Origin: an uncultured Pelagibacteraceae bacterium
GTDB lineage: Bacteria > Pseudomonadota > Alphaproteobacteria > Pelagibacterales > Pelagibacteraceae
Direction of reading: 5' to 3'
Length of the DNA: 61,641 nucleotides
Assembly (NCBI GenBank): GCA_902515985.1
Contig: CABXWY010000006.1
Span: forward strand, 1 to 61,641
Shown: in pieces, positions 1-61,641 of the stretch
How the letters are laid out: each line of letters starts with the position of its first letter
How positions within the stretch are numbered: position 1 is the first letter of the stretch
Notes under the pieces: generated by a model
The model's input: the letters and a program-made list of their open reading frames with translations, nothing else
Databases searched by the model: none
Told to the model about the DNA's origin: nothing
Program-made: the position numbers and the translations under genes

Positions 1-397
1 AAGAACCTGATAAAACAATAATATCTCCTGAAATATTTAGTAAATCATCTATTTCACAATGGGGTTCGTTTAAATCTGTATTTTCTAAAAAAGATTTAGA
101 AGATAACTGAATGATGGATTTATAACCATTTTCAGATTTAGCTATCAAAGGTATTGTGCCAATAACATTATTGAGTTTGAAGTTAATTTGGGTACCAAGG
201 ATTGGTTGCGTGCCAGATTTAGATATATTTTCTGAAAATTCTAAAGCTCCACACAAATTAAATGTGTCTGATAAACCAAGAGCTTTTATTTTTCTTTTCT
301 TGCAAAAACTAGATAATTCGTCAATCTTTAGAGCGCCTTCACAAATTGAATATTGAGAATGTACCTTGATATGATTAAACTTATTATAACTTTCCAT
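1..397 (-). CDS. dnaE: DNA polymerase III alpha subunit, N-terminal part (cut by window edge)
   Basis: Reading the minus strand from an ATG at 397 gives 132 residues open to the window edge. The start contains KVHSQYSICEGA (residues 10-21), the conserved opening of the PHP domain of bacterial replicative polymerase alpha subunits, followed by KIKALGLSDTFNLCGALEF, which fits the next PHP strand and helix. DnaE is the catalytic subunit of the replicative polymerase. Its first 14 bases overlap the end of lolD, so it appears to be the distal gene of the nuo-to-lolD run. Only the PHP part is visible; the polymerase domain lies outside the window. Confidence 0.9.
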   Translation of the reverse strand, partial: MESYNKFNHIKVHSQYSICEGALKIDELSSFCKKRKIKALGLSDTFNLCGALEFSENISKSGTQPILGTQINFKLNNVIGTIPLIAKSENGYKSIIQLSSKSFLENTDLNEPHCEIDDLLNISGDIIVLSGS

Positions 398-1067
398 TGA
401 TTGATTTGATATTACCATCAATCATTTCAATTTTACAATCAGACATTTCAGCAAATTCTCTATTGTGAGTTGCAAAAATTATTAATCTTTTTTTATTTTT
501 TAAATTTAACAAATTTTTAAATACAGTTTTGGCGTTTTTTAAATCCAGATTTCCAGTTGGTTCATCAGCCAAAATTATTTTAGGTTTATTTATAATAGCT
601 CTTGCAATAGCTACTCTTTGATTCTCTCCTCCAGAAAGCTCAGTTGGATAATGATAAACTCTATTAGAAAGACCTAAATTATGTAATGTTTTTTTTGCAT
701 TTATCTCGGAAGTTTTAGAATTATTATTTAATGCAAGCTCTGCTAAACTTACATTCTCTAACGCTGTAAAATCATTAAGTAAATTATAATTTTGATATAT
801 TATACCTATAGATGAAGATCTATATAAATCATTTTCGTTTTGATTATCATAATTTATAATCTTGTTTTTTATTTTAATTGATCCTGATGAAGGTTTGTCT
901 ATTAAGGATAATAAATTTAATAATGTAGATTTACCAGACCCAGATGGACCTATTAAAGAGTAAACTCTTCCAATTTTAAAATTCAAGTTAATATTATTCA
1001 AGGCTTTGATTTTACTTTTTTTAAAATAAATTTTTGATATTTTTTTTAAAGAAACAAAATTATTCAT
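384..1067 (-). CDS. lolD: Lipoprotein-releasing ABC transporter ATPase LolD
   Basis: This 227-residue ABC ATPase has Walker A GPSGSGKST (about residues 39-47), the signature LSGGENQRVAIARA (about 143-156) and Walker B IILADEPTGNLD. It fits the LolD/MacB group that powers release of outer-membrane lipoproteins from the inner membrane. The call is strengthened by lolC immediately upstream, whose last 8 bases overlap it. Many alphaproteobacteria have one LolC/E-type permease that works with LolD. The 3' end overlaps dnaE by 14 bases. The function is inferred from family and pairing. Confidence 0.93.
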   Translation of the reverse strand: MNNFVSLKKISKIYFKKSKIKALNNINLNFKIGRVYSLIGPSGSGKSTLLNLLSLIDKPSSGSIKIKNKIINYDNQNENDLYRSSSIGIIYQNYNLLNDFTALENVSLAELALNNNSKTSEINAKKTLHNLGLSNRVYHYPTELSGGENQRVAIARAIINKPKIILADEPTGNLDLKNAKTVFKNLLNLKNKKRLIIFATHNREFAEMSDCKIEMIDGNIKSINGKL

Positions 1068-2280
1068 ATTTTAAAGATTTAATAGGGTCTAGTTTTGAAG
1101 CTTTAAAAGCTGGAAATATTGAAACAATAACAGTAGCAACAATTGAACAAATAGAAATTAAAATTATAGAATTAACATCTATTTCGGAAGGCATTTTACT
1201 TAAAAAATAAATTTCTTCTGGAAATAAAGATATATTGAATATTTGGCTTAAAAAACTTCTAATATTTTCTACATAAATCGAAAAGACAACACCAATTAGA
1301 ACTCCAAATAAAGTGGCTGTTAAACCTATGTAAAAACCAACGAGAAAGAATATTTTAGTTATAGATTTATTTAAAACACCTATAGATTTAAGAATTGCAA
1401 TTTCTTTAGTTTTATTTTTTACTAATATTGTTAATCCAGAAATTATATTAAAAGTAGCAACAATTATAATTAGTGAAAGAATAATAAACATTACATTTCT
1501 CTCAACTTTTAGGGCTGAGAATAAGGGTTTATTAAGGTCGGCCCAAGTATAAATTAAATTATTTAAAAATTTTTTTTCTAATGATTTTTTAGCACTTTCA
1601 ATATCTATTGGATTTTTTAGATATATCTCTAGATTCCTTTGATCTGGATTTATGTTAAGAAAATTTTCTAGATTATCAAGATTCATAAATGCAACGTTTC
1701 TGTCAAAATCAACAAGACCGCTTTCGTAAATTTTTGAAATTTTAAAAATTTCTTGTTTGGGAAGATTGCCAATAATTGTTTCTTCTCCACTTGGAGACAT
1801 TAACACTATTTTATCACCAATTTTTAAATTTAAATCAAAACTTAATTCTTTACCAATCGCAATAGTTTTACCTCTCAAAATTTTTTCATTACTTGGATTA
1901 TCCGTAAATATTGGCAATTTTTGAATTTTGTCTGATTTATAACCCCTTATAGAAAGTCCTTTTGTAAAATTCTCTTTTATTAAAACTGCTTCACCAGAAT
2001 TAGTTTGTAGATAAACATTAATTAAATTATCAAATTCATTTTGGAAAATATCTTTTGTTACTTTGCCATATGAATGCACAACAATATGAGAATTGAAACC
2101 TACTATTTTATTAATTAACTCAGATCGAAAACCATTCATTACTGACATTACAATTATTAAAACTGCTACACCAAGAGATATACCTATGAAAGAAAATATT
2201 GATATAACATTAAGAAAACCATCTTTTTTTCTGGTTTTCAAATATCTTAAAGCTATTTTATTCTCTAGTTTTGAAATCAA
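1060..2280 (-). CDS. lolC: Lipoprotein-releasing system transmembrane protein LolC/LolE
   Basis: This 406-residue permease has the FtsX/LolC layout: an N-terminal membrane helix (about residues 22-48, ending VMNGFRSEL), a large periplasmic domain (about 50-260) and three C-terminal helices (about 265-400). The N-terminal ALRYLKTRKKDGFLNVIS is typical of LolC/E proteins. It takes lipoproteins from the inner membrane for LolA. Only one such gene is present here, so it may act as a homodimer (LolF-like) with LolD. It overlaps proS by 4 bases and lolD by 8, suggesting translational coupling. Confidence 0.92.
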   Translation of the reverse strand: MISKLENKIALRYLKTRKKDGFLNVISIFSFIGISLGVAVLIIVMSVMNGFRSELINKIVGFNSHIVVHSYGKVTKDIFQNEFDNLINVYLQTNSGEAVLIKENFTKGLSIRGYKSDKIQKLPIFTDNPSNEKILRGKTIAIGKELSFDLNLKIGDKIVLMSPSGEETIIGNLPKQEIFKISKIYESGLVDFDRNVAFMNLDNLENFLNINPDQRNLEIYLKNPIDIESAKKSLEKKFLNNLIYTWADLNKPLFSALKVERNVMFIILSLIIIVATFNIISGLTILVKNKTKEIAILKSIGVLNKSITKIFFLVGFYIGLTATLFGVLIGVVFSIYVENIRSFLSQIFNISLFPEEIYFLSKMPSEIDVNSIILISICSIVATVIVSIFPAFKASKLDPIKSLKYE

Positions 2281-3605
2281 TTTTTTTTACTTTGATTTAT
2301 AATTTTTACAATTTCGTCAATGTTTAAATTTTTAGAGTCATTACCGACATTAATAAATTCAAAATTATCACCTTCGGTTTTATTACCTATTATGATTTGA
2401 AATGGTATACCTATAAGATTAAATTTTTTCATTTTTGCTGAAAAACTTTCTTCTGTATCATCAATAATGTAATCAACATTATGTTCTTTTAATTTTTTTG
2501 TTAAATTAATTGCTTTATCAATATTTTTCTTATCTCCTTTGTTTATCAAAGGTATAATTGCACAGTCATATGGTGAAACTGACATTGGCCACTTCATAAT
2601 TTCTTTTTTATCATCATATTTTGCCTCAATTATGGCTCCTACAAGTCTTGAAACACCAACGCCATATGATCCCATTTTTACAAATTCTTTTTTTCCCTGA
2701 AAATCAACACTAGAGTTCATTGGTTTAGAATATTTATCACCGAAATAAAAAATATGCCCTACTTCAATACCTTTTGTTTTTAATCTAAATTCCTCAGGTA
2801 CTTTATCATTAAAATCTTTTTCGTTATACTTTTCATCTGTTACTGAATAAAATTTTTCAAATTCGCCTCTTAGATTTTTTAAAGATTCTTTTTGAAGTTT
2901 AGTTTCATCACTTTTTACATCAAAAATTCTTTTATCAGTATAAATTTTACTTTCACCAGTATCTGCTAAAATTATAAATTCATGTGAAAGGTTACCTCCA
3001 ATTGGACCTGTATCTGCTGCCATTGGTATTGCTGATAAATTTAATCTCTTAAACGTTTTTAAATAAGCAAGAAAAAATTTATTGTAAGAAAATAAAGCTT
3101 CATCATCGTTAATATCAAAAGAGTATGCATCCTTCATATAAAATTCTCTGCATCTCATTATTCCAAATCTTGGTCTTAATTCGTCTCTAAATTTCCACTG
3201 AATGTGATAAAGGAGTTGAGGTAATGACTTGTATGATTTTACACTTGTTCTGAATATATCTGTTACTAATTCTTCATTAGTTGGCCCGTAAAGCATATCT
3301 CTGCTTTGTCTATCCTTGATTCTCAACATTTCTTCACCATAATCCTTATATCTTCCACTTTCTCGCCAGATTTCTGCTGATTGAATTGTTGGCATTAGGA
3401 TCTCTTGTGCTCCAATTTTATCTTGTTCTTCTCTTACTATTTTTTCAATTTTTTTCATAACTTTAAAACCTAGTGGTAGCCAAGAATAAATTCCTGCTGA
3501 TGATTGTTTAATCATCCCAGTTCTAAGCATTAGCTGATGTGACTTAATTTTAGCCTCGGCAGGATTATTTTTTAATATTGGAATGAAAGATTTTGAAAAG
3601 AACAT
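2277..3605 (-). CDS. proS: Prolyl-tRNA synthetase, short form without insertion editing domain
   Basis: This is a class II aminoacyl-tRNA synthetase of 442 residues that charges tRNA-Pro with proline. Motif 1 and motif 2 regions are recognisable (LPLGFKVMKKIEKIVREE; FRDELRPRFGIMRCREFYMKDAYSF) and motif 3 is GSYGVGVSRLVGAIIEA, followed by the anticodon-binding domain. Common bacterial ProRS is about 570 residues with an editing insertion between motifs 2 and 3. Here that stretch is short, as known for alphaproteobacterial and mitochondrial enzymes. Proofreading of Ala-tRNA-Pro would then need a separate protein, and none is visible here. There is a 34-bp gap to the upstream RNase J gene. Confidence 0.96.
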   Translation of the reverse strand: MFFSKSFIPILKNNPAEAKIKSHQLMLRTGMIKQSSAGIYSWLPLGFKVMKKIEKIVREEQDKIGAQEILMPTIQSAEIWRESGRYKDYGEEMLRIKDRQSRDMLYGPTNEELVTDIFRTSVKSYKSLPQLLYHIQWKFRDELRPRFGIMRCREFYMKDAYSFDINDDEALFSYNKFFLAYLKTFKRLNLSAIPMAADTGPIGGNLSHEFIILADTGESKIYTDKRIFDVKSDETKLQKESLKNLRGEFEKFYSVTDEKYNEKDFNDKVPEEFRLKTKGIEVGHIFYFGDKYSKPMNSSVDFQGKKEFVKMGSYGVGVSRLVGAIIEAKYDDKKEIMKWPMSVSPYDCAIIPLINKGDKKNIDKAINLTKKLKEHNVDYIIDDTEESFSAKMKKFNLIGIPFQIIIGNKTEGDNFEFINVGNDSKNLNIDEIVKIINQSKKN

Positions 3606-3639
3606 AGATTCATTTAATTGTTTAAATTTAAATAATCAA

Positions 3640-5298
3640 TTAAATTCTTACTAGATTTACATTGGTTATTGGCTTTTTTCCCGTTTTTTCTTTTGAATAT
3701 TTTTTACAAACTACTTTGATAGTATCTATAATATTTATCTGTTGTTTTTTGTTGTTTAAAGAAAATGTTTTAGTTGTTTTACTGATTTCCTCTTCAAGAC
3801 CATATTTAAAATCGTCATTTTCAATTACTGGTAAACCAACATAGGTAAGTATTGGTTTATCATGTAAGCTTCCATCTGAATTTATCAAAATTGTTACATC
3901 TAAAAAACCATAAGATGATAAATTTTTTCTTTCTTTGATTGATTGAGCATCTTCTTCCACACTAATATTGCCATCTACATATAATTTACCTGAAGGCGCT
4001 TTATCGTAAACTTCCGGCTTTAATCCAGGATATAACTTCACTATATCTCCATTTTCAACTAATACAGAGTTGGGCACCTGCATTTCTTTTGCAAAGTTTA
4101 TATGTTCTATCATATGTCGATGTTCACCATGAACAGGAATAATACATTTTGGTTTTACCCAATCATACATTTCTTTTAGATCTTCTCTATTAGGATGACC
4201 AGAAACATGAACAAATTCATTTTCCTCAGAAATTACCTCCAAACCTTCTTTAACTAATTGATTATGTAACTTATATAATTTCTTCTCATTGCCAGGAATT
4301 ATTTTTGATGAAAATATAACAGCATCTCCTTTTTCAATAACTACATCTGGATGTGTGAATTTTGCTATTCTCATCATTGCTCCCATTGGTTCACCTTGGC
4401 TACCAGTGCATAAATATACTATTTTTTCACTTGATAAATTTTTAGCTTCTCTTGGATCAATTGGCTCTATAACATTTTTTAAATAACCACATTTTCTTGC
4501 AGCTTTGAATATTCTATGCATTGATCTTCCGACCAAAGAAATATTTCTTCCGGTTTGTTTAGCGCAATGAAAAACCGTTTCCATTCTTGCAACATTCGAA
4601 GCAAAAGATGTAACTATTATTTTTTTTTTTAACCTACTCATTATATTAACAAGACTTTTTCTTACATCTAGTTCTGAACCGGTTTTTCCTAAACTAAATA
4701 CATTAGTTGAATCGCATATCATTGCCAAAACTCCTTCTTTACCAATTTCTTTAAGCCTTTTGGCATCTATATCTCCACCAATCAAAGGATTTGGATCAAC
4801 TTTCCAATCACCTGTATGAAGTATATTTCCAACAGGTGTTTGAATTTTTAAACCATTAGGTTCTAATATTGAGTGTGTCATTGTAATAAACTCAATACTA
4901 AACGGCTCAAGGTTCAATGTGCTGTTTAATTCAACAATTTTTAAATATGAGTTAATATCTATTTTTTTTTCTTTAAATTTTTCACTAATTAAAACTGCAG
5001 TGAAGGGTGTCGCATAAATTTTGCATTTTAATTTTGGCCAAATATGTACAATTGCACCTATATGATCCTCATGAGCGTGGGTTAAAACAATACCTAATAG
5101 ATCATCTTTTTTATCAATTATAAAACCAGGATCTGGATAAATTAAATCTATACCAGGCACAGTGTCATCAGCAAATGTAACACCAATGTCAACAATTATC
5201 CATTTTTGTTCACTTGGCTTTCCATAGGCAAAAAGATTCATATTCATACCTATCTCTCCAGATCCACCGAGTGGGCAAAATAATAATTCCTCTTTCAT
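3640..5298 (-). CDS. rnj: Ribonuclease J (metallo-beta-lactamase family RNase)
   Basis: This 552-residue protein has a beta-lactamase fold with the zinc motif HAHEDHIGA (about residues 74-82) and a beta-CASP domain with SGHPNREDL and PVHGEHRHM. These are typical of RNase J, a 5'-3' exonuclease and endonuclease for mRNA decay and rRNA maturation. RNase J is widespread in alphaproteobacteria as well as Firmicutes. The start follows the coaX stop directly. The C-terminal domain (about 450-552) matches the RNase J extension region in length. Confidence is high in the family; the physiological targets are not visible. Confidence 0.93.
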   Translation of the reverse strand: MKEELLFCPLGGSGEIGMNMNLFAYGKPSEQKWIIVDIGVTFADDTVPGIDLIYPDPGFIIDKKDDLLGIVLTHAHEDHIGAIVHIWPKLKCKIYATPFTAVLISEKFKEKKIDINSYLKIVELNSTLNLEPFSIEFITMTHSILEPNGLKIQTPVGNILHTGDWKVDPNPLIGGDIDAKRLKEIGKEGVLAMICDSTNVFSLGKTGSELDVRKSLVNIMSRLKKKIIVTSFASNVARMETVFHCAKQTGRNISLVGRSMHRIFKAARKCGYLKNVIEPIDPREAKNLSSEKIVYLCTGSQGEPMGAMMRIAKFTHPDVVIEKGDAVIFSSKIIPGNEKKLYKLHNQLVKEGLEVISEENEFVHVSGHPNREDLKEMYDWVKPKCIIPVHGEHRHMIEHINFAKEMQVPNSVLVENGDIVKLYPGLKPEVYDKAPSGKLYVDGNISVEEDAQSIKERKNLSSYGFLDVTILINSDGSLHDKPILTYVGLPVIENDDFKYGLEEEISKTTKTFSLNNKKQQINIIDTIKVVCKKYSKEKTGKKPITNVNLVRI

Positions 5299-6039
5299 TT
5301 AATTATTTATTTCTATTACTTTTAAAAGACCATCAATAGTTAAATCTTTTTTTATAATAGGTTTATTTTTTTTTAAATTTTTAAACATATAAGATAAACC
5401 ACCTGTAAATATTAATTTGAAAGGTTTTTTTGTTTGTTTTTTAATCATTAAAATTATGTTGTCAATCAGACCTAAGTAACCCCAATAAAAACCAGATTTA
5501 ACGGCTAAATTAGTATTAGTGCCAACTACTTTTGAAATTTTAGACAAATTGATTGAGGGGATTAATGACGCTTTTTTTGTTAAAGTATTTAAAGATAAAG
5601 AAACACCTGGTGCAATTACACCACCATAATAGGTATTTTTAACGATAACATCAAATGTAGTTGCAGTTCCAAAATCGACAACTATAAAATTATTTTTATT
5701 ATCAATTACACTAATTGCATTAGCTATTCTATCTGATCCTACTTGTGATCTATTCACTTTAAGTTTAACTAATTTAGAAAAATTTATATTTTTTAATTCA
5801 CTACATTTGGTTTTGAATTTAATATTCAAAAAATTCTTAATCAGTCTATAAGCATCTGGAACGACACTGCAAAATAATGCAGTTTTAACTTTTTTATTTT
5901 TCATAAATTTAAGTTTCTTATTTAAATAGTTTTTTGATATAAATTTTGTCTTAAAAATAATTTTTTTTTTTTTAATAAAATTTCTATTAAATAAAAATAT
6001 TTTAATTTCTGTATTACCTATATCGCCAATTAAATACAT
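5299..6039 (-). CDS. coaX: Type III pantothenate kinase
   Basis: CoaX phosphorylates pantothenate, the first step of coenzyme A synthesis. The motifs are DIGNTEIK near the N-terminus, GSDRIANA, DFGTATTFDVI and GGVIAPGVSLS, all in the CoaX order; this ASKHA fold differs from CoaA. I chose the ATG at 6039 (246 residues), giving MYLIGDIGNTE, because CoaX proteins start just before the DxGNT motif. The ATG at 6069 would add 10 residues of low-complexity sequence and overlap birA by 26 bases. The BirA-CoaX-RNase J order is familiar in alphaproteobacteria. Confidence 0.92.
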   Translation of the reverse strand: MYLIGDIGNTEIKIFLFNRNFIKKKKIIFKTKFISKNYLNKKLKFMKNKKVKTALFCSVVPDAYRLIKNFLNIKFKTKCSELKNINFSKLVKLKVNRSQVGSDRIANAISVIDNKNNFIVVDFGTATTFDVIVKNTYYGGVIAPGVSLSLNTLTKKASLIPSINLSKISKVVGTNTNLAVKSGFYWGYLGLIDNIILMIKKQTKKPFKLIFTGGLSYMFKNLKKNKPIIKKDLTIDGLLKVIEINN

Positions 6040-6043
6040 ATTA

Positions 6044-6562
6044 TTAAAATTTAATAATTTTTTTTTCATAAATATTCGAAATTTCTTTAATTAGATCTAA
6101 TCTTTTAACATTTTTTTTTGTGAAAAAATTTATGAAATTTGTCGGATAATTTTCAATTTTTGGGCTTTTGTTTATATTTATACCGATTCCAACGACCAAA
6201 AATTTTTTATTTTTCATAAAAACAGTTTCTTGCAAGATTCCACAAATTTTTTGGTTACTAATTAATATATCATTCGGTAGTTTTATTTTTACTTTATAAT
6301 TAGTAAATTTTTGTACACATGTTTTTACAATTAAAGTATTTATTTTTGTAATTTTTTTCAAGCTTACATTTTTTTTTATTTGAAAAAAAATTGACATAAA
6401 AAGATTGCCCTCAAACGATATCCAATTTTTACCCCTCTGGCCTTTTCCTTTATTTTGAAAGTTAGTTATAACAATACCTCTTTCTATTCCTTTCGCTATT
6501 TTTTTTAAAGATGTATCATTCGTACTGTTCAATTTTTTATAGTAGAATTTTTTTATCTTCAT
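6044..6562 (-). CDS. birA: Biotin-[acetyl-CoA-carboxylase] ligase, minimal catalytic form
   Basis: This protein activates biotin with ATP and attaches it to biotin carboxyl carrier protein. The catalytic glycine-rich loop GKGQRGKNW (about residues 38-46) and the PNDILISNQKICGILQE segment with the conserved lysine are present. At 172 residues it lacks both the N-terminal DNA-binding domain of regulatory BirA and most or all of the C-terminal SH3-like domain. Even monofunctional ligases are usually about 230-270 residues. The reading frame ends cleanly 4 bases before coaX, so this looks like reduction rather than a frameshift. It shares one base with the nuoN stop. Confidence 0.9.
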   Translation of the reverse strand: MKIKKFYYKKLNSTNDTSLKKIAKGIERGIVITNFQNKGKGQRGKNWISFEGNLFMSIFFQIKKNVSLKKITKINTLIVKTCVQKFTNYKVKIKLPNDILISNQKICGILQETVFMKNKKFLVVGIGININKSPKIENYPTNFINFFTKKNVKRLDLIKEISNIYEKKIIKF

Positions 6563-7980
6563 TACACCAAATTAATTTTTGATACAAAATCAATAAGGCT
6601 ATTTGGGTATATGAAATAAATCAAAATTAAAATTGTAGTAATAGTTAATGATATTTTTAATCCTAGATTGTGATCTGTGTCAAATTTATCAATTTCCTTA
6701 TCAAAGTAAATAACTTTTATAATTCTTAAATAATAAAACGCTGCGACAACGGTTGACATCAACCCAACTATTGCTAAGAAAAACATTGATTGTTCTATTA
6801 CAGCTGCAAATACATAAAATTTAGCAAAGAAACCTGCCAATGGTGGTATTCCCGCTAATGAAAAAAGTACTACTAATAATGAAAAGGATAACAGTGGATG
6901 ATTTTTTGATAAACCTGATAAATCATCAATATTCTCATAGTACTTATTGTCTTTTTTAAGCATCAAAATACAGCTAAATAGAGCCAAGTTCATTACTAAG
7001 TAAATTGAAATATATAAAACTGAGCTTTGTATTCCTTGATTTGTACCTGCAGATAAACCAGCTAAAACATAGCCCATATGGCTTATAGAACTATACGCAG
7101 CTAATCTTTTTAAATTTTTTTGACCTATTGCTGCAATCGCTCCAAAAAGCATTGAAGCTATCGAAAGAAAAATGATTATTGATTGCCATTGATCAACCAA
7201 ATTTACAAAAGGTGAATATAAAAATCTTATAAAAACAGTCAATGCGGCAATTTTTGGTAATATTGCAAAAAATAATGTAACAGAGGTAGGTGATCCTTGA
7301 TAAACATCAGGGGCCCACATGTGAAATGGTACTGCTGAGATTTTAAATGCTAACCCTACTAAAATAAATACCATTCCAAATGTTACTCCCTCTATTGATT
7401 GCTCGTAATTAAAAGAGATCTGTGAAAAATTTGTTGATGATGAAAAACCGTATACCAAGGAACAACCATATAGTAATAATCCTGAGGATAGTGCGCTAAG
7501 AACAAAATATTTTAAACCTGATTCCGATGATAATATATTGTCTCTATTAAATGAAGCTAACACGTATAAAGCAAGAGATTGTAACTCAAGACCAATATAA
7601 AAAACTATTAAATCATTCGAGCTAACCATTACCATCATTCCAAGTATCGAACTTAGGATTAGAATTGGATATTCCATATTGAATATTTTTATTAATTTAA
7701 GATATTGAGATGAGGTTAAAAGAACAAATAAAGTTGAAACTACTATCAAAATTTTAATAAAATTTGATAAATAATCTATTTTATAGCTATCATTAAATAT
7801 TAACGTCTCACTATCTGATGGCACATTCAATATTAATGGAACAGTAATTATTAAAGATACTAAACTTAAATTGTAAACAATCTTTGATCCATCCTTTTTA
7901 AAAACACCTAAAAGTAATAAAAACATTAAACTTAAAGATAAAAATATCTCAGGTATTACATAGTAAATATCAGTAATCAT
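6562..7980 (-). CDS. nuoN: NADH-quinone oxidoreductase subunit N
   Basis: This 472-residue, roughly 14-helix protein is one of the three antiporter-like proton-pumping subunits of complex I. It shows the conserved segments FYIGLELQSLALYVL (glutamate on a helix), FKISAVPFHMWAPDVYQGSPTSVTLFFA (lysine and histidine of the discontinuous helix) and LKRLAAYSSISHMGYVL. It is the last nuo gene, overlapping nuoM by 4 bases and birA by 1, so transcription probably continues into birA-coaX. Confidence 0.97.
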   Translation of the reverse strand: MITDIYYVIPEIFLSLSLMFLLLLGVFKKDGSKIVYNLSLVSLIITVPLILNVPSDSETLIFNDSYKIDYLSNFIKILIVVSTLFVLLTSSQYLKLIKIFNMEYPILILSSILGMMVMVSSNDLIVFYIGLELQSLALYVLASFNRDNILSSESGLKYFVLSALSSGLLLYGCSLVYGFSSSTNFSQISFNYEQSIEGVTFGMVFILVGLAFKISAVPFHMWAPDVYQGSPTSVTLFFAILPKIAALTVFIRFLYSPFVNLVDQWQSIIIFLSIASMLFGAIAAIGQKNLKRLAAYSSISHMGYVLAGLSAGTNQGIQSSVLYISIYLVMNLALFSCILMLKKDNKYYENIDDLSGLSKNHPLLSFSLLVVLFSLAGIPPLAGFFAKFYVFAAVIEQSMFFLAIVGLMSTVVAAFYYLRIIKVIYFDKEIDKFDTDHNLGLKISLTITTILILIYFIYPNSLIDFVSKINLV

Positions 7981-9473
7981 TTTTTGTTCGCTAAATATAT
8001 ATCTAAACTAGAGTTATAATTATTTATTAGGTTAGTAACAGAAATTTCAACTGTACTAATTAAAGGCTCAGGATAAAATCCGAAATATAAACTTGGAATA
8101 GCTAAAGACGATAAAATAATTAATTCTGACTTATTGAGATCTAACATATTTCTTAGATCCTTGTTAATAATTTCCCCAAAAACAACTCTTTTGTATAACC
8201 AAAGCATATATGCAGCTCCAAGTATCACTCCAAAACTTGCGATCACGGCAACTAAAAAATTATCTTTGAAAGCACCTATTAATATTAAAAATTCTCCAAC
8301 GAAACCAGTTGTTCCAGGCAGACCAAGAGCTCCCAACGTAAATATCATCAATACAATTGAATATTTAGGCATTACTGTGACTATTCCTCCATAATTTTTA
8401 ATTTGTCTAGTATGCATTCTTTCATAAATAACTCCCACACATAAGAATAGTGCTGCCGATATTATGCCGTGACTAATCATTTGAAAAATACTTCCTTCTA
8501 TGCCTTGTTGAGTCATAGTGAATATTCCAAGAGTAACAAAACCCATGTGCGCTACAGATGAATATGCTATTAATTTTTTCATATCTTCTTGCATTAAAGC
8601 AACTAAGGAGGTGTAAATTATTGCTATAAGACTTAATATATAAACTAAAGTAACAAAATACTCGGACCCAATCGGAAAAAGGCCAATTGAAAACCTTATA
8701 AAACCATAGCCAGCCATTTTAAGAAGTATAGCAGCTAACAAAACTGATCCAGCAGTTGGGGCTTCTACATGAGCATCAGGAAGCCAAGTGTGAACAGGCC
8801 ACATCGGAGTTTTCACAGCAAAAGAACTAAAAAAAGCTAACCATAAGATTTTTTGGTATTTTGCATCAATACCAATTTGGTAAAGTTTTTCTACATCTGT
8901 AGTGCCTGTTATCCAATAAATGTAAATTATCGCAACTAACATTAAAACTGATCCTAAAAGCGTATATAAAAAAAATTTAAAAGCTGAATAAACTCTTCTT
9001 TCACCTCCCCATATTCCAATAATTAAAAACATAGGAATTAATCCACCCTCAAAAAACAAGTAAAAAATTACCAGATCTAAAGAACAGAAAACTCCAATCA
9101 TCAAACTTTCCATAATCAAAATTGCAATTAAAAAGTCCTTAAGACGTTTCTTTATTGTACTATTTACTGACAAAATACATAAAGGAGTAATAAAAGTTGT
9201 AAGAATTATAAATAAAATTGATATCCCATCTATTCCAACCTTATAATTTATAAAACCATAAATCCAATTCCTATTTTCCACAAATTGAAATGTTGGATTT
9301 GATTTATCAAATTGATACCAAAGATAAATAGATAAAAAAAAATTAACTACGCTAATAAAAATAGATATATATTTGTGACTATTATATTTGTTAGAGTTCG
9401 AAGTTGTAAAAAGGATAAATAATGCACCTATTGCAGGTAAGCAAATAAGTAAACTTAATATTGGAATATCCAT
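7977..9473 (-). CDS. nuoM: NADH-quinone oxidoreductase subunit M
   Basis: This is a 498-residue polytopic membrane subunit of complex I, homologous to Mrp antiporters. Key segments are YLFFEGGLIPMFLIIGIWGG (conserved glutamate), FAVKTPMWPVHTWLPDAH (lysine) and LIAYSSVAHMGFVTLG. These glutamate and lysine residues form the central proton path in the family. The start overlaps the end of nuoL by one base. Length and motif order are normal, with no sign of truncation. Confidence 0.97.
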   Translation of the reverse strand: MDIPILSLLICLPAIGALFILFTTSNSNKYNSHKYISIFISVVNFFLSIYLWYQFDKSNPTFQFVENRNWIYGFINYKVGIDGISILFIILTTFITPLCILSVNSTIKKRLKDFLIAILIMESLMIGVFCSLDLVIFYLFFEGGLIPMFLIIGIWGGERRVYSAFKFFLYTLLGSVLMLVAIIYIYWITGTTDVEKLYQIGIDAKYQKILWLAFFSSFAVKTPMWPVHTWLPDAHVEAPTAGSVLLAAILLKMAGYGFIRFSIGLFPIGSEYFVTLVYILSLIAIIYTSLVALMQEDMKKLIAYSSVAHMGFVTLGIFTMTQQGIEGSIFQMISHGIISAALFLCVGVIYERMHTRQIKNYGGIVTVMPKYSIVLMIFTLGALGLPGTTGFVGEFLILIGAFKDNFLVAVIASFGVILGAAYMLWLYKRVVFGEIINKDLRNMLDLNKSELIILSSLAIPSLYFGFYPEPLISTVEISVTNLINNYNSSLDIYLANKK

Positions 9474-11386
9474 TATTTAACAATCAAATAGGTTAATAAA
9501 GCTGAAAAACCAACAAGCATTATGAAGGCATATTGATATATGTAACCACTTTGAAATTTAACTGCTTTATTTGATAAAATCTTTATTATATTTGATATAC
9601 CATCTGGCCCTAATCTATCAATTATAAGTACATCTATTTTTTTCCAAAAGTAAATTCCAATTTTCTTTAAAGATTTTACGAAAATATAATCGTAAATTTC
9701 GTCGAAATACCATTTATTTTTTAAAAAGTTATAAAACGGTCGGTTTCCATCAACAAAGTAAACTAGTAAATCTTTTCTTTTAACAAATAAGTAAAAAGAT
9801 ATTGGTATTGAAAATACGACTAATGTAGGTGTTAAAAATAAAAACCAATTAGGAGGATGTTCGTTGCTAAGAGGTTCTAAAAAAAATATTGATGAGCTCC
9901 AAAATTGATAACTTTTTTCAAAACCTATAAATAAATCTTTAAAAAAATATCCTGCAAAAACTGAACCTATAGCAAGAATTATAAGTGGAACAATCATAAC
10001 CATCGGTGACTCGTGAATATTATTGATTTTGATTTCTTGGTTATTAAAATCTCCATGAAATGTTTTAAAAAATAGTCTCCAAGAATAAATTGAGGTCATT
10101 AATGCAGTAAATATTCCGATAGATGCTGCATAATATCCTAAGGAACTGCCTTTTAAATAAGCAAACTCGATGATTGCATCTTTAGAATAAAAGCCTGAAA
10201 GCATAGGAAATCCTGTTAAAGCTAGTGTTCCGATTAACATAAGCATATAAGTAAATGGAAGCTTATTTCGAACTCCACCCATTTTATTGATGTTTTGTTC
10301 ATTATTGAAAGCATGTATTACTGATCCTGCACCTAAAAATAATAAAGCTTTGAAGAAAGCATGAGTAAAAAGATGAAACATTGCAACATTATATGCGCCT
10401 ACGCCAGCAGCAAAAAACATGTAACCAAGTTGGCTACATGTTGAATAAGCAATAATTTTTTTGATATCGTTCTGAACTAAAGCTATGCTTGCTGCAAACA
10501 GTGCAGTAGTCATTCCTATGGTTGTTATTACAGATAATGCAAATTCAGAGTACTCATAAATAGGCGAGCACCTTACAACCAAAAAAACTCCAGCTGTTAC
10601 CATGGTTGCTGCATGAATTAATGCTGAAACAGGTGTCGGTCCCTCCATTGCATCAGGAAGCCATGTATGTAAAAAAAACTGTGCTGACTTACCCATGGCG
10701 CCTATAAATAATAAAATACAAATAAGATTTATAGCATTTAAATTTAAACCTAAGAAATCTAAATCGATATTTATATATAAAGGAACGCTTTGAAAAACTT
10801 CTGCATAATTGACTGTTCCAAATAAATAAAAAATTAAAAAAATTCCCAATGCAAAACCAAAATCTCCAACTCTATTAACCAAGAATGCTTTTATAGCTGC
10901 AGAGTTAGCAGATTTTTTTTTAAACCAAAAACCTATTAAAAAGTATGAACACAAACCAACACCCTCCCATCCAAAAAATAGTTGTAAAAAGTTATCTGAG
11001 GTTACAAGGGTAAGCATTGCAAAAGTAAATAATGATAGATAAGCCATAAACCTTGGTTTATGTGGGTCATGTGACATATAACCAATAGAATAAAAATGGA
11101 CTAGAGATGAAATTAGATTTACCACAACAAGCATAACTGATGACAATGCATCTATTTTGATAGACCAATTAACTTGTAAATTTCCCGAATTAATCCACTT
11201 TGCAATAAGAATGTTATTTTCATAATTATTTAAAATTACATTATAAAAAATTATTATTGATAGAATTGCACTAATAGATACAAATATACTTGTAATATAA
11301 TTGCAAAATTTATCACCTATGATTTTATGAAAAAAACCAGATAAGATTGCCCCAATTAAAGGTAAAAATAAAATGAAATATTCCAT
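9473..11386 (-). CDS. nuoL: NADH-quinone oxidoreductase subunit L
   Basis: This 637-residue protein is the distal pumping subunit of complex I. Conserved pieces include LQLFFGWEGVGLCSYFLIG, GAMGKSAQFFLHTWLPDAMEG, and IAYSTCSQLGYMFFAAG with the following HLFTHAFFKALLFLGAG. The C-terminal third carries extra helices and the region expected for the long lateral helix of NuoL. It is separated from nuoK by 1 base. The function is NADH-driven proton translocation in the inner membrane. Confidence 0.97.
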   Translation of the reverse strand: MEYFILFLPLIGAILSGFFHKIIGDKFCNYITSIFVSISAILSIIIFYNVILNNYENNILIAKWINSGNLQVNWSIKIDALSSVMLVVVNLISSLVHFYSIGYMSHDPHKPRFMAYLSLFTFAMLTLVTSDNFLQLFFGWEGVGLCSYFLIGFWFKKKSANSAAIKAFLVNRVGDFGFALGIFLIFYLFGTVNYAEVFQSVPLYINIDLDFLGLNLNAINLICILLFIGAMGKSAQFFLHTWLPDAMEGPTPVSALIHAATMVTAGVFLVVRCSPIYEYSEFALSVITTIGMTTALFAASIALVQNDIKKIIAYSTCSQLGYMFFAAGVGAYNVAMFHLFTHAFFKALLFLGAGSVIHAFNNEQNINKMGGVRNKLPFTYMLMLIGTLALTGFPMLSGFYSKDAIIEFAYLKGSSLGYYAASIGIFTALMTSIYSWRLFFKTFHGDFNNQEIKINNIHESPMVMIVPLIILAIGSVFAGYFFKDLFIGFEKSYQFWSSSIFFLEPLSNEHPPNWFLFLTPTLVVFSIPISFYLFVKRKDLLVYFVDGNRPFYNFLKNKWYFDEIYDYIFVKSLKKIGIYFWKKIDVLIIDRLGPDGISNIIKILSNKAVKFQSGYIYQYAFIMLVGFSALLTYLIVK

Positions 11387-11387
11387 C

Positions 11388-11699
11388 TCAGCCTTTCAAC
11401 TTCTCTATTTCCTCTACTCGAATAGTTCCAGAATTTCTGTAGTAAACAACAATAATTGCTAAACCAATTGCTGCTTCGGCTGCGGCAACAGTTAAAATAA
11501 ATAAGGTAAAAATTTGTCCACTAATATCATTCATAAATATTGAGAAAGATACTAAGTTAATATTTACTGCCAAAAGTATTAATTCAATACTCATTAAAAT
11601 CACAATTATGTTTTTTCTATTCAAAAATATACCGACGATCCCAATTAAAAAGATTATTGCTCCAAGAACTAAATAATGACCTATACCTATATCAATCAT
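11388..11699 (-). CDS. nuoK: NADH-quinone oxidoreductase subunit K
   Basis: This 103-residue protein has three predicted membrane helices. The helix-borne glutamates of NuoK are visible in [19 protein letters not shown] and in [21 protein letters not shown]; in the family they take part in proton transfer in the membrane arm. The length is typical (about 100). It overlaps nuoJ by 8 bases and is one base from nuoL, so it is translated as part of the complex I operon. Confidence 0.97.
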
Positions 11700-12315
11700 C
11701 TATTTTTATTCCCTCATTAGATTTGACATTTACTAAAGAAACACCATCTTCTCTCTCTCTCGATAATTGTTTGAAGTAACTCTGCCTTTTTAAACCATCT
11801 CTTTTTCTAAATGTTAATACTATTGCTCCAATCATAGCTACAAGCAAAACCATTCCTGACAATTGGAAAAGGTGTATGTAATCAGTATATAAAACATTTC
11901 CAATTGAATGAGTATTAGATATATCTGATAAAATTATCTTGCTTGATAAATCAGGTTTATATTTCCACCCACCTATAACAATAATAACTTCAAAAAAAAT
12001 AATTATACCTACTAATAATCCAATCGGAATATGAGCTGAATTCGTGGAAGATTTAAACCATGTGTTTTCTTGCTTTGCCACATTGAGCATCATAACAACA
12101 AATAAAAATAATACAGCGACTGCTCCAACATAAACTATTAACATTATCATTCCTAAAAATTCAGCCCCGATCATGATAAATAAACTAGAAATACTAATGA
12201 AATCTAAAATTAAAAAAAAAACTGAGTGAACAGTATTTCTTGATACTGTAACCATAATTGCTGAGACTACTGCTATAAATGAAAAAAAATAAAAAAAGAA
12301 AGCGTGCGCTATCAT
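11692..12315 (-). CDS. nuoJ: NADH-quinone oxidoreductase subunit J
   Basis: This 207-residue protein has five membrane helices (four in the first 115 residues and one around 150-170) and a charged C-terminal tail. The segment [26 protein letters not shown] matches the signature NuoJ helix, whose pi-bulge is important for coupling in complex I. The tail after about residue 170 is basic and hydrophilic, as in other alphaproteobacterial NuoJ proteins. It lies 3 bases from nuoI and overlaps nuoK by 8. Confidence 0.96.
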
Positions 12316-12318
12316 GAG

Positions 12319-12804
12319 CTATCTATAAGGACCATCTGCTTTAATATTGGCAGCTAAAACGTTTTCCCATCTATCGCCATTTTCTAACAATTTTTCCTTG
12401 TTGTAATATAATTCTTCTCTAGTTTCTGTAGCAAACTCAAAATTTGGACCTTGAACTATTGCATCCACTGGGCATGACTCTTCACATAATCCGCAATATA
12501 TACATTTAAGCATATCAATATCATATCTTGTGGTTTTTCTACTTCCATCATCTCTTTGTTCAGATTCTATTGTAATTGCTTGCGCGGGGCATACTGCTTC
12601 ACATAATTTACAAGCAATACACCTTTCTTCTCCATTAGGATATCTTCTCAATGCATGCTCTCCTCTTGATCTTGGGCTAATTTTTCCTTTCTCGAATGGA
12701 TAGTTTAAAGTTTTCTTTTGTTTGAATGCTTCTTTTATGGCAATAAATAAGGCACTTAAAAAATCTATCATAAAAACAGTTTTTATAATTCTAGAAATTT
12801 TCAT
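12319..12804 (-). CDS. nuoI: NADH-quinone oxidoreductase subunit I (two 4Fe-4S clusters)
   Basis: This 161-residue iron-sulfur protein carries clusters N6a and N6b, which pass electrons toward the quinone site. Both ferredoxin motifs are intact: [12 protein letters not shown] (about residues 61-72) and [16 protein letters not shown] (about 100-115). The N-terminus contains the amphipathic segment that anchors it to the membrane arm. The gene sits in its usual place between nuoH and nuoJ with 3-base gaps. Confidence 0.98.
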
Positions 12805-12807
12805 ATG

Positions 12808-13806
12808 TTAAACCTTTGGTAATAAGTCAAAATAAAGTAAAAAGCCTGCAGTTAAGACAACCCAAGTCAAAGAAAAGGGTAAAAATATTTTCCATCCCAA
12901 TTTCATAAGCTGATCATATCTATATCTTGGTACAATAGCTTTTACCAATGCAAAAAGTATAAATAACAATAAAATTTTGAGAATAAACCAAAAAACTGGT
13001 GGTACTAAATTAAATGGATAAGAATCTATAGGGGAAATCCACCCACCTAAAAATAATATCGATCCCATGGCGCACATTAGCAATATATTTGCATACTCGC
13101 CCAACCAAAACATTGCATACATCATACCTGAATATTCAGTTTGATAACCAGCAACTAATTCAGCTTCTGCTTCTGGCAGATCAAATGGGGGTCTGTTTGT
13201 TTCCGCTAAAGCAGATATAAAAAAAATTACAAACATTGGAAACAACGGAATTATAAACCAAATTTTTTCTTGAGCCAAAACAATGTCAGTTAAATTTAAA
13301 GAACCAACACAAAGCAATACATTAATAATAATAACTCCTATAGATACTTCATATGAAACCATTTGAGCAGCCGATCTGATTGCGCCTAAAAAAGGGTATT
13401 TTGAATTAGATGCCCATCCGCCCATGATAATTCCATAAACTCCAAGCGATGAGATCGCGAATAAGTATAAAATTCCAACATTTATATCTGATAAAACAAA
13501 ATCTTCGCTAAATGGGATAACAGCCCATGAAATTAATGCCAATGTCATAGTGGTTATTGGGGCAAGTATAAAAACAATTTTGTTTGAGCTTGCAGGTATT
13601 ATTATTTCTTTAAAAATATATTTTAGAGCATCGGCCAATGATTGAAATAAACCAAAAGGACCTACTACATTTGGGCCTTTTCTTTTTTGAACAAATGCCC
13701 ATACTCTTCGATCTAACCACACAATCATCGCTACAGCAGTTAACAAGGGTAAAAGTAAGAATAAAATTTTATAAGATTCGGCAATTAAGGAATATATATA
13801 GTCCAT
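12808..13806 (-). CDS. nuoH: NADH-quinone oxidoreductase subunit H
   Basis: This 332-residue, eight-helix subunit helps form the quinone chamber of complex I. Recognisable family segments are [21 protein letters not shown] near residue 40, [11 protein letters not shown], and the acidic loop [20 protein letters not shown] (about 205-225), which lines the quinone channel. The length is typical. It follows nuoG with a 3-base gap and precedes nuoI by 3 bases. Confidence 0.98.
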
Positions 13807-13809
13807 GAA

Positions 13810-15846
13810 TCAACCGTCTGTTCCAGTTTTTTTTGTTTTAATAAGATTACTTCTACATTCTGACATTGTTTTTGACGCTCGAGCGATTACATTACTATAG
13901 AAGTAGTCAATTTCACTTACTTTGATCTTTTCATTTTCAATTTCATTTACGTTTGAGCTAGTATTATTAATTATCTTTTCTTTTTTAAGCTTTATATAAT
14001 TTTCCATGCTATCAATAAGTTCATTTTTATTTTTGAACAGCTTTTTTGTATTTATCAATTCAGATAATTCATTTATAATTGTCCAGTCCTCTTTAGCTTG
14101 GCCTGGAGGAAAAGAGGCTTTATATGTTTTTTGGAGTTTACCCTCTAAATTTGAGTAATGAGCTTCTTTTTCTGTATAAGCAGAACCTGGTAGAATTAAA
14201 TCTGACATCTCTGCTCCTTTATCCCCATGAGTTCCAATATAAATAATGAATTCATTTTTTTTCTTGAAGGTCAAATCATCCTGTCCAAAAAGAAATAATA
14301 TCTCATTTAAATTATTTTGGATATTTTCTAAAACATTATTTTTACCTTCACTCGTACTAATAATATCTAGATCATAGGCACCAACAGTAGATGCATCTTT
14401 TGATATTATTCCTAAAGGGTTCCAATCAATTTCAATTTTTCCATTTGATTTTAAAAAATTTTTTAGTTTATAAAATAAATCTTTGGCAAATTTTAACTCA
14501 AAAAAAGATTGACCAATCATAATTATTGGTTTTTTTGATGACAAAATTTTTTTGCTTATTTCACTCTTTCCATCTACAAGTGATATAATTTCAGATGTAT
14601 CGTTTGGCAGAACTTTATATGGGTATGTTAAATCACCGACGTTTCCATAACTAAAAATTTGTAAATTATTATTCAGATATGACTTTCTTATTCTAGCATT
14701 TAGCATAGTTGCTTCATATCTTGGGTTAGTTCCAATCATGATAATTAGATCGCTCTCCTCTATTCCATTTATAGTGGGATTAAAAATATAATTTGCTCTA
14801 TCACTGCTGTCTACAAATGAGTGTTGAGATCTACAATCTAGATTGGAAGATTTAATTGTTTTTTCAAAAAACTCTTTGACTATATAAAGAGTTTCCATGT
14901 CAGTTAAATCACCAGTCACACCAGAAATTTTATCAGGCATTGTGTTTACAATTTTATTTTTTAAAATTTTATATGCTTCATTCCAACTTATCTTTTCAAA
15001 TTTTCCATCGATTTTTAAAAAGGGTGTATCTAATCTTTGATATTTAAGACCATCGCAAGCATATCTTGTTTTATCTGATATCCATTCTTCATTAATATCA
15101 TCGTTATTTTTGGGTAGAATTCTTTTAACCTCCCAGCCGTAAGTATCCACTCTTATACTTGATCCAACAGCATCCATAATATCTGTTGTTTCTGTTTTTT
15201 TTAATTCCCATGGTCTTGCCTCAAATACATATGGTTTTGATGTTAGCGCTCCAACTGGACACAAATCTACAACATTTCCTGACAATTCTGACTCCATCGT
15301 TTTTTCTAGGTATGTTGTAATTTGCATATCCTCACCACGACCTATAGCTCCTAACTCAGGAATTCCCGCAACCTCTGTCGCAAATCTCACACATCTGGTG
15401 CAATGTATACATCTAGTCATTTGGGTTTTGATTAGTGGTCCCATATTTTTTTCTGGAACATATCTTTTATTTTCTTTGTATCTTGATTTATCAACGCCAT
15501 AGTACATTGATTGATCTTGAAGATCACACTCTCCACCCTGATCACAAACAGGACAATCCAAAGGATGGTTTACAAGTAAAAACTCCATAATACCTTTTCT
15601 TGCTTTTTCAACTAATTCAGTATTGGTTTTAATATTCATACCATCAGCAGCAGGTATTGCGCATGATGCTATAGGTTTTGGTGATTTCTCCATCTCAACC
15701 AAACACATTCTACAATTTCCAGCAATAGATAATCTCTCATGATAACAAAATCTTGGAATTTCGACTCCAGCAACTTCACAGGCTTGCAGGACTGTTAATC
15801 CATTTTCAACTTCTATTTCTTTGTCATTGATTTTTAATTTAAGCAT
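13810..15846 (-). CDS. nuoG: NADH-quinone oxidoreductase subunit G
   Basis: This 678-residue peripheral-arm subunit has an N-terminal 2Fe-2S domain (FCYHERLSIAGNCRMC, about residues 33-48). It is followed by the His-Cys3 segment HPLDCPVCDQGGECDLQ (about 93-109) and a 4Fe-4S site with CIHCTRCVRF and a later CPVGAL. The rest is a molybdopterin-oxidoreductase-like domain without an obvious cofactor role, as is usual in complex I. The C-terminal 80 residues are lysine-rich and less conserved. One base separates it from nuoF. Confidence 0.97.
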   Translation of the reverse strand: MLKLKINDKEIEVENGLTVLQACEVAGVEIPRFCYHERLSIAGNCRMCLVEMEKSPKPIASCAIPAADGMNIKTNTELVEKARKGIMEFLLVNHPLDCPVCDQGGECDLQDQSMYYGVDKSRYKENKRYVPEKNMGPLIKTQMTRCIHCTRCVRFATEVAGIPELGAIGRGEDMQITTYLEKTMESELSGNVVDLCPVGALTSKPYVFEARPWELKKTETTDIMDAVGSSIRVDTYGWEVKRILPKNNDDINEEWISDKTRYACDGLKYQRLDTPFLKIDGKFEKISWNEAYKILKNKIVNTMPDKISGVTGDLTDMETLYIVKEFFEKTIKSSNLDCRSQHSFVDSSDRANYIFNPTINGIEESDLIIMIGTNPRYEATMLNARIRKSYLNNNLQIFSYGNVGDLTYPYKVLPNDTSEIISLVDGKSEISKKILSSKKPIIMIGQSFFELKFAKDLFYKLKNFLKSNGKIEIDWNPLGIISKDASTVGAYDLDIISTSEGKNNVLENIQNNLNEILFLFGQDDLTFKKKNEFIIYIGTHGDKGAEMSDLILPGSAYTEKEAHYSNLEGKLQKTYKASFPPGQAKEDWTIINELSELINTKKLFKNKNELIDSMENYIKLKKEKIINNTSSNVNEIENEKIKVSEIDYFYSNVIARASKTMSECRSNLIKTKKTGTDG

Positions 15847-15847
15847 T

Positions 15848-17167
15848 TTATTTTTCTAATAAATGTTGATCAACTAAATATGGAATATTTGTGTTTTTAC
15901 TTACAACTGGATTAAAATTATTTCTTTTTATTATTTCTTTTTTGAAATGTCGTAAAAGTCCTTGTACAGGCCAAGAGGAGCCCTCACCAAATGCACAAAT
16001 TGTATGCCCCTCAATTTGCTTAGTCACTTCTTCTAGCATTTCTATTTCCTCTCTAGAGGCTTCATTCTTTCTCATTCTTTCTAGCATTCTCCACATCCAT
16101 CCAGAGCCCTCTCTACACGGTGTGCATTGACCACAACTTTCGTGCTTATAAAATCTGGCAATTCTTGCCATACATGCAATAATATCTTGGTCTTTATTTA
16201 TTACAATAATACCAGCTGTACCAAGGCCACTTTTCTCTTTTATCAAAGAATCAAAATCCATTTTAATTGTATCGCAAGTTTCCTTTGGAAGCATTGGCAT
16301 TGACGAGCCTCCAGGTATAACAGCTTTTAAATTTTCCCAGCCCCCAACAACCCCTCCAGCATGCTTCTCGATTAAATCTTTTAATGAAACACCCATTTCT
16401 TCTTCAACATTACATGGACTATTTACATTGCCAGATATACAGAAAATTTTAGTCCCTGTATTTTTAGGTTTACCTAAGCTTGAGAACCATTTTGAACCTC
16501 TTCTTAAAATTGTAGGTATAATAGCAATAGTCTCAACATTATTAACTATCGTTGGACATCCATACAATCCAACTAATGCAGGAAATGGCGGCTTAAGTCT
16601 TGGCTGTCCTTTTTTTCCCTCAATACTCTCAAGTAATGCTGTTTCTTCACCACAAATGTATGCACCCGCACCATAATGTATGTAAATATCTAAATCCCAA
16701 CCAATTCCACATGCGTTAGGACCAATTAAATTTTTTTTATAAGCCTCGTCGATAGCTTTTTGTAGATTTTCTCCTTCTTTAAAATACTCACCTCTAATAT
16801 ATATATAGCATTTATGAGCGCCAACTGCGTATGAAGCAATTAAACATCCTTCAATCAGTTTTTGAGGCTCAAATCTTAAAATATCTCTATCTTTACAAGT
16901 GCCTGGTTCTGACTCGTCAGCATTAATTACCAAGTAGTGAGGTTTTGAAATTTCTTTTGGAGCAAAAGACCATTTTAGACCAGTAGGAAATCCTGCACCA
17001 CCTCTTCCCCTTAGTTCAGATGCTTTTATCTCATTTATTATCCAATCTTTACCTTTTAAACAAATTTCTTTTGTATTATTCCAATCGCCTCTTTGTTTAG
17101 AAGATGCAATATCAACACCCTTGTCTCCGTAAAGATTCTGAAAAATTCTATTTTTGTCTTCAAGCAT
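15848..17167 (-). CDS. nuoF: NADH-quinone oxidoreductase subunit F (NADH/FMN site)
   Basis: This 439-residue flavoprotein is where NADH is oxidised. The NADH/FMN loops [16 protein letters not shown] (about residues 50-65) and [19 protein letters not shown] (about 166-184) are intact. The N3 4Fe-4S site shows [10 protein letters not shown] near residue 345 plus the later cysteine in HTICAFGEG. The length matches bacterial NuoF. It lies one base after nuoE, the partner that holds cluster N1a. Confidence 0.98.
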
Positions 17168-17168
17168 T

Positions 17169-17768
17169 TTATAAATTATTTAGAGTTGTCCTTTTAATTT
17201 CAGGCGCAGAATTTAATCTGCCTTTATAAGATCCAGGTTTAGGTTGCTGTCCTTTTGTTGTTTCATTAATAATTTTAGTAAGTTTATCTTTATCTAAATC
17301 CTCATAATAATTTTCATTTATTTGCACCATAGGAGCATTAACGCAAGCTCCTAAACACTCAACTTCTACCCAAGAGGAATTACCATCATCTGAAATCTCA
17401 TTCTGATTTTTTGATATTTTTTCTTTGCAAGCCTCTACTAATTTATAAGCTCCTCTTAACATGCATGGGGTGGTAGTACATACTTGATAAAAAAATTTAC
17501 CTACTGGACTTAAATTATACATTGAATAAAATGTAGCTACTTCATAAACTTTTATGTATGGCATATTTAACAATTTCGCTACATATTTCATTGCTACAAG
17601 TGGGATCCAATTTTGATTTTGTTTTTGAACAATATACAACATTGACATTACTGCGCTTTGCTTCTTGCCATCTGGATACTTTGATATAATGTCTTCACAG
17701 AGTTTTAGATTATTTTCTGTAAATTCAAATGTCTCTGGTTGTTCCTTTGAAATTTTTTTTATACTCAT
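17169..17768 (-). CDS. nuoE: NADH-quinone oxidoreductase subunit E (2Fe-2S)
   Basis: This 199-residue thioredoxin-fold protein carries cluster N1a. The four cysteine ligands occur as CTTTPC (about residues 97-102) and CLGACVNAP. The N-terminal helical part ([19 protein letters not shown]) is typical of NuoE. A short C-terminal extension (about 170-199, [14 protein letters not shown]) is like that of other alphaproteobacterial and mitochondrial (NDUFV2) forms. The start overlaps nuoD by 4 bases. Confidence 0.97.
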
Positions 17769-18940
17769 CTATCTATTTCTCCAAAAACTATATCTAATGA
17801 TCCTAACACTGCTGGAACATCGGCCAACATGTGTCCTTTAATTAAATAATCCATTGCTTGTAAATGTGAAAAACCGGGAGCTCTAATTTTACATTTATAT
17901 GGTTTACTTGATCCATCTGATATTAGATAAACACCAAATTCACCTTTAGGTGCTTCAACAGCAGTATAAATCTCATCTTTATCTACTCTATAGCCTTCTG
18001 TAAATAATTTAAAATGATGTATAAGTGCCTCCATTGACTCCTTTAAAACTTTTTTAGGTGGTGGTGAGATTTTACCATCCATAGTTTTTACTGGTCCTTT
18101 AGGCATATTCTTTAAGCATTGATCTATTATTTTTATGCTCTCTTTCATCTCTTCTATTCTACATAAATATCTATCATAACAATCACCATTTGTTCCTACG
18201 GGGATATTAAATTCCATCTGTTCGTAACAATCATAAGGTTGTGATTTTCTTAAATCCCATGCAACATTCGAACCTCTTAACATTACTCCAGAAAAAGAGT
18301 AATCAAGTGCATCTTGTTTGGTTACAATTCCAATATCAACATTACGTTGTTTAAAGATTCTATTATCAGTTAATAAAGTTTCTAGATCATCAATAATTTT
18401 TGGAAATTTTTTTATAAATTCAGCAATATCATTATCTAAACCTCTAGGAAGATCTTTATGAACGCCACCAGCCCTAAAGTAATTTGCGTGTAATCTAGAA
18501 CCGGAGACTCTTTCATAAAAAGTCATAAGTGTCTCTCTTTCCTCAAAACCCCATAATGATGGTGTCAAAGCTCCAACATCCAAAGCTTGCGTGGTAATAT
18601 TTAATATATGGCTTAATATTCTTCCTATCTCGCAAAATAGAACTCTTATGTATTGAGCTCTAATTGGAACTTCAATCTTTAGTATTTTCTCTATAGCTAG
18701 AGCGAACGCATGTTCTTGATTCATTGGTGCAACGTAATCAAGTCTGTCAAAATAAGGGACTGCTTGTGAATAAGTTTTATGCTCGATTAGCTTTTCAGTT
18801 CCTCTATGCAATAATCCTATATGCGGGTCTGCTTTTTCTACAACTTCGCCATCAAGTTCTAAAATTAATCTTAATACACCATGAGCGGCTGGATGTTGTG
18901 GTCCAAAATTTAAATTTAGTGTTTTCGATTGTTTTGGCAT
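17765..18940 (-). CDS. nuoD: NADH-quinone oxidoreductase subunit D
   Basis: This 391-residue subunit forms the quinone-binding pocket with NuoB and is homologous to hydrogenase large subunits without the metal ligands. The loop [15 protein letters not shown] (about residues 11-25) carries the histidines that contact quinone. Further matches are [29 protein letters not shown] and the C-terminal [11 protein letters not shown]. NuoC is a separate gene here, not fused to NuoD as in E. coli; that split is usual for alphaproteobacteria. Confidence 0.98.
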
Positions 18941-19533
18941 TATTTATCTTTTGTGTTCTTATTAATATATTTGGTACCTTCCCATGGGCTGTCATAATCA
19001 AAATTTCTGTAATTTTGTTCAAGTTTTACTGGTTCATAGATTACTTTTTTATCATCCTCACTATATCTAACTTCGTTATGACCTGTTAATGGAAAATCTT
19101 TTCTTAAAGGGTAGCCCTCAAATCCATAATCAGTTAAAATTCTTCTTAAATCTGGATGATTTTTGAATTTAATACCATACATATCAAAGACTTCTCTTTC
19201 CATCCAGTTAGCTGCTGGATAAATTCTTGTTATTGAATTAACCACCTCATCTTCATTAATGAAACATTCTAAGATTAATCTAGAGTTATATTCATGACTT
19301 AAAAATAAGTATACTAATTTAAATCTTTTTTCATTTTGAGGATAGTCTACAGCAGTTATATCTATCAGTTGTTTAAATTTTGTTTTCTCGTTATTTTTAA
19401 GAAAAAGTATTACATCCACTACATCTTCGGCATCAATATTAATATAAATTTGAGAGTGACTTATTTTTGAGCTATTTATTTTTGTTGTTAGTTCAGAATT
19501 AATTTTTTTTTCTAAATCTTGCAATGTTAACAT
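18940..19533 (-). CDS. nuoC: NADH-quinone oxidoreductase subunit C
   Basis: This 197-residue peripheral subunit of complex I has no cofactor. The conserved tract [26 protein letters not shown] and the following [16 protein letters not shown] (about residues 120-160) define the 30-kDa subunit family. It shares its last base with the nuoD start and lies 5 bases from nuoB. The length is normal for an unfused NuoC. Confidence 0.97.
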
Positions 19534-19538
19534 TTTGA

Positions 19539-20060
19539 TTATCTTTCCAAGGATCCTTTGTTACGGATTTTTTTTTGAAGCTGCATAATCCCATACAACA
19601 ATGCTTCAGCAGATGGAGGACAACCTGGGACATAGATATCTACAGGAACAATCCTATCACAACCCCTAACAACTGAATATGAATAGTGATAATATCCACC
19701 TCCATTTGCACAACTACCCATTGATATTACATATCTTGGTTCAGGCATTTGATCATAAACTTTTCTTAAAGCTGGAGCCATTTTATTAGTCAATGTACCA
19801 GCAACAATCATAACATCTGATTGCCTTGGCGATCCGCGAGGCGCAGCACCAAATCTTTCTAAATCATATCTTGGCATAGAAGTTTGCATCATTTCAACAG
19901 CACAACACGCAAGACCAAATGTCATCCAATGAAGTGATCCTGTTCGAGCCCAATTTACTAAATTGTCAAACGATGTTGTAATAAAACCTTTATCTGCAAA
20001 ATCTTTTGCCAATTGTTTAAATTCGTCAGGTATTTGTTTTTGTTTTTCTGAATTAATCAT
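19539..20060 (-). CDS. nuoB: NADH-quinone oxidoreductase subunit B (cluster N2)
   Basis: This 173-residue subunit holds the terminal 4Fe-4S cluster N2, which reduces quinone. The tandem cysteines in [10 protein letters not shown], the third in [16 protein letters not shown] and the fourth in [15 protein letters not shown] are all present. The N-terminal 30 residues are a short alphaproteobacterial leader segment. It is 4 bases from nuoA. Confidence 0.98.
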
Positions 20061-20064
20061 TTAT

Positions 20065-20433
20065 TTATTCCCAATCTAAAGCACCCTTTTTCCATTCATA
20101 AATAAACCCAATGGTTAAAATAAATAAAAAAATTAACATTGAAATATACCCATAGAATCCAATTGTACCGAGTGATATTGCCCATGGGAATAAAAAAGCA
20201 ATTTCTAAATCAAAAATTATAAATAAAATAGCTACTAAATAAAATCTTACATCAAATTCCATTCTTGAATCATTAAAAGGTTCAAATCCACACTCGTATG
20301 CAGATAGTTTTTCTGGATCAGGATTTTTTGGGGAAAAGACAAAATTCAAAATTATAAAGCCAACACTTAAACCTAATGCTATAAATAAAAATAGCATAAT
20401 TGGAAAATAGTCTTTTAAAAAGTCAACGCTCAT
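20065..20433 (-). CDS. nuoA: NADH-quinone oxidoreductase subunit A (first gene of the nuo operon)
   Basis: This 122-residue protein has three membrane helices. The loop between helices 1 and 2 contains the signature [24 protein letters not shown]. NuoA contributes to the junction between the quinone site and the membrane arm. It is the 5' gene of a 14-gene complex I set in the order ABCDEFGHIJKLMN with no unrelated gene inserted. The 249-base gap upstream must hold the promoter. Confidence 0.97.
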
Positions 20434-20682
20434 ATTTTTTTTTAATTATATTAATCTTTGAATAAGAAAATTTCGGTAAGTTTCATACTATAATTTATAT
20501 TTTAAAAAATTAAAGTTTCTAATATCTTAATCAAATACTACTTTTTATATAGATAGTTATATACTTATTTACAGTGTAAATTAGTCACGTATTTAAGGGC
20601 TAATTTATTAACTCAATTAATAAATTGAGAATCATTATCATCAAAACGTAAAAAAATTGATCAATATAAATTATTTTTGAAT
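20434..20682. other. Longest non-coding gap in the window; upstream region of nuoA
   Basis: No start-to-stop frame here resembles a protein. The sequence is almost entirely A/T. It separates the end of the glycosyltransferase gene from nuoA, both on the minus strand, so it probably holds the glycosyltransferase transcript end and the nuo promoter. The only feature that stands out is the dyad-like TGA-N9-TCA sequence at 20626-20640. I could not fix a -35/-10 pair with confidence. Confidence 0.6.
20626..20640. promoter_or_regulatory. Possible iron-responsive operator upstream of nuoA
   Basis: The sequence TGAGAATCATTATCA has the TGA-N9-TCA form described for RirA iron-rhodo boxes. Its core GAGAATCATTATC also differs by only one base from half of the classical Fur box GATAATCATTATC. 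It lies about 195 bases upstream of the nuoA start, in the only sizeable gap. Complex I is rich in iron-sulfur clusters, so iron control is plausible. In such A/T-rich DNA the match could be chance, and no regulator gene is in view. Confidence 0.3.
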
Positions 20683-21798
20683 CTATTTGTTAGATATAAA
20701 AGTTAAAAAATTTAAGTATTTACTAACCTGTTTTGAAATTAAAAATCGATTAAGTTTTTTATGAGCATTTCTTGTTGAAATAAGTATTTGATTATAATTT
20801 TTAATTGTGCTCGAAATTTTTCTACTTAAATTTTTTGCGTTACTTGATTGAATAAAAAACTGATATTTTTTTGACAAAATATCTTCAGCACCGCTGCATT
20901 TAGTTGTCAAAGAGGGTAAACTATAATTTAAAGCATCAATTAAAGTATTTGGTAGACCTTCATATAAAGAGGGAAAAACTAACAATTTACTTGTTAAATA
21001 ATATTTACCAACATTAGTTTGCCAATCCTTGAAAATGACTTGGTTTTGAAGATTTAAATTTATAACTAAATTTTTTAATTTATTTTTATCTCCACCGCGA
21101 CCTACTAATATTAATTTAAAATCTTTGTGTGACTCTAAAAAAATCTTAAACGCTTTTATTATCAAAGATTGATTTTTTTGTTTACAAAATCTTCCAACTG
21201 ATAAAATAACATTTTGTCTTTTTCTTTTTTTAAACTTTAAAATTTTGGGTAAGTAAGGATTGTAAATTAAATTAATGTTTTTCATATTAAAAGTTACTTT
21301 TTTTAAAGAATTTTTTGATTTAATTGAGTTTGTAATTATTCCATTTGAAAAGAAATAAAAAAAACTTTTTAGAAAAAGAACTATATATGCTGTAAACAAA
21401 TTATCTGCATATTTTGTTGCATCAATGGCATCTTCTGAATTTCTAATCACTATATGTTTTCTAAAAATTGAGCAAAAAATTAAAGGAATAATATGTGTTT
21501 GAAATGATAAAAACATAGTATTTTTCTTTGTACTCATAAGAACACTAATTAATATAAATATTGAACTAAGTGATGATGTAAATCTTTTTGTTAAAAATGA
21601 GTTATTTAAACTTGATACCCTGTGTAATTTTATTTTACTTGAGAAAAATTTTTTTTTATTTTTATTATCTATATTTGAAATTAAACTTATATTAATATTT
21701 TTCTTAACAGCTTCATTAGCAAAGTTTACTAAATTTATAGTAGCACCTCCCTTTTCAAATGATGGATAATAAATTACAATATTATTTGGTTTTTTCAT
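20683..21798 (-). CDS. Glycosyltransferase family 4 protein
   Basis: This is a 371-residue GT-B fold protein. The N-terminus has YYPSFEKGGATINLVNFANE, the usual acceptor-domain start with a GG loop. The C-terminal domain has SVGRFCKQKNQSLIIKAF and the donor-binding SLYEGLPNTLIDALNYSLP (E-x7-E-like) segment. It probably transfers a sugar from a nucleotide donor to a surface glycan or lipopolysaccharide. It overlaps the FkbM methyltransferase gene by 4 bases. The exact sugar cannot be told. Position and class suggest a variable surface-glycan islet. Confidence 0.88.
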   Translation of the reverse strand: MKKPNNIVIYYPSFEKGGATINLVNFANEAVKKNINISLISNIDNKNKKKFFSSKIKLHRVSSLNNSFLTKRFTSSLSSIFILISVLMSTKKNTMFLSFQTHIIPLIFCSIFRKHIVIRNSEDAIDATKYADNLFTAYIVLFLKSFFYFFSNGIITNSIKSKNSLKKVTFNMKNINLIYNPYLPKILKFKKRKRQNVILSVGRFCKQKNQSLIIKAFKIFLESHKDFKLILVGRGGDKNKLKNLVINLNLQNQVIFKDWQTNVGKYYLTSKLLVFPSLYEGLPNTLIDALNYSLPSLTTKCSGAEDILSKKYQFFIQSSNAKNLSRKISSTIKNYNQILISTRNAHKKLNRFLISKQVSKYLNFLTFISNK

Positions 21799-22628
21799 TT
21801 GAATTTTTCTGAGAGATCCTTTCTGATAAAAACAAAATTAGATAAATGAAAAATATTATTTTCTGGTCTGTTTGGATCAACACTAACTAAATTTTTACCA
21901 TAAGGTAATAATTTAAAAATATCATACTCATTTAATAGTATTGAGAATTCATACAAGTTTGTCTTTTTAAAAAGTTGATGCCAGTTTATCTCTATTTGGA
22001 TAAACTTTGGAGTGTTAAATTCAATAAATTTTTTTGCACCTTGAAGTACTTCATACTCATGTCCCTCGACATCTATTTTTAAAAAATCGACTTTTTTATC
22101 TTTGTCAAAAAAATTTAAAGAATCCAGTTTTTTAATTTCTGCCTTAAACTTTTTCATATTTTTTTCGTCTATAAATGACATTTTTTCTAATTTTTTTTCA
22201 AATGAGGCTTTTTCTGATTTTAAGTCTGCCGCAAATATAGTTTTTTCACCATTCTCATTTCCTAGTGCAATTTTTTCAATGGTCATTCTTTCACTATATT
22301 TATTTTTTAATTTTTCAAGCTCTCTGTAGGATTTATCCATGGGTTCAAAAGCGTGGACTTTTGCATTAGTGTTTTTTAAAAGTAACTCTGAATAATTTCC
22401 TATATTTGCACCTATATCTAAACAAATGTTTATTTCTCTAGATATCATATTTATAAACTTTTCTTCTCCTGTTAATTTGAAATTTCCATAATTTTTATAG
22501 CCTTTTGCATTAAGAGATAGTGACAATATAATATCATTTATAAATTGTAGATTTTTTCTCCCAAAAATAAAAATATAGAATCTTGAAAATATTTTATAAA
22601 TTTTAATAATAATGTTTTTTTTATTCAT
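21795..22628 (-). CDS. FkbM family SAM-dependent methyltransferase
   Basis: This 277-residue protein has the SAM-binding motif INICLDIGANIGNYSELLL (about residues 70-88), HAFEPMDKSYRELEKL and DFLKIDVEGHEYEVLQGAK (about 180-197). These are the standard motifs of FkbM methyltransferases, which often O-methylate sugars in surface polysaccharides. The gene begins only 23 bases after the CCA end of tRNA-Asp and has no clear ribosome-binding site. It may therefore be transcribed from the lon/tRNA promoter. It overlaps the GT4 gene by 4 bases, forming a two-gene unit. Confidence 0.88.
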   Translation of the reverse strand: MNKKNIIIKIYKIFSRFYIFIFGRKNLQFINDIILSLSLNAKGYKNYGNFKLTGEEKFINMISREINICLDIGANIGNYSELLLKNTNAKVHAFEPMDKSYRELEKLKNKYSERMTIEKIALGNENGEKTIFAADLKSEKASFEKKLEKMSFIDEKNMKKFKAEIKKLDSLNFFDKDKKVDFLKIDVEGHEYEVLQGAKKFIEFNTPKFIQIEINWHQLFKKTNLYEFSILLNEYDIFKLLPYGKNLVSVDPNRPENNIFHLSNFVFIRKDLSEKFK

Positions 22629-22651
22629 TTAAATACCAACATCATCATTAC

Positions 22652-22728
22652 TGGCGGGAGTGACGGGACTCGAACCCGCGACCTATCGCGTGACAGGCGA
22701 TCGCTCTAACCAACTGAGCTACACCCCC
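22652..22728 (-). tRNA. tRNA-Asp (anticodon GTC)
   Basis: The minus strand folds as a full cloverleaf of 77 nt. The acceptor GGGGGTG pairs with CACTCCC with one G-U, the D arm starts TAGCTCAGTTGG, the anticodon loop is CTGTCAC with anticodon GTC, and the T arm has GGGTTCGAGTCCC. The discriminator is G, as expected for tRNA-Asp, and the CCA end is encoded. Five bases separate it from tRNA-Val upstream. Confidence 0.97.
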
Positions 22729-22733
22729 GTTTT

Positions 22734-22809
22734 TGGTGGGCAGTAAAGGACTCGAACCTTTGACCCCCTCGGTGTAAACGAGATGCTCTACCAACTGAGC
22801 TAACCGCCC
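22734..22809 (-). tRNA. tRNA-Val (anticodon TAC)
   Basis: This is a 76-nt cloverleaf on the minus strand. The acceptor GGGCGGT pairs with ACTGCCC with one G-U, the D arm is TAGCTCAGTTGGTAGAGC, the anticodon loop TTTACAC carries TAC, and the T arm is AAGGTTCGAGTCCTT. The discriminator is A and CCA is encoded. It lies 49 bases after the lon stop and 5 bases before tRNA-Asp, so lon and the two tRNAs may share a transcript. Confidence 0.97.
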
Positions 22810-22858
22810 AAAGTAATGGCTACTAATACATCAACGTTATATTAAAGTAAATTATTAT

Positions 22859-25246
22859 TTATTGAATACTAGCTTGAGATTCATCTTTTTTCTTTTCAGA
22901 TGAAATTTTTTCAACCTCAACCCACTCTACTCTCTTCAACTCTTTAGTTAATGCTATTTTTAAAACATCATCTACTATTTCAACTGAAGTAATTTTAATA
23001 TCCTCTTTAACTTTCTTTGGTATATCGGTAAGATCTTTTTCATTATCTTTTGGAATTAAGACTTCCTTAATCCCTGCCCTATGTGCAGCTAACAGTTTTT
23101 CTTTTAATCCTCCAATAGGAAGAACTTGTCCAGTTATAGTAACCTCACCTGTCATGGCCAATTCTCTTCTAACAGGTATTTTGGTAATTGATGATACAAT
23201 TGAGGTAACCATAGCAATTCCGGCAGATGGACCATCTTTAGGAGTTGCTCCTTCTGGAACATGAATATGAAAATCTTTTTTTTCAAATATGGGTGGAATT
23301 ATACCAAGGTCTAAACTTTTTGATCTAACATATGATTTTGCCGCCTTTACAGACTCTTGCATTACATCACCAAGCTTGCCAGTGATTTGCATTCTACCCT
23401 TACCTGGCATATTTACAGTTTCAACTTTAAGAATTTCGCCTCCAAATTCTGTCCAGGCTAAACCAGTTACTATTCCTACTTTATCTTTATCCTCTAACTC
23501 ACCAAATTTGAATTTTTTAATTCCTAAAAAATCACTTAAATTTTTTTCATTAACTTTGACTGTTGCTTCCTCTGAATTAACAATTTTTTTTACAACTTTT
23601 CTGGAAACTTTGAATATTTCTCTCTCTAAATTCCGTACTCCAGACTCTCTTGTGTAATTTCTTATTATTTGTTTAAAAGTTCCATCTGTAAGCTGCATTT
23701 CACCATCTCTAACACCATTTTCTTTAATTGCTTTTGGTAGGAGGAATTTTTCAGCAATATTGATTTTTTCATCCTCTGTATATCCAGGTATTCTAATAAC
23801 CTCCATCCTGTCTAATAATGGAGGTAAAATATTTAGAGTGTTAGCGGTTGTTACGAACATTACGTCAGATAAATCATAATCAACCTCTAAATAGTGATCA
23901 TTAAATGAAGTGTTCTGTTCAGGGTCTAAAGCTTCTAGTAAAGCTGAAGATGGATCGCCTCTATAATCATTACCTACTTTATCAATCTCATCTAAAAGAA
24001 ATAATGGATTTTTTGTTCCTGCTTTTTTCATCATCTGAATTATTTTACCTGGCAATGAACCGATATATGTTCTTCTATGACCTCTCACTTCGGCTTCATC
24101 TCTTATACCCCCTAAAGATATTCTTACAAACTGTCTATTGGTAGCTTTTGCGATAGATTTTCCAAGTGAAGTTTTACCAACTCCCGGGGGGCCAACTAGA
24201 CATAAAATTGGGCCTTTAATTTTTTCCATTCTTTTTTGAACAGCTAAAAATTCTACAATTCTCTCTTTAACCTTATCTAAACCGAAATGATCGTCATTTA
24301 AAATTTTCAAGGCTTTGTTTAAGTCAATGTCTACTTTATCTTTTTTGTACCAAGGTAGATCTATCATCCAATCTAAATAGTTTCTAACAACTGTTGCCTC
24401 AGCTGACATGGGACTCATACTTCTTAATTTTTTTAGCTCTGACATACATTTTTTTTGAACTTCTTTTGGCATTTTTGCTTTTAGTATTGCTTTATTAAGG
24501 TTTGAAGTTTCATCCTTTCCATCTTCAATTTCACCTAACTCTTTTTGGATAGCCTTAAGCTGTTCATTTAAATAATATTCTCTTTGAGTCTTCTCCATTT
24601 GAGTTTTAACTCTACCTCTTATTCTTTTTTCAACACCTATAATGCTAGTCTCGTTATCCATGATTTTTATGACAGCATTTAATCTTTTTTTAACATCTGC
24701 AGTTTCAAAAATCTGTTGCTTCTCTGAAATTGATGTATTCAAGTGGGAAGCTATATTGTCAGCAATTTTCGAGGGAACTTTTAAATCTTTAATACTTGAA
24801 ATAGTTTCATTAGAAATTTTTTTATTAATAGAAGATAATTTTTCCAATCTTTTTAAAGCTGTTCCAGCTAATACATTTAACTCATCATTTTTATCATTTA
24901 TGTCATTAAAATATTCGTAACTGCAATTTATAAATTTTTCTTGGTCAAAAATTTCGTTTATTTTTACTCTTTTAGTTCCTTCAACTAATACTTTGACTGT
25001 TCCATCTGGTAGTTTTAATAGCTGTAAAATGTTACTTTCACATCCATAAGTAAAAATATCATTTCTTTTTGGGTCATCTACTTCTGAATTTTTTTGTGTT
25101 ACCAAAACAATTTTTTTTTCGTTTTGCATGACGGCATTAAGAGCCGATATTGATTTATCTCTTCCGACAAATAAGGGTATGACCATACTAGGAAATACTA
25201 CTATATCTCTAAGGGGTAATAAGGGTAACTTACGTTTGATATCCAT
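22859..25246 (-). CDS. lon: ATP-dependent Lon protease
   Basis: This 795-residue cytosolic AAA+ protease degrades misfolded and regulatory proteins. It has the N-terminal LON substrate domain ([20 protein letters not shown] at the start), Walker [14 protein letters not shown] (about residue 355), Walker [12 protein letters not shown], and the Ser-Lys protease domain. The Ser-Lys centre is visible as [11 protein letters not shown] with its catalytic serine, followed by [18 protein letters not shown] with the lysine. The length is normal. It follows clpX with a 62-base gap, completing the tig-clpP-clpX-lon proteostasis cluster. Confidence 0.98.
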
Positions 25247-25308
25247 ACTATTAATATGGATATAATTATTAATTTTGCAATAGATATTTACTCTTTATTA
25301 GAAAATTA

Positions 25309-26580
25309 TTAAGCAGCTGTGGTTTTTGTGGACTTGTTTTTATTTTGTACATTTTTTGAATGTACAATAATCGGTTGTGAAAGCCCTTTAGCCGCACCTG
25401 AATCCACTATTACTTCATCAACATTTTCTAAACTTGGTAATTCGAACATTGTTTTTAATAATACATTTTCAAGAATAGATCTTAGTCCTCTTGCTCCAGT
25501 TTTTTTTAAAATTGCTTTTAATGCAATTTCTTTCACTGCATTGTCTTTAAAAATTAACTTTGCGCCTTCCAATTTAAATAGTTCTTGGTATTGTTTTATC
25601 AAAGAATTTTTTGGCTCTTGTAATATTTTAATTAAAGATTTTTCATCTAAATCTTCGAGTGTAGCTATAATTGGAAGCCTACCAATAAATTCTGGTATTA
25701 ACCCATATTTTAATAAATCTTCGGGTTCGAGTGTTTTTATTAATTCACCAGTCTTTTTTTCTTCAATACTTTTTACTTCAGCACCGAATCCAATTGTGGT
25801 TCCTTTATTTCTTTGAGAAATAATTTTGTCTAAACCAGCAAAAGCTCCTCCACATACAAATAAAATATTAGTTGTATCAACTTGTAAAAACTCTTGTTGT
25901 GGATGTTTTCTTCCTCCTTGAGGTGGTACGCTTGCAATTGTGCCTTCCATAATTTTTAATAATGCCTGCTGCACACCTTCTCCAGACACATCTCTTGTGA
26001 TAGATGGGTTTTCAGATTTTCTACTTATTTTATCAACCTCATCAATATAAACTATTCCTCTTTGCGCTTTTTCAACATTATAATCAGCTGCTTGTAATAA
26101 TTTTAAAATAATGTTCTCTACGTCTTCACCAACATAACCAGCTTCTGTTAAAGTTGTTGCGTCAGCCATTGTAAATGGAACGTCTAAAATTCTAGCTAAT
26201 GTTTGAGCTAAAAGAGTTTTCCCGCATCCAGTTGGTCCAACTAATAAAATATTTGATTTGGCCAGCTCAACATTTTTGTTAGCTTTTGACTCATAGTTTA
26301 ATCTTTTGTAATGATTATGTACTGCAACTGATAAAACTTCTTTAGCATGTTTTTGACCTATTACATAATCATCTAAAATTGAACAAATTTCTTTTGGAGA
26401 AGGCAAACCATCTTGATGTTTAACAAGTGTATCTTTGCTCTCTTCTTTAATAATGTCCATGCATAACTCTACACACTCATCACAAATGAAGACTGTAGGG
26501 CCTGCAATTAATTTTCTAACTTCGTGCTGGCTTTTTCCACAAAAAGAACAGTAAAGAATATTTTTATTAGTTGAGCTCAT
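25309..26580 (-). CDS. clpX: ATP-dependent Clp protease ATPase subunit ClpX
   Basis: This 423-residue AAA+ unfoldase feeds substrates to ClpP. The N-terminal zinc domain CSFCGKS...CDECVELC (about residues 11-40) is intact. Walker A GPTGCGKT, Walker [11 protein letters not shown] and the pore-loop GYVGEDVE follow. The IGF-type loop for ClpP docking appears as TIGFGAE. It is downstream of clpP with a 92-base gap that may hold a second promoter or an RNA processing site. Confidence 0.98.
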
Positions 26581-26672
26581 AATTTTTTATATAACGAATC
26601 AATTTTAATACTTTATTACAACTAACTTTAAATAATCAAGTATAGGTTGATGCCGCAACTATATATTGTGAA

Positions 26673-27281
26673 TTACTCTCTTTTTTCTACAACTTTATCT
26701 ATTAAACCGAAGTCTTTAGCTGATTGAGGAGTCATAAAATTATCTCTTTCCAATGCAGATTTTATTTCATCAACAGATTTACCAGTATGTTTTGAATAAA
26801 TTTCATTTAGTCTTTTTTTTAATGCTAGCACTTCATTTGCGTGAATTTCTATATCTGTTGCTTGACCTTGAAATCCTGCAGATGGCTGATGAACCATGAC
26901 TCTTGCATTGGGTAATGAAAATCTCTTTCCCTTTGTTCCTGCTGCTAATAAAAAAGATCCCATCGATGCAGCCTGACCAATGCATAAAGTGGATACGTCA
27001 GGTTTGATAAACTGCATAGTATCGTAAATACCTAGCCCAGCTGTTACAAGGCCACCAGGACTATTGATATAAAAAAAAATATCTTTTTTTGGATTTTCGG
27101 ACTCCAAAAATAAAAGTTGCGCAGTTGCTAATGATGCTACCTGATCATTTATTGGACCAGTCAAAAAAATAATTCTTTCTTTGAGCAACCTAGAATAAAT
27201 ATCATAAGCTCTTTCACCACGGCTAGATTGCTCAACTACCATTGGTATAAGAGTGTTCATATGTTCATCAAATTTATTCAT
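26673..27281 (-). CDS. clpP: ATP-dependent Clp protease proteolytic subunit ClpP
   Basis: This 202-residue serine protease has its catalytic serine in [12 protein letters not shown] (Ser106) and its histidine in VMVHQPS (His131); the aspartate is expected in the following conserved helix. It assembles as a 14-mer and works with ClpX. The N-terminal [26 protein letters not shown] is the usual ClpP start, so a processed propeptide is possible. It is 32 bases downstream of tig. Confidence 0.98.
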
Positions 27282-27313
27282 AAAATGATTCGTTATACTT
27301 ATACAACTTGTGA

Positions 27314-28729
27314 TTACTTTTTACTAACTTTTTTTACTTTAGTTACCTTCTTACTTGTAGATTTTGTTTTTTTATTAATTTGATCTTTGCTGGATAAAGT
27401 CTTTTCTTTTGGGTTATCATGCTCATGATCTTTCATTTGTTTTTCATTTTCTGCTTTTAAAATTTTTTCTGCTTCTTCCTTATTAATTATTTTTTTTGAA
27501 GTTTTTGCTTTTGATTTAATTAATTCTATAATTTTCTCCTCATAAATATTGCCTCTCAAACTTGCTACTGCAGATGGATTTTTTTGATAATATTCCATTA
27601 AAAATTTTTCTTGACCAGGCATCATTCTTAACTGCTTTTGTATTTCTGCTTGAATTTCATTTTCTTCGATTTTAATTTTATTAGTTTCTCCAAATTCATT
27701 AAGCACAAGTCCAACTTTAATTCTTTGTATTGCTTTATTTTCGAATTCTTTACTTTTTTTCTTTACATCTTCTGCTTTTAAACCTTCGGTTAGTACTTTT
27801 ACTTCCTGTTCAATTAAATTTTGCGGTATTTCGCTTATTTTATACTTTTCAATTTGATCTAGAATTTGTTTTTTTGACAACATATTCAAAGAGTTTTTAA
27901 ATTCTTGATTAATCTGTTTCTCCAGAAGTGATTTTAGATCATTCAAATCTTTTGCACCTAGGTTTTTAGCGAATTCATCATTGATTGAAATTTTTTCTGG
28001 GTTTTTTACAAATAATATTTTACATGAAAATTCAGCGCTTTTATTTGCAACATCTTTTTCTGGAAAATTTTCAGGAAGTTTAATAAGTATCTTTTTTTCA
28101 TCATTTTTTTTTACGCCAACTAATTGTTTGTCAAAACCTTTAATGAATAAATCTTTACCAAGTTCCAATTGTGTATTTTTACCTTCGTTACCTTTAAATT
28201 CTTTTCCCTCAACTGTTGCTTTATAATCAAAAGATACTAGGTCACCGTTCTTAGCTATTGAATTATCATTTTCTTTAAAATTTTTTTGATTTTTAGCTAT
28301 TTCATCTATTCTTTTATCAATTTCTTTTTTATCAATTTTAACCTCATACTCATCAACTTTAATATTCTCTATAGGCTTTAAATCGATTTTTGGTAATTCA
28401 GTTACTGAAATTATATATTCGAGATCTTTATCCTCTCCAAAAGTTTTAAGATCAATTTTTGGTTGTCCAGCTGGTTTTATTTTATTATCACTTAATGCTT
28501 TGGTAGTAGTTTCTTTTAAGACTTTATCTAGAACTTCTCCATATATTGCTTTTCCGAATTGTCTTTTTAATACTTCTCTAGGAACTTTTCCTGGTCTAAA
28601 ACCTTTAAGTTGTACGGTTTTAGAAACTTCCTCATATCTTTCGTTTAAATGACCATCAATAATCTTTTTTTCAATAAAGATTTTAAGATCTTTGCTTAAA
28701 CCTTTTTTATTTTGAACTGTTACTTTCAT
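27314..28729 (-). CDS. tig: Trigger factor chaperone
   Basis: This 471-residue ribosome-bound chaperone and peptidyl-prolyl isomerase has an N-terminal ribosome-binding tail containing [18 protein letters not shown] (the FRxGxxP signature, about residues 43-61). A PPIase domain follows around 150-235 ([19 protein letters not shown]), and then a helical C-terminal arm. The last 45 residues are lysine-rich low-complexity sequence. The ATG lies only 7 nt after the encoded CCA of tRNA-Leu on the same strand, which leaves no space for a normal ribosome-binding site. Confidence 0.97.
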
Positions 28730-28736
28730 AATATTA

Positions 28737-28821
28737 TGGTAGGCGAGAAAGGACTCGAACCTTCACATGTTACCATATTGGTTCCTAAGACCAACGCGTC
28801 TACCAATTCCGCCACTCGCCC
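28737..28821 (-). tRNA. tRNA-Leu (anticodon TAG)
   Basis: This is an 85-nt class II tRNA with a long variable arm on the minus strand. The acceptor GGGCGAG pairs with CTCGCCT (one G-U at the end), the D arm is TGGCGGAATTGGTAGACGC, the anticodon loop CTTAGGA carries TAG between TTGGT and ACCAA, and the T arm is AAGGTTCGAGTCCTT. The discriminator A and CCA are encoded. It sits directly before tig, suggesting a tRNA-mRNA co-transcript. Confidence 0.96.
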
Positions 28822-28902
28822 GAATTATTGCTGTCTTATATATTATAGAACTAATTTGTCCAATCTGAATATTTGTGTAAAAGTATAAAAAATTTAAAAA
28901 AA

Positions 28903-29151
28903 ATGATAATTTCACCTTGTATAAGTATTTGTAAAACTGACCCTGAAACAGGATTATGTTATGGTTGCGGTAGAAATGATGAAGAAAAGAGAAAATGGAA
29001 AGACGAAAATACCTCTGAAGAATGGAAAATTAAAAATTTAGAGGAAATAAAAAGTAGGCTTTCAGGATGGCAACTGGAAAGTTTTTTAGCATCATACAAT
29101 AACAAAATAAATGAAGGCATTTCTCTTTTTAAGAAAGCTCAAAAGAAATGA
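28903..29151 (+). CDS. DUF1289 family small cysteine-motif protein
   Basis: This 82-residue protein has the DUF1289 pattern: ISPCISICKTDPETGLCYGCGRNDEE, in which the four cysteines are likely to bind a metal, followed by WKDENTSEEW. I chose the ATG at 28903 because homologues start right before the SPCI motif; an upstream TTG at 28873 would only add lysine-rich sequence. The function is not established for the family. It overlaps the next small gene by 4 bases (ATGA) and is divergent from tRNA-Leu/tig. Confidence 0.85.
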   Translation: MIISPCISICKTDPETGLCYGCGRNDEEKRKWKDENTSEEWKIKNLEEIKSRLSGWQLESFLASYNNKINEGISLFKKAQKK

Positions 29152-29312
29152 AACCAATGCATTTAGTAGTAATAGTTTATTTTGTTGGAATAATTGTTGG
29201 TGCAGTTTTTTTTAATTTGTGGGGTACTGGAAATTTAATAAAACCTCTTATAGCATTATTATGGACTGCTCTTTTTCTAATTGCAATTGTATATGTTGAT
29301 AGAAAATCTTAA
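29148..29312 (+). CDS. 54-residue small membrane protein, unknown
   Basis: An ATG overlapping the DUF1289 stop (ATGA) opens a 54-residue frame ending TAA at 29312. It has two hydrophobic stretches (about residues 4-24 and 31-50) with a short GTGNLIKP linker, so it could be a two-helix hairpin in the membrane. It also overlaps the uracil-DNA glycosylase gene by 20 bases. The tight coupling argues that it is real. I do not recognise a family. Confidence 0.65.
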   Translation: MKPMHLVVIVYFVGIIVGAVFFNLWGTGNLIKPLIALLWTALFLIAIVYVDRKS

Positions 29313-29964
29313 TCAATCGATTATTAAATGTAAAAAATGTCCGCGACTTGTTAAGTTCAGAAAAAAAATATCGTTAGAAAAAAGAAAAGAATTTATAAAC
29401 CAAACTTACTGGGGCAAACCTATTACAGGATTTGGTGATATAAAAAGTAAAATTTTATTGGTGGGACTTGCGCCAGCAGCACATGGTGGAAATAGGACGG
29501 GTCGAGTATTCACTGGAGATAAATCATCCGATTTTTTATATAAGTGTCTTCATAAAGTTAAAATTTCCAATCAACCAAATTCTACTCACTTGGATGATGG
29601 TTTAAAATTAAAAAAATCATTTATAACAACAGCCTTAAAGTGTGTTCCACCTGGAGATAAACCTTTAAAAGAAGAGCTCGATAATTGTTCTAAATTTTTT
29701 GACTCAGAGATTAATCGCTTAAAAAATCTTAAAGTTATAATAGCTTTAGGAAAAATAGGATTTGATGCATGTGTCTATTATTTTAAATCAAATTATGATT
29801 TTAAAGAAAAGATTAAATTTGGTCACGGTAAATTTTTTAAAGTACCAAAAAATATTTTATTAGTCGGTTGCTATCATCCAAGCCCAAGAAACGTAAATAC
29901 TGGAAGAATCAATGAAAATAAAATGACAAATCTATTTAAAAAAGTACTTAAATTAGTCAATTAA
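29293..29964 (+). CDS. Family 5 (UDGb-type) uracil-DNA glycosylase
   Basis: This 223-residue DNA repair enzyme removes uracil (and in some members other deaminated bases) from DNA. Motif A is GLAPAAHGGNRTGRVFTGD, diagnostic for family 5, which has no polar residue at the place of the usual catalytic Asp/Asn. Motif B is HPSPRNVNTG. Four N-terminal cysteines, including the pair CKKCPR, fit the 4Fe-4S cluster of family 4/5 enzymes. The start at the ATG 29293 is preferred over a TTG at 29281. The 3' end overlaps ybgC on the other strand by 12 bases. Confidence 0.9.
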   Translation: MLIENLNQSIIKCKKCPRLVKFRKKISLEKRKEFINQTYWGKPITGFGDIKSKILLVGLAPAAHGGNRTGRVFTGDKSSDFLYKCLHKVKISNQPNSTHLDDGLKLKKSFITTALKCVPPGDKPLKEELDNCSKFFDSEINRLKNLKVIIALGKIGFDACVYYFKSNYDFKEKIKFGHGKFFKVPKNILLVGCYHPSPRNVNTGRINENKMTNLFKKVLKLVN

Positions 29965-30348
29965 TTTTTTTAACAAATTAGGTATTCGAACAGGCTTACC
30001 TTTCTTATTCACAGCAACAAGTAATACCACTGCCTGTGAGATAATAGTTGTTTCTTTTTGAATTATTTGTTGCATTTTAAAAGAAGAATTTTTTACTTCT
30101 TTTATTGTTGAGATAATTTGAATTTCATCTTCAAATTTTGCAGGTTTTTTGTATTCAATATTACAGGATTTAACAATTATAATTATTCCCTCCTTTTCTA
30201 ATAATTCTCTATTGGATAATCCTAAAGAATAAATTGCCTCAGATCGTGCTCTTTCCAAAAATTTTAAATAATTAGCATAATAAACTACCCCACCAGCATC
30301 TGTATCTTCATAATAAATTCTGGTTGTATATTTAAACTCTTTAGACAT
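29953..30348 (-). CDS. ybgC: YbgC-type hotdog acyl-CoA thioesterase
   Basis: This 131-residue hotdog-fold protein has the signature YYEDTDAGGVVYYANYLKFLERARSE (about residues 10-35), including the catalytic aspartate. YbgC enzymes hydrolyse short-chain acyl-CoA or act on phospholipid acyl groups. In many proteobacteria ybgC leads the tol-pal operon; no tol or pal gene is next to it here, so it has been separated from that operon. Its end overlaps the convergent uracil-DNA glycosylase gene. Confidence 0.88.
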   Translation of the reverse strand: MSKEFKYTTRIYYEDTDAGGVVYYANYLKFLERARSEAIYSLGLSNRELLEKEGIIIIVKSCNIEYKKPAKFEDEIQIISTIKEVKNSSFKMQQIIQKETTIISQAVVLLVAVNKKGKPVRIPNLLKKLID

Positions 30349-30400
30349 AATCTATTACTATCAAAATAGTATTTTTTTTTATACTAATGAATTAATAAAT

Positions 30401-30541
30401 ATGAAAATTTATATTATTTGGCTTCTTGGGGTTATTATTTGGAATTTTGGCGTTCCGAATGCTGCTCCACTTGAAGATGTTGTTGTTGCAGTTGTCTTGT
30501 CTCTATTGACACAAGTAATGAAAAAATACTTAAAACTATAA
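30401..30541 (+). CDS. 46-residue small membrane peptide, unknown
   Basis: An ATG at 30401 opens a 46-residue frame ending TAA at 30541, exactly adjacent to the convergent DUF3047 stop. The first 17 residues (MKIYIIWLLGVIIWNFG) form one hydrophobic helix. The motif GVPNAAPLEDVVVAVVLSLL follows, with a basic end. The clean fit between ybgC and the DUF3047 gene supports it as a gene. I do not recognise a family, and the coding claim rests on frame, start and spacing only. Confidence 0.6.
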   Translation: MKIYIIWLLGVIIWNFGVPNAAPLEDVVVAVVLSLLTQVMKKYLKL

Positions 30542-31183
30542 TTACTGACTAGAAAAATAAATATTTTGATAATACGAAATTGCTTTTAGTTTTGAATTAT
30601 CAGTATCAGTCATTATAGCAATTCCACTTAACTCGTTTACATCAAGATTATGTAAAAGTTTGAAGTGTTCTTTAACATTAGCTTTTACTGTTACCCACTC
30701 ATTTAAATTTTGCATTGTAGTCGATAAAACATAATCAAAAGATTTCTTTGTATATGGACTGCTCCAATATTCACCAATTTTATTATTACTAGAAAAAACA
30801 TAGTTTACTGCTCTATTAGAAAGAGCTGTAGATCCTGTTTTTTTTACAACAAAAACTCTGGCTGCAAAATCATGTCCTTTTTTTGAATTTTCATTAATTC
30901 CGGACAAATCTTTCTCGATTTTCCATGTAATGTTTATTATTGGAGTTTTGTTTAAATCAATCAGTATTTCCTTACCCAATCCTGATCCTACACCTTCGGC
31001 CTCGGCTCTTATATAGTTTCCATTTTCATTAGATCCTAATTCCCATAAGGTTTCACCTTTTACCTTTCTTTTTTTTAACTTGGTAAATTCTTCATTTGTA
31101 AATTCAAAAGCTTTTAATTGTTCAGAATTTACAGATGTTACAAGGAATAAAGATATAACTAGTATTTGGCTTAAGAATTTCAT
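30542..31183 (-). CDS. DUF3047 family exported protein
   Basis: This 213-residue protein has a Sec signal peptide (MKFLSQILVISLFLVTSVNS) and a mature beta-rich domain with LWELGSNENGNYIRAEAEGVGSGLGKEI and TWKIEKDLSG...DFAARVFVV, as in DUF3047 proteins. The C-terminal GIAIMTDTDNSKLKAISYYQNI is also typical. It is probably periplasmic. The biochemical role of the family is unknown. It abuts the convergent small peptide gene with no spacer. Confidence 0.8.
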   Translation of the reverse strand: MKFLSQILVISLFLVTSVNSEQLKAFEFTNEEFTKLKKRKVKGETLWELGSNENGNYIRAEAEGVGSGLGKEILIDLNKTPIINITWKIEKDLSGINENSKKGHDFAARVFVVKKTGSTALSNRAVNYVFSSNNKIGEYWSSPYTKKSFDYVLSTTMQNLNEWVTVKANVKEHFKLLHNLDVNELSGIAIMTDTDNSKLKAISYYQNIYFSSQ

Positions 31184-31293
31184 TTTTTAAACTTATATAC
31201 AGCAATGTAATTGATACAATAAATATTTTAAATTTCACAGTTTGGACAAGATTAAGACAATCTAAAATCAAATTTATTCACTATTTTGAAAGT

Positions 31294-31500
31294 ATGAAAC
31301 AAATAATCTATTTATTAATTCTATTATTTTTAACAAATTGCAGCACTCATACTGTAAAACTTGGAAAAAAATGTACTAAATTAGCTGCAGATAATACCTA
31401 TGAAAAATCTCTAATTTGGCTGATAGATAAGAAGAATATTGAGACTTTTGACCAAAAGATTAATAAAAAAAATTGCGAAATTAATGGAGAAAATGGATGA
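31294..31500 (+). CDS. Small putative lipoprotein (68 residues)
   Basis: The N-terminus MKQIIYLLILLFLTNCSTH is a short signal sequence ending in a lipobox-like FLTNC, so the protein is probably lipidated at Cys16. The mature part (about 52 residues) is lysine/asparagine-rich with two further cysteines. I do not recognise the family. It overlaps the next small gene by 4 bases (ATGA), suggesting a two-gene unit divergent from the DUF3047 gene. Confidence 0.65.
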   Translation: MKQIIYLLILLFLTNCSTHTVKLGKKCTKLAADNTYEKSLIWLIDKKNIETFDQKINKKNCEINGENG

Positions 31501-31625
31501 AAACTCTTTCGGTGATTGCTTTATTAGTCTACTGGTCGGTGATTATTTTAGCTCCTGTAATAGCTAAAGAACAAGGTAAATTTTCTAATAATATAATTTA
31601 TCCAAAAAAAAAACCTAGTAAGTAG
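31497..31625 (+). CDS. 42-residue exported or membrane peptide, unknown
   Basis: The ATG overlaps the stop of the small lipoprotein gene, and the frame runs 42 residues to TAG at 31625. Residues 4-23 are hydrophobic (LSVIALLVYWSVIILAPVIA) with an A-K site that could be a signal-peptide cleavage position. The short mature part ends in a lysine run. It overlaps the end of the convergent SDR gene by 11 bases. Real translation is likely but unproven. Confidence 0.55.
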   Translation: MKTLSVIALLVYWSVIILAPVIAKEQGKFSNNIIYPKKKPSK

Positions 31626-32358
31626 ATCTACCTCCACTTATGTCAAATACAGCTGCAGTAGAAAAAGAATTTTCGTCAGAAGAAAGCCAACAGACTAAGG
31701 AAGACAATTCATCAAGCTCTAAAAATCGTCCTCTTGGAACTTTTGATAACATTCTTTGTACATGTTCTTTAGACATTTGATCTAAAATACGTGTTTTAGC
31801 TCCAGCAGGTGTAACTGCATTGACTGCTATGTTATATTCTGCCAATTCTTTTCCTAAAGATTTGGTTAAGCCCAAAACTCCAGCCTTTGCAGAACTATAT
31901 GCACTAGCATTAGCATTACCATCTTTTCCTGAAACAGAGGCTATATTTACAATTCTCCCATAATTATTTTTGATCATTATTGGGGCTATAACTTTACAAC
32001 AAATGTAGGTTCCATTTAAATTTACATCTATTATTTTTTTCCAATCCTCAATTGGATAGTTCCATAATTCAGCCGTTGGTCCTGTGATACCAGCATTATT
32101 AATAAGTATATCCACTTTTGAATTTTTTAAATTTTCGATAGTTTTTTTTACCACATCAAAATTAGTAACATCTACTACATCATATTTTAAATTCTCGTTT
32201 TTTTCTTTTTTAATGACATTGGACAATTCGGTCTCGTCGTTATCCCAAATTCTTACTTCTGCTCCAAAGTGAAGAAATTTTTTAGCAATATCTAAACCAA
32301 AGCCTTGGGCTCCACCAGTTATAATTGCTGTTTTATTTTTTAAATCAAAGTTATTCAT
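31615..32358 (-). CDS. Short-chain dehydrogenase/reductase
   Basis: This is a 247-residue classical SDR. The nucleotide-binding motif is TGGAQGFGLDIA (about residues 14-25), with NNAGITG and the catalytic Ser-Tyr-Lys set in SVSGKDGNANASAYSSAKAG. An acidic residue after the second strand (RIWDND) suggests a preference for NAD over NADP. The C-terminal FDISGGRSTY resembles SDRs of sugar-acid or alcohol oxidation rather than FabG, but the substrate is not determined. It shares one base with the upstream permease gene, so the two are probably co-transcribed. Confidence 0.88.
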   Translation of the reverse strand: MNNFDLKNKTAIITGGAQGFGLDIAKKFLHFGAEVRIWDNDETELSNVIKKEKNENLKYDVVDVTNFDVVKKTIENLKNSKVDILINNAGITGPTAELWNYPIEDWKKIIDVNLNGTYICCKVIAPIMIKNNYGRIVNIASVSGKDGNANASAYSSAKAGVLGLTKSLGKELAEYNIAVNAVTPAGAKTRILDQMSKEHVQRMLSKVPRGRFLELDELSSLVCWLSSDENSFSTAAVFDISGGRSTY

Positions 32359-33815
32359 TACTTAGATGCTAACAGATAGTAAGTCACAAAAGAAATAAAA
32401 GCTCCAATCAGCCATGAAAAAGTTTGCAGAAACTGCATATTTACATTCCATATCGTCGATGATGCAAATATAAAGCCGATGATAACGGAGTATATAGCTT
32501 TGTAATGCCAACCATTGGAATAAAAATATGAACTTTCAATTTTTGAAGAAAAAATATCTTTATTAATAACCTTGCCCTTTTTAATCAAGTAATAATCACA
32601 TATTATTAATCCGAAAAGAGGTCCAAAAAAAGAGCCAATAGTATCCATAAAAGATAAAATTCCTATTTGACTAAGAACTGGAAGCCAAAAAATACTTATT
32701 AAAAGTCCAAAAAATATAATTAAAAAACCGCTAGATTTTAAATTAAGATTTTTTGGCAAAAAATTTAGTAAAGTATTTTGAGAAGGTATATAATTCGAAA
32801 TAAGATTTGTTGATAACGACGCAATAATAATAAAGAACAATGAAATAATCGTAAGATAAATATTGTCTATTTTTCCAATTATGTCGGTCGGATTAGTCAA
32901 AAACCTTTCTGCCTGTGTTAAATTAGAATTAAGTATGATATCTGCGCCAAGTGTTAATAAAACTGAAAATAAAGAAAATAATATTAAGTTTAGAATTAAA
33001 CTGAGATTTCCTTTATTTAACTGATTTTTGTCTTTTGCATATCTTGAATAATCACCAAAGTTTAGTAGTAAAATAGAAAAGAATGCAAACATTGTTCCGG
33101 TTACTGAAATAAACGGAGAAATGTTTTGTTTTTGGAAAATATTATTAGCATCAATCAGTTGATTAATAACCAAAAATAATTTTTGACCATGTTCTGACAA
33201 AATTATAATCAAAAATAATAATAGTCCAGAATAAACAAATATTGCGGAAAACTTGATTAGAGATTTATTAAAACGATGACCCTTAGTAAAAAGATAATAC
33301 TGAAAAGTAAATGTAATTAATAAAGCAAACCAATCAATTATATTTAATGCTAAGAAAAAAAAGAGAAATATCTCCTTGTTAAGAATATTTGGATCAATAT
33401 AGAAAAAAGATATTCTTATTAAGTATACAATGGATTTTGAAATAAAAAATGTCTGCACACCAAAAAAAAATATACCGATAATACCTCTCAACATTGCGAA
33501 ATATCTTGCAGCATTTAATCCAATTGAAATTCTAAGCAAAACTGGAAAAGGAATTCCGTGTTTCTGTGATAATGTTCCAATCAAGTTTGAAAGTAAATAA
33601 ACTAATAAAGTAGCAGCAATACTTCCAGATAAAACTATAAAAAAATTTAAATCATAAATTATGTATAAAGATGCTATAAGAGAAAAACCTATAATACTTT
33701 GAATATTGACAGCCCAGAAGCAAAAAAAATCTATCCATCTCCAATTTTTATCAACTGGATTTACAGAAACAATTTCCCAATTAACTAAGTCAAATTTTTC
33801 TTTATTTGGAATCAC
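32358..33815 (-). CDS. NCS1-family permease (nucleobase/allantoin/hydantoin type)
   Basis: This 485-residue, about 12-helix transporter matches NCS1 carriers. The N-terminal segment NKNWRWIDFFCFWAVNIQSI resembles their NxDL/PxxxRxW region, and there are GIPFPVLLRISIGLNAARYFAMLRGIIGIFFFGVQ, INFGDYSRY-like LLNFGDYSRYAKD, and a late GSFFGPLFGLIICDYYLIKKG. The family imports nucleobases, allantoin, hydantoins or thiamine-like rings with Na+ or H+. The substrate cannot be fixed. It lies between the TRAP permease gene and the SDR gene on the same strand. Confidence 0.87.
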   Translation of the reverse strand: MIPNKEKFDLVNWEIVSVNPVDKNWRWIDFFCFWAVNIQSIIGFSLIASLYIIYDLNFFIVLSGSIAATLLVYLLSNLIGTLSQKHGIPFPVLLRISIGLNAARYFAMLRGIIGIFFFGVQTFFISKSIVYLIRISFFYIDPNILNKEIFLFFFLALNIIDWFALLITFTFQYYLFTKGHRFNKSLIKFSAIFVYSGLLLFLIIILSEHGQKLFLVINQLIDANNIFQKQNISPFISVTGTMFAFFSILLLNFGDYSRYAKDKNQLNKGNLSLILNLILFSLFSVLLTLGADIILNSNLTQAERFLTNPTDIIGKIDNIYLTIISLFFIIIASLSTNLISNYIPSQNTLLNFLPKNLNLKSSGFLIIFFGLLISIFWLPVLSQIGILSFMDTIGSFFGPLFGLIICDYYLIKKGKVINKDIFSSKIESSYFYSNGWHYKAIYSVIIGFIFASSTIWNVNMQFLQTFSWLIGAFISFVTYYLLASK

Positions 33816-33839
33816 ATTTTCATATTAAACAAATATGAT

Positions 33840-35174
33840 TTACTGTCCATACAAGAGAGTTGGTAACCAAAGTGCAATCTTAGGAAATATAATAATTAAG
33901 ATTAAACCAATTACTTGAAGACCCATAAATTGCATCATTCCAAGATAAATATCTTTTAAATCCCATTCTGGAACTACCCCTTTTAAAAAATATGCAGATA
34001 ATGCAACTGGTGGCGAGAGCCAGGCGGTTTGTAGATTTACTGCAACTAAAATTGCAAACCAAGTTAGGTTAAAACCAAGAGCTTCTACTAAAGGTAAGAT
34101 GATAGGTATAATAATCATTACAATTGGTACCCATTCCAATGGCCAACCTAAAAGAAATATCATAACCATAATCATTGCAAGTATTAGATATTTATTCATT
34201 TCTAAACCTAATAAAAATTCCGTTAATAATGTGGGTGTTCCAAGTCTTGCAAAAACTGCTCCAAAAAAATTCGAAGCGGCGACCAAAACCATGATAAGAG
34301 CTGTAATCTCTAAAGTTTTAACCAGAGCTTCTTGTAGCTTTGGTAATGTTAATTTTTTATAGGCTAAAGATAAAAGTAATGCACCCATTGCTCCACATCC
34401 AGCTGCTTCGGTAGGTGTTGCAAAACCAAAGAGTATACTTCCAAGTGCAGCAAAAACTAAAGCTGCTGGCGGTACTAAACCTAGAAAAAATTCGATCAAA
34501 ACTTCTTTCATGCTAGCAGCTCTCATATCCTCAGGTAACACTGGCCCAAGTTTAGGATTCAGCATACATCTTATTGTTGTGTATGCTGCATACAATGAAG
34601 CTAATAATATTCCAGGCATTATAGCTGCAGCAAATAAATCGATTACAGGTATTTCCATTATTGGGCCCATTACAACCAACATAATACTTGGTGGAATTAA
34701 AATTCCTAAAGTTCCCCCTGCTGTGATAGTACCTGCTGCTAGTCTTACATCGTATTTTGATCTATTCATGGATTTTGCAGCCATAATTCCAAGTATTGTA
34801 ACAGAAGCTCCAACAATTCCTGTAGCAGCTGCAAATATTACAGAAACAAATAAAACAGCATAATATAAAGAGCCTCTTACCCTAGATAGCATTAATTGGA
34901 ATGCAGAAAATAACCTTTCCATCAATCCTGCTTGTTCCATCATAATCCCCATAAAGACAAAGAGTGGAACTGCGGCAAGTGTTTGTTCAGTCATTACCAT
35001 TGAAAATTGAAGAGTCATTAAATAAAAAACTAACTTTCCAAAACCTAAATAACCAAAGACAAAACCTAAAAATATCAAAGTAAAAGATATTGGAAATCCA
35101 ACAAATATTGCAAAGAGCATTACACCTACAAGAATAAAACCTAAAATTGCTGGATCGATAAATTCAGCAATCAT
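33840..35174 (-). CDS. dctM: TRAP transporter large permease (DctM type)
   Basis: This 444-residue protein with about 12 helices is the transport channel of a TRAP system, which imports organic acids using a sodium gradient and a periplasmic binding protein. DctM features include FVGFPISFTLIFLGFVFGYLG, PLFVFMGIMMEQAGLMERLF, GIVGASVTILGIMAAKSM and GTLGILIPPSIMLVVMG. It overlaps dctQ by 4 bases. The subtype is the 2-oxoacid/mannitol-chloroaromatic-like group by general appearance; the cargo is unknown. Confidence 0.93.
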   Translation of the reverse strand: MIAEFIDPAILGFILVGVMLFAIFVGFPISFTLIFLGFVFGYLGFGKLVFYLMTLQFSMVMTEQTLAAVPLFVFMGIMMEQAGLMERLFSAFQLMLSRVRGSLYYAVLFVSVIFAAATGIVGASVTILGIMAAKSMNRSKYDVRLAAGTITAGGTLGILIPPSIMLVVMGPIMEIPVIDLFAAAIMPGILLASLYAAYTTIRCMLNPKLGPVLPEDMRAASMKEVLIEFFLGLVPPAALVFAALGSILFGFATPTEAAGCGAMGALLLSLAYKKLTLPKLQEALVKTLEITALIMVLVAASNFFGAVFARLGTPTLLTEFLLGLEMNKYLILAMIMVMIFLLGWPLEWVPIVMIIIPIILPLVEALGFNLTWFAILVAVNLQTAWLSPPVALSAYFLKGVVPEWDLKDIYLGMMQFMGLQVIGLILIIIFPKIALWLPTLLYGQ

Positions 35175-35785
35175 TTAGCTGCTCCAGGCCATTCACCTTT
35201 TTTAGCAGCCCAATAGCTTTTAAATAATTCTGAAATTCCTTGAATGAGTAAAAATATTATTCCAATTAATAAACAGGTTTTAATAGGCCACATATAAGGC
35301 ATCCAAGTAGTATCCATACCTCTCTCACCTCTTTGAATAGACTCACCTACATAACCAATAGTCATATAAAGGAAAACCATAAGACCAGGAAAATAAAACA
35401 AAAGATATAACCAAAAATCTATCGTTCCTTGTGTTTTAGTTTTGAAATTTCTATATAAAAAATCTGCTCTAATATGAACACCTCTTGAAAGAGCGTATCC
35501 AGCTCCCAACATAAATAGGGCGCCATACAAAAATCTACTTATATCATAAGCCCAAATTGTCGGAGCTAAAAATAATTTTCTCGCTAAGACTTCATAAGTC
35601 ATAGCAAAAATTAATGGAATTAAAATCCAGCAGACAATATTTCCAATAATTTTACTGAATTTATCAATTCTAACAATAGACTTAGCCATCCATAATGGCA
35701 TATCATCAGGCATCTTACCTGAACCACCTCGCCTTTCAGCAATCATTTCATCTGAAATATCTAATTTTGATGGTTCTTCTTTCAT
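35171..35785 (-). CDS. dctQ: TRAP transporter small permease (DctQ type)
   Basis: This 204-residue protein has four membrane helices. The N-terminal 40 residues are hydrophilic (MKEEPSKLDISDEMIAERRG), longer than in simple DctQ proteins and typical of those that partner TakP-like binding proteins. The segments EVLARKLFLAPTIWAYDISRFLYGALFMLGAGYAL and GVHIRADFLYR are characteristic. It pairs with dctM (4-base overlap). A strong hairpin lies between it and the upstream binding-protein gene. Confidence 0.92.
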   Translation of the reverse strand: MKEEPSKLDISDEMIAERRGGSGKMPDDMPLWMAKSIVRIDKFSKIIGNIVCWILIPLIFAMTYEVLARKLFLAPTIWAYDISRFLYGALFMLGAGYALSRGVHIRADFLYRNFKTKTQGTIDFWLYLLFYFPGLMVFLYMTIGYVGESIQRGERGMDTTWMPYMWPIKTCLLIGIIFLLIQGISELFKSYWAAKKGEWPGAAK

Positions 35786-35802
35786 AAAATTTTAGTTAAA
35801 AA

Positions 35803-35831
35803 TTAGAGCGGACTGTAAAAGTCCGCTCTAA
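35803..35831 (-). terminator. Intercistronic hairpin/attenuator between dctP and dctQM
   Basis: TTAGAGCGGACT and AGTCCGCTCTAA form a perfect 12-bp stem with a 5-base loop, and on the minus strand it is followed by TTTTT. It starts 22 bases after the dctP stop and ends 18 bases before dctQ. This is a standard intrinsic terminator shape. It probably lets much more binding-protein message than permease message accumulate, as in other binding-protein operons, either by partial termination or by 3' end protection. Confidence 0.85.
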
Positions 35832-35853
35832 CAAAATCAAGATTAATTACTGA

Positions 35854-36945
35854 TTACTTTAATGTTGCAGCGTGAGCCATTCCTAGCTTCGCATTTGACA
35901 TTTGAGCACCACTCCAGAAAGGAACAGCTACATCAGCAAACTCTTTCATAGAGTCATAAACTTTTTTGAAAAATGCATTTTTCTCAGCATTTTTATTCAA
36001 AGTAGCTTTTGCAGCAGCCATATATTCTACGAAGTAGTCAGATGGAGTATCTTCTAGTATTACTCCATGCTTTGTAGTTAACTGTTGTAATGCTTTTCCG
36101 TTTTCATAGATTCTGTAACTTAAAGATTTAGCTAATGACGCATTAGCTGCTACTTCAAGAGACTTTTTCTCATGATCGCTCATAGCATTATAAGTTTTTC
36201 CAGTAATATAAAAATCTGCATTTACCACTACTTGGTGTAAACCTTGTAGGTAATAGTGCTTTAATACTTTTTGGAAACCAAAAACCATGTCTGGCTTAGG
36301 ACAACACCACTCAGCAGCATCGATTGTACCTGCTTCTAGAGCTGGAAGAATATCTCCACCACCCATAGCAACAGATGCTATACCAATGTCTTTGTAAGTT
36401 TGTCCTGGAATTCCAGGAGGAGTTCTGAATTTATATTTTCTAAAATCAGCCATATCTTTAATTGGTTTTGGAAACCAACCTAAAGCCTCTGGACCAACTG
36501 GTTGAAGCATAAATCCTTTGATGTCTCTTCCCATTTCTTTCCATAATTGATCATAAAGCTCTTTACCACCACCGTACTGAAACCATGATAAGAAAGCTAA
36601 GTTGTCTATACCAACACCACCACCAGCTACTGGCGAACCAAACAACATAGCAGCAGGATGATCTCCTGACCAATAGTGAGTCCAGGCAAATCCACAATCG
36701 ATTAGTCCTTTATCAACTGCATCTAATGTTTCTTTTACCCCAACAACAGCACCTGCTGGTAAAATTTCAAATTTTAAAGAACCACTAGTCAGAGTTGTTA
36801 CCGTGTCAGTAAAGTCTTTTAACATTTTAACTTCATCAGCTTTAGTGTTAAGGACAGTCTGACATTTTAGTGTTTTTGCATTAGCATTTGACATAAAGCC
36901 AACTACAAATACAACACCTAACATAAATGAAATGATTTTTTTCAT
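35854..36945 (-). CDS. dctP: TRAP transporter substrate-binding protein (DctP family)
   Basis: This 363-residue periplasmic protein has a signal peptide (MKKIISFMLGVVFVVGFMSNANA). The family features KFEILPAGAVVGVKETLDAVDKG, KFRTPPGIPGQTYKDIG and GGGDILPALEAGTIDAAEW resemble TakP-type 2-oxoacid binders. The paired tryptophans and the CC in AEWCCPKPD lie where substrate contacts are expected. It has a good ribosome-binding site (AGGGGA 6 bases before the ATG), consistent with high expression. It is divergent from a GMC oxidoreductase gene. The ligand is not known; a sulfonate or an oxoacid would fit the neighbourhood. Confidence 0.92.
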   Translation of the reverse strand: MKKIISFMLGVVFVVGFMSNANAKTLKCQTVLNTKADEVKMLKDFTDTVTTLTSGSLKFEILPAGAVVGVKETLDAVDKGLIDCGFAWTHYWSGDHPAAMLFGSPVAGGGVGIDNLAFLSWFQYGGGKELYDQLWKEMGRDIKGFMLQPVGPEALGWFPKPIKDMADFRKYKFRTPPGIPGQTYKDIGIASVAMGGGDILPALEAGTIDAAEWCCPKPDMVFGFQKVLKHYYLQGLHQVVVNADFYITGKTYNAMSDHEKKSLEVAANASLAKSLSYRIYENGKALQQLTTKHGVILEDTPSDYFVEYMAAAKATLNKNAEKNAFFKKVYDSMKEFADVAVPFWSGAQMSNAKLGMAHAATLK

Positions 36946-37054
36946 TATTTCCCCTTTTCTTGTTAAATTTAACTTCCTTATCCTTTCAAAAAAAAGCTAA
37001 TGTGACAAGTGGCAATTCATTTAATTTTATGTCAAAAAGCGTTAATAAGTAGAC

Positions 37055-38650
37055 ATGGAAGAGTTTGATTATATAATTATTGGTGCGGGTTCTGCTGGTT
37101 GCGTTTTAACAAATAGAATTATCAATTCTGGAAAATATAAAGTTCTTTTACTCGAAGCTGGAGGTAATGATAGTTATCCATGGATACATATTCCAGTTGG
37201 ATATTACAAAACTTTACATAATCCAAAAACGGATTGGTGCTTTAAAACAGAGCCAGATGAAACAATGGAAAATGTCTCAATACCTTACCCTAGAGGGAAA
37301 ACTTTAGGAGGCAGTTCTTCGATAAATGGACTTCTTTATATTAGAGGACAGGAACAAGATTACGATGTGTGGAGACAATTAGGCAACAAAGGTTGGAGTT
37401 GGCGTGAAGTTTTGCCATATTTTATTAAAGCTGAAGACCAGGAAAGAGGAAAAAGTGAGTTCCATGGAAAAGATGGTCCATTAGCTGTCTCAGATCAAAG
37501 AATTAAACTAGATATTTTAAATGTTTTTCAAAATGCTGCAAATGAAGTTGGCATTCCAAGAGTAGATGATTTTAATAAGGGGGATAATTTTGGTTGTGGA
37601 TATTTCCAAGTTACAGAAAGAAATGGTTTAAGGTGTAGTGCTGCAGTAGGTTATTTAAACCCAATAAAAAATAATAAAAATTTAAAAATTGAAACTAACT
37701 GTCACGTTCAAAAAATTAATTTTGAAAATAATAAAGCAGTAAGTGTGAATTATTATAAAGATAATTCAAAATTTACAGTTAAGGCCAATAGGGAAATTTT
37801 ACTTAGTGCAGGTTCAATTGGAAGTCCTCAAATACTTCAAGTCTCTGGTATAGGTGATGGTATTAAGCTAAATAATTTAGGTATTGATATTATTAAAGAT
37901 TTAAAAGGTGTAGGACGAAACCTTCAAGACCATTTAATGTTTAGACCTGTTTACAAACTAAAAAATATCAAAACTTTGAACAAAAAAATTAATAGTATAT
38001 TTGGAAAACTTTTAATTGGATTAGAATATGTTTTTTTAAGAAAAGGACCAATGACTATGGGGGCTAGTCAACTATGTGGTTTTGCAAAAAGTGATATCAC
38101 TAGAGAAACACCTAATTTACAGTTCCATATTCAGCCAATTAGCACTGATAAACTTGGTGGTTCAAGACTTCATGATTTTAATGCATTTACTCCAACAGTT
38201 GCAAATATAAGACCAACAAGTAGAGGTGAGATAAATATTATAAGCTCAGACTCTAGAGATAATCCAAAAATAAAAATGAATTATCTATCAACCGAAGAAG
38301 ACAGAAAAGTTGCAGCAGATGGTATTAAGCTAATTAGAAAAATAGTAATGGAAACAAATGAATTTAAAAAATATGAGCCAGAAGAATATAGACCAGGATT
38401 TCATATTAAAAATGAAGAGGAAATAGTGAAAGCTTGTAGTCATTACGCCCAAACAATCTTTCATCCTGTAGGAACATGTAAAATGGGTGATGATAATAAT
38501 GCTGTTGTATCTGATGACTTAAAAGTACATGGAATAGAAAATTTAAGAGTTATTGATGCATCTATTATGCCTAATATTACATCCGGAAATACTAATGCTC
38601 CAACCATAATGATTGCCGAAAAGGGTGCTGATATGATATTGAACAGTTGA
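37055..38650 (+). CDS. GMC-family FAD oxidoreductase (choline dehydrogenase-like)
   Basis: This 531-residue flavoenzyme oxidises a primary or secondary alcohol. The FAD motif is DYIIIGAGSAGCVLTNRI at the start, the GMC signatures are YPRGKTLGGSSSINGLLYIRG (about residues 79-99) and GSIGSPQILQVSGIG, and the catalytic histidine region is HPVGTCKMG with SGNTNAPTIMIAEK at the end. It resembles BetA, but the substrate cannot be called from motifs alone. It is transcribed away from the TRAP operon across a 109-base gap, so the pair may share regulation and substrate. Confidence 0.9.
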   Translation: MEEFDYIIIGAGSAGCVLTNRIINSGKYKVLLLEAGGNDSYPWIHIPVGYYKTLHNPKTDWCFKTEPDETMENVSIPYPRGKTLGGSSSINGLLYIRGQEQDYDVWRQLGNKGWSWREVLPYFIKAEDQERGKSEFHGKDGPLAVSDQRIKLDILNVFQNAANEVGIPRVDDFNKGDNFGCGYFQVTERNGLRCSAAVGYLNPIKNNKNLKIETNCHVQKINFENNKAVSVNYYKDNSKFTVKANREILLSAGSIGSPQILQVSGIGDGIKLNNLGIDIIKDLKGVGRNLQDHLMFRPVYKLKNIKTLNKKINSIFGKLLIGLEYVFLRKGPMTMGASQLCGFAKSDITRETPNLQFHIQPISTDKLGGSRLHDFNAFTPTVANIRPTSRGEINIISSDSRDNPKIKMNYLSTEEDRKVAADGIKLIRKIVMETNEFKKYEPEEYRPGFHIKNEEEIVKACSHYAQTIFHPVGTCKMGDDNNAVVSDDLKVHGIENLRVIDASIMPNITSGNTNAPTIMIAEKGADMILNS

Positions 38651-39228
38651 TGTTAACTGAACAAATTCTAATTTTTATTCAAATTATTTTATTAGACTTG
38701 GTGCTTGCTGGAGATAATGCAATAATAATTGGTATGGTCGCATCTCAATTTCCAAACGACCAAAGAAAAAAGATTATTTTTTGGGGAATAAGTGCAGCAA
38801 TTGTTTTAAGAATTATATTTACATTGATAACTGCTTACCTTCTACAAATAACTGGTTTGAGATTAATTGGAGGTGTGTTGCTATTATACGTTTGTTATAA
38901 ATTATATGTTGATGTTGTAAAAGATGGTCCAAAAAAAGAAGATGGTCCAAATATTGAAAAGTCAAGTTTATTTAAGGCTATTACTACAATTATTATAGCA
39001 GATGTGACCATGAGTTTAGATAATGTTTTAGCAGTAGCGGGTGCAGCAAAAGATCATTATTTTTTATTAATATTTGGTCTAGTATTATCAATTGCCCTAA
39101 TGGCAGTAGCTGCTAATTTAATATCTCAATGGATCAAAAAATATAAATGGATCGCGTGGCTAGGACTATTTGCAATATTAATAGTGGCAATTGATTTGAT
39201 TTATACAGATTTAAAGTTATTCATATAA
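38650..39228 (+). CDS. TerC-family integral membrane protein (YjbE subfamily)
   Basis: This 192-residue protein has about six to seven helices and the paired acidic helix motifs LLDLVLAGDNAIIIGMVA (about residues 14-31) and IADVTMSLDNVLAVAGAA (about 116-133) that define the TerC superfamily. In Bacillus, TerC proteins export manganese to serve secreted metalloproteins. The ATG at 38650 overlaps the GMC stop by one base; an adjacent TTG is less likely. Metal transport here is inferred. Confidence 0.85.
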   Translation: MLTEQILIFIQIILLDLVLAGDNAIIIGMVASQFPNDQRKKIIFWGISAAIVLRIIFTLITAYLLQITGLRLIGGVLLLYVCYKLYVDVVKDGPKKEDGPNIEKSSLFKAITTIIIADVTMSLDNVLAVAGAAKDHYFLLIFGLVLSIALMAVAANLISQWIKKYKWIAWLGLFAILIVAIDLIYTDLKLFI

Positions 39229-39229
39229 A

Positions 39230-39997
39230 ATGTTTTTAAAAAAATATAATTTAAAAAACAAAACTGCTGTTGTGACCGGAGCTGGAAAAGGTCTTGGAAA
39301 AGCTTGTGCTATTGCATTAGCCGAGGCTGGGGTTAATGTTGTTATAATTAGCAGGACACAAAAAGATTTGAACAAAGTATCAAAAATTATTAAAAAATAT
39401 AAAGTAAAATGCCAAAGTTTTTCATGCGATGTCACAAATTATTCTGAAATTAAAAAAATAATTAATAATTTAAAAAGAATTGATATTTTGGTTAATAATG
39501 CTGGGAATAATATACCTTCACACTTTACTAAGGTTAAAACCAGAGATATGGAATATATTGTAAAACTTAATACGATCGCAACATTTAATCTTGCACAACT
39601 ATGTGCAATTAAAATGATAAAATTTAAAAATAGAAAAAAAATAGGTGGATCTATTATTAATATGTCATCGCAAATGGGTCATGTCGGAGGACCAATTAGG
39701 AGTGTTTACAATATGACAAAGTTTGGAATAGAAGGTCTAACAAAAAGTATGTCAATAGACCTTGCTAAAAATAATATTAGAGTGAATACAGTGGCGCCTA
39801 CATTTGTTGTTACGCCAATGACAAGTAAATTTTTTAAAAATAAAAAATTTAAAAGTGAAACATTAAATAATATTCCTTTAGGTAGATTTGCAGAACTATC
39901 GGATGTAGCCTCTGCAGTTGTTTTTTTGGCCTCAGATGCAGCATCAATGATTACAGGAACATCTTTATTGGTTGATGGTGGATGGACAGCAAAATAA
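39230..39997 (+). CDS. Short-chain dehydrogenase/reductase (second SDR)
   Basis: This 255-residue classical SDR has TGAGKGLGKACAIALAEAG for nucleotide binding, NNAGNNIPSHF, and the catalytic Ser-Tyr-Lys in MSSQMGHVGGPIRSVYNMTKFGIEG. The segment VVIISRTQKDL, with an arginine after strand two, hints at NADP. It ends with GTSLLVDGGW, as in many 3-oxoacyl- or gluconate-type reductases; the substrate is unknown. It lies one base after the TerC gene and overlaps the M23 peptidase gene by 16 bases. Confidence 0.88.
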   Translation: MFLKKYNLKNKTAVVTGAGKGLGKACAIALAEAGVNVVIISRTQKDLNKVSKIIKKYKVKCQSFSCDVTNYSEIKKIINNLKRIDILVNNAGNNIPSHFTKVKTRDMEYIVKLNTIATFNLAQLCAIKMIKFKNRKKIGGSIINMSSQMGHVGGPIRSVYNMTKFGIEGLTKSMSIDLAKNNIRVNTVAPTFVVTPMTSKFFKNKKFKSETLNNIPLGRFAELSDVASAVVFLASDAASMITGTSLLVDGGWTAK

Positions 39998-40779
39998 CTA
40001 AAATTTTAATATTTTTATTTTTTTTTACTCAAAACTCTTTTGCTATTGAATTTAATGGTAAATTTATCCAAGGACATTTTATTGTGGGAAAAACCGATCC
40101 TGGGTCAAAAATTTTTATAGATAAAAAAAATATAAAAGTTTCTAAAGAGGGTTTTTTTGTATTTGGTTTAGATAGAGATAGAAAATATGATGTTTCAATA
40201 ACCTTAATAAATTCAAATACTAATAAAAAAATTACTAAAAAAGTTTTAAAACGAAAATACAACGTTCAAAGAATTGATGGTTTGGATGAAAAAAAAGTAA
40301 CTCCACCAGAAGAAGTATATAATAGAATTAAAAAGGAAAATAACAAAATTGGAAAAGCTAGGGCAATAAATTCAAATTTAGATTTCTTTAAAGATAAATT
40401 TATAATGCCAGTTGAAGGAATTATTTCAGGAGTATATGGAAGTCAGAGAATTTTAAATGGTAAACCAAAATGGCCACATTACGGAATTGACGTTGCCGCT
40501 AAAAAAGGAACTAAGATAAAAGCCTCTGGTTCAGGCATTGTGACGATGGCAGAAAAAGATCTTTATTATACTGGAGGAACAATAATAATGGATCATGGTC
40601 ATGGAATATCAACAATTTATTCTCATCTTGAAACAGTAAATGTCAATGTAGGAGATAAAATAGAAAAAGGAAAAATTATAGGAACAGTTGGTTCAACTGG
40701 TAGATCAACGGGGCCACATTTAGACTTCCGTGTAAATTGGTTTCAAACTAGACTTGATCCTATGACGATCTTAAACTAA
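39982..40779 (+). CDS. Secreted M23 (LytM-type) peptidase, variant zinc motif
   Basis: This 265-residue protein has a signal peptide (KILIFLFFFTQNSFA), a small N-terminal beta domain and a C-terminal M23 domain. The first zinc motif HYGIDVAA (HxxxD) and the SHLETVNVNVGDKI strand are present. The last motif is GPHLDFRVNW, where the usual HxH has become HLD. Asp may still bind zinc, or activity could be reduced. Its role is likely cell-wall remodelling or activation of an amidase. Its stop abuts the convergent xsc stop with no spacer. Confidence 0.85.
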   Translation: MDSKITKILIFLFFFTQNSFAIEFNGKFIQGHFIVGKTDPGSKIFIDKKNIKVSKEGFFVFGLDRDRKYDVSITLINSNTNKKITKKVLKRKYNVQRIDGLDEKKVTPPEEVYNRIKKENNKIGKARAINSNLDFFKDKFIMPVEGIISGVYGSQRILNGKPKWPHYGIDVAAKKGTKIKASGSGIVTMAEKDLYYTGGTIIMDHGHGISTIYSHLETVNVNVGDKIEKGKIIGTVGSTGRSTGPHLDFRVNWFQTRLDPMTILN

Positions 40780-42555
40780 TCAAACTGATTGAATTTTCAT
40801 ATCTTCTTTATTTATTCCAGCAACTTTTACTGGTTTTTTCATAGCATCTCTTCTAAATGGCTCTCCTAATTCTTGATTTAATATTATTTCAATGAAAGTT
40901 GTAATACCTTTTTTTTGATCTTCACATGATTGTTTAATAGCATTGGTAGTTTCTTCCATAGTTTTAACTGCAACACCTTTTAAACCACATGCATTGGCTA
41001 CTTTAGCATAACTTAATTCTGGGTCTAATTCCGTACCTACAAAATTATCATCAAACCATAAAATTGAATTTCTTTTTTCTGCACCCCATTGATAATTTCT
41101 AAAAATTACCATTGTTATTGCTGGCCATTCCTTTCTCGCGCATGAGCTCATTTCATTCATGCTTATTCCAAATGCCCCATCACCAGCAAAACCTATAACT
41201 GGAGTTTCTGGACAACCAATTTTTGCTCCAAGGATCGAAGGAAAACCATACCCGCAAGGACCAAATAATCCTGGCGCTAAATATTTTCTTCCTTCCTCGA
41301 AAGTTGGATATGCATTACCAATTGCGCAATTATTTCCAATATCACTTGAAATTATTGCACCAGTTGGTATTGCTTCCTGTATTGCCCTCCAAGCTTGCCT
41401 TGGTGACATTCTATCTTTATCCCTTTCTCTTGCTTCTTTATTCCAAACTGTGCCTGGATCATCCTCTTCATGATCTAATCCGGTTAATGTTTGTAGCCAT
41501 GCAGATTTTGTTTTGTGAATTAAATTTTTTCTCTCTTCTCTACCATCATTTCCTGCATCTTTTGAAAGTTTGTCTGATATTTGTTTTGCAACCATTTTGC
41601 AATCTCCACAAATTCCAACAGTAACTTTTTTGGTTAAGCCTATTCTATCAGGATTCATATCTACCTGTATTATTGTTGCGTTTTTTGGCCAATAATCAAT
41701 TCCGTATCCAGGCAATGTAGAGAATGGATTTAATCTTGTGCCTAATGCAAGAACAACGTCAGCTTTGGAAATTAGTTGCATTGCTGCTTTTGAACCATTG
41801 TAACCTAGAGGTCCTACAGCAAGTGAATGACTGCCAGGAAAACTATCATTATGTTGATATCCATTGCAAACAGGTGCATCTAACCTTTCAGCTAATATTT
41901 TACATTCCTCTATCGCATTACCAATTACAACTCCTGCACCTGATAATATTACTGGAAATTTTGCTTTTGATAATATTGAAGCTGCTTTATTAACTGCCTC
42001 CTCTCCTCCTCCCTGTCTTTCAAATCTAACTATTGGAGGTAAGTCTATATCAATTACTTGAGTCCAGTAATCACGTGGGACATTAATTTGAGCTGGAGCT
42101 GATCCTCTAAAAGCTTTTTCAATCACTCTATTTAACACCTCGGCCATTCTAGATGGGTCCCTTACTTCTTCTTGGTAGCAAACCATGTCTTTAAATAAAT
42201 TCATTTGTTCAACTTCTTGAAATCCTCCTTGACCCATTGTTTTATTTGCAGCTTGAGGTGTTACAACAAGTAATGGTGTATGATTCCAATATGCAGTTTT
42301 TATTGGAGTAACTAAACCAGTTATTCCTGGTCCATTTTGAGCTACCACCATCGACATTTTTCCAGTCGCCCTAGTATATCCATCTGCAATTAAACCACCG
42401 TTAGTTTCGTGCGCAACATCCCAAAAAGTTATTCCAGCTTCAGAGAATAAATCAGAAATTGGCATAAAAGCAGATCCAATTATTCCAAATGCATGTTCTA
42501 TACCGTGCATTTGTAATACTTTAATAAAAGCTTCCTCGGTTGTCATTTTAGCCAT
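40780..42555 (-). CDS. xsc: Sulfoacetaldehyde acetyltransferase
   Basis: Xsc is a thiamine-diphosphate enzyme that splits sulfoacetaldehyde with phosphate into acetyl phosphate and sulfite, the key step in taurine and isethionate catabolism. At 591 residues it has the usual length. The N-terminal TEEAFIKVLQMHGIEHAFGIIGSAFMPISDLFS (activating glutamate region), VVAQNGPGITG and the cofactor motif GFAGDGAFGISMNE with the following asparagine are visible. It is divergent from suyAB by 84 bases. A ribosome-binding site AAGGAT is present. The main alternative is a related acetolactate-synthase paralogue, but the sulfonate neighbourhood favours Xsc. Confidence 0.93.
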   Translation of the reverse strand: MAKMTTEEAFIKVLQMHGIEHAFGIIGSAFMPISDLFSEAGITFWDVAHETNGGLIADGYTRATGKMSMVVAQNGPGITGLVTPIKTAYWNHTPLLVVTPQAANKTMGQGGFQEVEQMNLFKDMVCYQEEVRDPSRMAEVLNRVIEKAFRGSAPAQINVPRDYWTQVIDIDLPPIVRFERQGGGEEAVNKAASILSKAKFPVILSGAGVVIGNAIEECKILAERLDAPVCNGYQHNDSFPGSHSLAVGPLGYNGSKAAMQLISKADVVLALGTRLNPFSTLPGYGIDYWPKNATIIQVDMNPDRIGLTKKVTVGICGDCKMVAKQISDKLSKDAGNDGREERKNLIHKTKSAWLQTLTGLDHEEDDPGTVWNKEARERDKDRMSPRQAWRAIQEAIPTGAIISSDIGNNCAIGNAYPTFEEGRKYLAPGLFGPCGYGFPSILGAKIGCPETPVIGFAGDGAFGISMNEMSSCARKEWPAITMVIFRNYQWGAEKRNSILWFDDNFVGTELDPELSYAKVANACGLKGVAVKTMEETTNAIKQSCEDQKKGITTFIEIILNQELGEPFRRDAMKKPVKVAGINKEDMKIQSV

Positions 42556-42639
42556 AATTCAATCCTTAAAATTTATTATTTATAAATTTGACTGATTAAT
42601 ATATAAGATCTCCTAAAATTCAAATAAGAAATCGTCACT

Positions 42640-42927
42640 ATGAGTAATACAGATATAATTATACATGATGAAAAAGACAATGTCGGCGTTGTGGTTATTG
42701 AAAAAATAACCCCTAATCAAGATTGTAACTGTTGGATTATGGAAAACGATAAATCTGCAAAAATACAGTCTAAAAGTGAGATACCTTTAGGGCACAAAAT
42801 TGCTATGTTAGATTTAAAAGAGGGAGATACAATATTAAAGTATGGTCACGATATTGGTAAAGTGGTTAAGAATATTAAAAGAGGTGAACATGTTCATGTT
42901 CATAATGTAAAAACAAAAAAATGGTAA
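42640..42927 (+). CDS. suyA: (2R)-sulfolactate sulfo-lyase subunit alpha (UxaA N-domain)
   Basis: This 95-residue SAF/UxaA-type domain has [39 protein letters not shown] and the terminal [12 protein letters not shown], the altronate-dehydratase N-domain pattern. Separate small and large genes of about 90 and 390 residues are the form known for SuyAB, which splits sulfolactate into pyruvate and sulfite. The xsc and apr neighbours support this over altronate or galactarate dehydratase. It overlaps suyB by 7 bases. Confidence 0.85.
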
Positions 42928-44096
42928 ATATGGAAATTCCAAAAAGTTTTTTAGGCTTTAAAAGAGAAAATGGAAGAACGGGCACTAGAAACCATGTAAT
43001 AATTTTACCAGTCGATGATATTTCAAATGCCTGTGCAGAGGCAGTTGCCAATAATATTAAAGGAACAATTGCATTACCTCATTCTTATGGGAGACTTCAG
43101 TTTGGAGCTGATTTAGAATTACACTTTAGAACAATGATTGGCACAGGTAAAAATCCTAATGTAGCAGCAGTAATTGTAATTGGTATAGAACCTAAATGGA
43201 CAAAAAGAATTGTTGATGCAATTGCAAAAACCGGAAAACCTGTAGAAGGATTTAGTATTGAGGGAGTTGGAGACATCGATACAATTGCAAAGGTATCAAA
43301 AAAAGCACAGGAGTTTTCAATGTGGGCATCAGAAAAACAAAGAGTAGAGTGTCCAATTAGTGATTTGTGGATATCGGTTAAATGCGGAGAGTCAGATACA
43401 ACATCAGGTCTTGCTTCAAATCCAACCGTAGGAAATTTAATGGATAAACTTGAACCACTTGGTGTTCATTTATGTTTTGGCGAGACATCAGAATTAACTG
43501 GTGCTGAAAATGTTTGTGCTAAAAGAGGTAAAACACCTGAAGCAAAAGAGAAATTTATGAAAACATGGAATGCATATAATGATTTTATTTTAAAAGAGGC
43601 AACAGATGACCTTTCAGAAAGTCAGCCAACAGCAGGAAATATTGCAGGCGGCTTAACTACAATTGAGGAAAAAGCATTTGGAAACTTTCAAAAAATTGGA
43701 TCAAGGCAATTTATTGATGTGTTAGAACCTGCAGAAGAACCTACCAAAGGTAAGGGTTTATATTTTATGGATACTTCTTCTGCTGCTGCAGAATGTGTTA
43801 CATTGCAAGCTGCTGGAGGGTTTAATATTCATTTATTCCCAACGGGACAAGGCAATATTATAGGTAATCCTATTGAGCCTGTTATTAAACTTACAGCAAA
43901 TCCTCTTACAGCAAAAACGATGGGTGAACATATAGACGTCGATGTATCAAAAATACTTTCACGGCAAATGAACCTAGACCAAGCTGGAGATGAATTAATA
44001 AAATCAACTATAAGGGTTGCGAATGGAAGGCTTACTTGTGCAGAAGCTCTGGGTCACAAAGAATTTGTAATGACAAAACTTTATAGAAGCGCTTAA
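42921..44096 (+). CDS. suyB: (2R)-sulfolactate sulfo-lyase subunit beta (UxaA C-domain)
   Basis: This 391-residue UxaA-family large domain has [30 protein letters not shown] at the start, [21 protein letters not shown] in the middle and [20 protein letters not shown] near the C-terminus. The cysteines in KCGES and AAECVT and nearby acidic residues are candidates for iron ligands in this lyase family. With SuyA it should release sulfite from sulfolactate. A different sugar-acid dehydratase remains possible without biochemical proof. It ends one base from the convergent thioredoxin-like gene. Confidence 0.85.
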
Positions 44097-44097
44097 C

Positions 44098-44466
44098 TTA
44101 AATTGAGGATTTAATAGCTTTATAAATTTCTTCTCTACTAATCTCACCAATGCTTCTATAGACTTCTTTATTATTTTTAAAAATTAACAAAGTAGTTTGA
44201 TACTGCACCTTAAGAAAGTCTGAAATTTCTCGATTATTAATTTCAAATGTAAAGTATTCAATATTGTCAAAATCATTCTTTACATTATTTAAAACTTTCA
44301 TTTGACTGGCACAAGAATTACAATATTTTATCCATGAACTTACAACTACAACTTTACCCTCTGATTGAGCTTTTTGAAATAATTCATTGTCAAAAGTTGT
44401 TTTTTTTTCTAAAGCATTGGCACTAAATGAAATTATTAAAAACAAAATTGTAAATATTTTTTTCAT
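44098..44466 (-). CDS. Exported thioredoxin-like protein
   Basis: This 122-residue protein has a signal peptide (MKKIFTILFLIISFSANA). A thioredoxin-like domain carries SSWIKYCNSCASQMKVL, a CxxC redox site with an N-terminal tryptophan nearby, plus the later QYQTTLLIFKNNKEV strand with threonine in place of the usual cis-proline position. It would act in the periplasm. It lies downstream of the TauE/SafE exporter gene (35-base gap) on the same strand as the apr genes, so it may belong to sulfite handling, though general disulfide reduction is equally possible. Confidence 0.78.
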   Translation of the reverse strand: MKKIFTILFLIISFSANALEKKTTFDNELFQKAQSEGKVVVVSSWIKYCNSCASQMKVLNNVKNDFDNIEYFTFEINNREISDFLKVQYQTTLLIFKNNKEVYRSIGEISREEIYKAIKSSI

Positions 44467-44501
44467 ATCAAATTTTTAACACATTACTTATAATTTCAAA
44501 T

Positions 44502-45605
44502 TTACTTTAATGAAGCAGGTGGTGCTTTAGGTATAAATTTTTCCTTAAATTTTGAGAGAAATCTTCTCATTATTGCCGCTCCAATTCCAAGACCAAGAGC
44601 TAATACGATTGAAAACATTCCATATAAAAACGGAACATTTATTGATAGATCTCTTACAAATTGCGCTACAGGCCCAAGTACAACGTTTCCATTATTTTGA
44701 ACTTCTTTAATTGCTTCCTCGGCGAAAAAAGTATCATACGCAATTGCTATTCCAACCAATAATAGTAATACTGCTAATATTGTTTTAAATTCTGAACTGT
44801 CAACTTTTTCACCAATTTTTTGTCCTATTTGAACACCAATAATCGAGCCTAATATTAATACTACAACTAAAATTAAATCTATTGTTCCATAATTAAATGC
44901 GTGCAATACAGTAACAATTGCACTTACAAAAATTGTAACAAATAAAGAGGTTCCTGGAATTAATTTTGTTGGCATTCCTATAATATAAATCATTGCTGGT
45001 ACTAAAATAAAAGCTCCACCAACTCCCATAATTGCAGCAATAAATCCTACAATTAAACCAATTATTATCGGTGTAAATGCGCTCTCATAAAGTTTTGATT
45101 TTTTAAACCTCATTCTAAATGGAAGGCCATGTATCCAGTAATGTTCGTGTAACTTTTTTTTTTGTACTATTTTTTTTCTAGCTCGATCTAATTCTGTTAC
45201 CCCTTGAACTAACATGAGGGTACCTATTATCGCTAAAATATACATATACGCTAAAGATATAACTATATTTATTTTCCCGATGTCTTTAAAATATGTGAAT
45301 GTTGCTATTCCTGCAATCGTACCAATAGCTCCTCCTACCACAATCATTAATCCCATTTTATAATCTAATGTACCTTTAAACCAATGTGTTGTTGAACCAG
45401 ATATTGACGTACCTAAGATATTATTTGCTTCGTTGGGCACTGCATAAGTAGGGGGTACTCCCATAAAAATTAAAAATGGTGTCATCAAAAAACCTCCACC
45501 AACACCAAACAATCCTGACAAAACTCCAACTATTAGGCTAAGCAAAAATACTAAAGGTAAGCTTATATAAACTTCAGCTATTGGAAGAAAATATTCCATA
45601 AACAC
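44502..45605 (-). CDS. TauE/SafE-family anion exporter
   Basis: This 367-residue membrane protein has two repeats of the family motif: GLFGVGGGFLMTPFLIFMGVP (about residues 32-52) and IMGVGGAFILVPAMIYIIGMPTKLIPGTSLF (about 192-222). A hydrophilic loop of about 25 residues separates the halves. TauE/SafE proteins export sulfite, sulfoacetate or related organosulfur anions. Its location 35 bases downstream of the 116-residue gene and aprA fits removal of sulfite or sulfate made from sulfonates. Confidence 0.9.
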   Translation of the reverse strand: MFMEYFLPIAEVYISLPLVFLLSLIVGVLSGLFGVGGGFLMTPFLIFMGVPPTYAVPNEANNILGTSISGSTTHWFKGTLDYKMGLMIVVGGAIGTIAGIATFTYFKDIGKINIVISLAYMYILAIIGTLMLVQGVTELDRARKKIVQKKKLHEHYWIHGLPFRMRFKKSKLYESAFTPIIIGLIVGFIAAIMGVGGAFILVPAMIYIIGMPTKLIPGTSLFVTIFVSAIVTVLHAFNYGTIDLILVVVLILGSIIGVQIGQKIGEKVDSSEFKTILAVLLLLVGIAIAYDTFFAEEAIKEVQNNGNVVLGPVAQFVRDLSINVPFLYGMFSIVLALGLGIGAAIMRRFLSKFKEKFIPKAPPASLK

Positions 45606-45640
45606 TAACTATTCCTCAACAATATTAAAGTCAACAATTC

Positions 45641-45991
45641 TTAAAAAATAGTTGCTCCAAATACTTTGACTAAACCATCTTCTTCTCCAAGAACTAGTCT
45701 ACCTAAAAATTCTCCAGAAATCTTTGTACTTTTTTGCTTATATAAAACAGTAATATACAAACCTCTTCTAAGGCAACCAAAGGCTTTGTATTCATCTGAC
45801 AAAGTTGAAATTAAATCATTGCTTGCCCACTGTTTTCCAAGTTCGACTTCGTTTGCTCCATAAAGCATTTGGGATGAAAAGTCTTTTGTGAAACCTCCAT
45901 AATCTTTCATATTGGAGGATTTAACTAAATTTGCCCAAATAGGATTGGCTATTTCGATGATTTCGTTATCTGCTTTCTCAAGAAGACTCAT
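45641..45991 (-). CDS. Unknown 116-residue protein next to aprA
   Basis: I do not recognise this protein. It has no signal peptide or membrane helix and a single cysteine (FGCLRRG, about residue 73). The first half looks helical (EKADNEIIEIANPIWANLVKS; KDYGGFTKDFSSQMLYG). The second half alternates like beta strands (RGLYITVLYKQ, ISGEFLGRLVLG, LVKVFGATIF). The arrangement is reminiscent of NTF2/SnoaL-like folds, a weak inference. It lies 6 bases after aprA and 35 bases before the exporter gene on the same strand, so it is very likely co-transcribed with aprMBA. Confidence 0.8.
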   Translation of the reverse strand: MSLLEKADNEIIEIANPIWANLVKSSNMKDYGGFTKDFSSQMLYGANEVELGKQWASNDLISTLSDEYKAFGCLRRGLYITVLYKQKSTKISGEFLGRLVLGEEDGLVKVFGATIF

Positions 45992-45997
45992 TAAACT

Positions 45998-47854
45998 TTA
46001 AGAAGCTTCTTTTTTTTCTTTTTCGTCAATTATGTGATAGACAGGCATCTTTTCTAAAGAAAATTTACCTGTTTTTGGATCCCTTCTTGAAACAGTTAAG
46101 CAGTGCCAGTTTTCATCATCGAGTTTCATATGATCACCTCTATAATAGTAACCAGGCCAACGAGTTTCTTTTCTGAAAAGAGTATGTTCGGTTACACATT
46201 GAGAAGTAACGGTTCTATGTTTTAACTCCCATGCTCTCATTAACTGATGATAATCTTCAGCACCAACATTTTCTAAATCTTCTTGTAACCAATCTAGTAG
46301 CTCAAGACCCTTTTTAAGTAAATTTCCATTGGTCATATAATTCACTGAAATACCACCAACATATTCATCCATAATTTTTTGTAATCTTTGTAGACCTTGT
46401 ATTGGAGATATATAACTCGGAGAAACTGTACCTCCAGTTATTTCATTCCGTCCAACAGTATAGTTATCTAGAGGTTTATAAATCATTTCCTTAAAGTCCT
46501 CACATTGCTTATCACTAACTTTTATATTATTAGCTTTCTGTTCTTCTATATATTTTACTGCAGCTTTTGCGGCTAATCTACCTTCAGTAAATGATCCTGA
46601 AGAAAATTTGTGTGCACTACCTCCAACTGTATCACCTGCTCCAAAAAGACCGTCTACCGTAGTCATTCTGTTATAACCCCAAAAATATTCTGGTGGTGAT
46701 AAGTCTTCAGGTCCACTTACCCATGCTCCGGAACATGTTGCGTGAGATCCCATTACATATGGTTCTGAAGTTGTTAATTCAGGATTCGTATATTTTGGAT
46801 CTATATTTTGTGATGCCCAAACTACTGCTTGGCCTACTGTCATACCAAGAAAGTTCTCCCATCCTACTGTTTCTAAATGTGGATCTTGAAAAGCTTCTTT
46901 AGTAACCATGTGTATAGGACCACCACCTGCCATTACTTCTTGAACAAATGCATGATTTCTTAAACATGTGGGTGTTGGATGATGATCAATATATTCTCCT
47001 ACAAGCTCTTTCGTTTGATTATACCATTTTTTCTCATAGTTTTCTCCGTTTGCATTTTGTGTATAAGTTTTTAAATGAAGGAAATAAGCTCCTACAGGAC
47101 CATAGCCATCTTTGAAACGGCATAATACTATTCTATTTTCCATTTGAGTCATTTTTGCACCAGCCTGTATTGGCAATGCATAAGCCGATCCATTACTCCA
47201 AGGAGCATACCAAGTTCTTCCCATGCCTTCTCCAACAGCTCTAGGTTTAAATATATGCGAAGCTCCTCCTGCTGCAACGATTACAGTTTTAGATTTAAAT
47301 ACGTAGTAGTCACCAGTTCTCATATTAAATCCAACTGCTCCTCCTACTCTATTTTCATTTGTTTCATCCATTAATAAATGAGTTATCATTATTCTATTGT
47401 AAATTTTATCTGCGGACTTCTTTGCTGCCTCAGCTACAATTGGTTTATAACTTTCTCCGTGAATCATTATTTGCCACTTACCTTCTCTTTGGTATCGGCC
47501 TGTTTGTTTATTTTTCATCATCGGAAGTCCCCATTCATCAAACATGTGAACTGTTGAGTCAACATGACGAGCCATGTCGTATCCTAGATCTTCTCTTACT
47601 AATCCCATTAAATCATTTCTTGCATAACGAACATGATCTTCCGGCTGGTTTTCGCCCCACTGCATTCCCATGTAACAGTTAATTGCATATAATCCTTGTG
47701 CAACCGCACCACTTCTGTCTATGTTGGCTTTTTCAACACATATAATTTTTAGATCTCTGCCCCAGTGTCTAGCTTCGAAAGTGGCGCCTGTACCAGCCAT
47801 TCCTCCGCCGACAACTAAAACATCACACTCTTCAATAATAGTTTTTCTAGCCAT
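45998..47854 (-). CDS. aprA: Adenylylsulfate (APS) reductase subunit alpha
   Basis: This 618-residue FAD flavoprotein interconverts sulfite plus AMP and APS. The FAD motif VVGGGMAGTGATFEARHWG is near the start, and the catalytic-domain features RSGAVAQGLYAINCYMG and SSGSFTEGRLAAKAAVKY are present with the normal length. With aprB and the membrane gene aprM, without qmo or dsr genes in view, this is the arrangement described for SAR11 and some sulfur oxidisers, in which the enzyme is thought to run toward sulfite oxidation. It shares one base with the aprB end. Confidence 0.95.
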   Translation of the reverse strand: MARKTIIEECDVLVVGGGMAGTGATFEARHWGRDLKIICVEKANIDRSGAVAQGLYAINCYMGMQWGENQPEDHVRYARNDLMGLVREDLGYDMARHVDSTVHMFDEWGLPMMKNKQTGRYQREGKWQIMIHGESYKPIVAEAAKKSADKIYNRIMITHLLMDETNENRVGGAVGFNMRTGDYYVFKSKTVIVAAGGASHIFKPRAVGEGMGRTWYAPWSNGSAYALPIQAGAKMTQMENRIVLCRFKDGYGPVGAYFLHLKTYTQNANGENYEKKWYNQTKELVGEYIDHHPTPTCLRNHAFVQEVMAGGGPIHMVTKEAFQDPHLETVGWENFLGMTVGQAVVWASQNIDPKYTNPELTTSEPYVMGSHATCSGAWVSGPEDLSPPEYFWGYNRMTTVDGLFGAGDTVGGSAHKFSSGSFTEGRLAAKAAVKYIEEQKANNIKVSDKQCEDFKEMIYKPLDNYTVGRNEITGGTVSPSYISPIQGLQRLQKIMDEYVGGISVNYMTNGNLLKKGLELLDWLQEDLENVGAEDYHQLMRAWELKHRTVTSQCVTEHTLFRKETRWPGYYYRGDHMKLDDENWHCLTVSRRDPKTGKFSLEKMPVYHIIDEKEKKEAS

Positions 47855-48324
47855 TAATAGTAAACACCTTTTTTGAAAGCACTTTTTTCAACTTTTGGTA
47901 AATCTTTGTTTGTATTTAAACCATGTGGTTCATTATATAAAATCTGTGAATTAATTTCACCTTGATTAGGTTTGTCACCATCTGCAAGCTTTGGAATAAA
48001 TTTCCCCCATGGCTTGGTAGTGATTGGTGATACAAAGTTTTTTTCTGTGCCGTTTCTAAATTTTATTTTCCAGGAGATTGTTCCTTTCTCTTCTTCTCTT
48101 CTAACTCTTACGCTATGGCCCATGGGTGCAAAATCTGCATAACCCCTAACATCAATAGCATGGTTTGGACAAGCTTTGACACAAGAATAGCATTCCCAAC
48201 AAAAATTTGGTTCAATATTTTTTGCTCTTCTTATCGTTTCATCGATATGCATTATATCAGATGGGCATATATCCACGCAGTGACCACATCCATCGCATCT
48301 AGTCATATAAACAAATGTTGACAT
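47854..48324 (-). CDS. aprB: APS reductase subunit beta (two 4Fe-4S clusters)
   Basis: This 156-residue ferredoxin-type subunit has the cluster motifs CDGCGHCVDICPSD (about residues 10-23) and CWECYSCVKACPNHA (about 42-56). The rest wraps around AprA in known structures (ADFAPMGHSVRVRREE). It shuttles electrons between the AprA flavin and the membrane acceptor. A clear ribosome-binding site AAGGAAA precedes it. It is 25 bases downstream of aprM. Confidence 0.95.
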   Translation of the reverse strand: MSTFVYMTRCDGCGHCVDICPSDIMHIDETIRRAKNIEPNFCWECYSCVKACPNHAIDVRGYADFAPMGHSVRVRREEEKGTISWKIKFRNGTEKNFVSPITTKPWGKFIPKLADGDKPNQGEINSQILYNEPHGLNTNKDLPKVEKSAFKKGVYY

Positions 48325-48349
48325 ATTTTATTTCCTTTTCTTTATCATA

Positions 48350-49150
48350 TTAATAATGTTTTGGCTCTTCTCTTTTTATTCCGAGGCCAAATTGCTCAGG
48401 TGCATCTGCCTCGGGTGGTAAATTATCTCTTGAACCATCTGCTTCAGCTAAATTTTTCTGAAGAGCTGCTCCTGGTTTATAAAACATATGCGCAAATTTT
48501 GACCAATAAACTCCTCCAAATAAAACTAAATTTGATACGATAAAAAAAACTAAAAATACTTTGTCATCCCACCTACCTTGTAAATTTGCAGATTGAAGAA
48601 ATGACCAAACCAACCCAAAGAATGATGAGCTTACTAAAGCAAGCACAAATAAATCAGCTTTAATTATCCTGTACCAAGGATGAGCTTCTGAATAGACATC
48701 CACTCTTAAAAAAAACCAAAACCATGATCCTCCTAAAACTGTCATGAGAGCACCAACATGCCAAATTACTGGCCAAGCAGAAGGAGTAATTGAGGAAGGA
48801 TTAGAATAAAAAAAAATCATTACAACTGAAGCTACCCAAAATAAAATTGTTCCATACATTCCCATGACATGTGCTAATCTTCTTTTTCCAGCGCCTAATT
48901 CTGAAGTAGTAGCGATATCACTTGCAATTGTTTTTGATATAACAGATATCCTTTCACCAGTAGTTAATGATTTTGTTGCTGATTTTTTTGCTTTTTTTGC
49001 ATTATTAAAAAAATATTTAACATTTTTCTTATGGATGATGTCCATAAGAGTGCCAATAACAATTAAAAGTCCCATAAGAATTACAAAAGACTGCATGAAT
49101 ATGGGGGAAGTACTCCCAGCTAAAATAGAAAATGGATTATTAACAAACAT
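48350..49150 (-). CDS. aprM: Membrane anchor/electron-transfer protein of APS reductase (AprM)
   Basis: This 266-residue protein has about six hydrophobic helices. It shows cytochrome-b-like histidines in LAHVMGMYGTILFWVAS and WPVIWHVGALMTVLGGSWFW and a hydrophilic C-terminus. A membrane protein directly upstream of aprB is the AprM arrangement known from SAR11 and related apr loci, where it is thought to anchor AprBA and pass electrons to quinone. The histidines could bind heme as in NarI/HmeC-like proteins, but this is inference. It has a ribosome-binding site AAAAGGGG and is the first gene of the aprM-aprB-aprA run. Confidence 0.85.
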   Translation of the reverse strand: MFVNNPFSILAGSTSPIFMQSFVILMGLLIVIGTLMDIIHKKNVKYFFNNAKKAKKSATKSLTTGERISVISKTIASDIATTSELGAGKRRLAHVMGMYGTILFWVASVVMIFFYSNPSSITPSAWPVIWHVGALMTVLGGSWFWFFLRVDVYSEAHPWYRIIKADLFVLALVSSSFFGLVWSFLQSANLQGRWDDKVFLVFFIVSNLVLFGGVYWSKFAHMFYKPGAALQKNLAEADGSRDNLPPEADAPEQFGLGIKREEPKHY

Positions 49151-49191
49151 TTTGAAATTATACCCCTTTTTTGAAATATTTTTAGTACAGA

Positions 49192-49206
49192 TGATCTAAT
49201 AGATCA
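49192..49206. promoter_or_regulatory. Palindrome upstream of aprM, possible operator
   Basis: TGATCT-AAT-AGATCA is a perfect 6-bp dyad with a 3-base spacer, 42 bases upstream of the aprM start in a 79-base gap. That is a suitable place for a repressor or activator near the aprMBA promoter. It is short, so chance is a real alternative. I do not see a matching copy before xsc or suyA. Confidence 0.25.
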
Positions 49207-49229
49207 ACTGCATAAATGGACTTCTTTCA

Positions 49230-49628
49230 TTAAGATTTTCTTATATAATGTTGTTTTAAGGGTATTACTCCACGAACACCCCCTTGAGGGTTATCAACAT
49301 CGCCTTTTCTTCTGGGAATCACATGAATATGACAATGCATTATTGTTTGACCAGATATTAAGCCAGCATTTGTGCCAATATTAAAGCCTTTAACAAATTT
49401 ATCCTTTTTTTCTATCACAGCTTTAACATGATGGATAATTTCATAACAGGAAACTAATTCATTTTCTTTTAATTCAAAAAAATCAGAAATATGTCTCTTT
49501 GGTATAATCAGACTATGAAACTTTGAAACAGGGAACGAGTCGTAGCTTGCATACGCATAGTCATTTTCAAAAATAATATTTTTTTTATCAATTTTACAAA
49601 AAATACAGGGGTTGTTTGGATTGCTCAT
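49230..49628 (-). CDS. HIT-family nucleotide-binding protein
   Basis: This 132-residue protein has the histidine triad in MHCHIHVIPRRKGD (about residues 98-111) and an N-terminal CIFCKI zinc-type pair with a later His. HIT proteins hydrolyse nucleoside phosphoramidates or related nucleotides. It sits at the end of the pab run, 6 bases from pabC, probably just by operon convenience. The substrate is unknown. Confidence 0.93.
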   Translation of the reverse strand: MSNPNNPCIFCKIDKKNIIFENDYAYASYDSFPVSKFHSLIIPKRHISDFFELKENELVSCYEIIHHVKAVIEKKDKFVKGFNIGTNAGLISGQTIMHCHIHVIPRRKGDVDNPQGGVRGVIPLKQHYIRKS

Positions 49629-49634
49629 AGATTA

Positions 49635-50393
49635 TTAATTTAACTTACGTAATGCTCTTTTATAGATTTTATTCAATTTAATATACATTTTTTTATTTTT
49701 TCTTTTCCAATTAATTGATGGTATCTCTGATACCGATGTGACACCTTTTCCTGATCCAATTAATAATATTTCGCTGTACTCGTCCATTTTATTAATAAAG
49801 ATATTTTTATTTTTAATTTTAATAGATTCATTAAAATATTTATAAGTAACTCCCTTATAAAAATTTTTATATGGAGAAAAAATTTCGTTTTTTTTTATTA
49901 AAAATATATTTGACGTACCTGTTTCTAATATTTGGTTTTTATAACATAATGCTAAATCATTTTTTGTTGCATCATACTTTCCTAGTTCCTTTAAAATTTT
50001 ACCATATTTAAGATTTTTTAACTGAGGATCAATTCGTTTATGTTTTAATAATCTCAAATAAAAATTTTTGTGAGGTTTGAGTCTTCTTCTTAGAGAAATC
50101 GATATAAAATTTTTATTACATGCGACTCTCAATAAATGATCGTATTTAATTTTTTTTTTTAAAGAATTTTTTAACAAATAATTTATATTTTGTCTTATAT
50201 TACTTTGATACAAGTTATAAATTTTCAATGACTTTATTAAATTATTAATATGTTCTTTATACAAAAAAATCTTTGGTGATTTTCCAATGACCCTCATAGT
50301 CGTAAATATTCCATGGGAGTCCCATAAATCTCTGAAACTTACTTCTTTCAAGTTTTTACGCAGATAAGATTTTTTTAATAATAGTTTTACCAT
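49635..50393 (-). CDS. pabC: Class IV aminotransferase, probable 4-amino-4-deoxychorismate lyase
   Basis: This is a 252-residue fold-type IV PLP enzyme. Typical segments are SHGIFTTMRVIGKSPKIFLYKEH near the start, GKYDATKNDLALCYKN with the PLP lysine region, and ILETGTSNIFLIKKN with the glutamate and backbone that bind PLP. The function is assigned by its place after pabB and pabA: it would release pyruvate to give para-aminobenzoate for folate. A branched-chain or D-amino-acid aminotransferase is the alternative. The start overlaps pabA by 38 bases; the next Met lies inside the conserved GIFTTMR region, so the long start is needed. Confidence 0.8.
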   Translation of the reverse strand: MVKLLLKKSYLRKNLKEVSFRDLWDSHGIFTTMRVIGKSPKIFLYKEHINNLIKSLKIYNLYQSNIRQNINYLLKNSLKKKIKYDHLLRVACNKNFISISLRRRLKPHKNFYLRLLKHKRIDPQLKNLKYGKILKELGKYDATKNDLALCYKNQILETGTSNIFLIKKNEIFSPYKNFYKGVTYKYFNESIKIKNKNIFINKMDEYSEILLIGSGKGVTSVSEIPSINWKRKNKKMYIKLNKIYKRALRKLN

Positions 50394-50913
50394 TTTTAGT
50401 TAAAAAAGATTCAGGATGAAATTGAAAACCAAAAATTTTTTCTTTAATATTTTCAATAGCCATCGGGATATTTGTTTCCACACATCTCATGCTTATTTTA
50501 ATATTTTTTGATACAAAGGGCTCATTTAATTTTAGTGAATGGTACCTTCCAACCTGAAATACTTTGTTTTTTTTAAAAATTTTACTGTCTTTTGTTACCT
50601 TTATTTTAGATTGATAACCATGATAAATATTTTTTTGCTGAACTATTTCTCCATATTCGTTATATAAAATCTGCTGAAATCCTAGACAAATACCTATAAT
50701 TTTTTTTTTTCCTTTAAATTTTTTATAAATTTTTGAAGTTAATGGATAATCTTTAGGAGCTCCAGGTCCTGGTGAGAGTACAATGGTATCAGCTTTTAAT
50801 AATTTACTCTCTTTGATTTCAAAAAAATTGCTACAAAAAACCTCTTCAAATTCTGAGAACTGATGAACAACGTTCCAAGTAAACGAGTCTTGATGATCAA
50901 TAATATAAATCAT
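50356..50913 (-). CDS. pabA: Aminodeoxychorismate/anthranilate synthase glutamine amidotransferase subunit
   Basis: This is a 185-residue class I glutamine amidotransferase. The oxyanion region is LSPGPGAPKDYP, the nucleophile elbow IGICLGFQQILYNEYG contains the catalytic cysteine, and the His/Glu pair is GFQFHPESFLT. It makes ammonia from glutamine for the partner synthase. It overlaps pabB by 4 bases. Folate use is preferred over tryptophan because pabC follows, though one protein can serve both. Confidence 0.88.
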   Translation of the reverse strand: MIYIIDHQDSFTWNVVHQFSEFEEVFCSNFFEIKESKLLKADTIVLSPGPGAPKDYPLTSKIYKKFKGKKKIIGICLGFQQILYNEYGEIVQQKNIYHGYQSKIKVTKDSKIFKKNKVFQVGRYHSLKLNEPFVSKNIKISMRCVETNIPMAIENIKEKIFGFQFHPESFLTKNGKTIIKKILSA

Positions 50914-52124
50914 TTATATAACTCTAATAAAGATTTTGCTTTTATATAATTTTCGTTAAATTCTTTTTTTGGAGCGCTATCTAAAACAACCCCTGAAGCA
51001 GCTGATACTTCTGAATAATTTTTGTAATTAAGTATTGATCTAATAATAATGTTAAATCGCATATCCTTATTAAACTTTATATAACCGAAGCTACCTGTAA
51101 AAATATTCCTGCAGTCATTTTCTTGATTATTTAAAAGTTCTAGTGTTCTTATTTTTGGACAACCAATAACCGATCCACCAGGCATCATTGATATAATAAT
51201 ATCTTTTAAAGAAATGTTTTTCCTTAGATTTCCTTGAATTGTAGTTACGTAATGAAATAAATGTTTATATTCTTCTACAAATTTTTCTTTAAATATTTGC
51301 ACAGACCCAGGGGAACAAATTCTTGAAAGGTCATTTCTTTCCATATCGACTATCATATTATGTTCTTTTGTTTCTTTTATATTACTTTTAAAAAACTTAA
51401 GTGCAGTATTTTTATTATATTTTTTATTTTTTTTAAGTGTTCCAGCAATTGGTTTTGTTATTATTTTTTTTCCTTTTTTATCTATAAGTGTTTCAGGTGA
51501 GCAACTTACAATTGAATAATCTTTATCCTTAATCATAAAAGACTCTGGGGAAGAGTTTACTTTCATTAAACGCCAAAAAAAATTAATTGGATTAATTTTT
51601 GATTTATTTTTGTATTTAGTACAAATTTTAATTTGGTAAGTCTCACCCTGTCTTATTTTTTTTGAAAAAGTATCAAATATTTTTTTATAAGCATTAAATT
51701 CTAAGTTTTTTTTAAATGGAGTTAAAATTTGAGTTTTATGAAAAGTTTCGTTAAATTTATGCTCCTTTTTAGAAGAAACAATTCTTATTTTATCTCTAAT
51801 TTTTATTACTGTCTCAGGTTTATAAAATATTCCTTTATAAAAGTTTATTTTTTTTTGATTTTTAATTTTTATATTTAAAAGATGACACAAAATTTCATAA
51901 CTAAAAAAACCTATAAATAGATCTAATTCCTTATTCTTTTTCTTTATTTTTGTAAATTTTAAAAAGTTATTTATATTATTTTTATTGAGTATAATTTTTT
52001 TTGAAAAATCAGTATAAATATTATACCCATTTTTCATTTTATAAATTATTAAGGGTTTGTCTGACTTATAAAGCTTTTCTAAGTACGGATTAAAACTTAA
52101 TTTATACTGTTTGTATTCTCTCAA
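50910..52124 (-). CDS. pabB: Chorismate-using synthase, probable aminodeoxychorismate synthase component I (PIAGT type)
   Basis: This 404-residue chorismate-binding protein has the core motifs KTKYKN...FFWRLMKVNSSPESFMI, SCSPETLIDKKGKKIITKPIAGT, DMERNDLSRIC and PGGSVIGCPKIRTLELL. The PIAGT motif has alanine where classical PabB has the covalent lysine (PIKGT); a PIAGT class of aminodeoxychorismate synthase is known, and anthranilate synthase also has PIAGT. Context with pabA and pabC favours para-aminobenzoate. It is shorter than TrpE, mainly because the N-terminal domain is reduced. The start overlaps the MFS gene by 23 bases. Confidence 0.8.
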   Translation of the reverse strand: MREYKQYKLSFNPYLEKLYKSDKPLIIYKMKNGYNIYTDFSKKIILNKNNINNFLKFTKIKKKNKELDLFIGFFSYEILCHLLNIKIKNQKKINFYKGIFYKPETVIKIRDKIRIVSSKKEHKFNETFHKTQILTPFKKNLEFNAYKKIFDTFSKKIRQGETYQIKICTKYKNKSKINPINFFWRLMKVNSSPESFMIKDKDYSIVSCSPETLIDKKGKKIITKPIAGTLKKNKKYNKNTALKFFKSNIKETKEHNMIVDMERNDLSRICSPGSVQIFKEKFVEEYKHLFHYVTTIQGNLRKNISLKDIIISMMPGGSVIGCPKIRTLELLNNQENDCRNIFTGSFGYIKFNKDMRFNIIIRSILNYKNYSEVSAASGVVLDSAPKKEFNENYIKAKSLLELYK

Positions 52125-53319
52125 CTGGTTTCTCTTTTATTGGTAAATGTATTAAACCAGCAAATAAAGATAATGCAATTGCCAAATACCACGCATAATC
52201 ATAAGAACCATATAGGTCATAAAATAAACCACCTAGATAGGCACCAAAAAAAGATCCAATTTGATGACTTAAAAAAACTAACCCATAGAGTAGTCCTAAG
52301 TATCTTGTTCCAAATATATGGGCTACTATTCCACTAGTTGCTGGGACTGTTGAAAGCCATAAAAAACCAAAACTAGCGCCAAAAAAAATGGAAATAATTG
52401 TACTAGGTGGTGAAAATATAAATATACAAATTGAAACTCCTCTTAATAAGTAGATTATACTCAGTATAATTTTTTTACTCATTTTTGTTGATAAGTAACC
52501 ACTAAGTAATGATCCAATTATATTAAAAAATCCAATTAGAGATAAAATTACTGCAGCTGTCCAATCAGCCAATCCTCTATCAGCGACATATTTTGGGACA
52601 TGTGTTCCAACTAAAGTAATGTGAAACCCACATACAAAAAAGCCAGCTATTAAAAGTAAATAACTTTTATTTTGAAAAGCTTCTTTTAAAGCTCCCATAG
52701 TGTCTTGTTTAAAATTGGTATCATTGGATTGAACCACGCTAGGTGATCTAACAAAATAGCCAACCACAAGCCCAAAAGTTAAAAAAATCATGAATATGAA
52801 TAATGTTTGTTCCCATCCGTTAGAACCCAAAGAATATTTTGTAAATAATGGTGACAAAAAATATCCAAAAGATCCAACGGCAGTAACAATGCTCATCGCA
52901 ATAGTCCGATTTGATAATGGAAAATGCTTTCCTACAATTGACATTGGAATACTAATTGCCGTCCCACCACATCCTATTCCAATCAAAACACCTAAACTTA
53001 TTTGAAAATAGATTCCAGTATTTGGTCCATTGTATAATAAGAAAACACCTAAAATATAGAAGAGAAATGCAAGTATGATTGCTCTATGCCCACCATATTT
53101 ATCAGCAATAGCTCCAAATATTGGTCCTGATAAGCCCCAGCCCAACATTTGAATGCCAATTGCTAGACCGAATTCCGTATTAGAGATTCCAAGATCATTA
53201 TTAAAATCGATAAAAAACATTCCAAAAACTTGTCTAACGCTTAGTGACACAAGAACAACTAAGCATGCAGATATCAATGTTATAAGCACTACACGATTAT
53301 TAATGAATTTTTCACCCAT
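52102..53319 (-). CDS. MFS transporter
   Basis: This 405-residue, 12-helix major facilitator carries GAIADKYGGHRAIILAF (the loop 2-3 signature) and the matching GSLLSGYLSTKMSKK in the second half. The general appearance is of the monocarboxylate/oxalate-formate group (for example LGWGLSGPIFGAIADKYG and FFGAYLGGLFYDLYGSYDYAWYL). It is located between metC and pabB and overlaps pabB by 23 bases, so it is translationally linked. The substrate is unknown. Confidence 0.88.
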   Translation of the reverse strand: MGEKFINNRVVLITLISACLVVLVSLSVRQVFGMFFIDFNNDLGISNTEFGLAIGIQMLGWGLSGPIFGAIADKYGGHRAIILAFLFYILGVFLLYNGPNTGIYFQISLGVLIGIGCGGTAISIPMSIVGKHFPLSNRTIAMSIVTAVGSFGYFLSPLFTKYSLGSNGWEQTLFIFMIFLTFGLVVGYFVRSPSVVQSNDTNFKQDTMGALKEAFQNKSYLLLIAGFFVCGFHITLVGTHVPKYVADRGLADWTAAVILSLIGFFNIIGSLLSGYLSTKMSKKIILSIIYLLRGVSICIFIFSPPSTIISIFFGASFGFLWLSTVPATSGIVAHIFGTRYLGLLYGLVFLSHQIGSFFGAYLGGLFYDLYGSYDYAWYLAIALSLFAGLIHLPIKEKPVERIQTV

Positions 53320-54494
53320 TATTTAATATATTTTAATGATTTTCGAATATCTTCTATAAGATCTTTAGGATCTTCAAGTCCAATATGCAATCTAACAATA
53401 AATTCATTTTTTTTTAAATTTAAAAACTTTCTATTACCTTGTTCTTTGATTTCCTGATGAAGGGCCAGACTTTCAAATCCACCCCAACTGTAACCATGTC
53501 CAAAAAAATTTAGAGAATTTACAAATTTATCAATAGATTTCTTATCTTTGGATTTTATTTTCATACCCATCAAACCTGAAGATCCTGAGTAATATTTTTT
53601 CCATAACTTGTAATTTTTAGAATTTTTTTTATAAGGATACAAGACTTCAATATTTTTCTTTTTTAACAAAAATTTTACAATAAGATTTGTATTTTGTTCA
53701 TGTCTATCTAATCTAACATCTAATGTTCTTAAACCTCTCATAATAAAATAAGCATCATCAGGGCTTAATCTTAAGCCAGTCATATTTTGAGCTAATAAAA
53801 CTTTTCTAAATATTTTTTTACTTACTGCTAAAGTACCCCCCATAACATCCGAGTGCCCTGAATAATATTTAGTTGCAGATACTATTGATAAATCAAAACC
53901 TAATTTAATGGGCCTTAAAAAGTAGGGAGTACCCCATGTATTATCAATTGCTGTATAAATTTTTTTTTTTTTTGCTATAGAAAGTATTTTACCCAAGTCT
54001 TGAAACTCAAATGTATTACTTCCAGGATTTTCAACATAAATGAGTTTAGTTTTATTCGTAATATTTTTTTTGATTGTATCTAGATTGTTTGGATCATAAA
54101 ATTTTGCAATTATGTTAAATTTGTTTAAATACTTTTCAGTTAATAACCTGGTCGGACTATATACTGGATCAGCTATTATTAGTTCATTACCTGGCCTTAA
54201 AACACTAAATAGACATAAAAAAACTGCCCCAAAACCTGTTGGTGTCAAAAATGTGTGATATGATTCTTCCATTTTTGTTAACATTTTTTCTAATTCAAAA
54301 GTAGTAGAAGTACCTTGTCTTCCGTATTCAAAATGTCCACCTTTAGGATTCTTTAAATTTTTTTTCTGAGTCTGTCTTAAATCTTTCATGGATTTAAAAA
54401 CCATTGTGGAGGTTCGAACTAATGGTGGATTTACTGAGCGATTTTTAAAGTCTTTATAAGTGTGTTTAAGATAAGTTTTGATAGAATTTGCCAT
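53319..54494 (-). CDS. metC: Cystathionine beta-lyase type PLP enzyme
   Basis: This is a 391-residue Cys/Met-metabolism PLP enzyme. The PLP lysine is in SIVSATKYYSGHSDVMGG (about residue 204), and the N-terminal NPPLVRTSTMVFKS, FEYGRQGTSTTFELE and the AIDNTWGTPYFLRP aspartate fit cystathionine beta-lyases. It would cleave cystathionine to homocysteine, pyruvate and ammonia. Related gamma-lyases cannot be excluded. It shares its last base with the MFS start and is divergent from the 27-residue peptide gene. Confidence 0.87.
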   Translation of the reverse strand: MANSIKTYLKHTYKDFKNRSVNPPLVRTSTMVFKSMKDLRQTQKKNLKNPKGGHFEYGRQGTSTTFELEKMLTKMEESYHTFLTPTGFGAVFLCLFSVLRPGNELIIADPVYSPTRLLTEKYLNKFNIIAKFYDPNNLDTIKKNITNKTKLIYVENPGSNTFEFQDLGKILSIAKKKKIYTAIDNTWGTPYFLRPIKLGFDLSIVSATKYYSGHSDVMGGTLAVSKKIFRKVLLAQNMTGLRLSPDDAYFIMRGLRTLDVRLDRHEQNTNLIVKFLLKKKNIEVLYPYKKNSKNYKLWKKYYSGSSGLMGMKIKSKDKKSIDKFVNSLNFFGHGYSWGGFESLALHQEIKEQGNRKFLNLKKNEFIVRLHIGLEDPKDLIEDIRKSLKYIK

Positions 54495-54569
54495 AAATAA
54501 ATTTGATATGTGAGATTGACAATGCTATATCCACAAAATAAGTCAATAAAATTATAATTTGAGGTAAAT

Positions 54570-54653
54570 ATGGGATATCCAAAAAAACATAGAGGCCGAA
54601 GAAAAATGGGCTCAAAAAAAAGAAGAGCAAGAAAAAAAAATAAAAAGAAATAA
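54570..54653 (+). CDS. 27-residue highly basic peptide, AURKAIP1/COX24 (bS22)-like
   Basis: A strong ribosome-binding site (GAGG, 6 bases before the ATG) leads into a 27-residue frame of which about 17 residues are Lys or Arg. It begins MGYPKKHRGRRKMG and continues KKRRARKKNKKK. The spacing of the RRKMGSKKRRARKK core resembles the AURKAIP1/COX24 (bS22-like) small ribosomal peptides of other bacteria; the alternative is a bTHX-like peptide. It lies 11 bases before the next membrane protein gene. Rare clear ribosome-binding sites in this genome make real, strong translation likely. Confidence 0.65.
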   Translation: MGYPKKHRGRRKMGSKKRRARKKNKKK

Positions 54654-54664
54654 TCAAACCCAAA

Positions 54665-55351
54665 ATGGATAGTATTCAAAAAGTTAGATCCATAACTTTA
54701 TGGATTTTTATAGTTCCATTCGTGGCAATAAATGCCTGTTTAATTTTGATTACGCAGTTTCACAGTCTTTTCCATCCTGAAGATATTATACTTAATACAC
54801 TCCCCTACATTGATGGTGGAGCATCAATAAGTCGAACTGCAAGAGTTTTTCCTACTTATTTAATTTTCAAGCCTGCTATGTTCCTTACTTCATATTTATT
54901 AATAAAATATTGGATTTATAATAAAAATATAATTCTCTCGTTAGAAAAAAATAATAAGAATGTAAATAAAATAATATTTTTTGGAATTGGTTCAGCAATA
55001 TTATTAACTATTCATTCTATCTTCCTTGGTGTTAAGTTTGATTATGATTTGTATAAACTGTTTAGAAGAGTTGTAATGCTTTTTTTTATAATTTTTGAAA
55101 TTGTGGCTCAAGCATACTTGGTTATTACATTGTATAAATTAAAAAATAAAATAATAGCCAAAATCAATTTTAAATTTTTAAAATTAAAAGGATTATTGGT
55201 AATTTTATTAATCGTTGTAGCAATTTTAGCTATTCCAATTGTAAGCATGCCAGGTAACAAGTTTATAAAACATGCTCTAGAGTGGGATTATTTTGTAGGT
55301 GTAATAAGTTTTTATTTACTTACTTACTTTATGTGGAAAAAAAAATATTAA
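54665..55351 (+). CDS. 228-residue membrane protein, possibly Frag1/DRAM-like
   Basis: This protein has about six hydrophobic helices (roughly residues 11-33, 65-85, 100-120, 135-160, 173-195 and 205-225). The first long loop has [27 protein letters not shown], which vaguely resembles the first-loop pattern of Frag1/DRAM/Sfk1 membrane proteins; this is a weak resemblance. No catalytic motif is visible. It follows the 27-residue basic peptide and overlaps the convergent mnmA stop by 4 bases. Confidence 0.72.
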
Positions 55352-56466
55352 CTCTTTGAAATCCATCCACCACCAAGAACCTTGTCTCCAAATTTATCTT
55401 TTGAGTAAAATACACATGCCTGGCCTGGTGATATACCAAATTCATCATCAAAAAGATTAAGATGAGCAAATTTATCTTTTATATTTAATTTAGATCTAAT
55501 TAATTTTCCTGTTGATCTTACTTTTACAAATATTTCTTTATCAAAATCTTTTTTATCTGCTAAAAGATTGAGATCTCTCAATATTATATCTTTTTTTAAT
55601 AATTCTATTTTTGGTCCAACAATTATTTCATTTTTTTTTGGATCTATATTGATAACATATAAAGGGTCTTTGGCAGCAATTTTAATACCTCTCCTCTGAC
55701 CAATTGTAAAATTTACAATTCCATTATGAACTCCTAGAACTTTCCCATCAGAGCTTTTAATATTTCCTTTTTTAAATGCGTCTGGTCTTATTTTTTCAAT
55801 CACCGAAACATAGTCGCCGTTTGGAACAAAGCATATATCCTGGCTATCAGGTTTGTCAGCAACATTTAAACCTAATTCTTTAGCAATTTCCCTTGTTTCA
55901 GATTTGAACATCCCTCCCAATGGAAATCTCAAATAGTTTAATTGTTCCCTTGTTGTATTAAATAAAAAATAACTTTGATCTCTATTCTCATCCACAGCTC
56001 TATACATATTCGTTGTATTATTTTTTGTTAAACTCTTTACATAATGACCAGTTATTAATGCATCTGCTTTTAAATTTTTTGATTCTTGAAATAAGTCGTT
56101 AAATTTAACAGTTTTGTTACATTGAACGCATGGAATAGGAGTCTCTCCATTTAAATAACTTTCAACAAAATTATCAACAACACTTTCTTTAAATTTGCTT
56201 TGGTAATAAAAAATTTTATGATCAATATCTAATTTTTGAGCAACACGCTTTGCATCCATTATATCCTGGCCTGTGCAGCATTGCTTAGTATTCTTACTTT
56301 CTTTATTATCATCATAAAGTTTTAATGTAACTCCAATGATTTTATACCCCTCTTTTTTCATGATGCCTGCAACTGTTGAGGAGTCAACACCTCCTGACAT
56401 AGCAATTACTACCTTTGTATCTTTTGGGTCTTTATCCAAACCTATAGAGTTTAATTTTGTATTCAT
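55348..56466 (-). CDS. mnmA: tRNA-specific 2-thiouridylase
   Basis: This 372-residue enzyme puts sulfur on U34 of Lys, Glu and Gln tRNAs. The PP-loop [15 protein letters not shown] is near the start (about residues 23-37). The first catalytic cysteine region is [13 protein letters not shown] and the second is [13 protein letters not shown]. The C-terminal beta-barrel segments ([12 protein letters not shown]) are present. A sulfur carrier such as an IscS/Tus route or a rhodanese would be the donor; a rhodanese gene is nearby but not adjacent. Confidence 0.97.
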
Positions 56467-56508
56467 ATTGATGGTATTTATACTTAATTCTATTATAAAT
56501 TAAATTAA

Positions 56509-56682
56509 ATGATTTTAGATTTTGACCCAGGAGACAAAGTGATAAATCCTGTTAATAAAGAATGGGGTATAGGTCAAGTTCAGTCAATTATTAACGGAAA
56601 AGTGACTGTAAATTTCGAAAATGTTGGAAAAAAAGTAATAAATGCAAAAATAATAGAATTGAAAAAAATATATAATGAATAG
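56509..56682 (+). CDS. DUF3553 family protein (CarD/TRCF-like fold)
   Basis: An ATG at 56509 opens a 57-residue frame. The sequence FDPGDKVINPVNKEWGIGQV and VTVNFENVGKKVIN is the DUF3553 signature, a small SH3-like/Tudor-like domain related to the RNA-polymerase-interacting modules of CarD and Mfd. The function of free-standing members is not settled. It overlaps cysQ by 8 bases and is divergent from mnmA. Confidence 0.85.
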   Translation: MILDFDPGDKVINPVNKEWGIGQVQSIINGKVTVNFENVGKKVINAKIIELKKIYNE

Positions 56683-57448
56683 TAAAGAGCTTAAAAATTT
56701 AAATGATGATCTAAAAGAATGTTTTTTAAATGCTGGCGAAAGAGCAATATATTTAAGGGACAAGGGATTAAAAACTGAAATCAAAAATGATAATACGCCA
56801 GTAACCAATGGTGATTTAGAAGTAAATGAAATATTGACTGACAAAATTAAAGAACTTACTCCGAAAATACCCATAGTATCAGAGGAAAGTTCTTTAAATA
56901 AAAATAATTCCGAATTATCTAAATTTTGGTTAATTGATCCAATAGACGGAACTTACGATTATATTAATAATAGAGATGAATTTACATTAAATGCAGCATT
57001 AATTATAAATAAAAAACCTGAGCTTGGTATTATTTTCGCTCCTGCAAAAAAAAGATTGTTTTATACTTTTGGCCCTGGCTATTGTTATGAATATTCTAAT
57101 AAGAAAGAAATAAAGTTAAATTGTGAAAAAAAAACAAAAGCTAATGAGGTTATTGCTGTATCTTATTCAGACAATCTAAAACCACAAATCTCTGAAATTC
57201 ATAAACAGATAGGTGTAACAAGTCACAAAAAAATGAAAAGTTCATTTAAATTTTGTGTAATAGCAACAGGTGAATATGACTTATATGTTGCAGAGCCGAG
57301 AGCTTCAGAATGGGATATTGCTGCTGGACATGCAATTTTAAAAAATGCTGGTGGAATTATCACTGATTTTGATGGTAATGAAATCCTTTATGGTAAAAAA
57401 GATTTTAAAAATCCTAGTTTAATATTGAAAAGGTCGAAAGTCTTATAA
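56675..57448 (+). CDS. cysQ: 3'(2'),5'-bisphosphate nucleotidase, CysQ type
   Basis: This is a 257-residue inositol-monophosphatase-fold enzyme. The metal-binding motifs are VSEESS (about residues 68-73), WLIDPIDGTYDYIN (about 88-101) and ASEWDIAAGHAIL near the C-terminus. CysQ removes phosphate from 3'-phosphoadenosine 5'-phosphate. In a SAR11-like cell without evident PAPS reduction the substrate might instead be the PAP released when holo-ACP is made, or a small RNA product. It starts within the DUF3553 stop region. Confidence 0.9.
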   Translation: MNSKELKNLNDDLKECFLNAGERAIYLRDKGLKTEIKNDNTPVTNGDLEVNEILTDKIKELTPKIPIVSEESSLNKNNSELSKFWLIDPIDGTYDYINNRDEFTLNAALIINKKPELGIIFAPAKKRLFYTFGPGYCYEYSNKKEIKLNCEKKTKANEVIAVSYSDNLKPQISEIHKQIGVTSHKKMKSSFKFCVIATGEYDLYVAEPRASEWDIAAGHAILKNAGGIITDFDGNEILYGKKDFKNPSLILKRSKVL

Positions 57449-57591
57449 TGGATGAACAACTTAGAATAATTTTAATTATAATTGTTTCTGTTTTAATATT
57501 TGGTTTATTAGTATTTGTATTTGTTAAAAATTACATAAAAAGGAAACTCGAATATTATTTATCTGAAAAAAATAAAAATAATAAATTATAG
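57448..57591 (+). CDS. 47-residue single-helix membrane peptide, unknown
   Basis: The ATG shares a base with the cysQ stop (TAATG) and the frame runs 47 residues to TAG at 57591. Residues 6-28 are one hydrophobic helix, followed by a positively charged tail (NYIKRKLEYYL...), so the N-terminus is probably outside. It overlaps the convergent recX stop by 6 bases. The family is unknown; the tight coupling is the main support. Confidence 0.6.
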   Translation: MDEQLRIILIIIVSVLIFGLLVFVFVKNYIKRKLEYYLSEKNKNNKL

Positions 57592-58149
57592 TAAATTTAT
57601 TATTTTCAAATATTCATCTTCTTCAATATCCATCACTTTTTTCGATATCTCAAAATCAAAACCAGACCTTGCCAAAAGTCCAATATCTTTTTTGTAAAAA
57701 AGAGGTCTGTTGCTCTCGTTGCGGGCTGGTCCAATTCTTTTTTTTTTACATAACTTCACGGCAGAAAAAAAATCCTGATCTATATTTTCTTCATTAATTT
57801 TATTAATTGTATTGTCTATATATTTATTATTAATCCCTTTAGATAAAAGATAGTTTCTTATTTTATTTATAGAACTTCCTTGTCTAATTAGACTTTTTGC
57901 TTTCGAGTTTGAATAAAACTCATCATTAATAAACTTTAATTTTTCTAGATCCTGAAGGACAGCATCAATTAAATCTGTAAGATTTTTCTTATTAGTATTT
58001 GGTATTTTTGACTTTATATATTTTTTCAAAAGATATATTCTAAGCTGTTGCTTAGATGGGGCATATTTTTCAATGTAATTAAATGAAAAATTCCTCATTT
58101 CCTCTACTGTAACTTTTAAGTTTTTCTTCTTATTTTTAATAGGAATCAT
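57586..58149 (-). CDS. recX: RecX-family regulator
   Basis: This 187-residue, helix-rich protein has repeated three-helix units such as KYAPSKQQLRIYLLKKYI, FINDEFYSNSKAKSLIRQGSSINKIRNYLLSKGI and RPLFYKKDIGLLARSGFDFEISKKVM, as in RecX. RecX binds RecA and modulates strand exchange. It is not next to recA here. The middle repeat is slightly eroded but the start and end match the family. Confidence 0.85.
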   Translation of the reverse strand: MIPIKNKKKNLKVTVEEMRNFSFNYIEKYAPSKQQLRIYLLKKYIKSKIPNTNKKNLTDLIDAVLQDLEKLKFINDEFYSNSKAKSLIRQGSSINKIRNYLLSKGINNKYIDNTINKINEENIDQDFFSAVKLCKKKRIGPARNESNRPLFYKKDIGLLARSGFDFEISKKVMDIEEDEYLKIINLL

Positions 58150-58177
58150 TCTAAGATTTAATATATTATATTTTTTT

Positions 58178-58651
58178 ATGATTGAGCAAATATCTGAATA
58201 TTTTACAACTGAAACGATATATATCTGGTTAAATATTGGCGTAGTCCCTTTTTGGCTTATTTTAATAGTTTTTCCAAAATCTAATATTTGTAGATTTATA
58301 GTTTCATCAATATTTCCAATTATAGTGTTTGCAATGATTTATACTTACCTAGTTATTTTATTTTATAAATCAGGATATAATTTTTTGGAAAATTTTAGTC
58401 TTTACAAAGGCTTACCCTACTTGAATGAATTAATGCAAAATAATTCTTTTTTAATAACATTTTGGATACACTTCTTGGCAATTAATTTATTTTGTGGATC
58501 TTGGATAGTTAGAGATTGTCAAAAATTTCAAATATCAAAATATCTAGCCTTCTTTCCATTATTGCTTACATATTTTGTTGGACCATTAGGAATTTTTCTT
58601 TATTGGATTGTAAGAATATTTTTTGCTAAAAAAATCAGTCTGTTCGACTAG
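58178..58651 (+). CDS. ABA4-like (DUF4281) membrane protein
   Basis: This 157-residue protein has four membrane helices. WLNIGVVPFWLILIVFP near the start, the loop ...HFLAINLFCGSWIVRDCQKFQISKYLAFFPLLLTYFVGPLGIFLYWIVR and the overall size match ABA4-like proteins, named after a plant protein of neoxanthin synthesis. The bacterial function is unknown; a link to carotenoid or retinal metabolism is only a guess. It is divergent from recX by 28 bases and convergent with the rhodanese gene, one base apart. Confidence 0.82.
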   Translation: MIEQISEYFTTETIYIWLNIGVVPFWLILIVFPKSNICRFIVSSIFPIIVFAMIYTYLVILFYKSGYNFLENFSLYKGLPYLNELMQNNSFLITFWIHFLAINLFCGSWIVRDCQKFQISKYLAFFPLLLTYFVGPLGIFLYWIVRIFFAKKISLFD

Positions 58652-58652
58652 A

Positions 58653-59036
58653 TCACTCAACATCAAATCCCTTATTTTTCATTGAAGAAAAACCACCTTC
58701 AATATGTGATACATTTTTGTAACCCATATCTTTTAGAGATTTAGTTGCAAGAGCTGATCTTAAGCCACCGGCGCAAAATAATACTATTTCTTTTTCTATA
58801 TCAATTTTACCATTTTTAAAATAAGCACTTTGTGGATCCATCCAGAATTCAAGCATTCCTCTTGGTATATGTGCAGAATTTTGAATTTTTCCTTCTTTGT
58901 CTAATTCTCTGATGTCTCTAATGTCTACTAAACTACATTTATTTTCTTTAACAAGCTCTAAAGCTTGATCGGCTGATAAAGTTTTAATCTCCTTTAGCGC
59001 ATTATTAACTAGTTCTTGAGATGATTTTATAGTCAT
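58653..59036 (-). CDS. Rhodanese-like sulfurtransferase
   Basis: This 127-residue single rhodanese domain has the active-site loop VLFCAGGLRSALA with the persulfide-forming cysteine, and the flanking VDIRDIRELDKEG and HIEGGFSSMKN strands. It moves sulfane sulfur between carriers or to cyanide. Its partner is not obvious; the 19-base divergent gap to the glycosyltransferase-like gene suggests a shared promoter region only. Confidence 0.9.
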   Translation of the reverse strand: MTIKSSQELVNNALKEIKTLSADQALELVKENKCSLVDIRDIRELDKEGKIQNSAHIPRGMLEFWMDPQSAYFKNGKIDIEKEIVLFCAGGLRSALATKSLKDMGYKNVSHIEGGFSSMKNKGFDVE

Positions 59037-59055
59037 AATGAAGTAAGTATATAAT

Positions 59056-60087
59056 ATGAAAGCGTCAAAAATAAAGAAAAAAAAATCATTTTTTAAAAAA
59101 ATTTTTTTGAAACTGTCTAGACTCCTTGGTTATGAAGTTATGGATCAAGGCGACCTTTCATTGCTAAGTTCTGACGGAAATAGTGAAAATAACTCTCTCT
59201 CTAAAATTGGAAAGAGTTCTTTAACACTTCCAATGGGCACTGTAAATATTACTAGACCTGTAAAATCTTTAGATATTATTTTAAGAACATGTGCATCTAT
59301 TAAGATGCTTACGCAATCCAAAGAAAGAATATTTGAAAAGAAAAAAAGTGAATATACTTTAAGATGTTTAAAATCAATTGTAAATTCAATAAATTATTCT
59401 AAAGATGAACTTAAAAATATAAAAATTAAATTTACAATAATTGATTTCAAATCAGAGAATAATATTATTGATAAATTTAACTCTATTCTTCAAAATAATT
59501 TTTTTAGTTTTGAAATTAAAAGTTTAGATTATGATAAATATAGTACTTATATCTCTGAAAAAAATGAAGAGAATAAATCAGTAACTGATAATCAAAAATC
59601 AAATATGTCAAATATTTATCAATCCCTTGATTTATCTAAAAAATGTGATGATCTAATATATTTTGTTGAAGACGATTATTTGCACACAAAAAATTCTATA
59701 CTCGAAATGGTACTTGCCTATGAAAAATTTTCATCGCAATTAAATAAAGAAATATTTTTGTGTCCTGCTGATTATCCTTACTTATATAGAGATGTTGAAA
59801 ATACAAATATTCTTATTGGTGATAAATCCCATTGGAGAACAATTAATCAAACTTTATGCACCTTTTTAACAAGTAGAGAGATGATTAGTAAATATTATGA
59901 TAAAATGGCTCAAATGTGCAAATATGAGCATTATCCATTTGAAAAACCTTTGCATGAAATTTACAAAAAAGAGTTTTGTTTTAGTCCAATACCTTCTATT
60001 GCGATTCACTGCACTAATATTAATTCTATCTACGGAATTTCACCGAATTTAGATATTAAAAAAATTTGGGAAGAATCTTCTTTTTAA
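59056..60087 (+). CDS. Glycosyltransferase-like protein of unknown specificity
   Basis: This is a 343-residue cytosolic protein. A lysine-rich N-terminus and a serine/asparagine-rich linker (about residues 35-60) precede the domain. It carries SLDIILRTCAS, TLRCLKSIVNSI, KCDDLIYFVEDDYLHTKNSILEMV (a DDxD-type metal-binding acidic motif, about 212) and a late KPLHEIYKKEFCFSPIPSIAIHC. The order fits a GT-A-like fold, but I cannot assign a family or substrate. No signal peptide is seen. It is followed by a hairpin before amtB. Confidence 0.65.
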   Translation: MKASKIKKKKSFFKKIFLKLSRLLGYEVMDQGDLSLLSSDGNSENNSLSKIGKSSLTLPMGTVNITRPVKSLDIILRTCASIKMLTQSKERIFEKKKSEYTLRCLKSIVNSINYSKDELKNIKIKFTIIDFKSENNIIDKFNSILQNNFFSFEIKSLDYDKYSTYISEKNEENKSVTDNQKSNMSNIYQSLDLSKKCDDLIYFVEDDYLHTKNSILEMVLAYEKFSSQLNKEIFLCPADYPYLYRDVENTNILIGDKSHWRTINQTLCTFLTSREMISKYYDKMAQMCKYEHYPFEKPLHEIYKKEFCFSPIPSIAIHCTNINSIYGISPNLDIKKIWEESSF

Positions 60088-60093
60088 AAATGC

Positions 60094-60118
60094 AAAGGCC
60101 CCTTTTAAAGGGGCCCTT
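60094..60118 (-). terminator. Hairpin terminator between the glycosyltransferase-like gene and amtB
   Basis: GGCCCC (60097-60102) pairs with GGGGCC (60110-60115) around a TTTTAAA loop, extended by A/T pairs. In the minus direction the stem is followed by TTTGCATTTTT, so it most likely ends amtB transcription. The other direction has no T-run but could still be affected. It is the only convergent junction in the window with space for such a structure. Confidence 0.85.
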
Positions 60119-60154
60119 ACATCAAGTCTTTAACGTATGAGGGAGTTAAAGTGC

Positions 60155-61456
60155 TTAATCTCTTATTGCGTAAGCAATAACGCCTGTCTCGGTGACGTCT
60201 GTACCTTTCAGCTCAGCTTCTTTACTCAATCTGATACCAAAAGTATTTTTCATTACTGCCCAGATGATAAATGAAATCACAAACACTGTTGCATTTATTG
60301 CGATAACTCCTAATAACTGAGTACCGAAACTCGCTCCTGAATTTGTAATTGGAACTGCGAGAGTTCCCCAGATACCAGCAAACAAGTGTGCTGGAACTGC
60401 ACCTACTACATCATCAATTTTCATTGCAAATAAAAACTTAGTTCCATATACAACTATGACACCACCAACTGCACCAATCAAAATTGCTGCTATTGGAGAA
60501 GGCATCAAAGGCTCAGCTGTAATTGCTACTAAACCACCAATTGCTCCATTTAACATTTGAACAACGTCTGTTTTACCTATTGATAGTCTTGTTACAATTG
60601 CCGCTGCCATTACACCACCGCAAGCTGCAAGATTAGTGTTTATAAAGATTTTTGATACTGCTACTGCATCATCAAAAGTTCCCATTGCAAGTTGCGATCC
60701 ACCATTAAATCCAAACCAACCTAGCCATAATATAAATACTCCTATTGTGACTAAAGGAATTGAAGATGCCGCGAACGGTTTAACCGGTGCAGGATCACCT
60801 TTTTTAGTAAATCGGCCCAATCTTGGTCCAAGTAGAATTGCACCAGCTAAAGCAGCTGCTCCACCAGTAGAGTGTACAAGTGTAGATCCAGCAAAATCAG
60901 AAAACCCTCTTGCTGCTAACCAACCACCACCCCATTGCCAGCCCATTATAAATGGATATAAAAATCCAGTTAAAATTGCTGCAAATAAGAAAAACGGCCA
61001 TAGTTTAATTCTTTCTGCTAATGTACCTGATACGATAGATACTGTAGTTGCACAGAATACCATTTGGAAATACCAATCTGAACCATCGGCATAACCTGTT
61101 CCTATCTTACTGCCATCTGACCATGGTATAAATTTACCTATATATCCACCTTCTGGAATACCATATGCAACGTTGTATCCAAACATCCAAAACATAATAC
61201 CAGCAATAGAAAACAAACCGATATTCTTCGCGCAAATTACAGATACACTTTTTGACGTAACCATTCCAGATTCTAACATTGCAAATCCTGCAGCCATAAA
61301 CATGACTAAAAAACCACAAACTAGAAAAAGGAATGTATTAAAAATAAACCCAACCTCAGCAGAAACAGTTGTTTCTGCTACGCTGGCACTACTCATGTTA
61401 AGCAAGAGTATGAGCGCTGTAGCTGGAGTAATTATTTTTTTAAAAATTTTCCTCAT
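60155..61456 (-). CDS. amtB: Ammonium transporter
   Basis: This 433-residue membrane protein has an N-terminal signal-like segment (MRKIFKKIITPATALILLLNMSSASVAE) and eleven transmembrane helices. The Amt signatures are FAGSTLVHSTGGAAALAGA (with the first twin histidine region) and VPAHLFAGIWGTLAVP with the second conserved histidine. FIAG-type lining residues occur in VGLFSIAGIMFWMFG. It takes up ammonium. A good ribosome-binding site (AAGGAG, 5 bases before the ATG) suggests high expression. No glnK is next to it inside the window. Confidence 0.96.
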   Translation of the reverse strand: MRKIFKKIITPATALILLLNMSSASVAETTVSAEVGFIFNTFLFLVCGFLVMFMAAGFAMLESGMVTSKSVSVICAKNIGLFSIAGIMFWMFGYNVAYGIPEGGYIGKFIPWSDGSKIGTGYADGSDWYFQMVFCATTVSIVSGTLAERIKLWPFFLFAAILTGFLYPFIMGWQWGGGWLAARGFSDFAGSTLVHSTGGAAALAGAILLGPRLGRFTKKGDPAPVKPFAASSIPLVTIGVFILWLGWFGFNGGSQLAMGTFDDAVAVSKIFINTNLAACGGVMAAAIVTRLSIGKTDVVQMLNGAIGGLVAITAEPLMPSPIAAILIGAVGGVIVVYGTKFLFAMKIDDVVGAVPAHLFAGIWGTLAVPITNSGASFGTQLLGVIAINATVFVISFIIWAVMKNTFGIRLSKEAELKGTDVTETGVIAYAIRD

Positions 61457-61535
61457 ATTATCTCCTTTGAAATTAATTAAGAAAAACTTTTAGTTTTAAT
61501 CGGAAAAAATAACTATCGTTAATGAGGTAAAATAG

Positions 61536-61554
61536 ATATGCAATAATTGCATAT
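61536..61554. promoter_or_regulatory. Palindrome upstream of amtB, possible nitrogen-control operator
   Basis: ATATGCAAT-A-ATTGCATAT is a perfect 9-bp inverted repeat with a one-base centre, 80 bases upstream of the amtB start. The TGCA arms recall the outer parts of NtrC sites (TGCA...TGCA), although the inner CC/GG pairs are missing. Its position suits control of amtB. A chance dyad in A/T-rich DNA is possible but a perfect 19-mer is less common. Confidence 0.45.
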
Positions 61555-61558
61555 AGAA

Positions 61559-61589
61559 ACAGCCTTTATGAAGGTTTCATAAAGGCTGT
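61559..61589 (-). terminator. Strong hairpin after the gene at the window end
   Basis: ACAGCCTTTATGAA and TTCATAAAGGCTGT form a perfect 14-bp stem with a 3-base loop, starting 13 bases after the stop of the partial gene at the window end. On the minus strand it is followed by TTCTAT, a weak T-run. It fits a terminator separating that gene from the amtB promoter. Confidence 0.78.
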
Positions 61590-61602
61590 AAAACTTAAAA
61601 AA

Positions 61603-61641
61603 TTATTTATTGAATATTTCTTTAAGCGCTTTAGCAGGCAA
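61603..61641 (-). CDS. C-terminal 12 residues of a gene cut by the window edge, possibly HU-like
   Basis: The minus-strand frame entering from the window edge reads LPAKALKEIFNK followed by TAA at 61603-61605, then a hairpin terminator. The ending resembles the last residues of HU/IHF DNA-binding proteins (typically ...F.PGKALKE..N), but 12 residues are too few to decide. It might equally be an unrelated basic protein. The other frames contain stops or lack a plausible end. Confidence 0.4.
   Translation of the reverse strand: MPAKALKEIFNK

Follow-up and report, generated by a model that had tools for sequence, protein, structure and literature searches.

A conserved, phage-borne 27-residue basic peptide of Pelagibacteraceae and other streamlined alphaproteobacteria: a candidate ribosomal-type RNA-binding microprotein

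Very small basic proteins of the ribosome, and ribosomal proteins carried by phages, are the closest described systems for the gene presented here. According to the accessible part of the paper on the Borrelia ribosome (PMC10618245), the bS22 protein of that organism was unannotated before the ribosome structure, was first seen as density, and is likely to turn up in other species. Ribosome structures of the Bacteroidota type and of Borrelia contain a bS22 of 28-30 residues. Published phages carry ribosomal proteins, and a pelagiphage bS21 enters ribosomes, as described in the accessible part of PMC6375957. For the SAR11 strain HIMB5, three or more short intergenic ORFs with no defined function are reported, the HIMB5 motifs being described as restricted to SAR11 or to unassigned metagenomes (accessible part of PMC6429828). 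Searches of the accessible literature on the core string of the present peptide, on Pelagibacter small proteins and sORFs, and on SAR11 ribosomal proteomics found no description of it, and the accessible part of PMC2704228 makes no mention of it.

The gene is located in the window, that is, the whole stretch of 61,641 nucleotides that was analysed. The features of the locus are as follows.

53319..54494, minus strand: divergent Cys/Met-metabolism PLP enzyme, cystathionine beta-lyase-like; 136 of 148 Pelagibacteraceae contexts have it upstream
54561..54565, plus strand: Shine-Dalgarno-like GAGGT, read from the upstream sequence
54570..54653, plus strand: basic microprotein gene of 27 codons plus stop, assigned by translation and conservation
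54570..54626, plus strand: near-invariant core M-x-YPKKHRGRRK-x-GS-x-x-RR, residues 1-19, from 20 distinct cellular forms and the viral members
54627..54650, plus strand: variable basic tail, residues 20-27, with K/R exchange at 21-23 and longer in phage members
54665..55351, plus strand: membrane protein ORF, function unassigned, 11 bases downstream of the peptide gene; its membrane nature is read from the sequence
55348..56466, minus strand: mnmA/trmU-like tRNA 2-thiouridylase gene, the name being our assumption from the sequence; 132 of 148 Pelagibacteraceae contexts have it downstream

Translation of positions 54570-54653 on the plus strand gives MGYPKKHRGRRKMGSKKRRARKKNKKK followed by a stop codon, and the ATG is directly preceded by GAGGTAAAT. 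Lysine and arginine make up 59% of the peptide, and 63% when histidine is included. The preliminary description had pointed to an unlisted 27-residue Lys/Arg reading frame with a ribosome-binding site before the ATG, nearly two-thirds basic residues, and a membrane protein gene 11 bases downstream; the translation, the upstream sequence and the start of the membrane ORF at 54665 bear out all of these. A Shine-Dalgarno-like core (AGGA, GGAG, GAGG or AGGT) occurs upstream in 132 of the 168 distinct contexts described below, and several other clades, for example the HIMB59-like one, have no clear Shine-Dalgarno sequence. A promoter scan returned 2 promoter-like sites against 2.3 expected, and no promoter is claimed.

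Conservation of the frame in relatives, which the preliminary description had proposed as a check, was assessed on 180 strongly matching full-length loci, leaving out one contig-end fragment (L171). In 168 distinct contexts, these loci have 149 different coding sequences that specify 20 different proteins, numbers that understate the true diversity, as the loci are mostly best-scoring and mutually related. The exact window peptide is present in 112 of the 168 contexts, where it is encoded by 98 distinct coding sequences, with synonymous variation at 25 of its 27 codons; the remaining two specify Met. The 27-residue ORF is a real gene, far beyond chance, since 149 different coding sequences yield only 20 proteins in 168 contexts. 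For all selection loci pS is 0.55 and pN is 0.064 (ratio 0.12). The frame is thus kept in relatives, and these values argue strongly that the peptide is under strong purifying selection.

The constraint on amino acids spans the whole peptide. In the 20 cellular forms, positions 1, 3-12, 14, 15, 18, 19 and 25 show no change at all, K to R included, while K and R exchange freely at positions 21-23 (19 of the 20 forms). The motif M-x-YPKKHRGRRK-x-GS-x-x-R is common to nearly all members, cellular and viral, with R in place of H in one viral copy. Invariant Y, P, H, G and S residues are not what one would expect of a generic polycation.

The distribution of the gene in cells is patchy: it is common in some streamlined alphaproteobacteria and was not found in a close relative, the sister family f2. 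In a first search of 61 genomes, 32 of the 37 from the window's own genus matched (the window's genome included) and none of the 24 from the sister family. In a Pelagibacterales sample, 219 of 297 genomes matched, all of them Pelagibacteraceae (family f1) and all with E≤1.7e-6; the count at E≤1 is 222, from which three weak sister-family matches (E 0.07-0.14) were excluded. No weight is given to these three, one of which (L172) overlaps a 391-residue reading frame and the others of which lie in genomes G088 and G117, because a later search (A3) of 53 sister-family genomes, 12 of high quality, gave no match at E≤0.1. The A3 search does match elsewhere. Likewise, three mnmA neighbourhoods of the sister family contain no such ORF. 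Its absence from the sister-family results indicates that the peptide is not generally essential.

A scan of genome contigs found at least 428 relatives; the best 80 of these are all identical in protein, and their carriers are titled Pelagibacteraceae or Pelagibacterales. A profile search of a class sample of 385 genomes gave clear matches (E≤4.2e-10) in four families, f32, f25, f142 and f1, and the loci of the first three all encode a 27-residue peptide. Eight weak class matches (L190-L197, E 0.003-0.045) contain no short ORF with the core and were dropped. The order that includes f32 and f142, which we take to be the HIMB59-like order, has matches in 120 of 150 genomes and in 20 of 20 of high quality. 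The f25 carriers are four matching genomes of one genus. A phylum sample of 398 genomes matched only in the window's genome and in one other genome of the Pelagibacteraceae.

Nearly all carriers have one match per genome. In each of five Pelagibacteraceae genomes examined that have no match to the peptide, mnmA has no match either; the same search missed mnmA in one of four sister-family genomes. This is suggestive of a block that is unassembled or deleted in these five genomes.

The gene is also carried by phages. Successive scans of viral contigs found the peptide in 12, then 25, 26 and finally 27 contigs. When at least two shared neighbouring ORFs are demanded, the 27 contigs fall into seven clusters, of 12, 9 and 2 contigs and four singles; one shared ORF as the threshold gives three clusters. 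By eye, the single ORFs shared between clusters resemble common phage genes, for example those of terminase or phosphatase. The viral nature of the contigs rests on IMG/VR and, for L280, L285, L286 and L291, also on their phage genes.

The set of 26 contigs encodes 14 different peptides, 28-40 residues long; the start codon is ATG in 24 contigs and GTG in two. All 26 have RRK, GS and R18, and K19 occurs in one, an invariance that is partly forced by the seeding of the viral scans with the core. A relaxed scan with Y3 and P4 left free returned the same 26 contigs, and one with H7 left free added a single contig with R at that position. No phage or plasmid record was matched by tblastn, the low-complexity filter probably masking such peptides, and blastn gave nothing useful.

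The second viral cluster (L285, L280) contains DnaA-C, HNH, exonuclease and integrase genes. Over the first 25 residues, three phage peptides (L285, L287 and L217) are identical to the cellular peptide of f142 (L189), which suggests a recent exchange between this cluster and hosts of the f142 type.

The near-single match per genome, the conservation independent of genome position, the residue-specific core and the carriage by phages point to a diffusible product that would recognise one conserved nucleic-acid structure. Among possible targets, the ribosome is the best candidate, since published phages carry ribosomal proteins such as the pelagiphage bS21. We therefore regard the product as a ribosomal-type accessory RNA-binding microprotein, also phage-borne, a reading for and against which the balance is about even and in which we infer the binding to the ribosome. 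Weighing against it are the failure to match any Pfam or NCBIfam family or PDB chain, the negative results in the sister family, the merely scattered rRNA positions that track the peptide and the head-module setting of one viral cluster, all described elsewhere in this text. A more specific proposal is tentative and stands somewhat below even likelihood: the peptide may be a previously undescribed 27-residue rRNA-binding ribosomal protein, shared by SAR11, f25 and the HIMB59-like order, all streamlined alphaproteobacteria, and probably with a binding site of its own; several kinds of phage would carry a substitute or altered copy with which to control the translation of their hosts.

For a 36-residue phage homologue, modelled as an isolated peptide from a seven-sequence alignment, AlphaFold2 predicts with mean pLDDT 87.6 and pTM 0.44 a helix that spans residues 15-34 and is preceded by coil over residues 1-14. 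A Foldseek search of the PDB with this model gave no match. In the proposed mechanism, residues 3-14 would be a sequence-specific arm, and the invariant segment M-x-YPKKHRGRRK-x-G would thread into a conserved rRNA pocket. Ser15 may cap the basic helix, the first turn of which would carry the invariant R18 together with R19, which one viral copy replaces by K. Nearby phosphate could be neutralised by the loose K/R tail. Once bound, the peptide would add to the stability of the ribosome, or adjust initiation or the joining of the subunits, in the manner of bS22, bTHX or bS21. A phage could supply its own copy, thereby keeping or altering the translation of its host.

The main alternative is a DNA-binding or DNA-condensing peptide, acting on nucleoid or virion DNA as a polycation of conserved sequence. 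The largest viral cluster (A) is the one most relevant here. Its contig L286 encodes a portal, a GroES-like co-chaperonin and a major head protein, and the cluster A portal is 55-57% identical to those of the pelagiphages HTVC027P and HTVC023P. Between portal and GroES, L286 (positions 2855-5747) and related cluster A contigs have a run of small basic genes; such a run is also present in HTVC027P and 023Pt_psg01, and its products are possibly virion DNA-associated proteins. In cluster A the peptide gene has small basic genes around it in the stretch from portal to capsid, and this setting in a head-gene module also suits DNA packaging. The copies in the second cluster and in L291 lie near HNH, exonuclease, DnaA-C or DNA-ligase genes, and the high content of basic residues (63%, histidine included) is in keeping with a DNA ligand as well. 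However, a single specific target is indicated by the invariance of Y, P, H (R once), G, G and S, together with the lack of K/R exchange at the basic core positions in the 20 cellular forms. Moreover, no copy is present within the fetched 13-20 kb around the portal in five relatives of cluster A that are cultivated or deposited, HTVC027P and HTVC023P among them. A role on DNA is on the whole rather unlikely.

The second alternative is a true bS22, of the AURKAIP1/COX24 type and eL41/mS38-like, that has diverged past recognition and occupies the pocket formed by 16S h2, h27, h44 and h45. The preliminary description had named AURKAIP1/COX24, bS22-like and bTHX-like peptides, and the search with the family profiles speaks against this naming. 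Eleven family members were compared with Pfam and NCBIfam, and there were no matches at E≤10. None of the 11 matched the bS22/AURKAIP1-COX24 profiles (PF08213, NF047430), both of which match the Msm bS22; none matched the bTHX profiles (PF17070, TIGR04560, NF011339), all three of which match the Thermus THX with E<1e-14; and none matched the eL41 profile (PF05162), which human eL41 matches at 3.9e-12. As controls, sequences of bTHX, bS22 and eL41 match their own Pfam families at E≤5e-12. A sequence search of PDB chains gave no match, nor did a comparison of two members with PHROGs. Of the broader claim of a ribosomal-type peptide, the part that stands is the tiny, basic, stand-alone, widespread and phage-borne character; membership of a named family is not supported by the profiles.

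In 61 genomes, 37 of the window's own genus and 24 of the sister family, the COX24_C and Thx profiles find nothing over their curated cut-offs, which for COX24_C agrees with a diverged bS22. Below the cut-off, at E≤10, weak matches occur in 3 genomes for COX24_C and in 23 for Thx, none of them the window's genome. One weak Thx match in the sister family (L036) overlaps a 506-residue reading frame. The protein bS21 is present elsewhere in the window's genome.

A 29-residue bS22 of the Bacteroidota type, near-identical to chains in the ribosomes 7jil and 9i5v, is matched by no Pfam or NCBIfam model, which is a gap in annotation tools. Since this protein fails the profiles as well, the failure of the present peptide lowers the probability of bS22 identity and not that of a bS22-like function. 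Direct alignment of the peptide with five bS22 sequences is no better than with shuffles (p 0.20-0.59), in a test that is weak because three of five control pairs of bS22 also fail: Fjo-Msm, Bbu-Msm and Bbu-Cac fail, while 9i5v-Cac gives p 0.04 and Fjo-Bbu p 0.0002. The same composition-controlled alignment gave nothing above shuffles for THX and eL41 either, with the weakness that the bS22 controls reveal.

Size, charge and the character of a hidden gene agree with the short bS22 of Borrelia and Bacteroidota. M, I or V is frequent at position 13; with the GS behind it, this resembles by eye the K-[VMI]-[AS]-T of short bS22. In the rRNA, 18 columns of 16S and 91 of 23S separate carriers from the sister family, many of them being gaps at the alignment ends. 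Only 16S position 1432 (E. coli numbering) and 23S positions 1167 and 1182 are derived in all carriers with sequence there relative to the sister family and three outgroups; with few independent clades and with rRNA incomplete in several, such scattered columns could be due to chance. Position 1432, which we take to be in h44, would fit the bS22 pocket. On the other side, G9 and G14, which never vary, and the lack of helix over residues 1-14 of the model appear ill-suited to the bent helix described for bS22. A diverged bS22 is quite unlikely.

As a third alternative, the peptide may bind some other structured RNA or a machine linked to translation; RNase P, tmRNA, tRNA and the degradosome are examples. 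The conservation evidence serves this reading equally, and the neighbours include mnmA and, in f25, a sigma-factor gene that we presume from its sequence to be rpoH-like, after which the peptide gene is placed in all four f25 loci (L185-L188). However, the neighbours are not conserved between clades: none of 20 contexts from f32, f25 and f142 matches the three SAR11 neighbours, and the gene is found there at unrelated genome positions. No specific link to such a machine was found, and we consider this reading improbable.

In Pelagibacteraceae the 228-residue membrane ORF (54665-55351) separates the peptide gene from mnmA in many contexts, though not in all. The encoded protein has no Pfam match over the cut-off (one weak match, NrsF) and none in NCBIfam or PHROGs. 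The membrane gene is downstream in 104 of 148 contexts, while in 42 of 148 mnmA follows on the opposite strand with no membrane-gene match; the pairing proposed in the preliminary description is thus specific to a lineage. A leader peptide or translational enhancer for this membrane gene, to which the 11-base gap in the window would be suited, is largely refuted and very improbable in view of those 42 contexts, the unrelated nearby genes of other clades, the amino-acid constraint over the whole peptide and an Rfam scan around the gene that gave no match.

SAR11 is among the most numerous bacterial groups in the ocean, and the present gene is a conserved SAR11 gene without a model in the family libraries searched, present on several kinds of phage. 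If the ribosomal-type reading is true, the peptide would be a missing part of the ribosome in SAR11 cells; otherwise it could be a new nucleic-acid-binding tool common to host and virus. With a profile made from the sequences of this family, annotation pipelines could detect the gene.

It remains to compare the peptide with the known systems. Like it, bS22 and eL41 are stand-alone basic peptides of 25-33 residues, and the measured bS22 forms contain 55-61% K and R. However, the core YPKKHRGRRKxGS is absent from the bS22 sequences seen, and the bent helix of bS22 differs from the arm and helix predicted here. The protein bTHX is located in the 30S head. In Thermus it has 27 residues, starts with MG and ends with KKK, and it is a glycine-containing basic peptide like that of the window; it differs in that its profiles do not match and that its similarity to the peptide is not above shuffles (p 0.46-0.89). 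The HIMB5 sORFs are also short ORFs of SAR11, compared here by their description in the accessible part of PMC6429828, their sequences lying in supplements. It is possible that the present gene was detected earlier as one of these anonymous sORFs. The phage-encoded bS21 and bL12 enter ribosomes (accessible part of PMC6375957), whereas the ribosomal nature of the window peptide is one that we infer. They are likewise small cellular genes found on several kinds of phage, and in the present case one of the viral clusters is related to pelagiphages.
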